Origin: Crocinitomicaceae bacterium
Lineage (GTDB): Bacteria; Bacteroidota; Bacteroidia; Flavobacteriales_D; Crocinitomicaceae
NCBI GenBank assembly: GCA_030833845.1
Contig: JAURGK010000002.1
Coordinates: 91,273-155,272, forward strand
DNA length: 64,000 nt
Direction: 5' to 3'
Below the pieces are notes generated by a model, which searched no databases, was not told the DNA's origin, and saw only the letters and a program-made list of their open reading frames with translations. This document shows, one piece after another, positions 1 to 64,000 of this stretch. How positions within the stretch are numbered: position 1 is the first letter of the stretch; every line of letters starts with the position of its first letter. The position numbers and the translations under genes are program-made.

Positions 1-1621
1 GGGCGGTGCTGAGAAAAGTTACAAACGAAGTGCCCATGGATGCAGCCGTTGGTGACTGGCCAATTTGTTCGATGTCGTAATTATAGTAAATATTGAGCAT
101 GCCGCGTTTCTTGGGCGTCAAATTATATCGAACACGAACGTTGTATTTCAATTTTTGATCTCCAAAACCATAGGCAATCCTACCGCCCAATTCCAGTCTT
201 TTTGAAAAGTCGTTAGAGGTGCGAAGGGCAAGAGATGTCCGAAATTGTTCAACAGGATTGAAACTTACGAGAGATGCTGCCGACCCTAGTTCTATTTTGC
301 GAACAGGCCAGTATCCTGTAGTAGCAAAGTAGGTGAGTTTGCGCATGTTTCGGTAATAGGATAGTGTTTCTAATGAATCTATCATTTGCTGAATTTGCGC
401 CTCAGTATGGCTGAGTGCGACCGGCCTCAAGGCCTCCCATTGGGCAGCGGTTTTAGTTTTGGCATCTGTTGAAATTTCTACGTTATTTTCTGTACGATAA
501 AAAGTGGGCGCTTGAGGCTCATTGATTGAGAAATTACTTCGTTGGCTATACTTGCGCCCAACAACTCCCGGAAGTTTAGATTTTTCTGTCAGCTTAAAGG
601 TGAGCAACATGCGCTCCTCGGTCAACATCCAAACTTCTTTTTGGACTTGTTCAAAAGCCTGTTCAAAGTAAAAATTATCAATGTAATTGAGGTTTGCCCC
701 AGGGGCAATATTGGCTTCAATGCGCTTGACGGCATAGGTCGTGTCATGGACCCACATATGGCCTGTAAAAACCAAGTCTCCGGTTCTCTTGGGTACAAAA
801 CGAAGTTTGTAGCACCAATCGGCATCAATATAGGTTGAATCGTCTAGATAGAAGTTGTAATAAGACCTCGCAAATGTGGCCAATGGACTAATGAAAGACT
901 TATTGAATAAATCGTAAATATTATCATAGATGTTCAATTCTAGGTACATGTCACCTAAAAATTGGGTCATTTGCATGTTATCTACTCCTGTCAAATGGGT
1001 GGCTTCAATGACTTCTTTTTTGAGTTTAGGATTTTTTAGGAAGTAATAGTCCGAAACAGTTTCCGATAAAATAACAGGTAAAAATCCTTTGTTGTTGCTA
1101 TCTGTCTGCAGGTAGTCGTTGAGAAGATCCAGACGTTCCAAGCGCTGGTTACTGAATAGGTTTGTATCTAAATTACAGGCATCTAATTCGATTTTATTGT
1201 AGAGATGGTAGGCATAGGCACTTAGTTTTTCCTTGTTGTTGACATCCTTGTAGGTCATCATTCGCCGGTGTAATTGTGCTCCTTTGGATTCGGTGGGTGC
1301 TTTGAGTAATATTTCATTTATCTCTTTGTCTTGTGAAGGCATCTTCACATTGAGCTGCGTTACCTTATCGGCGCTTATTTTATAACGCTGTGTTTGGTAA
1401 CCTATTAATCGAAATATGAGGGTGTCTGTAGGGTAGTAGGTGCTCAAAATAAAATTACCAAGCGAATCAGATTTGGTACTCATTTTGCTATTTTGGTACT
1501 GAATAAGGACGTCGCTCAGAGGTTCTCCTTTTTTATCGCTAACGCGCCCACTCACAACTGTTTGTTGTGAAAACAAAAGGGTATGCCATAACCCAAAAAT
1601 GAACAAGCCCATTAGCTTCAT
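1..1621 (-). CDS. DUF5686/carboxypeptidase-regulatory-like domain outer membrane protein, 3' end beyond window
   Basis: Continuous minus-strand frame from ATG at 1621 (MKLMGLFIFGLWHTLLFSQQTVVSGRVSDKKGEPLSDVLIQY...) to the window edge. Signal peptide followed by a CarboxypepD_reg-like fold. Absent from the ORF track because it is open at the edge. Its ATG overlaps the tatC stop. Confidence 0.75.
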   Translation of the reverse strand, partial: MKLMGLFIFGLWHTLLFSQQTVVSGRVSDKKGEPLSDVLIQYQNSKMSTKSDSLGNFILSTYYPTDTLIFRLIGYQTQRYKISADKVTQLNVKMPSQDKEINEILLKAPTESKGAQLHRRMMTYKDVNNKEKLSAYAYHLYNKIELDACNLDTNLFSNQRLERLDLLNDYLQTDSNNKGFLPVILSETVSDYYFLKNPKLKKEVIEATHLTGVDNMQMTQFLGDMYLELNIYDNIYDLFNKSFISPLATFARSYYNFYLDDSTYIDADWCYKLRFVPKRTGDLVFTGHMWVHDTTYAVKRIEANIAPGANLNYIDNFYFEQAFEQVQKEVWMLTEERMLLTFKLTEKSKLPGVVGRKYSQRSNFSINEPQAPTFYRTENNVEISTDAKTKTAAQWEALRPVALSHTEAQIQQMIDSLETLSYYRNMRKLTYFATTGYWPVRKIELGSAASLVSFNPVEQFRTSLALRTSNDFSKRLELGGRIAYGFGDQKLKYNVRVRYNLTPKKRGMLNIYYNYDIEQIGQSPTAASMGTSFVTFLSTA

Positions 1622-2400
1622 GAACGCTGTTCTTTTCTAGCTACTCTTTTGGCAATTAGGATACTCAACTCAAAGAGCAAGTAAATGGGAATAGTCACAA
1701 TCACCTGAGAAATAATATCCGGAGGTGTAATTATGGCTGCTAATACCAAGATAATTACTACTGCATGGCGGCGGTACTTGATTAAAAAATCTGGTGTAAA
1801 TAGGCCAATTTTGACAAGTAAAAAGGTCACAATTGGAAACAGAAAAAACAAACCTGTGTAAAATACAGTGGAAAGAATGGTGCTCATAAACGAAGCAATC
1901 GTAATGTCATTGCGTATTTCTGGACTAATTTGAAACTCTCCAAAAAACTGTACACTGAGCGGTGCTACTACAAAATAGCCGAACAGTATGCCTGTAAAGA
2001 AGAGCAAACTGACATACAACACTATACCCTTGGCCATTTTTTTCTCATTGCCCTTCAGTCCGGGCTTTACGAAGGCCCAAAGTTGGTAAAAGATGAATGG
2101 GAATCCCAATACTACGCCGCCCATTACACTCATCATCAAAGCATAGGAAAATTGTCCTGAAAGGGTAGTGCTTTGAAAATCGATATTGATTTTCTCAATA
2201 CACACGCCAAAATAACGACACATAAGCTCAAAAGTAACGAAGTCGGGCTGCATCATATTGAGAAAAACATTTTCCATAATTTCTCTCTGAAAAACCCATA
2301 TCAGTATGGCGAAAAAGATAATGACAACCGCCGAGCGAAGTAGCCTCCAGCGCAATTCTTCCAAATGATCTAAGAACGACATTTGCTTGTCATCTGCCAT
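1618..2400 (-). CDS. tatC: Sec-independent protein translocase TatC
   Basis: MSFLDHLEELRWRLLRS N-terminus, FPFIFYQLWAFVKPGL motif, six TM segments. Confidence 0.95.
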   Translation of the reverse strand: MADDKQMSFLDHLEELRWRLLRSAVVIIFFAILIWVFQREIMENVFLNMMQPDFVTFELMCRYFGVCIEKINIDFQSTTLSGQFSYALMMSVMGGVVLGFPFIFYQLWAFVKPGLKGNEKKMAKGIVLYVSLLFFTGILFGYFVVAPLSVQFFGEFQISPEIRNDITIASFMSTILSTVFYTGLFFLFPIVTFLLVKIGLFTPDFLIKYRRHAVVIILVLAAIITPPDIISQVIVTIPIYLLFELSILIAKRVARKEQRS

Positions 2401-2504
2401 GGGTGTAAAGTTACTTAATAATTATAAAATGCAGTAGTAAAAGATGAACGTAAATTGATTACGATCTTATGTGAGAACTTTGATCTATCAAAATCAAAAA
2501 AGCC

Positions 2505-2816
2505 ATGAAAAAAAGATTTATCATTCAACACATTTGGTTCAATAATCAGGATGCAGATGTGACTATTGTTGGGTTGATGCAAGAAGATGTACTTACTTAT
2601 GAGTCTAAACTTGTTATTAAAATGTCTCGGCTAAACTCGGTTATTTCTGCTTGGCAGAGACAAACCAATCAAGAAGCCAGTGATTACATGTGCCGTTTTG
2701 AATTAGGCTTTGTGACTGAATATGAAATATGCTTTCCAAGTTCAGTACAATGTGCCCTTGATTTGTCTGAATTTTTAGACCAAGGTCAAAGCTGGCTCAA
2801 GCAGATTGTAGCTTGA
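2505..2816 (+). CDS. hypothetical protein (103 aa)
   Basis: Intact ORF in an intergenic position, no overlap with a better frame. Confidence 0.5.
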   Translation: MKKRFIIQHIWFNNQDADVTIVGLMQEDVLTYESKLVIKMSRLNSVISAWQRQTNQEASDYMCRFELGFVTEYEICFPSSVQCALDLSEFLDQGQSWLKQIVA

Positions 2817-2821
2817 AAGAT

Positions 2822-3190
2822 TTAAGGCTGAATGAAAACAGTTTCTTCGTTGATTTTTTCGGCTTCAATTTTAATGATGCCTTGGCCTGTTTTGTTGCCT
2901 TTTTGAGCTTTGATATCTAGAACAGCCACCCCAGCCTGCCCTAATTGATACAACTCGTTGTAATTAAAGGTAGCTAGTCCGTTAAGGTTGGTATAAGCAG
3001 TATCAAAAACAGCAACTTGTTGCGGTGTTTGTTGCGTATTCGTTCCATAGAGAACAACCATGGCGTTCGAAACACTTGCGTTGGCTTCGTCCTTCACGTA
3101 GATATGTGCTATTGTATCCATTTTCTTGCGGCAAGAACTTAAAGAAACAAGTGTCGATGCAGCAATTGCAACTAAGAGAAAATTTTTCAT
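2822..3190 (-). CDS. small lipoprotein, paralog 1 of 3
   Basis: Signal peptide with SPII lipobox LSSC; mature part resembles the two upstream neighbours (VxxAxVxLxG...TPxxVAxxDTxYTNxxGxxxF). Confidence 0.7.
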   Translation of the reverse strand: MKNFLLVAIAASTLVSLSSCRKKMDTIAHIYVKDEANASVSNAMVVLYGTNTQQTPQQVAVFDTAYTNLNGLATFNYNELYQLGQAGVAVLDIKAQKGNKTGQGIIKIEAEKINEETVFIQP

Positions 3191-3195
3191 AAGGA

Positions 3196-3567
3196 TCAGT
3201 TAGGTAAATAGATGGTTTCTACGGCAGTGGTATGTACTTTGGCACGTGTGTAGCCGTAGGCTGTTTTGTTGTTGTATTTGACAATGATATCAAAATAACC
3301 GGTTTTGTTACTTTCCCCAGCGAGGGTAAAGTAGGGATCCATACCAAAAGTGGTGAAACCCGATGAGTTCGTATAGGTGGTGTCTACATAAGCCAAAGTT
3401 GCAGGCGTAGATTGTTGGTCACCAATAATAATCACTTTGGCGCCATCAATCAATTGGTTAGATGAAGATCGAACGAATACCTTGATAATGGCAGGATCTT
3501 TAGGCTCACAGCCCCCAAGTAGGATGAGCAATGAGAGCGAAAAAAGGCTTGTAAGTATAGTTTTCAT
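3196..3567 (-). CDS. small lipoprotein, paralog 2 of 3
   Basis: Start chosen at the internal ATG (MKTILTSLFSLSLLILLGGC); lipobox LGGC; same mature pattern as its neighbours. Confidence 0.7.
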   Translation of the reverse strand: MKTILTSLFSLSLLILLGGCEPKDPAIIKVFVRSSSNQLIDGAKVIIIGDQQSTPATLAYVDTTYTNSSGFTTFGMDPYFTLAGESNKTGYFDIIVKYNNKTAYGYTRAKVHTTAVETIYLPN

Positions 3568-3630
3568 AGGTAAAGAATGTTCCAAATTTACACTTAAATT
3601 TTCAAATTGTAAAACGTGTCATTGAATCTG

Positions 3631-4026
3631 TTATTGTACTTGAAGTAATACCTGATTGCGTTGTTGTTCGGTAATTTCTGCAAGGGCTTCGCCGGTCAGT
3701 CCAAAGTAAAATCCCTTGACTTTGATTTGCATCACTCCAATCTGCCCTGCTTTGTAGAATTTAGTCAGGTCAAAATAAGCCTTACCCGATGCATCAGAAA
3801 CGGTACTGTCTTGCACAGCAATTGGGTTGTGCAAGGTATCGGTGGGTTCGGCCACCAACCAAACCTTGGCCTCGTTGATTACAGTTCCGTTGGCGTTGAC
3901 TACTAAAACTTCTAAGGTCGTTGGTGGTGTTTCTTTACAGCCTAGAACAATAAAAAACAAAATTAGGCTTGGTATAATTGCATAAAGTCTAGTATGAAAA
4001 AGCTTTATTTTCTTGTACATTTGCAT
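3631..4026 (-). CDS. small lipoprotein, paralog 3 of 3
   Basis: Lipobox VLGC; mature domain similar to the previous two (NEAKVWLVAEPTDT...QDSTVSDASGKAYFDL). Confidence 0.7.
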   Translation of the reverse strand: MQMYKKIKLFHTRLYAIIPSLILFFIVLGCKETPPTTLEVLVVNANGTVINEAKVWLVAEPTDTLHNPIAVQDSTVSDASGKAYFDLTKFYKAGQIGVMQIKVKGFYFGLTGEALAEITEQQRNQVLLQVQ

Positions 4027-4098
4027 TATACGGGTTCAGTTTTAGTTCTTTAACAACAAAACAGCCCAAAAGGTTACACTTCTTCGGTTAAAAGTCAG

Positions 4099-5118
4099 AT
4101 GAATATAGAACAACTAGCGGCGGAATTGGAAAGTGCTGCACCTCATGATGAGCAGTCTCTTGAGCAATTCAGGATTAGATTTTTAGGATCAAAAAATGTA
4201 TTGAAAGATTTGTATGCGGCCATCAAGGATATTCCCAATGAACAAAAGCGTTCCTATGGGCTGCAAGTCAACGCACTCAAAGAGCGCGCTGAGCAAAAAT
4301 TTCTTGAAGCAAAAACCAAACTTACCACCGTTAATACGGGGATTAAAAAGGAAGATTTAAGCAAGCCCTCTGCAGATACCAAAGTTGGTGCCCACCACCC
4401 GCTCTCCTTGATTCGCTCAGAAATCTTAAGCATCTTCAAACGCATTGGATTTGAAATTTCTGAAGGCCCAGAAATAGAAGATGACTGGCATAACTTTAGC
4501 GCTCTGAACTTTCCACCCGAGCATCCGGCACGTGACATGCAAGACACTTTCTTTATTGAGAAGGGGACCAATGAATTGGCATTGCGAACTCACACGAGCA
4601 GTGTCCAAGTAAGAGTCATGGAACAACAAGAGCCTCCCATCCGCACCATTTCTCCAGGTAGAGTGTACCGTAATGAAGCCATATCTGCAAGAGCACATTG
4701 TTTTTTCCATCAAGTCGAAGGGCTTTATATTGATCAGGATGTTTCATTTGCCGATCTCAAACAAACACTCCTGTATTTTGCACAAGAATTGTTCGGTGCA
4801 CAAACACAAATCAGGCTTCGCCCCTCATATTTTCCTTTTACCGAACCCAGTGCTGAAGTAGATATTTCTTGTACTTTGTGCGCTTCAAAAGGCTGCAATG
4901 TCTGTAAACATACGGGTTGGCTTGAAATCATGGGCTGCGGAATGGTAGACCCTAATGTATTAGAAGCTTGTGGTATTGATTCTAAAGTTTATTCTGGGTT
5001 TGCTTTTGGAATGGGGCTAGAACGCATTGCACAACTCAAATTTCGAGTGACCGATCTACGCCTATATTCCGAAAACGACATGCGTTTTTTGCGTCAATTT
5101 AAATCAGGCATGGCATGA
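4099..5118 (+). CDS. pheS: phenylalanine--tRNA ligase subunit alpha
   Basis: HPLSLIRSEI, HNFSALNFPPEHPARDMQDTFF, GMGLERIAQLK motifs. Confidence 0.97.
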   Translation: MNIEQLAAELESAAPHDEQSLEQFRIRFLGSKNVLKDLYAAIKDIPNEQKRSYGLQVNALKERAEQKFLEAKTKLTTVNTGIKKEDLSKPSADTKVGAHHPLSLIRSEILSIFKRIGFEISEGPEIEDDWHNFSALNFPPEHPARDMQDTFFIEKGTNELALRTHTSSVQVRVMEQQEPPIRTISPGRVYRNEAISARAHCFFHQVEGLYIDQDVSFADLKQTLLYFAQELFGAQTQIRLRPSYFPFTEPSAEVDISCTLCASKGCNVCKHTGWLEIMGCGMVDPNVLEACGIDSKVYSGFAFGMGLERIAQLKFRVTDLRLYSENDMRFLRQFKSGMA

Positions 5119-5450
5119 GTTGGACACCCATTCAAACGGCCGCAGAATGGTCACAAATATTAGCAGCTTCACATCAGATGCCGCAGATAATTTTCAAGCA
5201 CAGCACGCGTTGTTCTATTTCTTCAATGGTGTTGAACCGCTTTGAATCTAGCGACTTATTTGTGCAAAATTTATGTCCTTGCCATTACCTCGACTTGATT
5301 GCCTTTCGTGAGCTCTCAAATTTGATAGCACAACAAACTGGCGTTGCTCATGAGTCACCGCAGTGCATTGTGCTTGTAGATGGCAAATCGATCTATGCAG
5401 AAAGCCATGGTTCTATAGATGCCAAATCAATACAATTAATGCTTAATTGA
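5115..5450 (+). CDS. monothiol bacillithiol-system redox protein YtxJ-like
   Basis: IIFKHSTRCSISSMVLNRF motif and thioredoxin-like layout; 4-nt overlap with pheS. Confidence 0.75.
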   Translation: MSWTPIQTAAEWSQILAASHQMPQIIFKHSTRCSISSMVLNRFESSDLFVQNLCPCHYLDLIAFRELSNLIAQQTGVAHESPQCIVLVDGKSIYAESHGSIDAKSIQLMLN

Positions 5451-5451
5451 A

Positions 5452-6528
5452 ATGAAAAAAATATTAATCTGGGTTCTTGTATTGGGTTTGTTGGCTGGTT
5501 TGATCGCTCCTTTTTTAAGTACGCAAGAAGCTCAATATGATCCTGCAACTTTTGGTTTCAATGAGAACCTTGCAGTAGTATCGGGTCAGGTGGTGAAAAT
5601 TCCTCTTGAAATTGAAGAACACAGTACAGCCTTGACGCTTTCTATTGCAGATTCGGTAGTTTTAAAAATAGCCAATCCGAAAAAGAAAGAGGTTTACTTA
5701 CTCGATACAAAAAAAATGAAATTAGGTGCCTACTTACTAGAATTGAAGGTAACTGATGCCAATCACAACCGATTTTCGACACAAAGAAATTTGCGCATCC
5801 TCTCGGCGGTGAAGCCCCAAAGATGGACCCTCAAACTAGGCACTTCTTATGTACACGACACTAAAAACTATACCCAAGGACTTTGTTTTTACAATGATCA
5901 ATTATATGAATCTACCGGAGACCCAAATCAGGATGGAAGTTCTATGGTTGCCAAGATTGATATTGAGACTGGTGCGCCTATTCAATCGAATGGACTAACG
6001 TTTAAAAAACAATTAGATGCCACAAAATTCGGCGAGGGGATTGCCATTCTAAATGGTCAAATTTTTCAGCTTACTTGGAAAAACCAGCAGTGCTTTGTTT
6101 ATGACCTTGAGACCTTTGAACTAAAAAATGAATTTGCTTACAGCGGTGAAGGTTGGGGCATTTGCTCAGACGGCAAACATTTAATCATGTCTGACGGCAC
6201 TGAGCGCCTTACTGTTAGAGATCCAAAAAGTTTTCAAGCGTTGCGCACTATTGAGGTATATACCGACCAAGGACCCTTGCCTCAGCTCAACGAACTTGAA
6301 TATATTGACGGACTCATTTACGCCAATATTTACACCACAAACTTTGTGGCGGTTATTGACCCTCAAAACGGGAGTGTCTTGGCCTTAATTGATGCATCTA
6401 ACTTGGTAGCTGCTGCCAAAGGAACTGGGGAAGTGCTCAATGGTATTGCGCACAATCCTAAAAATGGAAAATTATATATGACTGGCAAATATTGGCCAAA
6501 ACTGGTCGAAGTCAGTATTATCAAATGA
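5452..6528 (+). CDS. glutaminyl-peptide cyclotransferase (glutamine cyclotransferase family)
   Basis: YTQGLCFYNDQLYESTG, GEGIAILNGQIFQLTWKNQQCFVYD, LNELEYIDGLIYANIYTTN and LNGIAHNPKNGKLYMTGKYWPKL motifs. Confidence 0.9.
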   Translation: MKKILIWVLVLGLLAGLIAPFLSTQEAQYDPATFGFNENLAVVSGQVVKIPLEIEEHSTALTLSIADSVVLKIANPKKKEVYLLDTKKMKLGAYLLELKVTDANHNRFSTQRNLRILSAVKPQRWTLKLGTSYVHDTKNYTQGLCFYNDQLYESTGDPNQDGSSMVAKIDIETGAPIQSNGLTFKKQLDATKFGEGIAILNGQIFQLTWKNQQCFVYDLETFELKNEFAYSGEGWGICSDGKHLIMSDGTERLTVRDPKSFQALRTIEVYTDQGPLPQLNELEYIDGLIYANIYTTNFVAVIDPQNGSVLALIDASNLVAAAKGTGEVLNGIAHNPKNGKLYMTGKYWPKLVEVSIIK

Positions 6529-7214
6529 TGAATATGGAAAATCAGCGCAAAGATTGGTCTGAGATCAAGAGCAATGACAGTTGGTCTATTTTTAAAATTA
6601 TGGCTGAATTTGTCGAAGCTTATGATAAAATGGCCAAAGCAGGGCCTTGTGTTGCTGTATTTGGTTCGGCTAGAACCAAGTCTGACCACCCACATTATCT
6701 TCAGGCTGTAGAAATTGGCGAAAAATTAGCTCGTGCAGGCTACGGAGTAATCACAGGTGGAGGCCCGGGCATCATGGAGGCAGGAAACAAAGGCGCCAAG
6801 CAGGGAGGAGGCGTATCTGTAGGATTGAATATTGATTTGCCTTTTGAACAATTCCACAATCAATACATTGATCGAGACCATTACCTAGAGTTCGACTATT
6901 TTTTTGTTCGAAAGGTCGTTTTTGTTAAATACTCTCAAGCGTTTGTGATATTGCCGGGTGGTTTTGGCACCCTGGACGAGCTTTTTGAAGCCATGACGCT
7001 AGTTCAAACAAAAAAAATAGCGCGCAGGCCCATCGTTTTGTTGGGTAAAGCCTTTTGGTCTGGTATATTCGATTGGGTTGTTGAAACACAACTCAAAGAG
7101 GCCTACATTTCAGAAGCGGATTTGTCCTTGTTTAAAATAACTGATTCTACGGACGAAGCTCTTCAGTTCATTGAAGACTTCTTTAGTTCTCATGCCCTTT
7201 CTCCAAATTTCTAA
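6525..7214 (+). CDS. LOG family / TIGR00730 Rossmann-fold protein
   Basis: GGGPGIMEAGNKGA and LPGGFGTLDELFE motifs; start set to the ATG overlapping the previous stop. Confidence 0.92.
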   Translation: MMNMENQRKDWSEIKSNDSWSIFKIMAEFVEAYDKMAKAGPCVAVFGSARTKSDHPHYLQAVEIGEKLARAGYGVITGGGPGIMEAGNKGAKQGGGVSVGLNIDLPFEQFHNQYIDRDHYLEFDYFFVRKVVFVKYSQAFVILPGGFGTLDELFEAMTLVQTKKIARRPIVLLGKAFWSGIFDWVVETQLKEAYISEADLSLFKITDSTDEALQFIEDFFSSHALSPNF

Positions 7215-7244
7215 GCATATTTGTACTACACTTAAGTATCAACC

Positions 7245-8066
7245 ATGTTGAACAAAATCAAAAATATACTTCGTTTAATGCTCGCCTTTGTGAAGACCAA
7301 GCACTTTTGGAAGCATTTTGGATTGGTGATATTGTTTTATTTGGTAATGGTGCTAGCTACGATTCTTTATCTTGATTTTGCAACCAATCACGGTCAGAAG
7401 ATTGCAGTTCCAAATTTGGTTGGGATGTCCGCATCAAAAGCCAAACAGCGTATTGAAGAATTAGATTTGACCTATCAAATTTTAGATAGCATCTATGATC
7501 CAAAACTTCCTGAAGGTACAGTAGTTGAACAATTGGTCGAACCAACCTCACTTTCTCAGGTCTATGTAAAATCAGGCAGGTCTATAGGGCTAAGGCTTTC
7601 CAAAAAAAGCCAATTGGTAGAAATGCCTAGCTTAATGCACAAGCAGGTGCAGTTTGCCCAAAGCATTCTAGAGCAGCGAGGTTTGCGTTATATGATTCAA
7701 TATAAACCTTCAGCCGAAGCCAATGGTTCGGTTCTTGATCAGCGCTATAATGGCAGAAGAATTAAAGAAGGGGAGCGCATTCCAATCGGAGCGGTGGTAA
7801 TATTAATTGTGGGCCAAAATGATGAGGCTGAGCCTATTGCCTTGCCTAACCTGCTTGGCCTTACCATGAGTGAAGCCAAACAAATTTTCGATACCTTAGG
7901 TGTTGGTGGTTATACCTTTATATGCCCAGATTGCCTCACGAGCCAAGATTCAGCAGGGGCATTAATTTTTTCACAATCTCCAGAATATATTGAAGGAACT
8001 ACCGTTTTTAAATCAACACAGTTCATACTCTCCATGCAAAAAGGAGGAGGAGGTCAAAACCCTTAA
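7245..8066 (+). CDS. PASTA domain-containing membrane-anchored protein
   Basis: N-terminal TM followed by PASTA repeats (VPNLVGMSASKAKQRIEEL..., LPNLLGLTMSEAKQIFDTLG...). Confidence 0.88.
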   Translation: MLNKIKNILRLMLAFVKTKHFWKHFGLVILFYLVMVLATILYLDFATNHGQKIAVPNLVGMSASKAKQRIEELDLTYQILDSIYDPKLPEGTVVEQLVEPTSLSQVYVKSGRSIGLRLSKKSQLVEMPSLMHKQVQFAQSILEQRGLRYMIQYKPSAEANGSVLDQRYNGRRIKEGERIPIGAVVILIVGQNDEAEPIALPNLLGLTMSEAKQIFDTLGVGGYTFICPDCLTSQDSAGALIFSQSPEYIEGTTVFKSTQFILSMQKGGGGQNP

Positions 8067-8069
8067 CCC

Positions 8070-10292
8070 ATGATGCGCACCTTATTTTTTATAATATTTT
8101 GTTCGATATTTCAATTTTCTTGGGCTCAGGGCATTGAAATGGGCCCCGTAATGCGCAACTACTCCCTGGGTAATTCAGCGCAAAAATTAAAATCGGGCAC
8201 AGCATCCATTGACAGTACTTTTTATTACACTTCCGATACACTTAATTTGCCTTTTTTTGACGAGTTTTCTACCGATAAGTTTCAAAAATACACAGCCCAA
8301 TTCAATGATCCAGGAGTGAGTTCTGCGGTATTTTATCAATTGCTAGATCCGAACACCTTACAAGCCTTAGATCCAGTTTTCACTTATACAGATCAAGCAA
8401 CCTTTCGTCGCATCTTTGATATCAATACAAATACTTATTTTGATTCAACCTTTGCAACCACATCTGTTAAAGTAGCTGATTTTTCGGCCTATCCACTGAG
8501 CTATCAAACCTTAAATCTTTACCCGCCCTATTACATTTATGATACCATTGGCATTCCGGATTTACCCGATACTGTTTGGGTCCAAAACCCGAGTTTTTAT
8601 CAAGATTCTGTGCGTATTTTCTTTTCAACACTCAACGATCCAGCTTCGCTTTGGCTCGATGATGATGCCTATTTAAACCGGCGCTTTGGCGTTTTGCCGC
8701 GTTCATTAGGAGTAGTTACTTTTGATGGTCTTAATTCCAAGGGGTATCCATATGCCATAGGCACTACGCTCACCAATACTGCCGATTATTTGCACTCCAA
8801 GCCTTTGGATTTAGCCGTATACAATGCTTCAGATTCCTTGTATTTTTCCTTTTTAGTTCAGTGCGAAGGATTTGGTGACACACCAGAACCAACAGACTCA
8901 TTGCGTTTGGAATTTTATGCCAAAGATTTAGATCAGTGGCAACAAGTCTGGTCTATAGGCGGCGATACCACAAGTCCTTTTAAAGTGGTGCATATCCCTA
9001 TTACGGCTGCCAAGTATTTCAAAAGAGGCTTTCAATTCCGCTTTAGCAATTATGGAGCCCTTTCCGGGGCACTTGATCATTTTCATATCGATTATGTACA
9101 TCTCAGAGCCCAATCTAACTTTGCAGATACACTGTTCAAAGATTTTGCCTGGGTATACCCCATCAACACCTTATTGCAAGATTACACGGCAGTGCCATGG
9201 GATCATTATAAAAACTCACCTAAGCCGTTTTGCGATGATTTCTCTATTACAATCCACAACGGCAGCCCTAGCCCTGAGAACAATCAGATTGCTGCCCAAT
9301 TCACGATAAATCAAGGCGGGACGCTCCAAAATCAATTCTCTATTGCCGGCAGTCTCTTGTCTAATGGTGATTTGAATTACCAGCCCAATACAACCTACAC
9401 CTCCTTTCACAACCTGAGCAGTCTTGGTTCCTTTGATACGAGTGCTGGCGCAAACCAACAAGTGTTTTTAGTTACAGGGCAAGTGAGTGCCCAATTTCCT
9501 AATCTTGATATCAACGATACCACTAGCTTCTACCAATCTTTCTATAATTTCTACAGCTACGATGACGGCAGTGCAGAAGCTGCTTTTGGCCCAACAGGAG
9601 TGCAGTCAAGGTTGGCCGTAGAATTCAATGCTTATGAGCCTGATTCCTTGGTCGGGGTGGCCTTTCATTTTGTGCCTTCAGTGACTGATGTGTCCAATAA
9701 ACTTTTTTTACTAAGTGTTTGGTCAAATCTAAACGGGCATCCAGGAGTTTTACTTTACGAAGACGAAGTATTTTTCCCAAGAACTCCCCAATATGCAGAT
9801 GACAGAGGCATCTTCATTCCATACTATTTTACCGATACTCAGAAAGTGAGTGTTCCAACTTCCTTCTTTGTCGGTTGGCGCCAGTTGGATGCCGAACGAT
9901 TAAATCTAGGACTAGACCGCAACATTGATCAATCGGATAAAATACAATACAGTGTAGATGGTGGCTTTACGTGGTATACCAGTCCATATGCAGGGTCTGC
10001 GATGCTTCATCCAATATTTTCCACTGCCTTAGATCCTAGTCTTGGTCTTTACTCATCCATAGATAAACCCTTGGTTTGGTCAGTGTATCCGAATCCGGCC
10101 TCTGGTTTGTTGCATGTCAATATGCCCGCATCTATGATGGGTAGCCGCATCGAACTGCGTGATCTATTTGGCAAGCTATGTGTCGAGCAGACTGATCCAA
10201 TTTTTGATGTGTCAAGCTTGCCAAATGGAGTATATTATCTGCAATGCCCAAATACCAATCTTCAGGTCATTAAATTAGTTATCAATCACTAA
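8070..10292 (+). CDS. T9SS type A sorting domain-containing secreted protein
   Basis: Signal peptide; C-terminal VYPNPASGLLHVNMP...LPNGVYYLQC...VIKLVINH sorting domain. Confidence 0.85.
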   Translation: MMRTLFFIIFCSIFQFSWAQGIEMGPVMRNYSLGNSAQKLKSGTASIDSTFYYTSDTLNLPFFDEFSTDKFQKYTAQFNDPGVSSAVFYQLLDPNTLQALDPVFTYTDQATFRRIFDINTNTYFDSTFATTSVKVADFSAYPLSYQTLNLYPPYYIYDTIGIPDLPDTVWVQNPSFYQDSVRIFFSTLNDPASLWLDDDAYLNRRFGVLPRSLGVVTFDGLNSKGYPYAIGTTLTNTADYLHSKPLDLAVYNASDSLYFSFLVQCEGFGDTPEPTDSLRLEFYAKDLDQWQQVWSIGGDTTSPFKVVHIPITAAKYFKRGFQFRFSNYGALSGALDHFHIDYVHLRAQSNFADTLFKDFAWVYPINTLLQDYTAVPWDHYKNSPKPFCDDFSITIHNGSPSPENNQIAAQFTINQGGTLQNQFSIAGSLLSNGDLNYQPNTTYTSFHNLSSLGSFDTSAGANQQVFLVTGQVSAQFPNLDINDTTSFYQSFYNFYSYDDGSAEAAFGPTGVQSRLAVEFNAYEPDSLVGVAFHFVPSVTDVSNKLFLLSVWSNLNGHPGVLLYEDEVFFPRTPQYADDRGIFIPYYFTDTQKVSVPTSFFVGWRQLDAERLNLGLDRNIDQSDKIQYSVDGGFTWYTSPYAGSAMLHPIFSTALDPSLGLYSSIDKPLVWSVYPNPASGLLHVNMPASMMGSRIELRDLFGKLCVEQTDPIFDVSSLPNGVYYLQCPNTNLQVIKLVINH

Positions 10293-11329
10293 TGATCCAC
10301 AATCAAGATATTGAGCAAGAAGCCGAAGAGGCAGATTTATTTGAACATTATCGATTCAAAGCTGACGCAGGCCAGGAGGTAGTGCGTATAGATAAGTTTT
10401 TAATGGATCGCATGGCTGATACCTCTAGAAATAAAATTCAGGTTGCGGCAAAAAATGGCAACATTCATGTCAATGGTCAGGCGGTAAAGCAGAACTATCG
10501 GGTAAAGCCTGGCGATGAGATCGCCATTGTATTGCCATATCCAGTGCGTGAAATAGAACTCATCGCTCAAAATATTCCCATTGAAGTTGCCTACGAAGAC
10601 AACGAATTATTGGTCGTCAACAAGCCTGCCAATATGGTGGTACACCCGGGCTACGGCAACTATTCTGGAACGCTCGTGAATGCTTTGGTTTATCATTTTG
10701 ATCAATTACCTACGCGGCCCAAGGATTATTTTGGCAGGCCAGGTCTTGTTCACCGAATCGATAAACATACCACTGGACTACTTGTCATTGCCAAAACTGA
10801 ACAAGCGCTCAACGACCTTGCCAAACAGTTTTTTGAACGAACCACCCAAAGGCATTACTACGCTTTGGTTTGGGGAGATATCAGCGAAGATGGCACCATT
10901 ACGGGTCATATAGGCCGCTCACTAAAAAACCGCAAAGTAATGACGGTATTTCCGGATGGCGAGTATGGGAAACCTGCCATCACTCATTATAAAGTTTTAG
11001 AACGTTTTGGATACGTTACATTAGTGGAGTGTAAGTTGGAGACGGGCCGTACACATCAAATCAGGGCACACATGCAGTATCTAGGGCACCCCTTGTTCAA
11101 TGATTTGGAATACGGTGGCAACCGGATCCTGAAAGGAACCAAAACAACTGCCTATGAGAGGTTCATGGCCAACAATTTTGAATTGCTCCCCGGGCAGGCC
11201 CTTCACGCCAAAACATTGGGTTTTGTTCAACCAATTTCGAAGCAATATTTGGAGTTTGATTCTAAGCTCCCAGAAGGCTTTGAGCGCTTATTGGAGCGTT
11301 GGCGCACCTATTGTTCGGATTTTAAATAA
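10292..11329 (+). CDS. rluD: RluA/RluD-family 23S rRNA pseudouridine synthase
   Basis: S4 domain; GLVHRIDKHTTGLLVIAKTE; TGRTHQIRAHMQYLGHPLFND. Confidence 0.93.
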   Translation: MIHNQDIEQEAEEADLFEHYRFKADAGQEVVRIDKFLMDRMADTSRNKIQVAAKNGNIHVNGQAVKQNYRVKPGDEIAIVLPYPVREIELIAQNIPIEVAYEDNELLVVNKPANMVVHPGYGNYSGTLVNALVYHFDQLPTRPKDYFGRPGLVHRIDKHTTGLLVIAKTEQALNDLAKQFFERTTQRHYYALVWGDISEDGTITGHIGRSLKNRKVMTVFPDGEYGKPAITHYKVLERFGYVTLVECKLETGRTHQIRAHMQYLGHPLFNDLEYGGNRILKGTKTTAYERFMANNFELLPGQALHAKTLGFVQPISKQYLEFDSKLPEGFERLLERWRTYCSDFK

Positions 11330-11382
11330 AAATTCTCTATTTTTGCTTTCCTTGGTATAGTATCAAGCTTAAACTACGCTTT

Positions 11383-13521
11383 ATGAAACAATTATTCATT
11401 GCCGCAATCTTAACCCTTTTCACCGCTGCAATTGCCCAAGGGCAAACGGCTCCAGACCCAAAATTTGTGCGTCAAGCAAATGAAGTATTTAGATCCGGCA
11501 ATTATTTTGAAGCCATCAATATCTGTCAAGATGCCTATAAAAAATTAGGAGCAAGAGGCTCTTTACGTCAAAAAGGCGATATGGCCTATAAAATTGCTGA
11601 ATCTTACCGTGCGCTAGAAATTTACGACAAAGCAAACGATTGGTATGGCACCTGTATTGAATTGAAATATTTCGATGTGGTTCCAGAAGTTTATTACTAC
11701 AAAGGCGACATGCTGCGCATGATGAAAGATTTCGACAATGCGATTAAAAGCTACCGTGAGTTCAAAAGAATTGCACCTAAATCTCGCACCAAAGAAGCAG
11801 ATGATGCGATCATGGCCTGTGAGAAATACAAAGATTTCGATGATTTTGAAACTTCGCGTTTGATTGTAAAGCCCGAAGTTAAAATCAATACCAAGCAAAT
11901 GGATATGGCGCCTTCTTTTATGGATAAAAAGGGAAAGGTGATTGTATTTAGTTCCTCTCGCGATGAAAGTACTGGCGAAAAAAGAGATCCAATTTCAGGC
12001 GAAAAATACATGGATTTGTATATTGCTGAATACGATGTAAACGGCAATCCAACGAATGTAAAGTCTCTTGATACCCGAGGGGTCATCAATACAACACAAA
12101 ATGAAGGGTCGGCGGTATTTGATGCAAAACGCAAGAACATTTATTTCACGCGTTGTCCCAATGCGGAAAAAATGAACTTAGGTTGTGAGATTTGGACTGC
12201 AACAATCAGTGGAGAAGATTTCGATGATCCTAAAAAAATTACACTAACTGTGTCTGACACCATTTCTGTTGGCCATCCATGTTTATCTCCAGATGATCAA
12301 ATGCTCATTTTTGCTTCAGACATGAAGCAGAGCCCTAATGGTGAAAAATCTTTTGGCGGCAGAGATTTGTGGTACGTTACTTTTGACAAGCGTAACAAAG
12401 TATGGGATTCAGTACCGCACAACATGGGTGCGATGTTCAATACCGCTGGTAATGAACTTTTCCCGTCTATGGGCCCTAACGGAAAACTTTACTTTGCCTC
12501 CGACGGTCTTCCAGGAATTGGTGGCCTTGACATTTTTGTTGCCGATAAAGTAGGAGAAGAAAATAAATGGACTGGTGTAAAAAATTTGGGCTACCCATTC
12601 AATTCTCAGGGCAATGACTATGGCATGGCGGATTTTGACGGCAAATCGGGCTTTTTTACCTCTGAGCGCAAAACAACAAGCAACCAAGAGTACACTCCTG
12701 AAATTTGGAGTTTTACTACACCTCCAAATTTATTTGATTTGCGTGTTGCTGTTTATGAATCTGGTAAAAAATCTAAGAAATTGGCTGGAGCGAAGGTGTA
12801 TGTTACCGTTTCTGATGGCACAAGCTGGGAAGGTGTAACAGATTCGAAAGGTAAAATTATTTGGAAAGAACGCCCAGATAAAAAAGGCAGATACATTCTG
12901 ACAGGTAAAGAATATACCTTAAAAGCCGAAAAGGAAGGATATTACGAAGATAAAAAAGGCGCTCGTATTTCTACGGTTGGTCTTGATCAAAGTCAGAGTT
13001 TTCTCATTGAAATGCCATTGCTACCTGTAGGTGAAATTCGCACCCCTGAAGTGCGTTACGTATTTGATCAGTGGGTTTTCATTAATGATGCTTCTTGTAT
13101 GTCACTAGATTCACTCAAATTCCTTGACAGTATGCTCAAAGAGTATCCAAATGTAACCATCGACTTGTTCTCACATACCGATGCACGTGGTGGTGATAAC
13201 CGCAACCAAGTGCTTTCAGAAAATCGTGCGAAGGCGGTGTATAAGCATTTGGTAGAGAATTGTGGCATTGACCCACGCCGTATTCGTCCGGTTGGTCGTG
13301 GCGAAGCTGAGCCGGCAACTTGGGTGGATGAAACAGGTAAAACTGTTGTGCTCACCGAAGACTACATCAATCAATTCAAAGCGGATAAAGCAAAATATGA
13401 AATGCTCCATACGATCAATCGACGTACTACGGCAAAAATTACCAGTACAACTTTTGATCCGAAGACAGCTCCAGTTGCTGATCCTGAATACAGTAAGTTC
13501 AAACAACTTCCAAGATTATAA
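11383..13521 (+). CDS. OmpA family protein with TPR, PD40-like and CpD regions (PorE-like architecture)
   Basis: Signal peptide, TPR-like N-terminus, WD40/PD40 repeats, C-terminal OmpA motif (HTDARGGDNRNQVLSENRAKAVYKHLVENCGIDPRRI). Confidence 0.85.
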   Translation: MKQLFIAAILTLFTAAIAQGQTAPDPKFVRQANEVFRSGNYFEAINICQDAYKKLGARGSLRQKGDMAYKIAESYRALEIYDKANDWYGTCIELKYFDVVPEVYYYKGDMLRMMKDFDNAIKSYREFKRIAPKSRTKEADDAIMACEKYKDFDDFETSRLIVKPEVKINTKQMDMAPSFMDKKGKVIVFSSSRDESTGEKRDPISGEKYMDLYIAEYDVNGNPTNVKSLDTRGVINTTQNEGSAVFDAKRKNIYFTRCPNAEKMNLGCEIWTATISGEDFDDPKKITLTVSDTISVGHPCLSPDDQMLIFASDMKQSPNGEKSFGGRDLWYVTFDKRNKVWDSVPHNMGAMFNTAGNELFPSMGPNGKLYFASDGLPGIGGLDIFVADKVGEENKWTGVKNLGYPFNSQGNDYGMADFDGKSGFFTSERKTTSNQEYTPEIWSFTTPPNLFDLRVAVYESGKKSKKLAGAKVYVTVSDGTSWEGVTDSKGKIIWKERPDKKGRYILTGKEYTLKAEKEGYYEDKKGARISTVGLDQSQSFLIEMPLLPVGEIRTPEVRYVFDQWVFINDASCMSLDSLKFLDSMLKEYPNVTIDLFSHTDARGGDNRNQVLSENRAKAVYKHLVENCGIDPRRIRPVGRGEAEPATWVDETGKTVVLTEDYINQFKADKAKYEMLHTINRRTTAKITSTTFDPKTAPVADPEYSKFKQLPRL

Positions 13522-13525
13522 TTGA

Positions 13526-13552
13526 AAGGCGTCGCAAGGCGCCTTTTTTATT
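13526..13552 (+). terminator. Rho-independent terminator after the OmpA family gene
   Basis: AAAGGCG-TCGCAAGG-CGCCTTT stem-loop followed by a T-rich tract. Confidence 0.8.
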
Positions 13553-13558
13553 TCGGAC

Positions 13559-13798
13559 ATGAGACGCTTATTACAGAAAATAATATTCTTTTTTGAACTT
13601 CAGTCTTTTGGAGTTTGCGAATGGTGGGCACGTAGATTAGGCATACGAACCAATAAAGTCAGATTGGGCTTCATTTATTTTAGTTTCATTGGTCTTGGAT
13701 CTCCGGTGCTGTTGTATTTGATCATGGCATGGATACTAGAACACAAGCATTATTTTAAATTCAAGTCAAAGCGCAAACAATCTATCTGGGATTTATGA
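13559..13798 (+). CDS. PspC domain-containing small membrane protein
   Basis: GVCEWWARRLGIRTNKVRLGFIYFSFIGLGSPVLLYLIMAWIL. Confidence 0.7.
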   Translation: MRRLLQKIIFFFELQSFGVCEWWARRLGIRTNKVRLGFIYFSFIGLGSPVLLYLIMAWILEHKHYFKFKSKRKQSIWDL

Positions 13799-14676
13799 GA
13801 ATATTGATTACCGGTAGCAATGGATTATTAGGCCAGAAAATCACAGCAATGTGTATGGCCAAAAAGCTGGAATTTTTAGCGACCTCCAGTGGCTTAAATC
13901 GTTTTTCTGTATGCCCAAAGGAGCGCTATCAAACCCTCGATATCACCGACGAACAAAACATCCAAGAGGTAATCAATCAATACAAGCCCACCCACCTTAT
14001 TCATACAGCGGCAATGACCAATGTGGATCATTGTGAATTGCATCCTGAAGCTTGTGATTTGGTGAATCGACAGTCTGTTCAGATGCTTGTCAAATATTGT
14101 ATTTTAAACCAAATTCATTTTCAATTACTTTCTACAGATTTTGTTTTTGATGGCCAAGATGGCCCCTACCGAGAGGAAGATCAAACCAAGCCCTTGAGTG
14201 TATATGCCCGCTCAAAAGTTGAAGCCGAAAATATTGTTCAACAGGCCAAAGGGCTGAGTTATTCGATTGTTCGTACGATTATAGTTTATGGCAAGGGCGA
14301 AAACCTTTCAAGGTCTAATTTAATTTTATGGGTAAAATCAGCGCTCGAAAAGCAAGAGCCCATGCAAATTATTGACGACCAATTCAGGGCGCCCACTTGG
14401 GCCAATGATTTGGCTTGGGCATGTTTGCGCATATGTCAGCTAAATGAAAGTGGTATTTTTCATATTTCGGGACCCGAAACTTTCTCCATATATGAGATAG
14501 TAAAGCGCATAGCAGCTTATTATAAATTGCCGCTAAATAATGTGAAAAAACTGAGTAGCCAAGAATTACAACAACCAGCCAAAAGACCTCCGCGCACAGG
14601 TTTTATCTTGGACAAAGCACGAATAAGGCTAGGTTACGATCCAAAAACCCTCGAACAAACACTCTCTGAACTATAA
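13795..14676 (+). CDS. SDR family / dTDP-4-dehydrorhamnose reductase-like (RmlD) protein
   Basis: ILITGSNGLLGQKI, HTAAMTNVDHCE, FVFDGQDGPYREEDQTKPLSVYARSKVEAE. Confidence 0.88.
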   Translation: MRILITGSNGLLGQKITAMCMAKKLEFLATSSGLNRFSVCPKERYQTLDITDEQNIQEVINQYKPTHLIHTAAMTNVDHCELHPEACDLVNRQSVQMLVKYCILNQIHFQLLSTDFVFDGQDGPYREEDQTKPLSVYARSKVEAENIVQQAKGLSYSIVRTIIVYGKGENLSRSNLILWVKSALEKQEPMQIIDDQFRAPTWANDLAWACLRICQLNESGIFHISGPETFSIYEIVKRIAAYYKLPLNNVKKLSSQELQQPAKRPPRTGFILDKARIRLGYDPKTLEQTLSEL

Positions 14677-14715
14677 GTAAATTTGAGATAAATGCTTAAA
14701 TTAGTTGATTAAGTT

Positions 14716-16224
14716 ATGACAAATCAAACTAGCAACGGTTGGGGCTCGCGTATTGGCCTCATATTAGCAATGGCAGGAAATGCTGTTGGTCTTGGAAATT
14801 TCTTACGTTTTCCTGCTCAGGCAATCGAAAATGGCGGTGGTGCATTTATCATTCCGTATTTGGTTTGCTTTTTACTCATGGGCTTACCTCTATTATTCGT
14901 AGAGTGGGGCATGGGCCGTTATGGCGGAAGGCATGGACAGCATTCTACACCCTTTATTTTTGATGCCTTAGGAAAGGCTCCATATTGGAAATACTTTGGT
15001 GTATTTGGCATCTTTACCAATATTGCGGTAGCAGCGTTTTATTGTTATTTAGAGTCCTGGGCCTTGTCTTGGGCCTACCATTCGGTTGCTGGCACCTTTG
15101 ACGGCATGACTCAAATTCAACTCAAAGATTTTTTCACCAATTACATCGAACTTGGAAGTAATCAACCGGTTGTCTTTTGGATGATCTGTATCTTGATCAA
15201 TACGTTCATACTTTCAAGAGGAATCAGTGGGGGTGTTGAAAAAGTGGCAAAAATTGGTATGCCTTTATTGCTTCTATTTGGACTCATTTTGGCCATCACA
15301 GGTATTACTTTGGAAGCTAAACCTGGCGGCGCGATCAATGATGGCCTGGTAGGATTGAATTATTTATGGTCACCGGATTTTTCTTCGATTTGGAGCTTTA
15401 AGGTTTGGGTCGCTGCAGCAGGTCAAATCTTTTTTACCTTGTCTTTAGGAATGGGAAGTATTCATTGTTATGCTTCGTATCTGAATGCCAAAGAGGATGT
15501 TGCATTAAATGCCATGACTGCCGGCTGGATGAATGAATTTGTTGAGGTAGTTTTAGGTTCTGCAATTATTATTCCAATATCCGTTGGGTTTTTGGGCATC
15601 GAAACTATTTCCGAAATGGTTTCTGGAGGATCCGGCCTGGGTATAGGTTTTGCTGTATTACCCCAACTCTTTGGCACCTGGGGTTGGTTTGGCACTCTGT
15701 CTGGCCTCATGTGGTTTGGCCTATTATTTTTTGCAGGGATCACCTCCTCTATGGCGATGGGCACACCACTTATGGGTTTTATGTCAGACAATTTCGGCTG
15801 GAAGTCTAAAAATGGCGCCTACTTATTTGGCGCTTTGATTCTAATTTTTGGTATTCCAACGGTACTTTCTCAAGACGCCTTTAATGAGTATGATTATTGG
15901 GCTGGAACGGTATCCTTGGTTGTATTTGCGATGGTTGAAATTGTTCTATTTGCATGGGTCATTGGAATTGATTCTGCTTGGGATGAGATCACGCGAGGAG
16001 CAGACATTAAGGTGCCGCTGATTTTTAAATACATTATCAAATTCGTTTCGCCTGTTTTCCTAATTGTCGTTTTTGTAGGTGCCTTGCCTGACATCATTAA
16101 AAATGCAACAGCTGAAACTTCTTTCTATGGATGGCTAGGAAGAGGCATGCTCCTTTTTCTTTTTGTAGCTATAGGCATTTTGGTGTCTGTTGCTAAGCGC
16201 AAACAATTAAATTCAATCAAATGA
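14716..16224 (+). CDS. sodium-dependent (NSS/SNF family) transporter
   Basis: GWGSRIGLILAMAGNAVGLGNFLRFPAQA signature; about 12 TM segments. Confidence 0.93.
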   Translation: MTNQTSNGWGSRIGLILAMAGNAVGLGNFLRFPAQAIENGGGAFIIPYLVCFLLMGLPLLFVEWGMGRYGGRHGQHSTPFIFDALGKAPYWKYFGVFGIFTNIAVAAFYCYLESWALSWAYHSVAGTFDGMTQIQLKDFFTNYIELGSNQPVVFWMICILINTFILSRGISGGVEKVAKIGMPLLLLFGLILAITGITLEAKPGGAINDGLVGLNYLWSPDFSSIWSFKVWVAAAGQIFFTLSLGMGSIHCYASYLNAKEDVALNAMTAGWMNEFVEVVLGSAIIIPISVGFLGIETISEMVSGGSGLGIGFAVLPQLFGTWGWFGTLSGLMWFGLLFFAGITSSMAMGTPLMGFMSDNFGWKSKNGAYLFGALILIFGIPTVLSQDAFNEYDYWAGTVSLVVFAMVEIVLFAWVIGIDSAWDEITRGADIKVPLIFKYIIKFVSPVFLIVVFVGALPDIIKNATAETSFYGWLGRGMLLFLFVAIGILVSVAKRKQLNSIK

Positions 16225-16358
16225 GTACAGGTGCCTTAGTTCTTATGACTTCAGTTTGGTCTATTGTTATTCTCGTTACGGGATATTTCTTTTATCGCAT
16301 CTTAACGATTCCAAAACACCAAGAGCCAGATTCCTTCTCTGACAACGACGATCAATAG
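16221..16358 (+). CDS. MetS-like small subunit of NSS transporter (45 aa)
   Basis: MSTGALVLMTSVWSIVILVTGYFFYRILTIPKHQEPDSFSDNDDQ*; ATG overlaps the transporter stop (ATGA). One TM plus short acidic tail. Below the ORF-track length cut-off. Confidence 0.8.
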   Translation: MSTGALVLMTSVWSIVILVTGYFFYRILTIPKHQEPDSFSDNDDQ

Positions 16359-16432
16359 GTATAAATACCTAAAGGTTTTTGGATAAAAACCGCCTCTTGC
16401 AATAAGTTTTTAGGCGAAGCGTTCATTCGTGA

Positions 16433-17317
16433 ATGAAAAAACCATTTGTCATTTTCTCCAAAAGAATGGAGCGCGGTGCTGTTTTGTGGTGCTTGATTTG
16501 TGTAGTTGCTATTTTTTTGCCTCGTATTGAGGCTTATTTATTTGCTCCGGACATCACTTATGAATGGTCTTACGAGGAAGAAGAAAACTGCAATTTTCAC
16601 TCTAAACAAGGCTCGTTAAATGCAGGAGCGGCTCCAAATTATAAGAAATTATGGAAAAGGTGTGCGCCGTCGTCGCTATCTTTCGAAGATTGGCAAGCAC
16701 TTGGCCTTTCACAAAAACAGGCTGCTTCATTGCTGCGCTATCGAGACAAATACGGATTAAATTCTCTTGCCCAAATGCGCTCTATTCGTGTTCTTCCATC
16801 GGCTTTATTGGATAAAATCGCAGATTCATTGATTTTTAAAAAGACAAGTCATGTCGCGCCTAAAGAATTTGCAGAGAATAAAGAACACTATGAAGTCCCC
16901 CAAACAAGCAAAGAGACAAAAATTGTACGCCTTGAGCTCAATAAGGCAACTGAAGCTATGTTGGTGGCATTGCCAGGTATTGGGCACTATACGGCAATTA
17001 AAATACTTTCCTACCGTGATCAGTTGGGCGGGTTTTTAGCCCTAGAACAACTCTTTGAGATCAAAGGATTACCAATCGAGGCTATTGAGAAAGCACTCCC
17101 GTATTTGGATATTAAATCAACGATACAAAAATTAAAACTCAATGAGGTGAGTTATGAGCGTTTGAAACGGCATCCTTATTTAACATGGAATCAAGCCAAC
17201 TCAATCATCAAAATGCGTACTCAAAAAGGTCAGTTCCAAAGCATTGAAGAAATTAAAGAGTCTGTATTAATTGACGAAGAAACATACAAAAAACTATTGC
17301 CTTATGTATCTTTGTGA
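16433..17317 (+). CDS. helix-hairpin-helix domain-containing protein
   Basis: Repeated HhH motifs (LNKATEAMLVALPGIGHYTAIKILSYRDQLGGF; LKRHPYLTWNQANSIIKMR). Confidence 0.85.
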   Translation: MKKPFVIFSKRMERGAVLWCLICVVAIFLPRIEAYLFAPDITYEWSYEEEENCNFHSKQGSLNAGAAPNYKKLWKRCAPSSLSFEDWQALGLSQKQAASLLRYRDKYGLNSLAQMRSIRVLPSALLDKIADSLIFKKTSHVAPKEFAENKEHYEVPQTSKETKIVRLELNKATEAMLVALPGIGHYTAIKILSYRDQLGGFLALEQLFEIKGLPIEAIEKALPYLDIKSTIQKLKLNEVSYERLKRHPYLTWNQANSIIKMRTQKGQFQSIEEIKESVLIDEETYKKLLPYVSL

Positions 17318-17318
17318 T

Positions 17319-17849
17319 ATGACTATAGAAGAAAAACTCAAAGCAGTAATACGCGACGTTCCTAATTTTCCAAAACCAGGAATTCTTTTTAAAGATATCT
17401 CCACAATTATGCTGAATGCTGAGGTTTCAAACGAAGTACTAAATCACTTGGTCGAAAAATACGAGCACGCCCAACTCGATGCAATTGCAGGTATAGAAAG
17501 CCGGGGATTTTTATTTGGATACCCCTTGGCAATGCGTTTGGGCCTACCCTTTATATTGATTAGAAAAGAAGGAAAACTTCCTTATGAAAAAATCAAGCAT
17601 GCTTATGCCTTAGAATACGGCGAGGCGGTGATTGAAATGCATACCGATGCTGTTTGCGCAGGTCAAAAAGTACTCATCCATGATGACCTACTTGCCACCG
17701 GGGGTTCTGCTGCCGCTGCGGCAACCCTTATAGAAAAAAGTGGAGGAAAGGTCGCTGGCTTTGATTTTTTAGTTGCGCTCTCGTTTTTAGACGGACAAAA
17801 GCCACTTGAGGCCTTTAGTTCTCAAATTCATTCAATTGTAACTTATTAG
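17319..17849 (+). CDS. apt: adenine phosphoribosyltransferase
   Basis: FPKPGILFKDIS, GIESRGFLFGYPLA, VLIHDDLLATGGSA; start taken at 17319 rather than 17271. Confidence 0.95.
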   Translation: MTIEEKLKAVIRDVPNFPKPGILFKDISTIMLNAEVSNEVLNHLVEKYEHAQLDAIAGIESRGFLFGYPLAMRLGLPFILIRKEGKLPYEKIKHAYALEYGEAVIEMHTDAVCAGQKVLIHDDLLATGGSAAAAATLIEKSGGKVAGFDFLVALSFLDGQKPLEAFSSQIHSIVTY

Positions 17850-17915
17850 CAAAACTTCAGACCTCTGCTTTAAATCAACAACTCCTTCATCAACAACTCC
17901 TCATCTATCAACAAC

Positions 17916-19055
17916 ATGACTAATTATTTTACTGAACAACAACAATTGCTTGCCCAAATGGTGCAGGATTTTGCCAAACAAGAAATCAAGCCACACCTCA
18001 GACACTGGGACGACCAAGAAATTTTCCCAATCGAGGTTTTTAAAAAAATGGGTGAACTTGGTTTGTTAGGTGTGTTCATTCCTGAAAATTATGGAGGATC
18101 TGGCTTTGGTTACAAGGAATACGCTACTATATTAATGGAGCTTGGTAAAGTTTGTGGTGGAGTAGGGCTGAGTGTCGCCGCGCATAACTCCCTTTGCTCG
18201 GGGCATATTTTTTATCATGGATCAGAAACCCAAAAGCAAAAATATCTGCCAAAATTGGCTAGTGGCGAGTGGATTGGGGCCTGGGGCCTTACTGAAGCCA
18301 ACACAGGATCTGATGCCATGCGCATGAAGGCCACTGCTGTCCAAGATGGCGATCATTGGGTAATCAATGGCTCTAAAAATTGGATAACACATGGTTTGAG
18401 TGCCGATGTTGCAGTTGTGCTAATTCGTACCGGAGATTTACTAGACAGCCATGGAATAACGGCATTCATCATCGAAAAAGACACCCCTGGTTTTTCTGCA
18501 GTTAAAATCAAAGATAAATTAGGCGTACGTGCCAGCGAAACCGCAGAACTCATCTTTGACAATGTGCGCATACCTCAGCAAAATGTAATAGGCGCGGTTG
18601 GTGAAGGCTTTAAGCAAGCAATGCAGGTATTAGATGGCGGGCGCATTTCCATTGCCTCATTGAGTTGTGGTATTGCTAGAGGGGCGTTCGAGGCAGCAGT
18701 TAAATATGCCAAAGAGCGCGAGCAGTTCGGTCAGCCCATTGCTCATTTTCAAGCCATTGGGTTCAAATTGGCAGACATGGCTACCCAAATAGAAGCTGCA
18801 GAACTACTCACCTTTCAGGCGGCAGCCAAGAAAGATAACAAAGTTGCAGTGACCAAAGAAAGTGCTTTTGCAAAATATTATGCCTCCGAGGTTGCAGTTA
18901 AATGTGGCAATGAAGCAGTTCAAATCATGGGGGGCTATGGTTATACCAAAGAGTATCCTGCCGAGAAATATTTGAGAGATGCCAAACTAATGACCATAGG
19001 GGAGGGGACATCTGAAATTCAAAAAATTGTTATTTCAAGAGAAATTTTGAAATAA
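17916..19055 (+). CDS. acyl-CoA dehydrogenase
   Basis: WGLTEANTGSDAMRMKATA, GGRISIASLSCGIARGAFEAAVKYAKEREQFGQPI, QIMGGYGYTKEYPAEKYLRDAK. Confidence 0.95.
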   Translation: MTNYFTEQQQLLAQMVQDFAKQEIKPHLRHWDDQEIFPIEVFKKMGELGLLGVFIPENYGGSGFGYKEYATILMELGKVCGGVGLSVAAHNSLCSGHIFYHGSETQKQKYLPKLASGEWIGAWGLTEANTGSDAMRMKATAVQDGDHWVINGSKNWITHGLSADVAVVLIRTGDLLDSHGITAFIIEKDTPGFSAVKIKDKLGVRASETAELIFDNVRIPQQNVIGAVGEGFKQAMQVLDGGRISIASLSCGIARGAFEAAVKYAKEREQFGQPIAHFQAIGFKLADMATQIEAAELLTFQAAAKKDNKVAVTKESAFAKYYASEVAVKCGNEAVQIMGGYGYTKEYPAEKYLRDAKLMTIGEGTSEIQKIVISREILK

Positions 19056-19057
19056 TC

Positions 19058-19088
19058 TTTGCAGAATTGATTTTCTCTCGTATCTTTG
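19058..19088 (+). promoter_or_regulatory. Bacteroidota-type promoter for rpsU (TTTG-N19-TATCTTTG)
   Basis: -33 TTTG at 19058-19061, 19-nt spacer, -7 TATCTTTG at 19081-19088, start codon at 19123. Confidence 0.75.
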
Positions 19089-19122
19089 CCACCCTAAGTC
19101 GAAAACAAAGAAATTTATACAT

Positions 19123-19314
19123 ATGTTGATCATTCCAATTAAAGAAGGCGAAAACATCGAACGCGCATTGAAAAAGTACAAAAAGAAGTACGAAAAAACC
19201 AATGTGATGAAACAGCTTCGTGGTCGTAAAGAGTTCGAAAAACCATCGGTTTCTCGTCGTCAGGAAATTATCCGTGCAGCATACAAGCAAAGAATGCAAA
19301 GTCAACAATTGTAA
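19123..19314 (+). CDS. rpsU: 30S ribosomal protein S21
   Basis: MLIIPIKEGENIERALKKYKKKYEKTNVMKQLRGRKEFEKPSVSRRQE. Confidence 0.96.
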   Translation: MLIIPIKEGENIERALKKYKKKYEKTNVMKQLRGRKEFEKPSVSRRQEIIRAAYKQRMQSQQL

Positions 19315-19340
19315 CCAATTGTTCATTTAATACGTATACA

Positions 19341-19363
19341 AAGGAGCTTCGGCTCCTTTTTTT
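19341..19363 (+). terminator. Rho-independent terminator with UUCG tetraloop
   Basis: AAGGAGC-TTCG-GCTCCTT followed by T tract, ending directly at the xerC start codon. Confidence 0.88.
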
Positions 19364-20242
19364 ATGCTCCAAGATTTCGAAAATTTTTTACGCCAAGAAA
19401 AACGCTATTCAGCGCATACTTGCCTGGCATACATGCATGACATCGAACAATTTAGTGTCTATGCAGATTGTCGGCAACTTGAAGATTGGAAAGAGCAGCA
19501 TAACGGCACGATACGGGGCTGGATTGTAGACTTGCTGAATACTGGTTTGAGCAAACGGTCTGTGAATCGCAAGTTGGCATCACTGCGGACTTTATACAAA
19601 TGGATGCTAAAAGAGGGCCTAACAGATGAAAATCCTATGACCCGCATTCAAGGTCCGAAGTCAGAAAAACGCCTTCCGGCCTTTGTTAAAGAATCTGAAT
19701 TAGCACCTCAAAAAGTCTCCTTATTGTTCTCTTCGGACTTCGAAGGCTTGCGTAACGAACTCATTATAGAGTTATTTTATCAAACCGGCATACGACTTTC
19801 AGAACTCATTGATTTGAAAGATGCTGCCGTTCAGGGCCAATCAATAAAGGTGCTGGGAAAAAGGAATAAAGAAAGAATCATTCCAATTACCTCTGAATTG
19901 CTTGCAAAAATTGAAAAATACCGGATTGCAAAAAAAGCTCTTTCCCTAGATCATCCTTGTCTGCTACTTCGCATGAATGGAAAGCCGCTTTACCCTCAAC
20001 TGGTTTATAGGATGGTGAAGGCAACTCTGAGCACGCTGAGTGGTGTTGAAAAGCGGAGCCCACATGTATTGAGGCATACTTTTGCAACTCATATGCTCAA
20101 TAATGGGGCAGGTTTAGAGACACTCAAAGATTTATTAGGCCATGCCAATCTTTCTGCAACCCAAGTTTATACCCACAATTCTTTTGCACAACTAAAAAAA
20201 GCCTACGGAACGGCACATCCAAGGGCGCTTAAATCCAATTAA
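19364..20242 (+). CDS. xerC: tyrosine recombinase XerC/XerD family
   Basis: TGIRLSELIDL, HVLRHTFATHMLNNGAGLETLKDLLGHANLSATQVYTH. Confidence 0.9.
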   Translation: MLQDFENFLRQEKRYSAHTCLAYMHDIEQFSVYADCRQLEDWKEQHNGTIRGWIVDLLNTGLSKRSVNRKLASLRTLYKWMLKEGLTDENPMTRIQGPKSEKRLPAFVKESELAPQKVSLLFSSDFEGLRNELIIELFYQTGIRLSELIDLKDAAVQGQSIKVLGKRNKERIIPITSELLAKIEKYRIAKKALSLDHPCLLLRMNGKPLYPQLVYRMVKATLSTLSGVEKRSPHVLRHTFATHMLNNGAGLETLKDLLGHANLSATQVYTHNSFAQLKKAYGTAHPRALKSN

Positions 20243-20293
20243 ATAAGTACTTAAGCGCTGAAAATACCTATCTTTGCCGCACAAATCATTCAT

Positions 20294-21214
20294 ATGAAAT
20301 TAGCAGCAGTTGGTAGTGTCGCTTTTGATGCCATCGAAACACCTTTTGGAAAGACCGATAAAATAGTTGGCGGCGCCGGAACTTATATTTCTTTAGCCTC
20401 TTCTTTTTTTGTGAATCATCAAAGCCTCATCTCTGTAGTTGGGGGAGATTTCCCCAAGCCATTTCTGGAATTATTGAAATCAAGAGGTATTGACATCAGT
20501 GGGGTACAGGTCAAAGAAAACGAGAAAACATTTTTTTGGTCAGGTAAATATCATACCGACCTCAATTCCCGCGACACCCTCATTACGGAGCTAAATGTAC
20601 TCGGTGATTTTGAACCGATGGTGCCCGATGTGGCGCAACAAGCGGAATTTTTAATGTTGGGTAACCTCAGCCCTGCTGTTCAATTATCTGTTATTAAACA
20701 AATGGCAAATCGTCCGAAATTAATAGCCATGGATACCATGAATTTTTGGATGGATATCGCTTTAGAAGATCTCAAAGAAACGCTCAAGCATATCGATGTG
20801 CTAATTATCAATGACGAAGAGGCCCGGCAGTTATCAGGAATATATTCATTGCGCAAGGCAGCAGATGTCATCAGGGCACTCGGACCCAAGATTTTGATCA
20901 TCAAGAAAGGTGAACATGGCGCCTTGTTGTTTCATGAAAAAAATGTTTTCTACGCACCGGCATTGCCACTAGAGGAAGTGTTTGACCCAACAGGTGCCGG
21001 CGACACCTTTGCTGGTGGATTTATGGGTTATTTGGCAGCTGCGCCAAAGTTAGATTTTGACACCATGAAACGCGCAATAATTGCGGGTTCTGCTTTGGCT
21101 TCTTTCTGTGTTGAAAAGTTCGGTACCGAAAGATTGTTAGAAATCACAGCGCAAGACTTAAACGAGCGTATGCAAGCCTTTGTCACCTTATCTACCTTTC
21201 AATTAGAAGCATAA
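20294..21214 (+). CDS. PfkB family carbohydrate/nucleoside kinase
   Basis: GGAGTYISLASSFF and DPTGAGDTFAGGFMGYLA motifs. Confidence 0.9.
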   Translation: MKLAAVGSVAFDAIETPFGKTDKIVGGAGTYISLASSFFVNHQSLISVVGGDFPKPFLELLKSRGIDISGVQVKENEKTFFWSGKYHTDLNSRDTLITELNVLGDFEPMVPDVAQQAEFLMLGNLSPAVQLSVIKQMANRPKLIAMDTMNFWMDIALEDLKETLKHIDVLIINDEEARQLSGIYSLRKAADVIRALGPKILIIKKGEHGALLFHEKNVFYAPALPLEEVFDPTGAGDTFAGGFMGYLAAAPKLDFDTMKRAIIAGSALASFCVEKFGTERLLEITAQDLNERMQAFVTLSTFQLEA

Positions 21215-22923
21215 TGGAATTACAACAATACATCGATCAACTTTTAGAACTGTCCCAACAGGATGATTTACTACAGCTCGGCCGTGCGGCCAGTGATATA
21301 CGTCAGACTTTTGAAGACATGCTCCTAGAACTTGAAAGACAAGAGCAGATCAAACGACTAGAAGCTGCAGAACAAGGGTCAAATTATGAGGAAATTGATT
21401 ACAAGCCAGTGAAGGAGGCATTTTTTTCGGCATTCAAAGATTTTACAAGCAAAAGAAAGGAACAACAACAATTGCAGCAATCTTTAGAGACACAAAACTT
21501 AAAACTTAAAAAAGAGTTAATTGTGCGTTTAAAGGAGGTGATTGACAACGAAGAAAAAATAGGGAGTGCATTTCAGTCATACAAAGAAATTCACGAGACA
21601 TGGAAAAAAATCGGAACCATCCCTCGCGATCAGCGCGAGAGTATTCAAAAAGAATATTCCAGGTTATTAGAAATTTTCTTTTATAACATCAAAATATACA
21701 AGGAGCTCAAAGATCATGACTACCGCCGTAATAAGCAACTTAAAGAAGATCTGATTTTTAAACTCAAACAACTCCGCGTTGCAAATTTAGCACAGCGTGA
21801 ATTAGAGACCCAACTCCATGCCCTTCAAGATGAATGGGAAGAAATAGGCCCAGTACAAAACGAGGAATGGGAAACCATGAAAGGTGCTTATTGGGAGGCA
21901 GTTCGAGCAATTTACGATAAGATCAATGAGTATTACGAAGCACAACGTCAGCAATTAAAATCTAATATTGACGCTAAAAAATCATTAGTTGCAGCACTTG
22001 AAGAAAGGCTTAAGTTGGCCTCGGAGTGGTTAAACTTCAAGGATTGGGAAACCCAAACAGCTTTTGTATTGGATTTACAGGCTCAGTGGAAGACTATAGG
22101 TTCGGGCAGTCGGAAAGAAAATGAATTGGTGTATCAAGAATTTAGAACACATTGTGATGCCTTTTTTGCTGCGAAAAAAGAATTTTCATTGGCTCAGGAT
22201 TCTGCCCATCAATTGGTAGTTGATAAGAAAAAGGCACTGATTGAAAAGGCAAATTCACTGAGTAAATCAACAGATTGGAAAGAAACTACGGACTTATTCA
22301 AAAAATTACAAAAGGAATGGCAGCAACTTGGATCTGCTGGTCCGCGCAATGAGAACAAACTATGGAAAGCGTTCAGAGAGGCTTGTAATGTATTTTTTGA
22401 AGCCAGACAAGCCCATCTCGAAAGTCAAGACGCTGCTAATGCCACAAATCTTCTTGCCAAACAAGCGCTTATTGAAGCACTTAAATCCTATGAATTACCT
22501 GCCAACAAACAGGAAGCCCTTGGGAAATTGCGTGAATTTCAGAAGCAATTTAACGAAGTAGGGCCAGTTGGTTTCAAAGAGCGGCAAGCGACTTACATTG
22601 CATTTAAAACCCGAATGGATGAGCTCTACAGTGCCCTCAAATTGGAAGGCCAAGAAAAGGACCGTGTATTGTTTGAAGCCAAACTTGAAAGCATCAATGC
22701 CTCACCAGATAAGCAAAAACTACTTCAAGCACAAAGACAAGAAATTCGAAAGCAGATCGATGTATTGCACAAAGAAGTACTTACACTAGAAAATAACCTA
22801 GGGTTTTTTGCACGTTCAAAGGGAGCTGATCAGCTCCGTCAAGACGTAGAGAAGAAAATTCTTGGCGCGCAAGAAAAAATCAAAGCACTTCGATCAAAAC
22901 TCAAACTAATTCCAAATGAATAG
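21214..22923 (+). CDS. DUF349 domain-containing coiled-coil protein
   Basis: Repeated W-x6-7-W/IG units (ETWKKIGTIPRDQRESIQKEYSRLLEIFF; EWQQLGSAGPRNENKLWKAFREACNVFF). Confidence 0.88.
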   Translation: MELQQYIDQLLELSQQDDLLQLGRAASDIRQTFEDMLLELERQEQIKRLEAAEQGSNYEEIDYKPVKEAFFSAFKDFTSKRKEQQQLQQSLETQNLKLKKELIVRLKEVIDNEEKIGSAFQSYKEIHETWKKIGTIPRDQRESIQKEYSRLLEIFFYNIKIYKELKDHDYRRNKQLKEDLIFKLKQLRVANLAQRELETQLHALQDEWEEIGPVQNEEWETMKGAYWEAVRAIYDKINEYYEAQRQQLKSNIDAKKSLVAALEERLKLASEWLNFKDWETQTAFVLDLQAQWKTIGSGSRKENELVYQEFRTHCDAFFAAKKEFSLAQDSAHQLVVDKKKALIEKANSLSKSTDWKETTDLFKKLQKEWQQLGSAGPRNENKLWKAFREACNVFFEARQAHLESQDAANATNLLAKQALIEALKSYELPANKQEALGKLREFQKQFNEVGPVGFKERQATYIAFKTRMDELYSALKLEGQEKDRVLFEAKLESINASPDKQKLLQAQRQEIRKQIDVLHKEVLTLENNLGFFARSKGADQLRQDVEKKILGAQEKIKALRSKLKLIPNE

Positions 22924-23575
22924 CTTCATAAACTTGCTGTTATTGGTGGTGAGTTTGCCCACCTTACTTTTTTCTGTATTTGTGGGGTTTGACTTACCCA
23001 TAGATTTTTTTCATACCACTGGGGGTAGGCTTCCGTATAGCGAAGAGGTGTATATCATTTTGGGCCTTCTGATCTTAATTATTGGACTGCGTCGTTCTAT
23101 TCGCCGATGGATGGGTGTGCAGATGGTAAAGCAACAAAGTAAGTTTGTGTGGAACAATCCAATAAGTAGTGAAAGAAAACGCCGGGTGTATGTCTATAAT
23201 GGCCTTGAAGCCTTGGTTTTTGTAAGTCTAATCATTGCGCATGTTTTTTTGACCCAAAAAGCATATTTCGTAGTATTGGCCTATAGCATTTTAGCGATAG
23301 ATGCTATAATTTTTGTGCTTTTAAATCAGAAAGCCTTTCGAGTAGGTCTTAGTTCCAAAGCAATCCTAGTCGCAGACAGAGAAATTATATTAATTTATCT
23401 GAACGGACTTCGAAAGGTTTCTATTAGTCAGCAAACAATTTATTTTGATTATATCAAAGACTTACAACTTTCATTTCCACTCGATTGTATAGCGACAAGC
23501 CAAAAGGAATCTTTTTTTAACTCACTGCAGGCTCAGATTGATAGGGATAAAGTCCTTTTTCAGTACACCAAGTAG
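22916..23575 (+). CDS. hypothetical membrane protein
   Basis: Several TM segments, overlaps the previous gene by 8 nt. Confidence 0.55.
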   Translation: MNSFINLLLLVVSLPTLLFSVFVGFDLPIDFFHTTGGRLPYSEEVYIILGLLILIIGLRRSIRRWMGVQMVKQQSKFVWNNPISSERKRRVYVYNGLEALVFVSLIIAHVFLTQKAYFVVLAYSILAIDAIIFVLLNQKAFRVGLSSKAILVADREIILIYLNGLRKVSISQQTIYFDYIKDLQLSFPLDCIATSQKESFFNSLQAQIDRDKVLFQYTK

Positions 23576-23593
23576 AATTTGTACATTCGTGCA

Positions 23594-24601
23594 ATGCATT
23601 TGGGATCTCCGCAAAAAATATTGATAGTGCGTTTTAGCTCCATTGGAGATATCGTGCTGACCTTTTCTGTAGCAGCTACCATCAAGGATTTGTTTCCTCA
23701 ATGCAAAGTAGATTTTGTAACCAAACCTCAATTCAAAGCGCTTTTAGCCGCTTGCCCTGAGTTGGACACCATTTATACACTGAATGGATCCGTCAAGGCG
23801 CTCAGAAAGGAAATCGACTTTAGTCAGTATGATGCCGTTTTGGATTTGCATCACAACCTACGTACAAGAATTTTTCTTCGATTTTTATCTGGCAAAGTTT
23901 ATAGGTTTCCTAAGAACAATCTCCAAAAATGGCTACTTACTACCTTTAAAATCCGACCTAAGAACCATACGCATGTCATAGAAAGGTATTTGATGCCCTT
24001 GTTTTCCTATTTAAAAAGTAAGCATATTGGTCAAGAACCTAAATTCTTAGTTCCCGATTATGCTCGAATTGATATCAAAGAGGCTTTTAACCTAGCACCA
24101 AAATCGTATGTAGCCATCGCGATAGGTGCGCAATTTGCAACCAAAAGACTACCCACAGATTTATTGATTGAATTGGTTAAAAAAATCAACAATCCAATTC
24201 TTTTATTGGGTGGCAAAGAAGATGAAACCGTTGCCAATGATATAATTGACGGGGCGGGTAAAAATGACATTTATTCAGCTGCTGCAAGGGCAAGCATCCA
24301 TGAGTCTGCCTGGCTGATAAAAAATGCCAAGTGCCTTGTTAGTCACGACACAGGGCTCATGCATATTGGCGCAACCTTTGATATACCCTTGTTTGTTGTT
24401 TGGGGAAATACGACACCAGATTTTGGAATGTACCCTTACAGAAAAGATCAGAAACATGTATGGCACTTTCAGGTAGAAGACCTCTCATGTAGGCCTTGTT
24501 CTAAAATAGGCCATGACCAATGCCCTAAAAGACATTTCAAATGTATGCGCAACCAAAATACGGTTAGGCTTGCCAAAGCCGTAAACGACTTGAGTGGTTA
24601 G
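23594..24601 (+). CDS. glycosyltransferase family 9 (heptosyltransferase-like)
   Basis: ILIVRFSSIGDIVLTFSV, LGGKEDETVANDII, HDTGLMHIGATFDIPLFVVWGNTTPDFGMYPY; start taken at the internal ATG 23594. Confidence 0.9.
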   Translation: MHLGSPQKILIVRFSSIGDIVLTFSVAATIKDLFPQCKVDFVTKPQFKALLAACPELDTIYTLNGSVKALRKEIDFSQYDAVLDLHHNLRTRIFLRFLSGKVYRFPKNNLQKWLLTTFKIRPKNHTHVIERYLMPLFSYLKSKHIGQEPKFLVPDYARIDIKEAFNLAPKSYVAIAIGAQFATKRLPTDLLIELVKKINNPILLLGGKEDETVANDIIDGAGKNDIYSAAARASIHESAWLIKNAKCLVSHDTGLMHIGATFDIPLFVVWGNTTPDFGMYPYRKDQKHVWHFQVEDLSCRPCSKIGHDQCPKRHFKCMRNQNTVRLAKAVNDLSG

Positions 24602-25113
24602 TCTTCGAAAAATAATTTCTTTAGTTCGGTGGCCTCTGCAGCTTTCATTTTACCCGCCAAAATGAGGGCCAATTGTTTGCGGCGCAACGCACCATCATAG
24701 CGCATTTTTTCTTCTTCTGATTCAGGAATCAAAGCAGGCACCTGAATGGGATTGCCATTTTGATCTACGGCAACAAAGGTATAAATTGCTTCGTTGCATT
24801 TTTCACGCTGCCCTGTGACAGGGTCTTCGACAAAAACGTCGACAAATACCTCCATAGAAGAATTAAACGCCCTCGATACTTTTGCCTCTAAAGTGACAAT
24901 AGACGCATGATTAATAGGCTTCTGAAAAGAAACATTGTTTACCGAGGCCGTAACTACAACGCGCTTGGAGTGTCGGTGAGCAGAAACACTTGCTATGACA
25001 TCCATCCAGGCAAGTAGTTCGCCTCCGAATAGATTACCCAACGTATTGGTATCATTTGGCAATACGATTTTTGTGGTTATTGCAAGCGTGTCTATGGCTT
25101 TATTTGCTTTCAT
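24598..25113 (-). CDS. acyl-CoA thioesterase (hotdog fold)
   Basis: NTLGNLFGGELLAWMDVIASVSAHRHSKRVVVTASVNNVSFQKPI; start taken at 25113 (MKANKAID) rather than 25140. Confidence 0.88.
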   Translation of the reverse strand: MKANKAIDTLAITTKIVLPNDTNTLGNLFGGELLAWMDVIASVSAHRHSKRVVVTASVNNVSFQKPINHASIVTLEAKVSRAFNSSMEVFVDVFVEDPVTGQREKCNEAIYTFVAVDQNGNPIQVPALIPESEEEKMRYDGALRRKQLALILAGKMKAAEATELKKLFFED

Positions 25114-25226
25114 TGAACAAAGGTAAACAATACCTTTCATTTACTTAATTTATGAGCTAAAATACATTTTTACACTTAGTTGTTGTATTTTTACGACAAA
25201 CTATACTAGCTCTTAATCAAACCATT

Positions 25227-27419
25227 ATGAGAACAAGCTTTTTAACGACAATTCTTTTATTTTCCTTTTCCTTAACAAGTCTCGTTTTAGCACAAAAACC
25301 ACAGCGCGTTTTAGATCCACATAATATGCGCGAAGGTGAGCACATTGAATATTGTATCACACACAAAAAACAAGCCGAGCTTGAAAAAGATCCGATTTTT
25401 TTAAAGGGCCTTCACGAGGCTGAAGCTGCATTAAATGAGGTTGCAAAAAAAGGGGAATCCCAAAAAGCGACCATCTATACCATTCCTGTTGTTTTTCACG
25501 TTTTGCACTTCGGTGGCCTTGAAAATATTTCAGATGAGCAAATATTAAATGCACTTGCCATTTTGAACCGTGATTACCGCAAACAAAATGCGGATACGGC
25601 CACTGTTCATCAGGATTTCCAAGGCATGCCTGCCGATATTGAAGTTGAATTCAAGTTGGCAACTATTGCACCAAACGGCCAATGTTTCAAAGGTATTACC
25701 CGAACTTTTTCACCACTGAGTTTTGACGGATCCAGCGGAAGTGCTCAGGTTGATGCCATAATTGCAGGAAATGATGTGTATAACGGCTCATGGCCGGGCA
25801 ATAAATATTTGAATATTTTTATTTGTGCCGAGATTGGAGGTGCTGCGGGTTATACATACAAACCTAATAATGGTTTTGCCACGAGCATGAAAAATGGCAT
25901 TTGGGTCTTGCATGATTACGTCGGGGCAATTGGCACCAGTGGCACTAGTTCAAGCAGAACCCTAACCCATGAAGTTGGTCATTGGCTGAATTTAGATCAT
26001 ACCTGGGGTGGCAACAATAATCCGGGCAACGCATCTAGCTGCGGCACCGATGACAACGTTCAGGATACGCCCACTTGTATTGGTGTTTCGGCCTGCTTAC
26101 TCAATTCCAATACTTGTAATACTGACAACGCTTATTGGGGATTTGACATCCGTGATAACGTAGAAAACTATATGGATTATTCCTACTGCTCAAAAATGTT
26201 TACACAAGGGCAACGCACCCGCATGCGCAATGCTTTACAGGTGGCAAGCACAGGAAGAGCCAATGTAGTATCTGCTGCTAATTTAACAGCTGTAGGGGCA
26301 ACCACCTCGCCTTACCTGTGTAAGGCAGATTTCATTTCAGACAAAACGACAATTTGTATGGGCAATGAAGTGCAATTCTCCGATGACTCCTACAACGCAG
26401 TTACTGGTTGGACGTGGCAGATTACTCCGAATTCAGGCTGGAGTTTTACAAATGGTACCGATGCTTCATCGCAAAATCCTACAATTATGTTTGATGTTTC
26501 AGGCATGTATGATGTGACACTTGTTGCCACTGATGGCACCAACAGCGATACAGAGGTCAAGCAAGGATTTATTCGTGTATTAGGCACTCCCGAAAGCTTA
26601 CCTTTCTGGGAGGGCTTTGAAGCATACACTAGCTTAGATAATCTCCCAAATTGGGAAGTATATAATGCCAACAATAACAACGCATTTATCCTGGAGTCTA
26701 ATTTTGGTCAGGCAAGTGGGAAATGCGCAAGACTCAATAATTTTAATCAATCGGCATCTAATGTTGATGAATTGATTTCAACAAACATAGATCTATCCCC
26801 AATAGTTTCCACCTCTGGTCAGGTAACCTTATCTTTTAGGTATGCCTACCGCAAACGAGTATCTACAGACTATGAATACCTTAAAGTATTTATTTCAGGC
26901 AACTGCGGTGAGAACTGGGTCCAACGCAAAACCCTAGGGGGTAACCAGCTTTCTAGCCAAACTAGTACATCCGCCTGGACGCCAACAGAGGCCGATTGGG
27001 TTACTGTACATATGACTAACGTAACGGCCAATTATTTCACAGACAATTTTAGGATGCGTTTTCGTTTTGAAGGTGAAGGGGGAAATAATTTCTTTTTGGA
27101 TAACATCAATTTATACAGTGGTCCGCCATCTAATGATTTAGTATTGGCAACTATCAATGAAAATTTATTTGACAACCTTAACATCTATCCTAATCCAACC
27201 GATGGAGACCTTCATTTAACTTTCAATTCCAGTATAGGAGGTGCATCTATGCTTTATATCACGGATATTACTGGTAAGAGAGTGAAGTCATATCCTTTGC
27301 AAATTCAAACGGGCAGTAACGTAGTGATTACCGAAACAACAGGTTTGGCGAGTGGCACCTACTTAATCCAACTTCATTCCAATGGATTTGTAACCACAAG
27401 ATCTTTCATTGTTGAATAG
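25227..27419 (+). CDS. M43 family (pappalysin-like) zinc metalloprotease with PKD domain and T9SS sorting domain
   Basis: TLTHEVGHWLNLDHTWGG (HEXXHxxxxxH); ENYMDYSYCSKMFTQGQ Met-turn; PKD region; C-terminal IYPNPTDGDLHLTF...LIQLHSNGFVTTRSFIVE. Confidence 0.92.
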   Translation: MRTSFLTTILLFSFSLTSLVLAQKPQRVLDPHNMREGEHIEYCITHKKQAELEKDPIFLKGLHEAEAALNEVAKKGESQKATIYTIPVVFHVLHFGGLENISDEQILNALAILNRDYRKQNADTATVHQDFQGMPADIEVEFKLATIAPNGQCFKGITRTFSPLSFDGSSGSAQVDAIIAGNDVYNGSWPGNKYLNIFICAEIGGAAGYTYKPNNGFATSMKNGIWVLHDYVGAIGTSGTSSSRTLTHEVGHWLNLDHTWGGNNNPGNASSCGTDDNVQDTPTCIGVSACLLNSNTCNTDNAYWGFDIRDNVENYMDYSYCSKMFTQGQRTRMRNALQVASTGRANVVSAANLTAVGATTSPYLCKADFISDKTTICMGNEVQFSDDSYNAVTGWTWQITPNSGWSFTNGTDASSQNPTIMFDVSGMYDVTLVATDGTNSDTEVKQGFIRVLGTPESLPFWEGFEAYTSLDNLPNWEVYNANNNNAFILESNFGQASGKCARLNNFNQSASNVDELISTNIDLSPIVSTSGQVTLSFRYAYRKRVSTDYEYLKVFISGNCGENWVQRKTLGGNQLSSQTSTSAWTPTEADWVTVHMTNVTANYFTDNFRMRFRFEGEGGNNFFLDNINLYSGPPSNDLVLATINENLFDNLNIYPNPTDGDLHLTFNSSIGGASMLYITDITGKRVKSYPLQIQTGSNVVITETTGLASGTYLIQLHSNGFVTTRSFIVE

Positions 27420-27423
27420 CTTG

Positions 27424-29232
27424 TTAGGGGTTGTTTGAAAAATAATCAAGTAGGAGCTTCGTTTTTGCAGCTCCTATTTTTTTTCTCAGCAATGCAATAT
27501 CTGCTGATTTCATATTTGAAATCGTTTGAAATTCATTGAATAGGGTGGCGATTGTTTTTGGTCCAAGGCCTTTGATTTGATCGAGTTCTGATCCAAGCGC
27601 ATTTTTACTTCTTCTATTGCGGTGGTGGCTCAGACCAAAGCGGTGTGCTTCGTCTCTGAGCTGCTGAACTAGCTTTAGTGCAAGTGAACGGCGGCTTAAA
27701 ATAAGTGATTTAGAAAACCCGGGTTTGTATAGTTCTTCCAATCGTTTGGCAAGCCCTACTAATTTTATTTGCTGTTTGAGTCCAAGTTCTTCTATGGCCT
27801 CTAAAGCCGCACCTAATTGTCCTTTGCCTCCATCAATAATCACTAAGTCAGGAAGTGGAGCATCCTCTTCAAGTAATCTTTTATATCTTCTGGATACGGC
27901 CTCTTTCATTGTGCTGAAATCATCTGGGCCTTCCACTGTTTTTACATTGAAATGTCGGTAATCTGTCTTACTTGCTATACCATTTTTAAATACAACACAT
28001 GCTGATACAGGATGGGTTCCTTGAAGGTTGGAATTGTCAAAACACTCTATGTGAAGAGGTGGAGTGCCAAGACCTAATGCAGATTGCAATTCAATGACGG
28101 CCTGCATGGGCATGTTTTGAACTGCAGAAGTTTTGTTGAGGGCTGCTTTTTTCGCTTGTAGCTGCGCATGCCTGACGTTGTTCTGTGCCATATCGAGTAA
28201 TTGCTTTTTCTCGCCTCTCTTTGGGAATAGATATTTGCAATCAGAACTCTCTAATTCGGCATCAATTCCAATGACAATTTCCTTGGCTTGGCTGTTGAAA
28301 TGCGATTGCAATTGCGCAATGAGCTGCTCGTACAATGAAGGAATTGGTGCGTCTAGTGGGTCAGATACTTTAGAGGTATAGGCATGTATTATATTTCCCT
28401 CTTTCACCACCAAGTAACTCAACCAAGTGCCTTCAGGATTTTTATCTATATAACATACATCGAAAGATTGGAGGTGGTCAGATACTACCATTGATTTAGA
28501 TCGGTATTTATCAAGTGCCTCTAATAGTTCTTTACAGCGCTGTGCCTCTTCATATGCTTGATTGGCTGCAAAAGCCATCATTTCTTTTTTCAAGTGCTGT
28601 GAGAGTGAGTAGTTTTTCCCCTCGAGCAATAATCTTACAGAGTGTAGACTCTTGTCGTAGTTTGCTTGCGTTTGAAAGCCTTGGCAAGGCCCAGCACATT
28701 TACCAATATGGTATTCTAAACAGACCTTGTATTTTTCTTTGGCTATTTTTTCTGCACGTAAATCCAAGCTACAAGTTCTCAATAAAAAGAGTTCTCTAAT
28801 CAGCCCAAGCAGCTGATGCATTTGCTTCACATTAGGGTAGGGCCCAAAATAGGTAGATCCGTCATTGAATTTTTTACGTGTCGGAAAAACTCGAGCAAAG
28901 GCTTCGTTTTTGATAACTATCCAAGGGTAAGTCTTGTCGTCTTTGAGTAAAACATTATACCTCGGTCTGTAGCTTTTAATGAGGTTATTTTCCAAGAGCA
29001 AGGCCTCTAGTTCATTTTGAACTACTGTAAATCTAATGTTGGTAATTTGCTTGACAAGTGTTCTGGTTTTGCCGTCGAGGTGCTCCTTTTGAAAATAAGA
29101 ACTTACGCGTTTTTTTAGATCAATAGCTTTTCCAACGTAAATAACCTTGGCTTCGGCATCTAAATATTGATATACCCCTGGGTCGTGTGGTAGGGTTTGT
29201 ACAATTTCAAGTAGATGTTGGTCAAACTTCAT
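27424..29232 (-). CDS. uvrC: excinuclease ABC subunit C
   Basis: PGVYQYLDAEAKVIYVGKAIDLKKRVSSYF, CLEYHIGKCAGPCQG, IECFDNSNLQGTHPVSACVVF, DLVIIDGGKGQL. Confidence 0.96.
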   Translation of the reverse strand: MKFDQHLLEIVQTLPHDPGVYQYLDAEAKVIYVGKAIDLKKRVSSYFQKEHLDGKTRTLVKQITNIRFTVVQNELEALLLENNLIKSYRPRYNVLLKDDKTYPWIVIKNEAFARVFPTRKKFNDGSTYFGPYPNVKQMHQLLGLIRELFLLRTCSLDLRAEKIAKEKYKVCLEYHIGKCAGPCQGFQTQANYDKSLHSVRLLLEGKNYSLSQHLKKEMMAFAANQAYEEAQRCKELLEALDKYRSKSMVVSDHLQSFDVCYIDKNPEGTWLSYLVVKEGNIIHAYTSKVSDPLDAPIPSLYEQLIAQLQSHFNSQAKEIVIGIDAELESSDCKYLFPKRGEKKQLLDMAQNNVRHAQLQAKKAALNKTSAVQNMPMQAVIELQSALGLGTPPLHIECFDNSNLQGTHPVSACVVFKNGIASKTDYRHFNVKTVEGPDDFSTMKEAVSRRYKRLLEEDAPLPDLVIIDGGKGQLGAALEAIEELGLKQQIKLVGLAKRLEELYKPGFSKSLILSRRSLALKLVQQLRDEAHRFGLSHHRNRRSKNALGSELDQIKGLGPKTIATLFNEFQTISNMKSADIALLRKKIGAAKTKLLLDYFSNNP

Positions 29233-29287
29233 GGAGTCAAAATTAGAAACATTGTGCGGATTTCTTTGCTCTTCTTATCTTTGTTGA

Positions 29288-30124
29288 ATGCTTGATGAAT
29301 TTATTCTTTCTTCACTCCAAGAAGATATTCAAGATGGAGACCATTCTTCATTAGCTTGTGTACCGCAAGATGCGCAATCAATTGCAAGTTTGCTCATCAA
29401 AGAAGAAGGTGTGTTGGCAGGTATGCAGGTGGCTCATCGCATCTGTGAACTTTACGATGCGTCCTTGAAATTTTGCCCCAACTTATCGGACGGATCGTCG
29501 GTTCGGCCGGGCCAAATTGCCTTTACTATCGAAGGGTCCGCAAGATCTATACTTGCAGTTGAGCGTTTGATACTTAATTGCATGCAACGTATGAGTGGTA
29601 TAGCAACGCAAACTGCCACTTTTGTTGAGCTCATCAAAGGCACCAATTGCACTTTACTCGATACGCGTAAAACTACCCCAGGCATGCGATTTTTAGAAAA
29701 GGCCGCTGTTCAGATAGGAGGGGGGGCGAATCATCGTTTTGGCCTTTATGACATGATCATGCTCAAGGATAATCATATTGATTATGCAGGTGGCCTGGCT
29801 TTGGCTTTAGAGCGAACGGACAAATATCTCAAAGAAAACCATCTTGAGCTCAAGGTTGAGGTAGAGATTCGTTCCCTAGATGAACTCGAGCAATTACTTG
29901 CTTTGCCAACGACATATCATCGCATCATGTTGGATAATTTTACTCCCGAACAAATTCAAATTGCGCTCAAGCGCATTCCCAAAGGCATAGAAACTGAAGC
30001 GAGCGGAGGCATTACAGCACAAACAATTCGTGCTTACGCCCAAACAGGAATTCAGTTCATCTCGGTTGGTGCCTTGACCCATTCTGTCAAGGCCTTAGAC
30101 ATGAGCCTCAAGGCTTGTCTTTAA
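29288..30124 (+). CDS. nadC: nicotinate-nucleotide diphosphorylase (carboxylating)
   Basis: LDTRKTTPGMRFLEKAAVQIGGGANHRFGLYDMIMLKDNHID; EASGGITAQTIRAYAQTGIQFISVGALTHS. Confidence 0.95.
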   Translation: MLDEFILSSLQEDIQDGDHSSLACVPQDAQSIASLLIKEEGVLAGMQVAHRICELYDASLKFCPNLSDGSSVRPGQIAFTIEGSARSILAVERLILNCMQRMSGIATQTATFVELIKGTNCTLLDTRKTTPGMRFLEKAAVQIGGGANHRFGLYDMIMLKDNHIDYAGGLALALERTDKYLKENHLELKVEVEIRSLDELEQLLALPTTYHRIMLDNFTPEQIQIALKRIPKGIETEASGGITAQTIRAYAQTGIQFISVGALTHSVKALDMSLKACL

Positions 30125-30734
30125 AATAGGCTACCGCTACAAGAATTGTTTGATTCTTGTGCAGGAGCGCTTCGAAAACCCGCGTCTCTTCTGCAAATAA
30201 AATCGTGCCAGAGACTCCAATCAAATTGCCATCCACGAATCTAGATTGAATAAAAATTTGATTTTTAAAAGAAAGCCCAGGTGTATTGGCTAACTTATAA
30301 ACCGACTCTTTAACGCACCACATTTCTAAGGCCCAATCACGGGGTGCTATGGTATATAAATTTATTTCATGTTCGCTTGCAAATTTATTGATGACTTTAA
30401 ATGCATTTCTGTCTACAACTTCTATGTCAATACCGATTGGAAAGTCTGCTAAAGCGAGTCCGAGATAATCTTTAGAGTGGCTTATGGAGATAAATGAAGA
30501 TTCTTGTTCAATATAGGGCTTACCATTCGCATTGTATTTGATTGGGTATTTGATATTCAAAAGGTTACGTAAATACCTGATACCCAGAAATGAATTTTTG
30601 CGTTGAGGCTGATTGATATTTTCTAATTCTCTTATTTCTGAATCAAAGAGTTCGATGCCGGATTTAGACAAGGCATTTGCTTCTAATATCAATATTTTGA
30701 AATTGTTTAATGGGAGTGGGATGGTGAGGAGCAT
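30108..30734 (-). CDS. 4'-phosphopantetheinyl transferase superfamily protein
   Basis: FISISHSKDYLGLALADFPIGIDIEVVDRNAFKVINKF and ALEMWCVKESVYKL; converges on nadC with a 17-bp 3' overlap. Confidence 0.88.
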   Translation of the reverse strand: MLLTIPLPLNNFKILILEANALSKSGIELFDSEIRELENINQPQRKNSFLGIRYLRNLLNIKYPIKYNANGKPYIEQESSFISISHSKDYLGLALADFPIGIDIEVVDRNAFKVINKFASEHEINLYTIAPRDWALEMWCVKESVYKLANTPGLSFKNQIFIQSRFVDGNLIGVSGTILFAEETRVFEALLHKNQTILVAVAYFKDKP

Positions 30735-30872
30735 TTGTTGTTTGGCCGAAAGTATATGCAAATATGCGTAAACATCTGATAGTTTTTTGATGAATACTAT
30801 GTTAAGAATATGGAATTTTCTATATTTACAATCTTAAAAAAACGAGAAATAGTAAAATTTATACGCATTTAT

Positions 30873-33800
30873 ATGGTGGGTAGACTCAAATTATTGCTTT
30901 TAAGCGCTTTGTTTGTAAGCACTTATGCATTTTCACAATCTGGACTCGGTACCCTACGTGGAACCGTATTCGACGAGGCAACTAAGGCTCCGTTGGAGTA
31001 CAGCAAGGTAATCTTGAAACAGGCCGGCTCGATGAGAGGAAGTGCTCAGACAGATGAAAAAGGTAAATTCCAAATCAATGGTATCCAACCTGGTTCTTAT
31101 GACGTAGAGGTGCGCAATGCCGAAGGAGGCTACCAAACCCTGACTATGGAAGGTGTTTCAATTTCACCAGATCGAATTACCTTTCTAGACAACCTAATGT
31201 TGACCTCCAAAACCCAAGAAACTAAAGAGGTTAAAGTTGTTCGCTACAAGGTTCCGCTTATTGACAAAGATGGTGGGGCATCCGGTGCTACGGTTACCCG
31301 TGAAGATATTGCTCGTTTGCCTGCGCGTTCAGCGACTGCTGTTGCCGGTACTGTAGGCGGGGTGAATGTAAGCGAAGGTTCAGGTGCCATTTCAGTACGT
31401 GGTACACGTTCAGATGCCACTTACTTTTATATTGATGGTATCAAAGTTCGCGGTTCATCCAATTTGCCAAAATCTGCTTTAGAAGAAGTATCGGTAATCA
31501 CAGGTGGTGTGCCAGCAAACTATGGAGACGTCACGGGAGGTATTATTTCTATTACGACTCGTGGTCCGTCTTCGGTTTATTTCGGAAGTTTGGAAGCAGT
31601 GAGTTCTGGTGTATATTTCAACGGAGCAGATCCAAATGGCTATGACGGAAAAGTTTATGGCCTTGACAAATTTGGATACAACCTAGTGGAAGGGATGCTT
31701 TCTGGTCCGCTTTGGATGCAACGCGATTCTCTTGGAAACAAAACTCGCCCAAGACTTGGTTTCCTAATATCAGCTAACTACACAGACCAATTGGATTCTC
31801 GCCCCTTGGCCGGAGGATCTTACAGAATCAAACAAGATGTGCGCGAGGAGTTGCTTGCCAACCCACTTCGCCCTACATCCACTGGTTTTGGTACTTTCCA
31901 TAACGCCTTATTCCTAAGGGCTGATGATTTTGAAAAAACAGACTGGCGTATGAATGCTCGTAATAATGTTTTTTCAGCATCAGGAAAAATAGATGTGAAC
32001 ACTGGACCATCTGTCAATTTGCAATTTGGCGGGTCTTTGAACTTTTTTGAGGGATCATCTTACAGCCGTGCAGGCTCCTTATTGAACTTTACGAACTTTG
32101 GGGTAAGTAAAAGTTTAGATTATCGCGTCTATGCAAGGTTGACGCAGCGTTTCAATAACGATCGCGAAGGTTCTAGCTCAAAAATCAAGTCAGCATTATA
32201 TAACGTAATGGTTGACTACTCTAAATCTATGGGTGAATCTTATGACCCTAATCATAAATACAATTTATTCAATTATGGCCACGTAGGTAAATTTGTTACT
32301 ACGCGTGTACCATCTTATGAATTTGATCCTGCTACACAAATGTACGTTCATAATGGTTTCCGTGATGTACAGGTAGATTTTACACCTTCTGAAACCAATT
32401 CAGCCTTGGCTGCTATTACTACTCAATACTATAATATTTACGAAGGCAACCCAATTGGTCGCTACGAAAATCTCTTCCAAATCCAGCAAGGTAATGCCTT
32501 GCGAAATGGGGATTTACCGAGCAGCGTTTACGGAATTTGGGCAAATATTGGAGCTCCATCAAACGGTTTTGGAAAATCAGAAAACGACCAATTCCGTGTT
32601 ACTGGTGCGGGTTCTGTGGTTCTTGGAGACCATTCTATTTCACTTGGTTTTGAATACGAACAACGCGTAGACCGTGGCTGGACAAGCGGCGACAATGGCC
32701 CTGTAGGCATTTGGTCTATTGCACGACAGTTGGCGAACTTCCACATCCGCGAACTTGATTTGAATTCAGGAACGATTACAGATTCAGGTTCATTCAAGGC
32801 AATTACATACAACCGCCTTAATGCCGGTAACGCTGCCGACCCTCTTGGTGATGGTCAATACGGAGGTCAATTAAATAATGACCAACAGTCTTTCTTTGAT
32901 TATAACCTTCGCAATAAGTTAGGATATAACCCTGCTGGAAATGATTACATTGATATCGACCAATACGATCCAAATTTGTTCCAATTCGATATGTTCTCCC
33001 CTGATGAACTTTTGAATAGTGGTCAATCATTCGTTTCCTATTGGGGCTATGACCACACAGGTAAAAAGGTGCGTGGCAATACTGATATCAACAAGTACTT
33101 CAACGAATTTGACGAAAACGGAAATTACCGTCGTTTTGTTGGTGCTTTCCAACCAATTTATATGGCGGGTTATATCATGGATAAGTTTGCGTTCAAAGAT
33201 ATCGTCTTTAACGTGGGTGTCCGTGTGGATGTTTTCGATGCGAATCAACCAGTGCTTAAAGATCCATATTTATTCTATACTGCTAAAACTGTTCAAGAGG
33301 CACGTGCCTTGGCTACTGCAGACCCGAACCAATACAGCTGGGTAAATCTACCTCAAGGTATGGGTGATGATTATGTTGTTTATGTAAATGATGTAAACAA
33401 CCCTTCAAGCATCAACGGTTTTAGAAATGGTTCGCAATGGTTTGATGCTACAGGGGCCCCAATTCAAGACCCATCAGTGGTGAGAGGAGCAGCAGGAATT
33501 GCACCATGGTTGCAAGACCCATCATTAGAAACACCAACTTCCGATGCATTCGAGGATTATAAAGCACAGGTGAATGTGATGCCGCGTATTGCATTCTCCT
33601 TTCCAATTTCTGAGGAAGCGTCATTCTTTGCACATTATGACATCCTTACAAAACGTCCAACTTCAGGTTTCCGCTTTAACCCATACGAGTACCAATTTAT
33701 TCAGTCTCGAAATGCTGTTATTAGCAACTCGAATTTAGTTCCTGAGAAAACAGTGGATTATGAACTAGGCTTCCAACAAGTTGTTACACGCACTTCATCA

Positions 33801-34628
33801 GTTAAAATCTCTGCATTCTACCGCGAACAACGAGACAACGTTCAATTGATCAACGTGTTTGAAGCTTATCCGGTAACCTACAAAACATATGGTAACCGCG
33901 ATTTTGGTACAGTCAAAGGGCTTACTATTGCCTACGACATGCGCCAAACAGGAAATATCCGCATGACGGCAAACTATACGCTTCAGTTTGCTGATGGTAC
34001 AGGTTCTGATGCTACATCTATGTCAGCACTAGTAAATGCTGGTTTACCTAACTTACGAGTGATTTTCCCTTATAGTTATGATCAGCGCCATGCATTCAAT
34101 GTAACTTTTGATTACCGCTACGGTGAAGGTCAGGATTACAATGGCCCAATGCTTGGTAAAATGCGCATACTAGAAAATACTGGTCTGAACATGATTGCCA
34201 ATATCAACTCAGGTTCTCCATATTCTTCTCAAACCTTCATTACCGATGAAGGAATTGGTAACCTCAACGCCGGTATTAACGGTACGCTGAATGGTTCAAG
34301 ATTGCCTTGGCAATACCGTTTGGACATCCAAGCGGACAAAACGATCAATATTGAATACGGTAGCAAAGAAAACAAGAAGAAGACAGCCTTCTTACAAGTT
34401 TACGTGCGTGCCACAAATTTATTCAATCAGTTCAACGTCTTGAACGTTTACCGCGCTACTGGAAACTGGGATGACGATGGTTACCTCGCTGCTGCAGCCA
34501 GCCAAACTTCAATCCAGAACCAAATTGATGAGCAATCTTTCCGTGACTACTACACGATGAAGGTTCAGAATCCGTTTAATATCAGTGTACCTAGAACAAT
34601 TCGTTTGGGTGTCAAATTTGATTTTTAA
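30873..34628 (+). CDS. TonB-dependent receptor with N-terminal carboxypeptidase-regulatory-like domain
   Basis: Signal peptide; GTLRGTVFDEATKAPLEYSKVILKQAG; plug domain (SVRGTRSDATYFYIDGIKVRG...GGVPANYGDVTGGIISITTRG); beta-barrel ending in IRLGVKFDF. Confidence 0.92.
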   Translation: MVGRLKLLLLSALFVSTYAFSQSGLGTLRGTVFDEATKAPLEYSKVILKQAGSMRGSAQTDEKGKFQINGIQPGSYDVEVRNAEGGYQTLTMEGVSISPDRITFLDNLMLTSKTQETKEVKVVRYKVPLIDKDGGASGATVTREDIARLPARSATAVAGTVGGVNVSEGSGAISVRGTRSDATYFYIDGIKVRGSSNLPKSALEEVSVITGGVPANYGDVTGGIISITTRGPSSVYFGSLEAVSSGVYFNGADPNGYDGKVYGLDKFGYNLVEGMLSGPLWMQRDSLGNKTRPRLGFLISANYTDQLDSRPLAGGSYRIKQDVREELLANPLRPTSTGFGTFHNALFLRADDFEKTDWRMNARNNVFSASGKIDVNTGPSVNLQFGGSLNFFEGSSYSRAGSLLNFTNFGVSKSLDYRVYARLTQRFNNDREGSSSKIKSALYNVMVDYSKSMGESYDPNHKYNLFNYGHVGKFVTTRVPSYEFDPATQMYVHNGFRDVQVDFTPSETNSALAAITTQYYNIYEGNPIGRYENLFQIQQGNALRNGDLPSSVYGIWANIGAPSNGFGKSENDQFRVTGAGSVVLGDHSISLGFEYEQRVDRGWTSGDNGPVGIWSIARQLANFHIRELDLNSGTITDSGSFKAITYNRLNAGNAADPLGDGQYGGQLNNDQQSFFDYNLRNKLGYNPAGNDYIDIDQYDPNLFQFDMFSPDELLNSGQSFVSYWGYDHTGKKVRGNTDINKYFNEFDENGNYRRFVGAFQPIYMAGYIMDKFAFKDIVFNVGVRVDVFDANQPVLKDPYLFYTAKTVQEARALATADPNQYSWVNLPQGMGDDYVVYVNDVNNPSSINGFRNGSQWFDATGAPIQDPSVVRGAAGIAPWLQDPSLETPTSDAFEDYKAQVNVMPRIAFSFPISEEASFFAHYDILTKRPTSGFRFNPYEYQFIQSRNAVISNSNLVPEKTVDYELGFQQVVTRTSSVKISAFYREQRDNVQLINVFEAYPVTYKTYGNRDFGTVKGLTIAYDMRQTGNIRMTANYTLQFADGTGSDATSMSALVNAGLPNLRVIFPYSYDQRHAFNVTFDYRYGEGQDYNGPMLGKMRILENTGLNMIANINSGSPYSSQTFITDEGIGNLNAGINGTLNGSRLPWQYRLDIQADKTINIEYGSKENKKKTAFLQVYVRATNLFNQFNVLNVYRATGNWDDDGYLAAAASQTSIQNQIDEQSFRDYYTMKVQNPFNISVPRTIRLGVKFDF

Positions 34629-34647
34629 GAAGCTTTAAGAAAGTATT

Positions 34648-37600
34648 ATGAAAAAGCAATTCCTTGCCGCGTTTTTTGGTCTTACAGTAGCTTGTTCTCA
34701 AGCGTTTGCATACTTAGGCCCCAACGACAAAGATTATAAACCAACCGCCAAACCTAAGGCAAATTGTAGTCCTGCTACAGCAAAATTGACAATGAAGTTC
34801 AATGATGTTGCTGCGCTCATAGAGCAGGGTGGTAGTATGTTCCAAAACCGAGCTGCTGGAACTGCCGCCTATGAGGTTCCAAAGGGGAGTAACCGCTTTG
34901 CAATTTATGCAGGAGCACTTTGGATGGGTGGTACTGACGTCAATGGCCAGTTAAAATTGGCTGCCTTGCGCTATCGTTCTGGTAACGATTTCTGGCCTGG
35001 TCCACTATCAGTTACCCCAGGAACTGGTAACTACAATCCATTGTTTCCGGTAGGTGACGACGCTATTCGTGATTTTGGTGAGGCCAATATTGACCCAGAT
35101 CAGTGTATTGCCTATGATAAATTCTACACCATCCGCAAAGCTGAGGTTATTAAATTTAATATCTGGTGGGAATGTGGTGCTGGTATCGCCACCGAAGGTT
35201 GTGATGAAATTACGGCACCAACCAATGATGAACTTAACCGTATATACGGTTGGCCGGCACATGGTGATGTTTCTCGAGGCCAGGACTATTTCTTAGCTCC
35301 TTTCTATGACCGCGATCAAGATGGAAATTACAACCCAGATAATGGTGATCATCCTTGGTACGACGACATCCTAGGCCGTGATGACATCGAGTGTGGTATA
35401 GACCGACGTATTTCACTTTATGGTGACGAAACGCATTGGTGGGTATTCAATGACAAAGGAAATATCCACACCGAAACAAACGGTGACCCTATCGGTATGG
35501 AAATCCGTGCCCAAGCATTCTCTTTTGCAACTAACGATGAAGTAAACCGCATGACATTCTACAACTATGAGTTGATCAATCGCGGAACGCAAACCCTCTA
35601 CAACACTTATTTCTCTCAGTATTTAGATGCTGATATTGGTAATTACGCCGATGACTACACTGGTTGTGATGTTTCTCGCGGTTTAGGTTATATGTATAAC
35701 GGTGATCTCATAGATGAGTCCGATGGTGGAAAGCTTGGTTATGGAGAAAACCCACCTGCAATTGGATGTGACTTCTTTGAGGGTCCTTATCAGGATGCCG
35801 ATGGTATTGACAACCCGGGTCCATATTTTGATGAAGCCACTCAAACTGAAGTTGTACCAACAGTTGTAGATGCCTTAGCAAATAATGGTATTGTGTACAA
35901 AGGAATTGGTATTGGTTATTCAGATGGGATTATTGATAACGAGCGTTTTGGTATGCGTCGCTTTACTTATTATACTTCCACTTCTGCCTACCCGTACAAT
36001 GACCCAGGGCCAGCAGCTGAATACTACAACTTCATGGAAGGTCAATGGGCCAACGGTTCAGAAATGTATTATGGTGGTTTAGGAACGGGCACAGGTGGCT
36101 CGCAAGTGCTATCAGATTATATGTTCCCTGGAACATCAGATCCACTGCATTGGTCAACACAAGGTGAGGATATGTCAGCCGCTTATCCAAATGGTTGGGA
36201 TGAATCTACAAGTAATAACCCTTCAGGTGACCGCCGTTTTGTGCAGTCTGCGGGTCCGTTTACGCTTCGTCCGGGAGCAATCAATAACATTACTGTAGGT
36301 ATTGTCTATGGCCGCAGTACTGATGGAGGCTTGATGGCATCTGTGGAGGCTATGAAGCGCGCTGATACCAAAGCACAAGCTTTGTTTGACGCATGTTTCA
36401 AAATTCTTTCTCCTCCTGATGCACCGCGCCTTACAATCCAAGAACTTGAGAACGAGTTGATCTTGATGATTGACAACCCTGTATCTTCGAATAACTACCA
36501 AGAAGCATATGCTGAAATTGATGAAATCAACATCACTGATCCTACCTTAGACCGTGTTTACCGCTTTGAAGGTTATCAGATTTATCAGTTGAAATCTCAA
36601 GATGTTTCCATTGCTGATATCGCCGACCCAGACAAAGCGCGTTTGGTTGCTCAATGTGATATCAAAAACAATATTTCGCGCATCATTAATTTTGAATTTG
36701 ATGAAGCGCTCGGATTCTCTGTACCAGTCGAAAAAGTGGACGGTGAAAACAATGGAATTCAGCACTCATTTGCCATCAAAGAAGACGCGTTTGCACAAGG
36801 AGCTCGTGCATTGGTGAACCACAAAACTTATTATTATGTGGCTGTAGCTTACGCTTTCAACCAGTTCAAAGAATACGATCCAAACGACCCTCTTCAATTA
36901 GACGGACAAAAGATTCCTTATATCTCTAGCCGTTTGAATTTTGATGGTACGGCAATTGCTCCTGTAGCAGCCATTCCACACAACCCTATGCCAGAGGCAG
37001 GCGGAACAGCGCAGCTGATTGCCTACGGTTCTTCGCCACAAATCACACGTTTGGATGGTTACGGCAATGGCAACCGCAGCTTGGAGTTGACTAAATCTAG
37101 CCTTGAAACCATTTTGGCAGATGGCTACATGGCCAACCCAACCTATGACTATGGTTCGGGGCCAATCAATATCAAGGTGGTGGATCCACTCAACTTGGCA
37201 GATGGTTATTTTGAGTGCAAGTTCCGCAACTACAACGCGCCAAACATTGGCAATAGTGCCGATACGGCAAGTTGGGTCATTTACCGCTATGTGAGTAAAG
37301 AAGATATGACTGTATTGGATTCTGTCAGTTCAGAGCGCACGATTGCATCCGATAATGAGCAAATTATTCCACAGTGGGGTATTTCGGTTCAGATCTTCCA
37401 AAACAAGTATACAGGTATTGGAAACTTGGCATCTAAGTCTACTTCAATGATAGATGCAAGCATCGAATTTGCAGATTCTTCAAAACGTTGGCTCACAGGT
37501 GTCAAGGACAACGATGCGTATTTCCCAACCAACTGGGTACGCTCCGGAGATTACTCTCCAGAGACTACCGTTGGCAATGCGGGCTATGAATGTTTGCCTG

Positions 37601-38814
37601 ATGGCCCAACATATTTGAATCCATGTAATTATCCTGACGAAGTAGGCGCAGATCCAACGCAAGCCTTCGAGCGTGTATTGGATGGTATTGTAGCACCACA
37701 CCGCTTGGTAGGTTACCAGGCTGACTACATGCCACTGGCATACTACGGTACCTTCTCAGGTTCAAGTAAGCTCAATGCCTCGATTTCCTTCTTGCCGAGT
37801 GTGAATATTGTTTTGACTAGTGACCGCAGCCTTTGGACGCGCTGCCCTGTTGTAGAGCTCGGTCGCAACCAAGCACTCAATGTTGGCAACGCCAAGCCAG
37901 GTGCTTTGCGTCAGAGTCCAAGTGTAGATAAAAATGGCAACCCAGACGGAACAGGTACCGGTATGGGTTGGTTCCCGGGCTATGCCGTAGACCTTGAATC
38001 AGGTGCACGCCTTTATTTAGCCTTCGGAGAAAACTCTTTCTTGGGTGGTGAAAACGGTGCCGACATGATCTGGAACCCAACTGATCGCTTGGTGAGCAGC
38101 GTAGGTACACCGCTCATGGGTGGCATGCACCCAGTTTATGTATTTAGCTACAATCAGGCTGCTACCAATGGCTTTAGCTCTGGATTTAACTTCCCGGCTT
38201 ATATTCCATCTGAGGCAGAAAATAGCGCAACGAACTTTGCTTACAACAAATACCTTGAGGTAGAAGGCAACAGCTCGGCTGCAAAAAGAGAGCTCTACGG
38301 CTCCATGACTTGGATCAGCTACCCCATGTTGGCCCCAGACCAAGAGCTACTCGCTACAGATGTAACGATCCGCTTGCGCGTCAACAAGGAATACAAAAAC
38401 TTTGTGGGCTCAGGAGAAAACGGTGGCAAGCCCATGTATGGCTGGTCAATGAAAGACATCGCTACTCAAGTTGCTTCTCAAGACATGCTCAAAGAAGCCT
38501 TGGCTATGATCAATGTGGTGCCAAATCCATACTATGCCTTCTCTGAGTATGAGCGTAACAAACTTGACAACCGCATAAAAATCATCAATTTACCTGAGCA
38601 ATGTTACATTCGCATTTATTCTGCCAATGGCAAGCTTATTCGCAGTATTAAAAAAGACAACGCTGTCACTTACCAAGATTGGGATCTCACTAACCACGCT
38701 GGAATACCAATAGCTGGTGGGATCTACCTCATTCATGTTGAAGTGCCCAATGTAGGCGAGCGTGTGCTGAAGGCATTTATCGCCATGCGCATGGTCGATT
38801 TACAAAATATTTAA
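34648..38814 (+). CDS. very large secreted protein with probable T9SS C-terminal region, paired with TBDR
   Basis: Signal peptide; acidic DxDxDG-type stretch (YDRDQDGNYNPDNGDHPWYDD); C-terminal VVPNPYYAFSEYE...IRIYSANGKLIRSIKKD...GIPIAGGIYLIHVEVP. Confidence 0.75.
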   Translation: MKKQFLAAFFGLTVACSQAFAYLGPNDKDYKPTAKPKANCSPATAKLTMKFNDVAALIEQGGSMFQNRAAGTAAYEVPKGSNRFAIYAGALWMGGTDVNGQLKLAALRYRSGNDFWPGPLSVTPGTGNYNPLFPVGDDAIRDFGEANIDPDQCIAYDKFYTIRKAEVIKFNIWWECGAGIATEGCDEITAPTNDELNRIYGWPAHGDVSRGQDYFLAPFYDRDQDGNYNPDNGDHPWYDDILGRDDIECGIDRRISLYGDETHWWVFNDKGNIHTETNGDPIGMEIRAQAFSFATNDEVNRMTFYNYELINRGTQTLYNTYFSQYLDADIGNYADDYTGCDVSRGLGYMYNGDLIDESDGGKLGYGENPPAIGCDFFEGPYQDADGIDNPGPYFDEATQTEVVPTVVDALANNGIVYKGIGIGYSDGIIDNERFGMRRFTYYTSTSAYPYNDPGPAAEYYNFMEGQWANGSEMYYGGLGTGTGGSQVLSDYMFPGTSDPLHWSTQGEDMSAAYPNGWDESTSNNPSGDRRFVQSAGPFTLRPGAINNITVGIVYGRSTDGGLMASVEAMKRADTKAQALFDACFKILSPPDAPRLTIQELENELILMIDNPVSSNNYQEAYAEIDEINITDPTLDRVYRFEGYQIYQLKSQDVSIADIADPDKARLVAQCDIKNNISRIINFEFDEALGFSVPVEKVDGENNGIQHSFAIKEDAFAQGARALVNHKTYYYVAVAYAFNQFKEYDPNDPLQLDGQKIPYISSRLNFDGTAIAPVAAIPHNPMPEAGGTAQLIAYGSSPQITRLDGYGNGNRSLELTKSSLETILADGYMANPTYDYGSGPINIKVVDPLNLADGYFECKFRNYNAPNIGNSADTASWVIYRYVSKEDMTVLDSVSSERTIASDNEQIIPQWGISVQIFQNKYTGIGNLASKSTSMIDASIEFADSSKRWLTGVKDNDAYFPTNWVRSGDYSPETTVGNAGYECLPDGPTYLNPCNYPDEVGADPTQAFERVLDGIVAPHRLVGYQADYMPLAYYGTFSGSSKLNASISFLPSVNIVLTSDRSLWTRCPVVELGRNQALNVGNAKPGALRQSPSVDKNGNPDGTGTGMGWFPGYAVDLESGARLYLAFGENSFLGGENGADMIWNPTDRLVSSVGTPLMGGMHPVYVFSYNQAATNGFSSGFNFPAYIPSEAENSATNFAYNKYLEVEGNSSAAKRELYGSMTWISYPMLAPDQELLATDVTIRLRVNKEYKNFVGSGENGGKPMYGWSMKDIATQVASQDMLKEALAMINVVPNPYYAFSEYERNKLDNRIKIINLPEQCYIRIYSANGKLIRSIKKDNAVTYQDWDLTNHAGIPIAGGIYLIHVEVPNVGERVLKAFIAMRMVDLQNI

Positions 38815-38873
38815 CTGTATTATAACTTTAGGTAAGATTTAGAAACTTTAATTTTGGAAATAAAATAAATTCG

Positions 38874-39896
38874 ATGAAAACAATTTTTTCACTTTTGGTA
38901 CTTTGCTTAGTTGCATTTGGTAGTTTGGCGCAAGTTTATCAGTTGCCTTCGCTCCCATATTCCAAAGATGCCTATGAGCCCTTCATAGACGCCCAAACCA
39001 TGGAGATTCACCACGACAAACACCATGCGGGATATGTCAACAATTTAAATAAGGCTATCAGCGGTACTGCAATGGAAAAGCTCAGCATGACTGACTTATT
39101 GATGTATGCTAGTTTTCGATCTACCACAGTTCGAAACAATGCCGGCGGACATTACAACCACAGCCTGTTCTGGGAAATTTTAGCACCCCCGACCGCACAG
39201 AAGCCTATGGGGCAAGAATTGGAAAAGGCCATCAACAACCAATTTCAAAGCATCGATTCATTAATGCTTTTAATCAATGCAGCGGCTGCCACAAGATTTG
39301 GCAGTGGCTGGGCATGGTTGGTAGTGACCCCCGAAGGCCAATTAGCCGTATACAGTACGGCCAATCAAGACAACCCTGTCATGGATGTCAGCAAAGACCG
39401 CGGCATTCCAATTCTAGGCATTGATGTATGGGAGCACGCCTATTATTTAAAATACCAAAACAAACGTGGCGATTATTTGAGCAGCATTTGGTCCTTGATC
39501 AATTGGGGGGTAGTGTCTGATAAGTTCAATGAGGCACTAAATAATCCACTTCTCAAAGAGTTGGAAAAAGACAACTGGCTTGCGCTCAAAGACTTTCACA
39601 AGGTAATGGCCCAAACTTTTCATCCGGCAGAAGAAAAAAACTTTGCCCCACTATTGAGTAGAAGTGGTGAACTTTATGCCAAGGCAATCTTGCTCAAGAA
39701 TTCTACACCACCAAAATCTGCCAATAACAAAAAGGTGCAAGATGCATTGACTCGTCTTGAAAAACAATGCGCAGAAATTCATTCTTTAGCACAAAAACCA
39801 AGTAAAAACGAAGAAGCTAAAAACGACTTGCTTTTTGATTTGATTACCAAAGCCCATGATATTTTTCATGAGGTGGAGGGCTTGTGTCACGACTAA
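38874..39896 (+). CDS. exported Fe/Mn superoxide dismutase with C-terminal extension
   Basis: Signal peptide then YQLPSLPYSKDAYEPFIDAQTMEIHHDKHHAGYVNNLNKAI; DVWEHAYYLKYQNKRGDYL metal site; about 120 extra residues after the SOD fold. Confidence 0.9.
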   Translation: MKTIFSLLVLCLVAFGSLAQVYQLPSLPYSKDAYEPFIDAQTMEIHHDKHHAGYVNNLNKAISGTAMEKLSMTDLLMYASFRSTTVRNNAGGHYNHSLFWEILAPPTAQKPMGQELEKAINNQFQSIDSLMLLINAAAATRFGSGWAWLVVTPEGQLAVYSTANQDNPVMDVSKDRGIPILGIDVWEHAYYLKYQNKRGDYLSSIWSLINWGVVSDKFNEALNNPLLKELEKDNWLALKDFHKVMAQTFHPAEEKNFAPLLSRSGELYAKAILLKNSTPPKSANNKKVQDALTRLEKQCAEIHSLAQKPSKNEEAKNDLLFDLITKAHDIFHEVEGLCHD

Positions 39897-39966
39897 CCGC
39901 ACCTTAACTTAAGGTATTGGTAAAACCTTTGCCACTCAAATCCGTATCTTTGTAAAAAAGAATACG

Positions 39967-41313
39967 GTGCGTTTTGAATTGACCAAAGATTTTCTTGCCG
40001 AACTGCGACAAAAAATTGTCGCGGAAGACCGCCTTTGGATCCAAGAGCAGGTGCTCGAATTGCACTATGCTGAAATTGCCGAAATTCTTGATAAGCTGAC
40101 CAACGAGGAGGCCAAATTCATCTATTTCATGGTAGATGAAGATACCCAGGCCGATATCTTAATGGAGCTAGAGGAAGAGGTTCGAGATCGCTTTTTAGCC
40201 TCGCTATCGAGCAAGGAAATGGCAGATCAGCTAGAAAACCTCGACTCTGACGACGCTGCCGATATCTTAAGTGAATTCCCAGACGAAAAAATTCAGGAGG
40301 TCATCTCTCAGATGGAAGATGACGAGGCCGCAGAAGATATCGTAGATCTATTGAACTACGACGATGATACGGCAGGGGGGCTCATGCAAAAAGAATTTTT
40401 CCAAGCAAATATAGAATGGCCTGTCAATAGAGCTATCATTGAACTGCGAAAGCAAGCCGAAGATGTTGAGAAGGTATACAACATCTTTGTGGTTGACGAC
40501 GATGAACACCTCCTAGGGGTTCTTTCATTGAAGCGCCTACTTGTGGCCAATGCACGTACGAAAATTGGCAGCATTTACCAGAGTAAAAATATTATATCTG
40601 TAAAGGCCAGTGATTCGGCCGAAACAGTAGCCAAAGTGATGGAAAAATACGACCTGGTTTCGGTGCCAGTTGTAGATTACCAGAATAAACTTGTAGGGCG
40701 CATTACCCTTGATGACGTCGTAGATTACATCAAAGAAGAAGCAGACAAAGACTTCCAGATGGCAACTGGTATCTCGGATAAGGTAGATTCAGATGCCGCT
40801 ATTTGGAAGGTGAGTTTTTCTCGATTGCCATGGTTAATCATTGCCATGTTTGGAGGCACCATAGGGGCTAAGGTCATTTCAAATTTTGAATCGAGCCTCA
40901 CGGCCATTCCTGCGATGGCCTTCTTTATTCCACTCATCACCGCTATGGGGGGCAATGTAGGGGTGCAATCCTCGGCTATCGTGGTGCAGTCCATAGCCCG
41001 AGGCGACAAAGATTTAGGTAGGATATTTCCTAAATTACTTAGAGAAGCAAGCGTGGGGCTCTTGAATGGGCTCATATTGTCGAGTCTGATTTTTTTAATT
41101 GCCACTGTCTTTGTTAATCTGCACCTAGGCATCGTTGTCAGCATTTCTTTGTTTACGGTAATATTATTTGCCGCGATTTTTGGCACACTCTTTCCAATGA
41201 TACTCAATAGATACAAAATAGACCCCGCCTTGGCGATTGGTCCATTTGTAACTACTTTAAATGACGTGATAGGTATCTTCATCTACTTCTCCATAGGATT
41301 GTTATTGATGTAA
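39967..41313 (+). CDS. mgtE: magnesium transporter MgtE
   Basis: GTG start; MgtE N domain, CBS pair, C-terminal TM domain (GGNVGVQSSAIVVQSIARGD). Confidence 0.95.
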   Translation: MRFELTKDFLAELRQKIVAEDRLWIQEQVLELHYAEIAEILDKLTNEEAKFIYFMVDEDTQADILMELEEEVRDRFLASLSSKEMADQLENLDSDDAADILSEFPDEKIQEVISQMEDDEAAEDIVDLLNYDDDTAGGLMQKEFFQANIEWPVNRAIIELRKQAEDVEKVYNIFVVDDDEHLLGVLSLKRLLVANARTKIGSIYQSKNIISVKASDSAETVAKVMEKYDLVSVPVVDYQNKLVGRITLDDVVDYIKEEADKDFQMATGISDKVDSDAAIWKVSFSRLPWLIIAMFGGTIGAKVISNFESSLTAIPAMAFFIPLITAMGGNVGVQSSAIVVQSIARGDKDLGRIFPKLLREASVGLLNGLILSSLIFLIATVFVNLHLGIVVSISLFTVILFAAIFGTLFPMILNRYKIDPALAIGPFVTTLNDVIGIFIYFSIGLLLM

Positions 41314-42518
41314 TGAACACACCTCAACTCGGCATCAAAGCCAATTGGCAGCAGTTCAGTTTATTGGTCCTTGTCAATGCATTTGTTGGCGGAATGGTTG
41401 GCATGGAGCGAAGCATTCTTCCTCAATTGGCAAAAAGCGAATTTCATATCGCTGCGAAAACTGCCCTACTTTCGTTTATTGTTGTTTTTGGCATAACTAA
41501 AGCCCTGACCAATTACTACATGGGTGCTTTGGCCAATAAATATGGCCGAAAAAACTTGCTTGTATTGGGCTGGCTTTTTGGCTTACCCGTTCCAATGCTA
41601 CTCATTTTTGCACCAAGTTGGTCATGGGTGCTGATAGCAAACATTTTTTTAGGCATCAACCAAGGATTGGCCTGGAGCAGCACCGTAGTTATGAAAATAG
41701 ATCTAGCGGGGCCCAAAAGTCGTGGATTTGCCATGGGTATCAACGAAGCCGCAGGCTATTTGGCTGTCGGGGCGGTGGCATATTGGAGTGCCAGTACGGC
41801 CGATGCCTATGCCATTCGTCCTTATTCGTTTTATATCGGCATTGTACTTTCACTGCTTGGTTTGTTGATGAGCCTCTTTTTGATCAAGGATACCAGAAGG
41901 CATGTCGAGGTTGAAGCAGAAAAGAATGCCGCACCGCTGCTTCTTCATATTTTTAAAGACACTTCCTTTAGAAACCCCAATCTTGGCAGTATTAGCCTAG
42001 GCGGCTTAGTCAATAACCTCAACGATGGCATGGTCTGGGGCTTGTTTCCTATTTTACTGATCAGCAAAGGAATCCGTGGGGAAGCATTGGCACAAATCAT
42101 TGCCATTTACCCCTTGGTTTGGGGACTTGGTCAATTATTTACCGGCAAACTCGCCGACCATTTTGCTAAAAAACCTTTGCTCTTTTTTGGAATGTTCATT
42201 CAAGGGATGTCGATCCTTGGGTTCATTTGGGCGCATACCTTCTATCAGTTTGCAACTTTGAGTGTGTTGCTTGGGCTCGGCACGGCTGTTGTATACCCGA
42301 CTTTTTTGGCTGCGATAGCTGAAAATACCCACCCGAGTCAGCGTGCACAAAGTATTGGAGTATATCGCCTATGGCGAGATTTGGGCTATGCCTTAGGTGC
42401 TGTACTTACCGGAATTCTAGCTGATTTATGGACCCTTGACACAGCGATTGCTGCTATTGGGCTCATTACTTTGCTCTCAGCAGCCGTAATACTATGGCGC
42501 ATGAGGCCTGTTTCATAG
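41313..42518 (+). CDS. MFS transporter
   Basis: 12 TM pattern; GALANKYGRKNLLVLGW motif; TAATG coupling to mgtE. Confidence 0.88.
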   Translation: MNTPQLGIKANWQQFSLLVLVNAFVGGMVGMERSILPQLAKSEFHIAAKTALLSFIVVFGITKALTNYYMGALANKYGRKNLLVLGWLFGLPVPMLLIFAPSWSWVLIANIFLGINQGLAWSSTVVMKIDLAGPKSRGFAMGINEAAGYLAVGAVAYWSASTADAYAIRPYSFYIGIVLSLLGLLMSLFLIKDTRRHVEVEAEKNAAPLLLHIFKDTSFRNPNLGSISLGGLVNNLNDGMVWGLFPILLISKGIRGEALAQIIAIYPLVWGLGQLFTGKLADHFAKKPLLFFGMFIQGMSILGFIWAHTFYQFATLSVLLGLGTAVVYPTFLAAIAENTHPSQRAQSIGVYRLWRDLGYALGAVLTGILADLWTLDTAIAAIGLITLLSAAVILWRMRPVS

Positions 42519-42542
42519 AATCAAAAAAGCTTCGTATCTTTG
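42512..42542 (+). promoter_or_regulatory. Bacteroidota-type promoter for tRNA-Ser
   Basis: TTTC about 20 nt upstream of TATCTTTG (42535-42542), which sits 18 nt before the tRNA 5' end. Confidence 0.6.
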
Positions 42543-42560
42543 CACTCCACAAAAAACCTT

Positions 42561-42648
42561 GGAGAGGTGTCCGAGTGGTTGAAGGAGCACGCCTGGAAAG
42601 TGTGTATAGGCCTAAAGCTTATCGAGGGTTCGAATCCCTCTCTCTCCG
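42561..42648 (+). tRNA. tRNA-Ser(GGA)
   Basis: GGAGAGG acceptor pairs with TCTCTCC-G; anticodon loop CTGGAAA; long variable arm; T arm GAGGG-TTCGAAT-CCCTC. Confidence 0.95.
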
Positions 42649-42660
42649 CTGAAAACAAAT

Positions 42661-42694
42661 GAAAGCCAGCTCAAACGCTGGCTTTTTCTGTTTT
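42661..42694 (+). terminator. Rho-independent terminator after tRNA-Ser
   Basis: AAAGCCAGC-TCAAAC-GCTGGCTTT followed by T-rich tract. Confidence 0.85.
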
Positions 42695-42806
42695 AAGGCA
42701 GATGTATTTTCAAATGATCTTAAGGTGGGCCCAAAAAAGAAATCTTATATGAGTATGAATATCAATTCTGAAAAACCCAACTTAACATCAATTTCTTTCA
42801 GATAAA

Positions 42807-42854
42807 TTTGTTAAAATGTAAAGTATACATTACATTTGTAAAATAAACTTTACA
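42807..42854 (+). promoter_or_regulatory. promoter plus twin operators of membrane protein/XRE operon
   Basis: TTTG (42807-42810)-N20-TACATTTG (42831-42838); palindromes TGTAAAGTATACATTACA (42817-42834) and TGTAAAATAAACTTTACA (42837-42854). Confidence 0.8.
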
Positions 42855-42856
42855 TT

Positions 42857-43264
42857 ATGAGCAATAATAAATTTACTTTAAAACAGAAATCCAATTTGAA
42901 AATCCTAGCTTATTGGACCTTAGCCTGGACATCATCGCAAGCATTGGTTACCTTTGGAAGCAAGCTGATTTGGCCTGAATCTAAAGTAATTATTATTCTT
43001 TCAATCCTTTTGAATATAGGATTAGGCATTGGCCTCATTTTAGCAAACAGGAAGTATTTAGTTGATGGAGATGAACTAGAAAAGAAGATTGCGATAGAGT
43101 CTATGTCTCTAGCACTTGGCTTAAGTATTGTGGTAGGTTTGGCCTACTCTTCTGCAGATCAAGCTAACCTAATTCCCTTTCATGCTGAAATTTCGCATCT
43201 AGTCATTTTCACTGGAATAAGTATTTTAGTATCAATAGGAATTTGCAGAAAGAAATATTTATGA
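42857..43264 (+). CDS. hypothetical membrane protein paired with XRE regulator
   Basis: Four TM segments with DELEKKIAIESMSLALG motif; 4-nt overlap with the following HTH gene. Confidence 0.75.
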   Translation: MSNNKFTLKQKSNLKILAYWTLAWTSSQALVTFGSKLIWPESKVIIILSILLNIGLGIGLILANRKYLVDGDELEKKIAIESMSLALGLSIVVGLAYSSADQANLIPFHAEISHLVIFTGISILVSIGICRKKYL

Positions 43265-43455
43265 AAAATATTATCAGAGAGATTCGAATGGAAAAAGGAC
43301 TACGGCAAGAGGATCTTGGGGAGCAAATTGGAGTAAGTCGGCAAACAATAAATGCCATTGAAAAAGGGAAATTTGATCCTAGTTTGTCTACTGCTTTTAA
43401 GCTATCTAGGACGCTCGAGTTAAAAATTGAAGACATATTTCAATTTGATGAATAG
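43261..43455 (+). CDS. XRE-family helix-turn-helix transcriptional regulator
   Basis: IREIRMEKGLRQEDLGEQIGVSRQTINAIEKGKFDPSLSTAFKLSRTLELKIEDIFQFDE. Confidence 0.93.
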   Translation: MKNIIREIRMEKGLRQEDLGEQIGVSRQTINAIEKGKFDPSLSTAFKLSRTLELKIEDIFQFDE

Positions 43456-43515
43456 GCCAAATATATATGCCATTTGAATGCAAATTCCATAAAACGATAC
43501 AATTAATAACGCGAA

Positions 43516-44082
43516 ATGACAAAGAATCAGAAGTTTATTATTACCATTACTTGGGTACTCCTCTCAAGAATTTATGATGCCTATTGCACCTATATGCTTA
43601 CCCCAGACTTAAGCAAGGAAGCCAACCCCCTAGTCTCTTTTGGTGGTATTTCTTCATGGACAACATTAATTGTCATATTGAGTCTTCTGACTATCTATAC
43701 ACTGTATGCTTACTATGTCAGTTTGTATAAACCCATGAACTTAATACCAAAAGAAGAAGGGTATTCGTTCGGCGATTTTGTAGCTTTTGTGTATTTGGGA
43801 CAAAAAGATAGCTGGACCTCAGTACTTTATAAATTCCCAAGAAGCTTTAAAAGAGCAACCCATTATTTCGGACATGTACTTAGCAAGGGCCTTGTGTTTG
43901 CCGGGGTGGTTTCCTCTATCATGTGGTTATTAATCAACAATACTGAGTTTTATAAATCAATACACAGCGCTGCATTGATTTACGCCATATTGATATGCGG
44001 CACCTTGATCATTGTGTATCGTTGGAATAAAAAGCTCTACAAGCAATATCTTGTTGGTAATAGAAACAATTCAAATAACTGA
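43516..44082 (+). CDS. hypothetical membrane protein
   Basis: 188-aa ORF with several TM segments. Confidence 0.6.
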   Translation: MTKNQKFIITITWVLLSRIYDAYCTYMLTPDLSKEANPLVSFGGISSWTTLIVILSLLTIYTLYAYYVSLYKPMNLIPKEEGYSFGDFVAFVYLGQKDSWTSVLYKFPRSFKRATHYFGHVLSKGLVFAGVVSSIMWLLINNTEFYKSIHSAALIYAILICGTLIIVYRWNKKLYKQYLVGNRNNSNN

Positions 44083-44151
44083 GTTTTATAAAGCAGGGCG
44101 TAATCAACTAAGTTGTGGGATGCTGTTTCTTTACGGGCATGTTCCTGTTGT

Positions 44152-44451
44152 CTATGAAATACTGATGCTAGGGTTGGAATCACTGTAATATAAAATCAAT
44201 TCAAAGGGTGCTTCAAGTGGAATCATCCAATGCGCTGCTCCGGGTGGAATATGGCACCACTCCCCTTTTTGAACCTTTACTTTTTGGTCGTCAATCACTA
44301 TGGTGCCGATTCCGGCCGTTACATAGCAGTTTTCCCATGTTTGATGGGTGTGTGCACGGCCCTCACGTTCAAAAATCAAATGCTCCCAAAGGATTTTCCC
44401 GTGTTCATCTTTAATAGTGAGCATAGACCCAAAGGAAGTAGATTTTCTCAT
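44152..44451 (-). CDS. cupin domain-containing protein
   Basis: HTHQTWENCYVTAGIGTIVIDDQKVKVQKGEWCHIPPGAAHWM. Confidence 0.82.
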   Translation of the reverse strand: MRKSTSFGSMLTIKDEHGKILWEHLIFEREGRAHTHQTWENCYVTAGIGTIVIDDQKVKVQKGEWCHIPPGAAHWMIPLEAPFELILYYSDSNPSISIS

Positions 44452-44457
44452 TATAAA

Positions 44458-45042
44458 TTATTTGACTAGTTTCTCATTCAAGACCTTGCACAACCATGCA
44501 CTTCCAGCTCCTATAATGGCTCCCGCCAATACATCTGTGGGGTAATGCACCCCTAAATGCATTCTTGAATAAGCAGCTGCGCTGGCCCAAACATAAGCTG
44601 GGGCAATTACATACCATTTTGGAAAAGCTATGCTTAATGAAGTTGCTGTTGCAAAAGCTTCAGAGGTATGCCCCGATGGGAATGACGGGCTGCCTGCGGC
44701 TGAGAGTTTTTGAATATCCGGATAGGTCACAAAAGGGCGATCCCGATCAATGGTATACTTTAAGGTTGTAGTAATAAGGGCAGAGCTCAATAGGGTTGCT
44801 CCAATATAATACCCCTTGTTTTTTAGGGTTTGGTCATGTTCAATGAGTCCAATTGAAGTGACTAGTAAAGGGGTTCCAATACCAAGAGGCCCCACCGAAT
44901 TTGTAATCAATTTAAAGGTTGGGTCTAGGGCTGTATTACGCTCCAGATTGATTTTTCGCAGCAGGTCGATATCAAAATTTTGTGCAAAAACAGCACTGCT
45001 TAATACTAGAATATATACAAGAGTAATAACTGCTTTTTTCAT
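44458..45042 (-). CDS. PAP2 superfamily phosphatase
   Basis: KYTIDRDRP, PSFPSGHTSEAFA, SRMHLGVHYPTDVLAGAIIG. Confidence 0.92.
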   Translation of the reverse strand: MKKAVITLVYILVLSSAVFAQNFDIDLLRKINLERNTALDPTFKLITNSVGPLGIGTPLLVTSIGLIEHDQTLKNKGYYIGATLLSSALITTTLKYTIDRDRPFVTYPDIQKLSAAGSPSFPSGHTSEAFATATSLSIAFPKWYVIAPAYVWASAAAYSRMHLGVHYPTDVLAGAIIGAGSAWLCKVLNEKLVK

Positions 45043-45558
45043 TTAATAGGTCGTTTTCAAGCCCATATTTAGGCCCATTTTTTCGTAAACAATGTCATTG
45101 GGTTCCCAGAGTTCAATTTTGTTGCCTTCCAGATCTATAATATGCAGGAATTTTCCATATTCATATACCTCAATTGAATCCAATACCTGCACCCCATTTT
45201 TCTTGAACTGCCCAAGCAGGTATTCCAAATCTGCAACGCGGTAGTTGATCATGAAATCTTTGGTTGAAGGCCCAAAATAAGTGGTGGTTTCTTTAAACGG
45301 GCTCCATTGTAAAAATCCTTTTTGAGTGCTGTCTCCTCCACGGTAAAATTCAAAAACTGCACCATATTGATTGGTGTTCAATCCCAAATTTTCTTCATAC
45401 CATAGCCTAAGAGCCTTAGGGTCTTTACATTTAAAGAAAATGCCACCAATCCCCGTGACTTTTTTTGTTTTTTCCAAGCTTTGCTGCCGATGAATAATTT
45501 CGTTAAGGGTAAAACCAAAGGTGGTAGAAATGAGGATTAAAAAGATTGTTTTTGTCAT
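45043..45558 (-). CDS. VOC/glyoxalase family protein with signal-like N-terminus
   Basis: GIGGIFFKCKDPKALRLWYEENLGL...FLHIIDLEGNKIELWEP. Confidence 0.85.
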   Translation of the reverse strand: MTKTIFLILISTTFGFTLNEIIHRQQSLEKTKKVTGIGGIFFKCKDPKALRLWYEENLGLNTNQYGAVFEFYRGGDSTQKGFLQWSPFKETTTYFGPSTKDFMINYRVADLEYLLGQFKKNGVQVLDSIEVYEYGKFLHIIDLEGNKIELWEPNDIVYEKMGLNMGLKTTY

Positions 45559-45573
45559 TGGTTCTGTAATTTT

Positions 45574-46122
45574 CTATTGAAACTCTGGATTGGGAAAAAG
45601 ACTATACATATGGTCTGTGTCTACATCATCTCCAAACTGATATCGGTGCTTAATTGTTGCTTCTTTTCGAAAACCAAAAATGGCCATCAGCCGGTTAGAG
45701 GCGATGTTATCGGTAGCCACAAAGGCTTCAATTCGACGCAACTGCATTTGGTTTTTCCCAAAGGCCAAAATAGCTTCAAGTGCTTCAGTCATGTACCCTT
45801 TTTGCTTGTATTCATCGGACTTTAAACTGTAAAAAAGTTCAGCGCGTTGGTGTTGCTTAGCCCAAGAGTGGTAGCCCGCCCATCCGATGACTTGATCATT
45901 ACTTTTCAAACGCAATTGAAAAAATTGTATAGTGAGGTTGTAGGTAGAAAAACCGCCATCATAACGTGTGCACTCTAAAAGATATTCTTCGTCGTTTTGA
46001 TGCCCAAAAATGGACATAATTTCCTCTTTTTGGTAGGTCGCAAATATGGAGTCATAGCTTTCTTGATCAAAAGAAATCAAATTGAGCCGAGAGGTTGCTA
46101 ACAATGGTTGAAAAGTCTTCAC
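45574..46122 (-). CDS. GNAT family N-acetyltransferase
   Basis: VIGWAGYHSWAKQHQRAELFYSLKSDEYKQKGYMTEALEAILAFG; GTG start at 46122 proposed (V/MKTFQPLLATSRLNLISFD). Confidence 0.88.
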   Translation of the reverse strand: MKTFQPLLATSRLNLISFDQESYDSIFATYQKEEIMSIFGHQNDEEYLLECTRYDGGFSTYNLTIQFFQLRLKSNDQVIGWAGYHSWAKQHQRAELFYSLKSDEYKQKGYMTEALEAILAFGKNQMQLRRIEAFVATDNIASNRLMAIFGFRKEATIKHRYQFGDDVDTDHMYSLFPNPEFQ

Positions 46123-46187
46123 AAAACGAAGGTACACATTCACTCTCAACTGAAACAAAATTGGGCAGAATTACTACCTTTGTTTTT

Positions 46188-47027
46188 ATGCGCAACCTCA
46201 TCGCTTTTTTGCAACGTTTCAGGATCTTTCTTGTATTTGCTGTGTTGCAAATTTTAGCCTTGTTTTGGTATGTTACCTTCCTGAGTTTTCCGCGCAATCA
46301 GTTTCTTACCACAAACAATCAGATTGCCATTCAACTACTCGAATGGGAACACAGCATTACCAAGCATTTTAATTTAAGTGAAAACAACACTAAACTTCAA
46401 TGGGAGAATATATACTGGCGTAAAAGACAACCCCAGTTTATGTATCAATTGTCGAGAAAAAGTTTTAAAATAAACGACACACTCTTCGAACAACAATATA
46501 CTTACATTCCTGCCGAAATTATAAATTCTTCAGTAACCCGTCAAAACAATTATTTTACGATCAATATTGGAGAAGCCCAGGGCATCAAACGCGGCATGGG
46601 AGTCTTTTGCCATGAAGGGGTGGTTGGTATCATACATTATGCCAGTGCTCATTATGCCTTGGTTAAAACAGTACTTACCTCCGATATCAATATCGATGTG
46701 AATATTCACATGAAAAAAACCGACCTACCGGGCTTACTCATTTGGGACGGCAAAGATCCTCGATACGGCATCATTACAGGCATCAACAATGACCTCAAAG
46801 TGAAGCGATGGTCTAAAGTAGAAACACGAGGTGGGTCGGGCATTTTCCCTAAGGGGCTACCCGTTGGAAAAGTAAGCTACACCGAACCTATTGAAGGTCA
46901 GGCTCTTTGGAAAGTTGAAATTCGTTTTGCCGCAGACTACCGTCGCTTGCAACGTGTTTATGTGATCAAGAATCTGCATTTAGCAGAACAAACCAACTTA
47001 GAAGCACGCATCCCCACCGACGACTAA
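46188..47027 (+). CDS. mreC: rod shape-determining protein MreC
   Basis: Single TM N-terminus; IINSSVTRQNNYFTINIGEAQGIKRGMGVFCHEGVVGII; start at MRNLIAFLQRF. Confidence 0.92.
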   Translation: MRNLIAFLQRFRIFLVFAVLQILALFWYVTFLSFPRNQFLTTNNQIAIQLLEWEHSITKHFNLSENNTKLQWENIYWRKRQPQFMYQLSRKSFKINDTLFEQQYTYIPAEIINSSVTRQNNYFTINIGEAQGIKRGMGVFCHEGVVGIIHYASAHYALVKTVLTSDINIDVNIHMKKTDLPGLLIWDGKDPRYGIITGINNDLKVKRWSKVETRGGSGIFPKGLPVGKVSYTEPIEGQALWKVEIRFAADYRRLQRVYVIKNLHLAEQTNLEARIPTDD

Positions 47028-47543
47028 ATGAATATCATATACAAACATATCATCCGCTTTCTGGTTTTTACCTTGCTGCAGGCCTTGGTCTTGAATCAAC
47101 TTAATTTGGGATTTGGCATTCACCTGATGATACAACCGCTATTTATCATGCTACTGCCCTTTGACCTAACGGTGATCGCGCTAATGGGCATTGCCTTCTT
47201 AATGGGAGCATTGATAGATATTTTTTCCAATACCTACGGACTCTATACCTCCTCCTTGGTTTTATTGGCCTACCTGAGGCCAATTGTATTTAAACTTTAT
47301 GGCCCGCGTGAAGGCTATGACCCGCTCAAAGAACCAACAGCCAATGATATGGGCGCAAGTTGGTTTTCATTGGTATTTGGCATATTGCTTGGTCTTCACA
47401 CTTTCTGGTTTTTCTTACTTGAAATTTTTGAAATAGGCCGGCTTGGGTTTATCCTACAGAAAACGATACTAAGCGGTATATTTTCCTTCTTATTTGCCTT
47501 ACTCATACAAAGTTTTATTTTGAACAATAAGCAAAAAAAATGA
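47028..47543 (+). CDS. mreD: rod shape-determining protein MreD
   Basis: Position between mreC and mrdA; TM pattern. Confidence 0.85.
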   Translation: MNIIYKHIIRFLVFTLLQALVLNQLNLGFGIHLMIQPLFIMLLPFDLTVIALMGIAFLMGALIDIFSNTYGLYTSSLVLLAYLRPIVFKLYGPREGYDPLKEPTANDMGASWFSLVFGILLGLHTFWFFLLEIFEIGRLGFILQKTILSGIFSFLFALLIQSFILNNKQKK

Positions 47544-49405
47544 ACCTAGATGCCCGCCGTAATGTCATTTTGGTTTTCATTTTTTTAATGATCAGTATAT
47601 ACCTTGTCAAGTTGTTTTATATGCAGGTCATCGACGACACCTGGACACTTCGTGCCCAGGAAATTGCAGAGAAACGCAAGGTTGTATTCCCTCCAAGAGG
47701 TGTGATTTTTGACCGAAATGGAAAAAAAATCGTAACCAATCAAACTTACTTCAACCTCATGATGGTAGAAGACAGTATTGTAGATCTAGATACAGCTGAA
47801 TTCGCACAATTAATAGGCTGGAACGTAGAGCAAGTGAGAAACCGATTCAAAGAAATTGTTGACGGAGAAGGCACCTACTACAACAAAATCACAAAAAAAC
47901 GCACCCCCAATTACCAAAAAATCAGAGCCTATCCCTTCCTTAAAGAGCTTACGCTCGAGGAAATGTCTAAAATTGCACCTCACCTCACTAAATTCAAAGG
48001 ATTTCATTACGAAGCCACCAGTGCACGCAATTACCCGTACAAAAGTGCTGCCAATATTTTAGGTTATTTGTCAGAGGTTTACCGCGAAGAAATTGATGCC
48101 GATCCATTCTACAAGCCAGGCAATAACATTGGCAGGGCTGGGATTGAACGTTTCTATGAAAAAGAATTGCGGGGTGTCAAAGGAATCAAATATGTTGTTA
48201 CTTCTGCACTGAACAACGCCATTGAATCATATGCCAATGGCAAATACGATACCGTGGCGCGCCAAGCCGACCCCTTGCTTATGGGTATGGACATCGAGTT
48301 GCAAACCTATGGCGAGAAGCTCATGCAAAATAAAAAAGGTTGTATTGTAGCCATTGAGCCTGCTAGTGGTGAAATATTAAGCATGGTTTCAGCACCTTCT
48401 TATGATCCAAACTTACTTGTGGGCCGAAGAAATATTGGAATGAACTACCCAAAACTTGTCAAGGATCCAAACCTGCCTTTATTCCCGCGACCACTCCAAG
48501 CAGAGTATCCTCCGGGTTCAATTTTTAAGCTTGTACAAAGCCTCATTGCGATGCAAGAAGGGGTGATTACTGCCAATACTGGTTTTCCCTGTGATAAAGA
48601 CTTAGTTGGCTGCCACAACCACCCATCTGCACGCAATATTGCTGAGGCTATTCAATATTCATGTAATCCTTATTACTACATGGCCGTCCGTAGGTTGATT
48701 CAACAAGGTGTCAAAAGAAACACCAATGCCGATGCCGAATACGGTTTACAAAAATGGTACAAGTACATTCGTAGTTTTGGTCTGGGCGATGTGTTTGACA
48801 CCGACGTGAGTGGGCAACGCCCCGGGCTTATTCCCAACCCCGCATTTTATGACAAATGGTATGGTCATCATGCTTGGGCATTTTCAACCATACGTTCTAT
48901 TTCAATTGGGCAAGGTGAGGTGAAGTTGACTCCACTACAGATGGCCAATATAGTAGCCATTATTGCCAACAAAGGGTGGTATTACACTCCGCATTTTGTG
49001 CGGTCTATAGGCAACAATGGTTCACTTAAGACTTTTCAAAAAAAGCACTGGACCATGATCAACTACAAGCACTTTGATCCGGTGATTGAAGGGATGCGCA
49101 GGGTGGTTAATGAACCTGGTGGTACCGGTAAAATGGCACAATTATCAGATGTCTTGGTTTGTGGTAAAACAGGCACCGTCCAAAACCCACATGGAGAAGA
49201 TCACTCTGTATTTTTTGCCTTCGCTCCTATGAAAAACCCTAAAATTGCAGTTGCCGTATTTGTAGAAAATGCGGGTTGGGGTGGTACATGGGCGGCGCCG
49301 ATTGCCTCTTTGATTATTGAAAAATACCTCAAAGGAAAAGTTTCCGACCTCGATAAAGAAAAGCGAATACTTGAGGCACAAATTGCCTACAAAAAAACCA
49401 ACTAA
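47540..49405 (+). CDS. mrdA: penicillin-binding protein 2
   Basis: PPRGVIFDRNGKKIVTN, YPPGSIFKLVQSLIA (SxxK), VCGKTGTVQNPHGEDHSVFFAFAP. Confidence 0.95.
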   Translation: MNLDARRNVILVFIFLMISIYLVKLFYMQVIDDTWTLRAQEIAEKRKVVFPPRGVIFDRNGKKIVTNQTYFNLMMVEDSIVDLDTAEFAQLIGWNVEQVRNRFKEIVDGEGTYYNKITKKRTPNYQKIRAYPFLKELTLEEMSKIAPHLTKFKGFHYEATSARNYPYKSAANILGYLSEVYREEIDADPFYKPGNNIGRAGIERFYEKELRGVKGIKYVVTSALNNAIESYANGKYDTVARQADPLLMGMDIELQTYGEKLMQNKKGCIVAIEPASGEILSMVSAPSYDPNLLVGRRNIGMNYPKLVKDPNLPLFPRPLQAEYPPGSIFKLVQSLIAMQEGVITANTGFPCDKDLVGCHNHPSARNIAEAIQYSCNPYYYMAVRRLIQQGVKRNTNADAEYGLQKWYKYIRSFGLGDVFDTDVSGQRPGLIPNPAFYDKWYGHHAWAFSTIRSISIGQGEVKLTPLQMANIVAIIANKGWYYTPHFVRSIGNNGSLKTFQKKHWTMINYKHFDPVIEGMRRVVNEPGGTGKMAQLSDVLVCGKTGTVQNPHGEDHSVFFAFAPMKNPKIAVAVFVENAGWGGTWAAPIASLIIEKYLKGKVSDLDKEKRILEAQIAYKKTN

Positions 49406-50805
49406 TGCGCAAACAAGAAAGCCTAACTCAATACCTAGATTGGCCCTTATTTGGCGCGTTGATTATCATGTTAATCATGGGCTTGGCAACAGTTTATTCT
49501 GTCGCTTTTAACGAGGACGCACCATCGATATTCAATTTTTCTGAAAAATATGGTCGGCAGCTTTTTTGGATCCTATTTTCCTTGTTCCTTGGCTTATTGG
49601 TATTCTTAATTGATTCAGATATCTACAGGCGATTTGCCATACCCATTTATTTATCCACCTTGTTTTTATTGGTCGTGGTGCTTTTTATGCCTGCTGTGCA
49701 TGGTGCGCATGCCTGGATAGGCATTGGCTCCTTTGGTGTACAACCTGCTGAATTTGCCAAAATTTCCACTGCCCTGTTGTTAGCTAAATACATCAGCGGA
49801 CTCACAGTAAAGCAGCAAAACACACGTACAGTTCTAACAGCTAGTAGTATTTTGCTCATCCCAATGGGCCTTATTTTATTACAGCCCGATGCCGGTACCT
49901 TTGTGGTGTTTACGTCATTTTTATTTGTCATGTACCGAGAAGGGCTCACTTTTGACCCCATTCTTTTGAACATCGTCAATTCCATACCGGGGGTGCGTTA
50001 TAAAGAAACATGGGTTGGCTCTCACTTTATTCCTATTCTGTTTGCCTTATTATTTCTTAGTGTCATCACCTTACTGCTCAAGAGTGTGAGTATTGACCTT
50101 GCCATTTTTGGAACCGGCATCACTTTGAATGGTTTTTTACTGGTTTTTACTGGCTTAATCAGTATTTACTTGATTTCTTGGTTATTACTTCAGAGGTTGA
50201 CAACTCGTCGAGATCGGTCTAGGATGATGGTGGTGCTTACACTAGGGCTCGTCCTTGCAGGAAGCCTGAGCCTTGCTGTAGACAAAGGATTCGATATGTT
50301 GCGCAAACACCAAAAAGACCGCATTGAGCTGTTTTTAGGCCTCCGAGAAGATCCAAACGGTGATGACTACAATAGAAACCGAGCTATGGCCGCCGTTGGT
50401 TCAGGTGGTTTTATGGGGAAAGGTTATGGCAAAGCTTCTGTTTCGAGTGTAAGATCGAATCATGTGCCCGAAAGCGAAACAGACTTTATCTTCTGCCCTT
50501 TTGCAGAAGAATGGGGTTTTGTTGGCGTTTTGGTTTTGTTTTTCTTGTATTTTTTTATGCTATTTCGCATCATTGTGATCGCCGAAAGACAACGAGCTGC
50601 ATTTAATCGGGTCTACGCTTATTGCGTTGCAATGATCTTGTTTTATCATTTTGCCATCAATATCGGTATGAACATCGGTTTTGCGCCAGTTATTGGCATT
50701 CCATTGCCTTTTTTTAGCTACGGAGGATCTTCAATGATGTCATTTAGCGTAATGATGTTCATACTTCTCAAGCTCGATGCACAACGCAAGGATGTACTAC
50801 GATAA
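49405..50805 (+). CDS. rodA: rod shape-determining protein RodA (SEDS)
   Basis: VHGAHAWIGIGSFGVQPAEFAKISTAL; HVPESETDFIFCPFAEEWGFVG; GIPLPFFSYGGSSMMSF. Confidence 0.95.
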   Translation: MRKQESLTQYLDWPLFGALIIMLIMGLATVYSVAFNEDAPSIFNFSEKYGRQLFWILFSLFLGLLVFLIDSDIYRRFAIPIYLSTLFLLVVVLFMPAVHGAHAWIGIGSFGVQPAEFAKISTALLLAKYISGLTVKQQNTRTVLTASSILLIPMGLILLQPDAGTFVVFTSFLFVMYREGLTFDPILLNIVNSIPGVRYKETWVGSHFIPILFALLFLSVITLLLKSVSIDLAIFGTGITLNGFLLVFTGLISIYLISWLLLQRLTTRRDRSRMMVVLTLGLVLAGSLSLAVDKGFDMLRKHQKDRIELFLGLREDPNGDDYNRNRAMAAVGSGGFMGKGYGKASVSSVRSNHVPESETDFIFCPFAEEWGFVGVLVLFFLYFFMLFRIIVIAERQRAAFNRVYAYCVAMILFYHFAINIGMNIGFAPVIGIPLPFFSYGGSSMMSFSVMMFILLKLDAQRKDVLR

Positions 50806-50828
50806 AAATTACTAGTTACTTTTATTCT

Positions 50829-53336
50829 ATGAAAAGAAACGCAACTCAACTAACTGACACCGAACAAAAGAAATTGACTCGTTTGTTCTGGATTTTTGCT
50901 CTGCTGCCTTTCTTTATGGTAGCTGGATTATTATTGCTTCAATCCGAAGACGATTTGCCCCCTGTTTCGATGCTCGACAATCCTCCTGAATTACAGGCCT
51001 CGCTCATTTTGGCAAAAAAGAATGTGAAAGAGGATACAGTTATTGGCAGATTTTGGCAAGTCAACCGTACTAGTGTCAAGTACCGAGAGATCTCTCCATT
51101 TGTCACAGATGCACTTATCAGCACCGAAGATGAGCGATTCTTAAAGCATGCAGGTGTGGATTTCAGAGGGTTGGCGCGCTCTTTTGCTTCATTAGGGAAA
51201 AGTGGTGGGGCATCTACCATCCCGCAGCAATTGGCAAAGTTGTTATTTACTCTTCAACAAAGGCAGCGCGAAGAAATTGCCAGAGCCAGTGGTGAAAGAA
51301 TAGAATTGCCCTATGTAGGAGGGATTCTTGGGAAATTCAGAAGAGTCAATGAAAAAGCAAGAGAGAACATCATTGCTAAGCGCTTAGAAGAGCGATTTAC
51401 AAAAGAGGAAATCATTACAATGTATCTCAATCAATTTGATTTCTTATATAATGCAGTTGGAATAGAAAATGCAGCTCAAGTATACTTCAATAAGCGGCCA
51501 AAGGATTTAAGTAAAGCCGAAGCAGCTACCCTCGTGGGTCTTTGTAAAAATCCAACCATTTACAACCCCTACACCTATCAAATACGAAATTACCGTGCGC
51601 GAATTGCCGAGTCCAAAGGAATTCGTGCTAGTGAGGTTTCAAATGAAGATATTCTTGCTGCACGTTCAAAAGATTCAAGTACCGCACATGCAAGACGAAA
51701 CCAAGTGTTATTTCAGTGGCTACGCAATTCAGAAAAGAAAAATGAAGCACTGCGCACAACCATTACACGCGAGGAGTACGATAAATTGATTCAACAACCC
51801 ATAATTGTACATTACCGCTCCTTAGACCACAAAGAAGGCATGGCACCCTATTTTAGAAAGGAATTAAGAACCGAAGTGCAATCCATACTGCTTTCCAAAA
51901 AAGCAGATGGCTCTTTTAAATATCTCCGCGAAGATGGCAACCCTTATGATATTGATGTCGATGGGCTCAAAATCTACACTACCCTGAATCCAACGCTCCA
52001 ACGCTACGCCGAACAAGCGGTTGAAAGACATATCTACCAAGAACTCCAACCTCAATTCGACATCAATAACAAAGGGCTTAAAAATTATCCTTTTTCGAAT
52101 AGCATCAAGCCTGAAGTGGTCAATCAAATCATGAGTTCTGCGCGTAAGAACTCGGATCGCTACAAGAAGTTGGCCGCCCTTGGCAAGTCAGAAGAAGAAA
52201 TCAATCAAGACTTCAACACCCCTGTTGAAATGACTGTTTTTAGCCTCAAAGGGGAGCGAGATACCGTCATGAGCCCCAATGATTCTATACGGTACTACAA
52301 AGCTTTTTTACATGCCGGATTGGTGTCTATCGATCCGAGAACTGGCTTTGTAAAGGCTTGGGTAGGCGGCATCAATTTCAAACATTTCGGTTATGACCAT
52401 GTCCGTCAAGGAAAGCGTCAGGTAGGATCTACGATTAAACCTTTTGTATATGCAGCTGCCTTATCTATGAAGGTTGTCAATCCATGTACGAGTTTCTCTC
52501 CGGATGAATATTGCCTTAAACTTGTAGACCCCAATACAAACAAGCAGGTAGGAAAGTATTGCCCAGCAGGTCCTGCCGCTGGCAATGTGAGAGATGGTCT
52601 GGCAATATCATCAAATAAAGTTACAGTAGCTGTGATGGGACGTATGGGGACTTTCAATCCGGTTCAAAAATCTGGAGGGCCTTTTCAAATTGACAAACTT
52701 CTTAGAAAAATGGAAATTGATCTGAGCCCCAACGATATCGTTCCTTCGATGTGTTTGGGGAGTATGGATCTTTCACTCTTACAAATGGTTGCCGCACAAT
52801 GTGTGTTCCCAAACAATGGAATTTACATTCGACCAACCTTTATTGAACGCATTACCGACCGCAACGGCAAAGTGATTTACAGCGCTACAGAGCATAGAGA
52901 GCAAGCGCTCAATTCAACTGTAGCTTTTGAGATGCTTCAACTGATGAAGGGCGTGATCAACCATGGCACAGGTGGAAGCCTCAGAGGTGGGAGAAGTTGG
53001 GGTGGCATTACGGCACCAACAGCCGGCAAAACCGGGACCACACAAAATAACTCTGATGGTTGGTTCATGGGCATTACGCCTGAATTGGTAACCGGAGTTT
53101 GGGTAGGCGCCGAAGATCGTGCGGTCCGATTTAAAACCATGACCTGGGGCCAAGGTGGGCGCATGGCGTTGCCCATTTATGGTTATTTTATGCAAAAAGT
53201 TTACAGAGATCCTGGCATTGGGCTTTCGACCCGAGATTTTGACCCTCCGTCAGATTATGACCCCTCGGTTTATGATTGTGCTACCGCACCAGAACCCGAA
53301 TCTGTAGATGACTCAGAACTTCCATTCCAATTTTAA
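50829..53336 (+). CDS. class A penicillin-binding protein (transglycosylase/transpeptidase)
   Basis: [78 protein letters not shown]. Confidence 0.95.
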
Positions 53337-53340
53337 CTCC

Positions 53341-54036
53341 ATGAATAAAGTAGTAAACAATCCAAAAACAGCCCTAGAAGGCATACAAGATGGTATGACC
53401 CTCATGGTGGGTGGTTTTGGGCTCTGTGGCATACCTGAAAATTCTATCGCACAGTTGGTAAAAATGGGCGTAAAAAACCTGACTTGTATTTCCAACAATG
53501 CCGGTGTAGATGACTTTGGCCTAGGGCTCTTATTACAAGGCAAGCAAGTCAGAAAAATGATCAGTTCGTATGTTGGTGAAAACGATGAGTTTGAGCGCCA
53601 AATGCTTTCTGGCGAGCTAGAAGTAGACCTTATTCCACAAGGCTCATTGGCCGAACGCTGCCGAGCTGGCGGCGCAGGGATTCCAGCATTTTTTACCCCT
53701 GCGGGCTACGGCACCGAAGTAGCTCAAGGCAAAGAAGTACGTATTTTTAATGGCAAACCACATATTTTGGAAAGTGCACTTACTGCAGATTTTGCCATTG
53801 TAAAAGCATGGAAAGGAGATACCGAAGGTAACCTCATCTACAAGGCTACGGCCAGAAACTTCAACCCCATGATGGCGATGGCAGGCAAAATTACCATTGC
53901 TGAAGTAGAAGAATTAGTGCCCGCTGGCACCTTAGATCCCAATCAAATTCATACCCCTGGAATTTTTGTTCAAAGGATTTTTCAGGGCGAAAAATTTGAA
54001 AAACGCATAGAACAACGAACCGTTCGCTCCAAATAA
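53341..54036 (+). CDS. scoA: 3-oxoacid CoA-transferase subunit A
   Basis: [49 protein letters not shown]; start reset to 53341. Confidence 0.93.
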
Positions 54037-54043
54037 TCACCTT

Positions 54044-54700
54044 ATGGCACTAGATAAAAATGGCATCGCCAAACGCATTGCACAAGAACTCAAAGATGGC
54101 TGGTATGTAAATTTAGGAATTGGCATTCCAACACTTGTTGCCAATTATATTCCCGAGGGTATTGAAGTAGAATTTCAGTCTGAAAATGGAATTTTGGGTA
54201 TGGGGCCATTCCCTTTTGATGGTGAAGAAGATCCAGACCTCATCAATGCAGGCAAACAAACCATTACAGTACGCAATGGCGCCTCGTTTTTTGACTCAGC
54301 AACTTCTTTTGCTATGATCCGCGGGCAGCATGTCCAATTGACTGTTTTAGGCGCCATGGAAGTTTCGCAAAATGGAGATATTGCCAATTGGAAGATTCCT
54401 GGCAAAATGGTCAAAGGGATGGGAGGTGCCATGGATTTGGTAGCCTCTGCTGAGAATATCATAGTTGCAATGATGCATAGCAATAAAGCCGGCGAATCAA
54501 AAATTCTAAAAAACTGTACACTTCCTTTGACCGGTGTGGGCTGCGTTAAAAAAGTAGTTACCGAACTAGCCGTACTAGAGATTAATGAAGGAAAATTTCA
54601 CTTGCTCGAAAGAGCACCTGGGGTATCTGTAGAAGAAATCATTTCCAAGACTGAAGGAGAATTGATTGTACCCAACTTTGTTCCAGAAATGCAAATTTAA
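54044..54700 (+). CDS. scoB: 3-oxoacid CoA-transferase subunit B
   Basis: YVNLGIGIPTLVANYIPEGIEVEFQSENGILGMGPFP; GGAMDLVASAENIIVAMMH. Confidence 0.93.
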   Translation: MALDKNGIAKRIAQELKDGWYVNLGIGIPTLVANYIPEGIEVEFQSENGILGMGPFPFDGEEDPDLINAGKQTITVRNGASFFDSATSFAMIRGQHVQLTVLGAMEVSQNGDIANWKIPGKMVKGMGGAMDLVASAENIIVAMMHSNKAGESKILKNCTLPLTGVGCVKKVVTELAVLEINEGKFHLLERAPGVSVEEIISKTEGELIVPNFVPEMQI

Positions 54701-55507
54701 TTGACAAAGCTCCCTATGGCATATCAGTTGGCAATAAAGGCTGCAATTGAAGCAAGCAAGGCCATCATGGATGTCTACAAAAGTGATTTTAAAACTCAAG
54801 ACAAACAAGACGGCTCGCCCCTGACCCAAGCAGACCTGGCATCAAGTCAACAAATTGAGGAAATTTTAATGCCGCTAGGTTTTCCAATCACGGGAGAAGA
54901 AAGCCCAAAAGCGCCATTTGGCGAACGCCAACAATGGCAAAAATCTTGGTGCGTCGACCCTTTGGACGGCACCAAGGAATTCATCAAACGCAACGGCGAA
55001 TTTGCTGTGAATATTGCACTTATTGAAAACAATAAGGCAGTCTTTGGCCTCATTGCCTCGCCAGTCAATGAAGAGATGCTCATCGGATCAAAAGAAACTG
55101 GTGTTTATATTTTTGATTTCAAGAATTTTGAGAATCCTCCATATTGGAAAAAAATATTACCCCCAACCCATTGCAATTCCCCACTTGTGATGGCCTGTTC
55201 GAGAAGCCATCATAGCGGGCCGGTGTTGCAACTCATTCACCAACTACAAGAAAACGGACATCCGATTGAATTTATCAAAAAAGGTTCAGCGCTAAAATTC
55301 TTTGATTTAGCCTTAGGAAAGGCTGATATTTACCCGCGTTTTGCCCCAACCATGGAATGGGATATAGCGGCAGGTCAGGCTATATTGGAAGCCCTAGGTG
55401 GTGAGGTTGTTCATGCGCAAACACAAGAGCCACTGCGCTATAATAAAGCCAACTTGGTCAACCCTTACTTTATAGCCAAAACAGCCCCACTCATCAGAAA
55501 CCATTAA
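54701..55507 (+). CDS. cysQ: 3'(2'),5'-bisphosphate nucleotidase CysQ (inositol monophosphatase family)
   Basis: GSPLTQADLASSQQI, WCVDPLDGTKEFIKRNGEFAVNIALIE, MEWDIAAGQAILEALGGEV; non-ATG start or ATG at 54716. Confidence 0.92.
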   Translation: MTKLPMAYQLAIKAAIEASKAIMDVYKSDFKTQDKQDGSPLTQADLASSQQIEEILMPLGFPITGEESPKAPFGERQQWQKSWCVDPLDGTKEFIKRNGEFAVNIALIENNKAVFGLIASPVNEEMLIGSKETGVYIFDFKNFENPPYWKKILPPTHCNSPLVMACSRSHHSGPVLQLIHQLQENGHPIEFIKKGSALKFFDLALGKADIYPRFAPTMEWDIAAGQAILEALGGEVVHAQTQEPLRYNKANLVNPYFIAKTAPLIRNH

Positions 55508-55893
55508 TTAAAATCGGCCTCTTGAATTTCAAATAGGTAATTGTGCGTCGCCACAGCACGATCTTCGTCAATAGAAGGCTGCCAATTATTGAAATCCTTA
55601 TAGTCTTTTTTGAGGGTATCCCCTTGTGCATTGACTACCAATAAATCGTCACCGAAAAAATCTACAGGTGAAAAGTAAGTCAAGTCTTTGCCAAATTTTG
55701 ACCACATTGCGATATTTTTCTCTTCACCGACTAGGATCGTATCTTGAATAGCCCAATTATGTACTAAATCATGACCATTCACCACAATGGGTGAATCAGA
55801 TACATTTTTAAATTGAAAATAGACATAGGTGTTTTTCTCACAAGCAACAAGAAGAAAAACTGAACTTAGGATCAGAATAATTTTATGCATCAT
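55504..55893 (-). CDS. hypothetical lipoprotein
   Basis: Signal peptide with LVAC lipobox. Confidence 0.6.
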   Translation of the reverse strand: MMHKIILILSSVFLLVACEKNTYVYFQFKNVSDSPIVVNGHDLVHNWAIQDTILVGEEKNIAMWSKFGKDLTYFSPVDFFGDDLLVVNAQGDTLKKDYKDFNNWQPSIDEDRAVATHNYLFEIQEADFN

Positions 55894-55894
55894 A

Positions 55895-56188
55895 TTAACG
55901 TTTTGCTAAGCAATCAATTTCAACAATAGGGCCCACCATGCAAATACTCATGACATTTTGCACTTCGTGGTACTTGACCCAAACTTTCATGCCATCAACG
56001 GGTGTAATATCAAAACCATTCAAGTTTGTGGGTTCCAATACTTCGCCAGATTGCAGCTTAATAACCAAACCGCATCCATCAAGGCCCGTATAATCCTCTA
56101 TGGTGGCAGCCTGTGCATTTTCACATGAAGTGCGCTCACAGGAGCTAAGTGCTAAGATTGAAATAAAAACGTAAAATATTACTTTCAT
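55895..56188 (-). CDS. hypothetical lipoprotein
   Basis: Signal peptide with LSSC lipobox; DGCGLVIKLQSGEVLEP region. Confidence 0.65.
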   Translation of the reverse strand: MKVIFYVFISILALSSCERTSCENAQAATIEDYTGLDGCGLVIKLQSGEVLEPTNLNGFDITPVDGMKVWVKYHEVQNVMSICMVGPIVEIDCLAKR

Positions 56189-56191
56189 ATG

Positions 56192-56674
56192 TTAATGATA
56201 ATAAGGGAAAATAAATTCCATGAGTTCAAACAGCCAATCTACAACCAATATAGGAAGTAGAGGCCAAAACAATTGGTATTTCTTGTTTACAAAAGCAAAA
56301 ATTATACCAACAAATAGCAAAGGTAAGAAGAGGCACCCTAATATAAAAACTCCTGGAAAATGACTCGCTTGAAAAATCCTAAATAGCGCATAGAGTAATA
56401 TGGATCCTCCAACTAGAAGAGAGCTTTGGGATTCCTTTTTAAAAAGTATGATCAATGCTTGAATGAAGAAAGCCGTTATCAATATAAGCTCTAAGTAATG
56501 CCAAAAAACCGAGCCAGAACCAATGCCAAAACTAAATGTGCAACCAATAAGCAATTCAATGGTAAATAAGCCCATGAACCAAAGGGGCAGGCCCTTATTT
56601 TTGTCTCGTGTAAAAAACAAAATAAAGGCAATCAATAAAGCTAGGCCTCCAATATATATTTGTGGGAACAACAT
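56192..56674 (-). CDS. hypothetical integral membrane protein
   Basis: Multiple TM segments, compact same-strand gene string. Confidence 0.6.
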   Translation of the reverse strand: MLFPQIYIGGLALLIAFILFFTRDKNKGLPLWFMGLFTIELLIGCTFSFGIGSGSVFWHYLELILITAFFIQALIILFKKESQSSLLVGGSILLYALFRIFQASHFPGVFILGCLFLPLLFVGIIFAFVNKKYQLFWPLLPILVVDWLFELMEFIFPYYH

Positions 56675-56676
56675 GG

Positions 56677-56949
56677 TTAGCTACCGGCAAATGGGGTATC
56701 AAAGATGCCTACGGCTAATTCTAGCCAAACAAGAAGCATTACCAGGCCTAAAATAAGTATCCAAATTAATTTTTTACCCGCTGCATATTTATTTATGACT
56801 TCTATACCTGTAAAGATGATGATTAGAAAAATCGATGCGATAAGATAGTCAAATCCACTCCAATTTACCTCATTGCTTAGTAAAGTACCTGCAAATGGAA
56901 TGAGTAACAATCCAAATAGGATAATGGCGTATTTTACGAATTTTTGCAT
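56677..56949 (-). CDS. hypothetical small membrane protein
   Basis: 90-aa ORF with three predicted TM segments. Confidence 0.55.
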   Translation of the reverse strand: MQKFVKYAIILFGLLLIPFAGTLLSNEVNWSGFDYLIASIFLIIIFTGIEVINKYAAGKKLIWILILGLVMLLVWLELAVGIFDTPFAGS

Positions 56950-57038
56950 AACTCAACTATTTATCGGTTCATAAAAACATAACGGCCTGTTTTGTAATAT
57001 ATTCTATGGCTTAACTAAATCATTTACAGAGATTGTTA

Positions 57039-57395
57039 TCAAACTCGAAGAATTTTTTCCATTTTTCTTCCTTTGGCTAATTCATCAACGAGCTTATCCA
57101 AATACCTGACTTTTTGCGTCAAAGGATTAGTTATTTCCTCTATGCGGTAGCCACAAATTAAACCTGTAATAAGCGGTGCATTGGGATGAAGATTGGCTCT
57201 TTGAAAGAAAGTTTCAAAGCTTACCTTCTCATCAATTAAGGCTTGAATTTTCGCTACATCAAAACCTGTAAGCCATGTAATGACCTCATGCAATTCTTCT
57301 TTTGTACGCCCTTTTTTCTCGACTTTTACAACATAGTGTGGGTAAACTGTGGCAAAAGTCATTTGGGAAATGCGCTCATCGTGGCTGAGTTTCAT
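57039..57395 (-). CDS. DUF2200 family protein
   Basis: FATVYPHYVVKVEKKGRTKEELHEVITWLTGFD...LITGLICGYRIEEITNPLTQKVRYLDKLVDELAKGRKMEKILR. Confidence 0.85.
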   Translation of the reverse strand: MKLSHDERISQMTFATVYPHYVVKVEKKGRTKEELHEVITWLTGFDVAKIQALIDEKVSFETFFQRANLHPNAPLITGLICGYRIEEITNPLTQKVRYLDKLVDELAKGRKMEKILRV

Positions 57396-58237
57396 TCAAT
57401 TTTTTTTTCTGCTTCCAAAAATACACTTCTCCTACTTATCCACAACATAAAAACAGCCATGACCCCTCCAATTACAACCATCACGATGCGCTCCCACCCT
57501 TGCAGTGAAAAAGACACTCGGGCCAAAAACGTAGCTAAAACATATCCTGAATTCCGAATAACTAAAATTGTATTTTGTAAATTTTTTGCACTACTTAATA
57601 GCAATAATACATCGACAAATGTAAGTAGCGTAAAAAATTCTGTATAGAAAATATGGGATGGATCCATCAGTACCGCATGATTTTCGGCATATTTTATCAA
57701 TTCGATCAACCAATTAGAAAAAGAGTAAAAGGAGAGGCCAAAGAAAATAACTAATAGAAATATTGATAACCTCTCTTTGAGCTTAACAAAGGCCTCTGTT
57801 AACTCATATTTGAGTTCTGTTCTTTTGGCTTCGAGATGATAAAATAACCAAACCAAAATAAGCAAAATCACAAAGCCCGTCATATCTTTAAGTAATTCAC
57901 TTTGGAGTAAAGAGATTTTTCTTTCGGTGAGTTGCCCAACATCCTTGAAACAGTTACGCAATAATATGAGTGCCATAATTTCTAGCTGTTTTGCCACACT
58001 TTTGGTGTAACTACGACGCAAATAAAAAATCAATAGATAAACTTCGTATACCAATAAGGAGCTAAAAGGTGAAAAGAGTGCTGCAAATGGGTTGCCAAAC
58101 AAATTTTCTGGAAAATATTTATCGTCTAGAAAATGTAGCTTGAGAAGAAAAATAATTACCGCATGCAAAATAAATGTAGCGATACCAAAGTAAAGTGTCA
58201 ACTTTTCAAAACGTGATTTAAAAGCAGCGGTGAACAT
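57392..58237 (-). CDS. hypothetical integral membrane protein
   Basis: 281 aa with multiple TM segments; ATGA overlap with the DUF2200 gene. Confidence 0.6.
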   Translation of the reverse strand: MFTAAFKSRFEKLTLYFGIATFILHAVIIFLLKLHFLDDKYFPENLFGNPFAALFSPFSSLLVYEVYLLIFYLRRSYTKSVAKQLEIMALILLRNCFKDVGQLTERKISLLQSELLKDMTGFVILLILVWLFYHLEAKRTELKYELTEAFVKLKERLSIFLLVIFFGLSFYSFSNWLIELIKYAENHAVLMDPSHIFYTEFFTLLTFVDVLLLLSSAKNLQNTILVIRNSGYVLATFLARVSFSLQGWERIVMVVIGGVMAVFMLWISRRSVFLEAEKKIE

Positions 58238-58308
58238 TAAATATAAATTTTAACTTGTTGAAGTTAAACTAAATAATCTTTAATGTAAAGTAAATGAGTA
58301 ACTTATAA

Positions 58309-58653
58309 CTACGCCTTTTTAACAAATTCCGATTTTAAGCCCATAGCACCAAAACCGTCTATCTTGCAATCAATGTTGTGATCGCCATCATTGAGGCGGA
58401 TATTCTTAACTTTTGTACCGGCCTTGATGACAGGTTTTGGAGCACCTTTCACCGGCAAATCTTTCACTACAACAACAGAATCTCCATTCTGAAGGCGCGC
58501 GCCATTGGCATCTAAGACCACTAATTCATCGGCGTTTGCAACATCGGCTAAGTTCCATTCAAAAGAACATTCTGGGCACGTAAATTGGTTATCTCCACTC
58601 TCGTAGCCGTAGGGTGATTCACACGAGGGGCATTTTTGCATTTCTTCTGACAT
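58309..58653 (-). CDS. PhnA/YjdM-like zinc-ribbon protein
   Basis: [51 protein letters not shown]. Confidence 0.9.
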
Positions 58654-58770
58654 TACTTGACTTTTTGATAAAGATAAGGATTACTTATGTTTTGAGAGCT
58701 TGTGTGAACTTGGTTACATTTTATTTGGAGTGATTTACTTAGTTTTGATTTTTAGTATCAAATACAACAC

Positions 58771-60459
58771 ATGAAGCTTTCTATTTTTACTTTACTATTC
58801 TTTCTTTCGATATATCCCTTTGTCAATAGCCAAACAAATTTGTTTATTCCTGTGGCCCTTTCAGGAAACAGCATCGATTTAAATTTACAAACAGGTACGA
58901 CCAATTTTTTTAGTGGCATTACTACCAATACCATGGGGGCCAATGGCAATTTATTGGGGCCGACAATCATCTTGGAGCAAAACCAATCCGTGACAATGAA
59001 TGTCCAAAATAACTTGCCCGACACCACCACCATTCATTGGCACGGTTTGCATGTGGCACCGGAGCACGATGGCGGGCCACATACTGAGATATTGCCAGGC
59101 CAAACTTGGTCGCCATCTTTTAGTGTGCTCGATAAAGCAGGAACCTATTGGTATCATCCACATTTACACATGCATACCGATGAGCATGTTTCAAAAGGAA
59201 TTGCAGGCATGATACTAGTCCGAGACGCCGAAGAAGCTGGGTTGGGCTTGCCGATGCATTATGGGATTGATGAATTTCCACTCGTATTGCAGACCAAAGG
59301 TTTTGATGCCAATGGCCAAATTCTAGTGCATACCAATTTAGATTCTTGTGTCTTAGTAAATGGTACAAGAAATGCTACAACCCAATTTCCGGCTCAGGTG
59401 GTAAGACTTCGGGTGCTTAATGGCTCTTCGCAACGCGTCATGCAAATTGGCTTTTCAGATAACCGGAGCTTTTATGTCATTGGTACTGACGGTGGCCTAC
59501 TCAGTGCGCCCTTATCCAAAACAAGATTGCGTTTGGCTCCTGGCCAAAGGGCAGATATTTTGTTGGATCTCACCAATAGTATAAATCAAAGTTTTGAGTT
59601 AATGAGCTTTGGAGCTGAATTGCCCAATGCATATTACGGCGCAGCCCAACCTGGAATGGGCCCGGGGGCCACCTCATCATTGGCAGGTTATACAAGTAAC
59701 CCGCTCAATGGGGCCAACTTTAATTTACTTCAAATCAATGTAGGTAACCCCACTTCCAACCCTGTATTGTCCATACCAACTTCACTTGCTGTGCTCAACC
59801 CCTTGACACAAAGTTCCGCTGCACTTACCCGCAACCTCACATTTACAAGTGCAGGGGCCATGAATAATCTGGAAGGTCCTTTTTTGATCAACGGCACTGC
59901 CTTCAATATGATGCAAATCAATTATACAATTCCTATCAACCAGACAGAAATTTGGTCCTTGACCAATCAAACGCCAATAGCCCATCCATTTCATATTCAT
60001 GACGTACAATTCTATATTTTAGATATCAATGGGGTGGCACCACCCCCAGAATTAAGCGGCCTCAATGATGTCGTATTGGTGCCGGGAGGCATGGGCAATG
60101 TGCGCTTTATTGCCAAATTCGAAAACCATGCCAATGATTCCATACCTTATATGTACCACTGCCATATGCTACCCCATGAAGACATGGGCATGATGGGGCA
60201 ATTCTTGGTGGTGGATCCAAATGCCTCATTGTTGGAAAATACTGACGCAACTCATTGGCACATTACTCCAAATCCCAATAATGGAAAATTCCTTATCTCT
60301 GGGCTGATGCAAGATGATTCATTCCATCTCATGGATGCCTCTGGCCAATGGCTAAGACAATTGAGGACAGTAAATCAAGAACTAGATTTAGATCTTCAGC
60401 CTGGTGTTTATTTCTTAAAGGATAACTCTGGTAGCGTAATGAAATTTGTTGTTGAGTAG
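58771..60459 (+). CDS. multicopper oxidase with T9SS sorting domain
   Basis: TIHWHGLHVAPEHDGGPH, GTYWYHPHLHMHTDEHV, HPFHIHDVQF, YHCHMLPHEDMGMMGQFLV; C-terminal ITPNPNNGKFLISG...GVYFLKDNSGSVMKFVVE. Confidence 0.93.
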   Translation: MKLSIFTLLFFLSIYPFVNSQTNLFIPVALSGNSIDLNLQTGTTNFFSGITTNTMGANGNLLGPTIILEQNQSVTMNVQNNLPDTTTIHWHGLHVAPEHDGGPHTEILPGQTWSPSFSVLDKAGTYWYHPHLHMHTDEHVSKGIAGMILVRDAEEAGLGLPMHYGIDEFPLVLQTKGFDANGQILVHTNLDSCVLVNGTRNATTQFPAQVVRLRVLNGSSQRVMQIGFSDNRSFYVIGTDGGLLSAPLSKTRLRLAPGQRADILLDLTNSINQSFELMSFGAELPNAYYGAAQPGMGPGATSSLAGYTSNPLNGANFNLLQINVGNPTSNPVLSIPTSLAVLNPLTQSSAALTRNLTFTSAGAMNNLEGPFLINGTAFNMMQINYTIPINQTEIWSLTNQTPIAHPFHIHDVQFYILDINGVAPPPELSGLNDVVLVPGGMGNVRFIAKFENHANDSIPYMYHCHMLPHEDMGMMGQFLVVDPNASLLENTDATHWHITPNPNNGKFLISGLMQDDSFHLMDASGQWLRQLRTVNQELDLDLQPGVYFLKDNSGSVMKFVVE

Positions 60460-60915
60460 CTACTTCTTCAACATCCCCTCATAAATCTTGATCCATTCCT
60501 CAGCAGTCATTTTTTGCATGAGCTGGCCCATCAATTCGAATGGAATCTGATCTGGTTTTTTAAAGCGAATGCAACTCTTACCCATATCGAGTTTAAGTTT
60601 ACAGTGCTTTGGGTATTCCGAGACAAACCAATCATAGAGTTTGGTGTCGGCGTATATACCCATATGGTAAAAGTTGATGCTATTTTTTTGTGAAGCCAAT
60701 CCAGCAAATGGCAGTGGTTCGGAAGGTTTGCAATGGTAACCAGCTGGGTATAAGCTATGGGGTACCACATAGCCCAATCCACCGTAGCTCATGGCTGCTT
60801 CAAAACCATCAGGCAAATTTTCTATGATTGTTTGGTGCAACCTATTGAAGGCTTCTTTGCGCTCCTCAGGGATGTTAGCCAATATTTCTTCAACTGTAGT
60901 GCCTGGTGCCTTCAT
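60460..60915 (-). CDS. DUF1801 domain-containing protein
   Basis: TVEEILANIPEERKEAFNRLHQTIIENLPDGFEAAMSYGGLGYVVPH; CIRFKKPDQIPFELMGQLM. Confidence 0.85.
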   Translation of the reverse strand: MKAPGTTVEEILANIPEERKEAFNRLHQTIIENLPDGFEAAMSYGGLGYVVPHSLYPAGYHCKPSEPLPFAGLASQKNSINFYHMGIYADTKLYDWFVSEYPKHCKLKLDMGKSCIRFKKPDQIPFELMGQLMQKMTAEEWIKIYEGMLKK

Positions 60916-60919
60916 AGGT

Positions 60920-61192
60920 TTAATTTTTCCAACGTTTCAAATGGCCTATCGTCCAGGTTCTAGAAAATAGCCAAGCAAAAAATGAATTCATGCCTCCTTC
61001 TTTCATGCCTTTTTGCGACATTTTTGAGAATTCTTCTATACTTACCTCGCCACCCACAAAGGCGCCGTCGGCATAACAAAAGCCACAATACATTGTACTC
61101 TTGGAACCGTCTTTTTCTGTTCCCCCACCGTTGGCATCTTTGCTCAAGGGCATGCCGCAACTTTGGCAATTTTTGTATGATTGTTCTTGCAT
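60920..61192 (-). CDS. putative zinc-ribbon domain protein
   Basis: CQSCGMPLSKDANGGGTEKDGSKSTMYCGFCYADGAF. Confidence 0.85.
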   Translation of the reverse strand: MQEQSYKNCQSCGMPLSKDANGGGTEKDGSKSTMYCGFCYADGAFVGGEVSIEEFSKMSQKGMKEGGMNSFFAWLFSRTWTIGHLKRWKN

Positions 61193-61207
61193 TTTTTCTT
61201 AGTTGTA

Positions 61208-61915
61208 TTAAACATTTACGCCAAACAGCGAGCCCACCCCGGCAGATAGTGCCATGGCTATGGTTCCCCAAATGGTAATTCTTGTTACTGCCTTGAGCAC
61301 ATTTGAGCCGCCAGTTCTAGCAGCGGTGGCACCTAGAATGATAAGTGCTAAAATTGTAAATCCGTAGAGCCAATATTCCATTCCTTTTACTGGTGCAAAA
61401 AATACGACCAAAAGAGGCATAAGGCCGCCAACCGTAAAAGCTGCGCCCGAGGCAATTGCCGCTTGAATAGGATTTGCCTGGCTCATTTCGGTAATTCCCA
61501 ACTCATCTCTGACATGTGCGCCAAGCGCATCATGGGCAGTAAGCTCTTGAGCAACCAAAAGGGCGGTTTCTTTTTTGAGACCTCGTTGTTCGTATATGTG
61601 GGCTAAAAGCTGCAATTCTTCTTCGGGCATTTCTTCCAATTCCTGTTTTTCTCTTTCGATATCTGCCTTCTCGGTATCGGTCTGAGAACTCACCGAAACA
61701 TATTCACCGGCCGCCATCGAAAGCGCCCCTGCAACCAAGCCAGCCACTGAAGCTAACAAAATGGGCTCGCGTGCTGTACTAGCAGCTGCCACACCAATAG
61801 CCAAACTAGAGATAGATATGATCCCGTCATTGGCGCCCAAAACGGCGGCTCTTAGCCAATTGCTGCGATGAATGTAGTGGGCCTCGAGGTAGTTGTCAAT
61901 GTTGATATTACTCAT
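61208..61915 (-). CDS. VIT1/CCC1 transporter family protein
   Basis: RSNWLRAAVLGANDGIISISSLAIGVAAA; ALSMAAGEYVSVSSQTDTEKADIEREKQEL. Confidence 0.93.
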   Translation of the reverse strand: MSNINIDNYLEAHYIHRSNWLRAAVLGANDGIISISSLAIGVAAASTAREPILLASVAGLVAGALSMAAGEYVSVSSQTDTEKADIEREKQELEEMPEEELQLLAHIYEQRGLKKETALLVAQELTAHDALGAHVRDELGITEMSQANPIQAAIASGAAFTVGGLMPLLVVFFAPVKGMEYWLYGFTILALIILGATAARTGGSNVLKAVTRITIWGTIAMALSAGVGSLFGVNV

Positions 61916-61996
61916 GATATTGAATCATAAAAAGGGTTGAGTGTAACTCAAATATAAGCACTTCTTTTTTTTGGTTTGCTTGATTCGTTTGAATTC

Positions 61997-62410
61997 TTAC
62001 CACAATGCAATGAGCTCAATAATTTTAACGCGCATCGTAAACAACAAATAAATGACTATACCCATCGGTATGGATGCAAGGATCGATAGAACCAACTTAG
62101 AAAGATTATTCTTTAATATGAGCCCAACAACAACCAACAGAAGTGCAGGAATTGAAAGTACAAAGATCAGTGCAAAATAGCCCCAATAACCTGGCGATCC
62201 AAAACCACCCTGATGGCTAGCAGGTTTCGGAGAAAACAAGATCACTAACAATATAGCATTGATCAATACAGTAAGAATCAATACAATCAATGAAAATTTA
62301 GCGATGCGTTCCGTAAGCTTTATGGGCTGATTTTGATGTTGATCACGTGTTTTATGATTGTGCACAAGGGCTAAAGCCAGGACGATAAATAATAAACTTA
62401 AATAAGACAT
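61997..62410 (-). CDS. hypothetical membrane protein
   Basis: 137-aa ORF with several TM segments. Confidence 0.55.
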   Translation of the reverse strand: MSYLSLLFIVLALALVHNHKTRDQHQNQPIKLTERIAKFSLIVLILTVLINAILLVILFSPKPASHQGGFGSPGYWGYFALIFVLSIPALLLVVVGLILKNNLSKLVLSILASIPMGIVIYLLFTMRVKIIELIALW

Positions 62411-62419
62411 TCGTTAGGT

Positions 62420-63592
62420 TTAATGTATTGGAGCTGCCTCAATAATTTCAAGTAATTCTCCGGCCTTCTTTGGCTTAAAATAATTTTTATTAATGATCTC
62501 ATACATGCCTCGGTAATACATGTCATACAATTGAGGTTCATTGGCACTATTCAAATTGATTGTATTCCAAGTAGGGGTAGAAAGCAAAAAAATAAAATCC
62601 TCCTTACAGGTATTTAAATTCAACTTTACTTTTTTGGAAGGGTTCAGTACGTTGATAAACAAATGCTGATCACAAAAGCTTTCCAATCCAAGCCATGAAG
62701 CATTCGGGAAAAATGCGCCAAAACATACCTCCCGCTCAAAATTGTTTTTCTTAATGAGACTGAGCAAAAGGCGGTCGCCACGCAGCAAGTATTGGTCATA
62801 TAAGCTTGGCGGCACCTTCCAAGTGAACTTACCAATGTTTTGATTTTGCGCTTCCCATTCTATATATGAAATGCCTTTAAGGCTATCGCTTGGTATATCA
62901 AATTGCACCACATTGTTATCGCTCAAAAAAGACGCATACCAATCTGTATGCAACAATCCAGCGTCTATGATGGTTACATCAGTTCTGTAAGCTTCTACCT
63001 CTTGCAAATACAGCAGTGGAAAGAATTGTATATCACCCGAAGATATAAGAATGGCATTTGGAGCACAGGCAGCGAGCGTTTTTCTATGAATTGCCAGTAA
63101 ATATTCGCTAAAACCCCCTTGCTTCTTTCCTTCTATAAATGCAGCACGCGCAGCCTGTTGATTGTAATTATATAGATAACTTGTGGCCAAAGCGCCCCAT
63201 TCTGAAGTGAGTTTTGAATACGGATCTAAGGCAATGATTTCACCGGAATAAAATGGAGCAATAGCAATACATTGATGCAAGGCATCTGAAGCTTTTTGAA
63301 CCCATTCTTCATTCATGCCAAGCAAGCCATTGGCATCCATTGAATTCATTCGGCTATAGGTATAGCCCAAATAATAATACGCTTCGGCAGATTGGTCATT
63401 CAAAGCAATGGCCTCATTGAGCAATGGCAAAATAGCTTGGTAGTCAAAATATTGTAATTCCTCCGAACTTAAATTGGCTGCACTTTTAAATAAATTCTTA
63501 GCACTATCAAGGTAGGTTTGAAAGTTATCCGTTTGGCTATATCCAAAAGAACAATTCAAAGCAAGTATAAGAAGTAAACAAATGATTTTCAT
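62420..63592 (-). CDS. secreted TPR protein with DUF2723 C-terminal-like segment
   Basis: Signal peptide from MKIICLLLILALNCSFGYSQ; TPR-like LNEAIALNDQSAEAYYYLGYTYSRMNS; ILISSGDIQFFPLLYLQEVEAYRTDVTIIDAGLLHTDWYASFL. Confidence 0.7.
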   Translation of the reverse strand: MKIICLLLILALNCSFGYSQTDNFQTYLDSAKNLFKSAANLSSEELQYFDYQAILPLLNEAIALNDQSAEAYYYLGYTYSRMNSMDANGLLGMNEEWVQKASDALHQCIAIAPFYSGEIIALDPYSKLTSEWGALATSYLYNYNQQAARAAFIEGKKQGGFSEYLLAIHRKTLAACAPNAILISSGDIQFFPLLYLQEVEAYRTDVTIIDAGLLHTDWYASFLSDNNVVQFDIPSDSLKGISYIEWEAQNQNIGKFTWKVPPSLYDQYLLRGDRLLLSLIKKNNFEREVCFGAFFPNASWLGLESFCDQHLFINVLNPSKKVKLNLNTCKEDFIFLLSTPTWNTINLNSANEPQLYDMYYRGMYEIINKNYFKPKKAGELLEIIEAAPIH

Positions 63593-63625
63593 TTGGTTAA
63601 TAAATAGCGTTTTTAGTATCTCATT

Positions 63626-63662
63626 AAAAAAGGGCAGTAGGTTTTGCACCAACTGCCCTTTT
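63626..63662. terminator. bidirectional intrinsic terminator hairpin
   Basis: AAAAAAGGGCAGTAGGT-TTTGC-ACCAACTGCCCTTTT, stem with one mismatch and A/T tracts on both sides. Confidence 0.85.
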
Positions 63663-63681
63663 GATTAAATTTTTCTAAATC

Positions 63682-64000
63682 TTAGTTTGCCGGTGCTCCT
63701 TTATAGGTAGCATCGCTGAAGGCCAAAACTGGGAAAAAAATGAATGGCAAGAAAATTAGCCCTACAGTAAAGCCCGCATCCTTTCCAAAGGAAAGAGATA
63801 AACGATGCTGCACTGAAATCCCGACAAAAATATTTACAATCGGTATCAGCATTAAGATTATCCACCAAGTTGGTTTGCCAACTATCTCAAGTAAGACTAC
63901 AATATTGTAAATCGGAACAAAAGCACTCCAACCTGGTTTGCCAGCCTTGGTATACACCTTCCAAATACAGGCAAGCATGAATACAATAAATCCAACGTAA
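63682..64000 (-). CDS. DUF5684-like/signal-peptidase-N-terminal-like membrane protein, 5' truncated by window end
   Basis: KVYTKAGKPGWSAFVPIYNIVVLLEIVGKPTWWIILMLIPIVNIF; frame stays open to position 64000. Confidence 0.75.
   Translation of the reverse strand, partial: YVGFIVFMLACIWKVYTKAGKPGWSAFVPIYNIVVLLEIVGKPTWWIILMLIPIVNIFVGISVQHRLSLSFGKDAGFTVGLIFLPFIFFPVLAFSDATYKGAPAN

Follow-up and report, generated by a model that had tools for sequence, protein, structure and literature searches.

Two palindromes stand in front of a short operon in the window, i.e., the whole 64,000-nucleotide stretch of DNA from a Crocinitomicaceae bacterium that was analysed here. The operon consists of a gene for a small membrane protein followed by one for a small XRE-type regulator (Table 1). 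This locus raises the question of which protein binds the palindromes, and what the resulting circuit governs. The observations as a whole are best explained by autorepression: quite probably, the XRE protein represses its own operon through both palindromes, with the membrane protein as both the product and the input of the circuit. This reading is backed, at the level of sequence, by the identity of the sites, their conservation, their exclusivity and their co-variation with the regulator.

Table 1. Features of the locus (positions counted from the first letter of the window)
Feature	Position	Strand	Basis or remark
tRNA-Ser(GGA), flanking gene, outside the regulatory unit	42561..42649	+	ARAGORN
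Cassette shared with the sister genome	42765..43454	+	blastn block q265-954 vs L068 5906-6595
-33 element TTTG	42807..42810	+	sequence; TTG-N20-TAnnTTTG in window and sister
Operator 1 (predicted), TGTAAAGTATACATTACA	42817..42834	.	19.7 bits, matrix from gammaproteobacterial sites; 0/300 shuffles
-7 element TACATTTG (Bacteroidota TAnnTTTG)	42831..42838	+	sequence; same element in L006, L026, L029
Operator 2 (predicted), TGTAAAATAAACTTTACA	42837..42854	.	19.5 bits; 0/300 shuffles
Membrane protein, 135 aa, four predicted helices	42857..43264	+	DE[LM]xx[KR]I loop conserved between helices 2 and 3
XRE/Cro-type regulator, 64 aa, CylR2-like	43261..43455	+	HTH_3 7e-18; CylR2 1.6e-11; 9k3w 1.2e-17

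Paired palindromes interleaved with a promoter

The palindromes lie exactly where the initial annotation had placed them, and their starts are 20 bp apart as it had claimed. Its description of the arms stood in part: TGTAA and TTACA are present, but they fall short as a definition of the full site, the consensus over the relatives being the longer WGTMAAG-YWWR-CTTKACW. Within the 64-kb window, TGTAA-N8-TTACA occurs solely at these two sites, even with one mismatch; 0.17 exact copies per 64 kb would be expected in random sequence of the same dinucleotide make-up, and Markov sequence would yield a pair with the same arms 18–60 bp apart 0.017 times per 64 kb, against one observed. A search of the genome (2.14 Mb), which had been suggested earlier, returned only the two sites of the window within three mismatches of TGTAAAGTAAACTTTACA. 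The sister genome carries operator 2 unchanged. A relative with three sites (L026) had suggested a further, degenerate operator at the -33 box of the window, but this was rejected: the best candidate (42796–42813) reaches 12/18, with neighbouring positions equally good.

The promoter elements, the 20-nucleotide spacer between them and the start codon at 42857 are all as previously described. Operator 1 fills the spacer and runs 4 bp into the -7 box, taking up its first half, and operator 2 covers the expected transcription start and ends 2 nt before the ATG. In the sister genome, the -33 element is kept as TTG rather than TTTG. The proposed interleaving of promoter and operators agrees with the sequence and with the arrangement in relatives, in which the upstream site (site A) contains the -33/-35 box and the downstream one (site B) closely follows the -7/-10 box. 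In most of them, the upstream site supplies the -33/-35 box through its right arm (cTTGACA), and the downstream site starts right behind the -7/-10 box; across most loci, both boxes abut or overlap the sites. Relative to most of these, the site pair of the window lineage is shifted, such that one site takes up the spacer plus one half of the -7 box and the other the start, and in L026 all three positions are occupied in 20-bp steps.

The sites are spaced 20–21 bp apart in 15 loci and 40–42 bp apart in 16 (about two and four helical turns), with 21 bp (13 loci) and 42 bp (12 loci) as the commonest single values, and the clustering has a Rayleigh p of ~1e-3. Strict helical phasing is partly supported by this; a minority of relatives have spacings of 26–28, 36–38 and 43–49 bp, which are at odds with strictly face-to-face cooperative binding. 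Geometry and spacings together fit a predicted steric repression, and the cooperative binding at both sites that had been proposed earlier appears plausible, while not being required by the geometry.

The two encoded proteins

Searches of Pfam and NCBIfam found no family for the membrane protein, PADLOC gave no match to it, and ten divergent partner proteins from other pairs had none above the cut-off in Pfam and NCBIfam. Two divergent partners came near DUF2178 (PF09946) below the threshold (E 0.015 and 0.037); like the window protein, members of this family are predicted to be small membrane proteins and carry a charged loop, but the window protein itself has no match there. The AlphaFold model has four long helices at residues 8–37, 43–70, 73–102 and 112–134 (pLDDT 75.8, pTM 0.60), of which the last three are at membrane level in a hydropathy scan and the first is less hydrophobic. 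Positive residues gather at both ends of the chain and in the helix 2–3 loop, a pattern that would fit a cytoplasmic position of the termini and of this loop. A structure search of the PDB with the model returned no match (best E 0.93) and gives no function from the fold. The literature yielded nothing relevant on the gene pair, on DUF2178 or on 9k3w, the PDB entry "Transcriptional regulator, PbsX family", which among solved structures is closest in sequence to the XRE protein (E 1.2e-17).

The XRE protein itself is 64 residues long when counted from the ATG at 43261, and not 65 as first annotated; its start overlaps the stop of the membrane gene (ATGA). In phmmer, the Enterococcus faecalis regulator CylR2 matches it over residues 3–62 (1.6e-11). 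Pfam and NCBIfam place no ligand domain in it.

The same unit and the same sites in two phyla

Within the family, 5 of 200 genomes encode a relative of the membrane protein; the phylum yields 18 of 396 and the gammaproteobacterial class of one such relative (L013) 8 of 274, with further ones in Colwellia, Cognaticolwellia and Lacimicrobium records. The gene order, membrane protein and then XRE, is kept in both Bacteroidota and Gammaproteobacteria: among the properly oriented strong matches, the XRE gene comes directly after the membrane gene and WGTMAAG-YWWR-CTTKACW stands twice upstream (three times in L026). Conservation of the palindromes upstream of orthologous pairs, on which the initial annotation had staked its interpretation, is thus found across both phyla. 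The Colwellia polaris site TGTAAAGTATACATTAC, for example, agrees with site 1 of the window over 17 bases, at just 43% identity between the membrane proteins. To avoid circularity, a weight matrix was built from seven gammaproteobacterial promoters alone and scored on 25 other loci; in 22 of these, one of them the window, even the second-best site outscored all 300 dinucleotide shuffles. The matrix places two sites ahead of almost all Bacteroidota copies of the pair. The exceptions among the 25 loci are L034, which is weak, and L063 and L064, whose sites lie upstream of the scanned stretch. Since the same unit with the same sites recurs in distantly related bacteria, the two genes very probably constitute a real self-regulating membrane module, as far as can be read from sequence.

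The module is present in one copy per genome, and the neighbourhoods compared share no conserved third gene. Some loci depart from the common form. L063 and L064 are GC-rich gammaproteobacterial homologues with N-terminally longer membrane proteins, in which AT-rich twin operators are kept 43 bp apart. At L009 and L010 (G177:C191:606214-606566), a frame change and several stop codons disrupt the membrane gene, while the XRE gene has stayed open. At L035 / L091, partly degraded tandem XRE copies alternate with several small membrane-protein ORFs behind one perfect operator, which looks like a local amplification of the module.

Recognition helix and operator

The question of which protein reads the palindromes was approached by comparing 80 other small XRE genes from the phylum. 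The motif lies upstream of 30 of the 33 genes whose proteins carry an SRQ[T/S] recognition helix, compared with 5 of 32 for TRQT proteins (Fisher p = 4e-10) and 0 of 15 for those with other helices. Conversely, TGTAAC-N6-TTTACA stands in front of 20/32 TRQT genes and 0/33 SRQ[T/S] genes (p = 8e-9), Fisher values that overstate independence, as the loci are phylogenetically related and the TRQT ones mostly belong to one group. Three SRQT loci (L124, L128 and L142) have no motif above 13 bits. In operons that begin with the XRE gene, the operators stand in front of that gene. Many of the loci L105-L151 (e.g., L108 and L120) are TRQT XRE/membrane pairs with a different twin operator, TGTAACATATTTTTTACA plus CGTAAAG..., the two sites of which start 21 bp from each other, roughly 60 and 38 bp ahead of the first gene.

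Because helix and operator exchange together, the evidence points to the XRE protein as almost certainly the binder. It would be very surprising if the palindromes instead served another regulator, e.g., one of the CRP/FNR family, with the XRE protein as a bystander. Sites of that family also carry TGTnA-type arms, and the outer arms here do look like its half-sites; yet the genome has two sites only, both at this promoter, and the motif tracks XRE pairs across two phyla and changes together with their recognition helix. The earlier proposal that the palindromes are own-operon operators of the XRE protein is strongly supported by cross-phylum conservation, confinement to the promoter and co-variation with the helix, and such operators they very probably are.

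A single predicted target promoter

In the 22 pair-bearing genomes, the motif at one mismatch gives 41 hits, 30 at the promoter of the pair and 11 elsewhere, a split tallied by hand from the list; a reversed-pattern control over the same genomes gives 28 hits, against these 11 outside the pair promoter. No separate target operon emerged, with operators beyond the own promoter absent from the window's genome and none above background in the 21 others. The regulon detected for the XRE protein would then be its own operon alone. As no other gene in the genome has an operator, the circuit would be closed; and with the operon as the regulator's sole target, its output must be the level of the membrane protein, together with that of the repressor.

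Two readings of such a circuit can be distinguished. In plain homeostasis, the XRE protein would repress the operon, with the membrane protein as a mere effector kept low, active in transport, tolerance or the envelope and taking no part in sensing. This is possible, if on balance doubtful: the membrane protein as necessary output, the overlap of the two genes and an XRE protein without a ligand domain all speak for it, but CylR2-like regulators are repeatedly paired with small charged-loop membrane proteins, across many families and whichever gene comes first, and this recurrent pairing suggests a working contact between the partners.

Under the preferred reading, that of autorepression with the membrane protein as both product and input, dimers of the XRE protein would occupy both palindromes ahead of their own operon. 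Protein at site 1 would keep RNA polymerase off the spacer and one half of the -7 box, and protein at site 2 off the start, such that the operon represses itself. The membrane protein would most likely be the product held in check and also the input: upon a membrane signal, it might contact the XRE protein at the membrane and relieve repression, as has been proposed for CylR1/CylR2. We infer here that the XRE protein binds, that it represses the operon instead of activating it, that it acts cooperatively, that the two proteins touch and that there is a signal; the idea of the initial annotation that the membrane partner senses this signal is a guess.

A probable patchily inherited chromosomal cassette

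The 690-bp cassette shared with the sister genome holds the promoter, both operators and both genes; it is 88% identical between the two, with unrelated flanks, and the membrane proteins are 90% identical. In the sister, the pair sits behind a different tRNA-Ser, with anticodon TGA. Proximity to a tRNA was rejected as a general rule, any tRNA being present in the fetched stretch of just 2 of 24 other loci; the adjacency holds for the window and its sister only. Two same-genus genomes (L182 and L186) lack about 1.8 kb of the window (42714–44488) that holds the cupin gene and a 188-aa membrane ORF as well as the pair; in both, a PAP2-like (phosphatase-like) gene stands almost directly after the tRNA-Ser, 1.8 kb closer than in the window. 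This arrangement is an empty site. A further locus, L187, has the cupin gene without the pair.

A search of 72,556 plasmids with two queries and one of 50,697 phages with one query returned no match. The shared block with unrelated flanks, the empty site, the lack of a conserved third gene and the lack of a plasmid or phage match make the module look like a patchily inherited chromosomal cassette rather than a plasmid- or phage-borne addiction module. These results bear on a toxin–antitoxin-like interpretation, in which the membrane protein would be the toxin and the XRE protein the antitoxin and autorepressor acting at paired palindromes. Such systems are called to mind by the overlapping genes, the XRE-type regulator, the paired palindromes and the patchy chromosomal distribution, as well as by the one genome with a broken membrane gene beside an intact XRE gene. 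Nevertheless, this interpretation is improbable given the absence from plasmids and phages, the single copy per genome, a membrane protein without a Pfam, NCBIfam or PADLOC match and hence of no known toxin family, and the dissimilarity of a four-helix 135-aa protein to known type II toxins.

Beside tRNA-Ser genes, genomes of the same genus carry a repeated element, GGATGAGAACCC...GGTTCGACCCGACGACC...GGAGAGCACGC..., the end of which nearly duplicates the 3' end of tRNA-Ser (about 2880-2965 in L187, about 2880-2960 in L184 and about 5490-5580 in L068, the sister locus); it was not found in the window.

Comparison with known systems

Small XRE dimers on paired palindromes over their own promoter are also found in the C proteins of restriction-modification systems (e.g., C.AhdI) and in phage repressors of the Cro/CI type. 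Both groups are sequence relatives of the XRE protein of the window, but differ in setting: no restriction-modification or phage genes are conserved beside the pair.

Pairs like that of the window can tentatively be seen as instances of a widespread, unnamed type of membrane-signalling module without a phosphorelay, in which a small XRE protein and a small membrane protein act on their own promoter only and the regulator follows a readable recognition code. If this were true, an SRQT helix would specify GTAAAG half-sites and a TRQT helix GTAAC half-sites, and the membrane protein would be sensor and output in one. The co-variation of operator and helix offers a first binding code for this large class of unannotated regulators, and the membrane protein belongs to a family new to Pfam and NCBIfam. 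The unit described here is a minimal chromosomal module, extending from Bacteroidota to Gammaproteobacteria, with a single predicted target promoter; this last feature makes control of the repressor by its membrane partner testable in one reporter strain.

The closest known system and best working analogue is CylR1/CylR2 of Enterococcus faecalis, in which the means by which CylR1 controls the 66-aa repressor CylR2 has been described in the literature as unknown. CylR2 is likewise a small Cro-type regulator, and is the closest well-studied relative with a solved structure. In both cases, the regulator is encoded with a small predicted membrane protein, there is no phosphorelay, and the regulator acts at a promoter site, here as predicted from the sequence. 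The parallel is drawn from the homology of the regulators and from the pairing. The membrane proteins differ in helix number, CylR1 being reported with three predicted membrane helices and the window protein having four predicted ones. The two systems also diverge in their targets: CylR2 controls a divergent operon, that of the cytolysin genes, whereas here the operator stands solely at the regulator's own operon.
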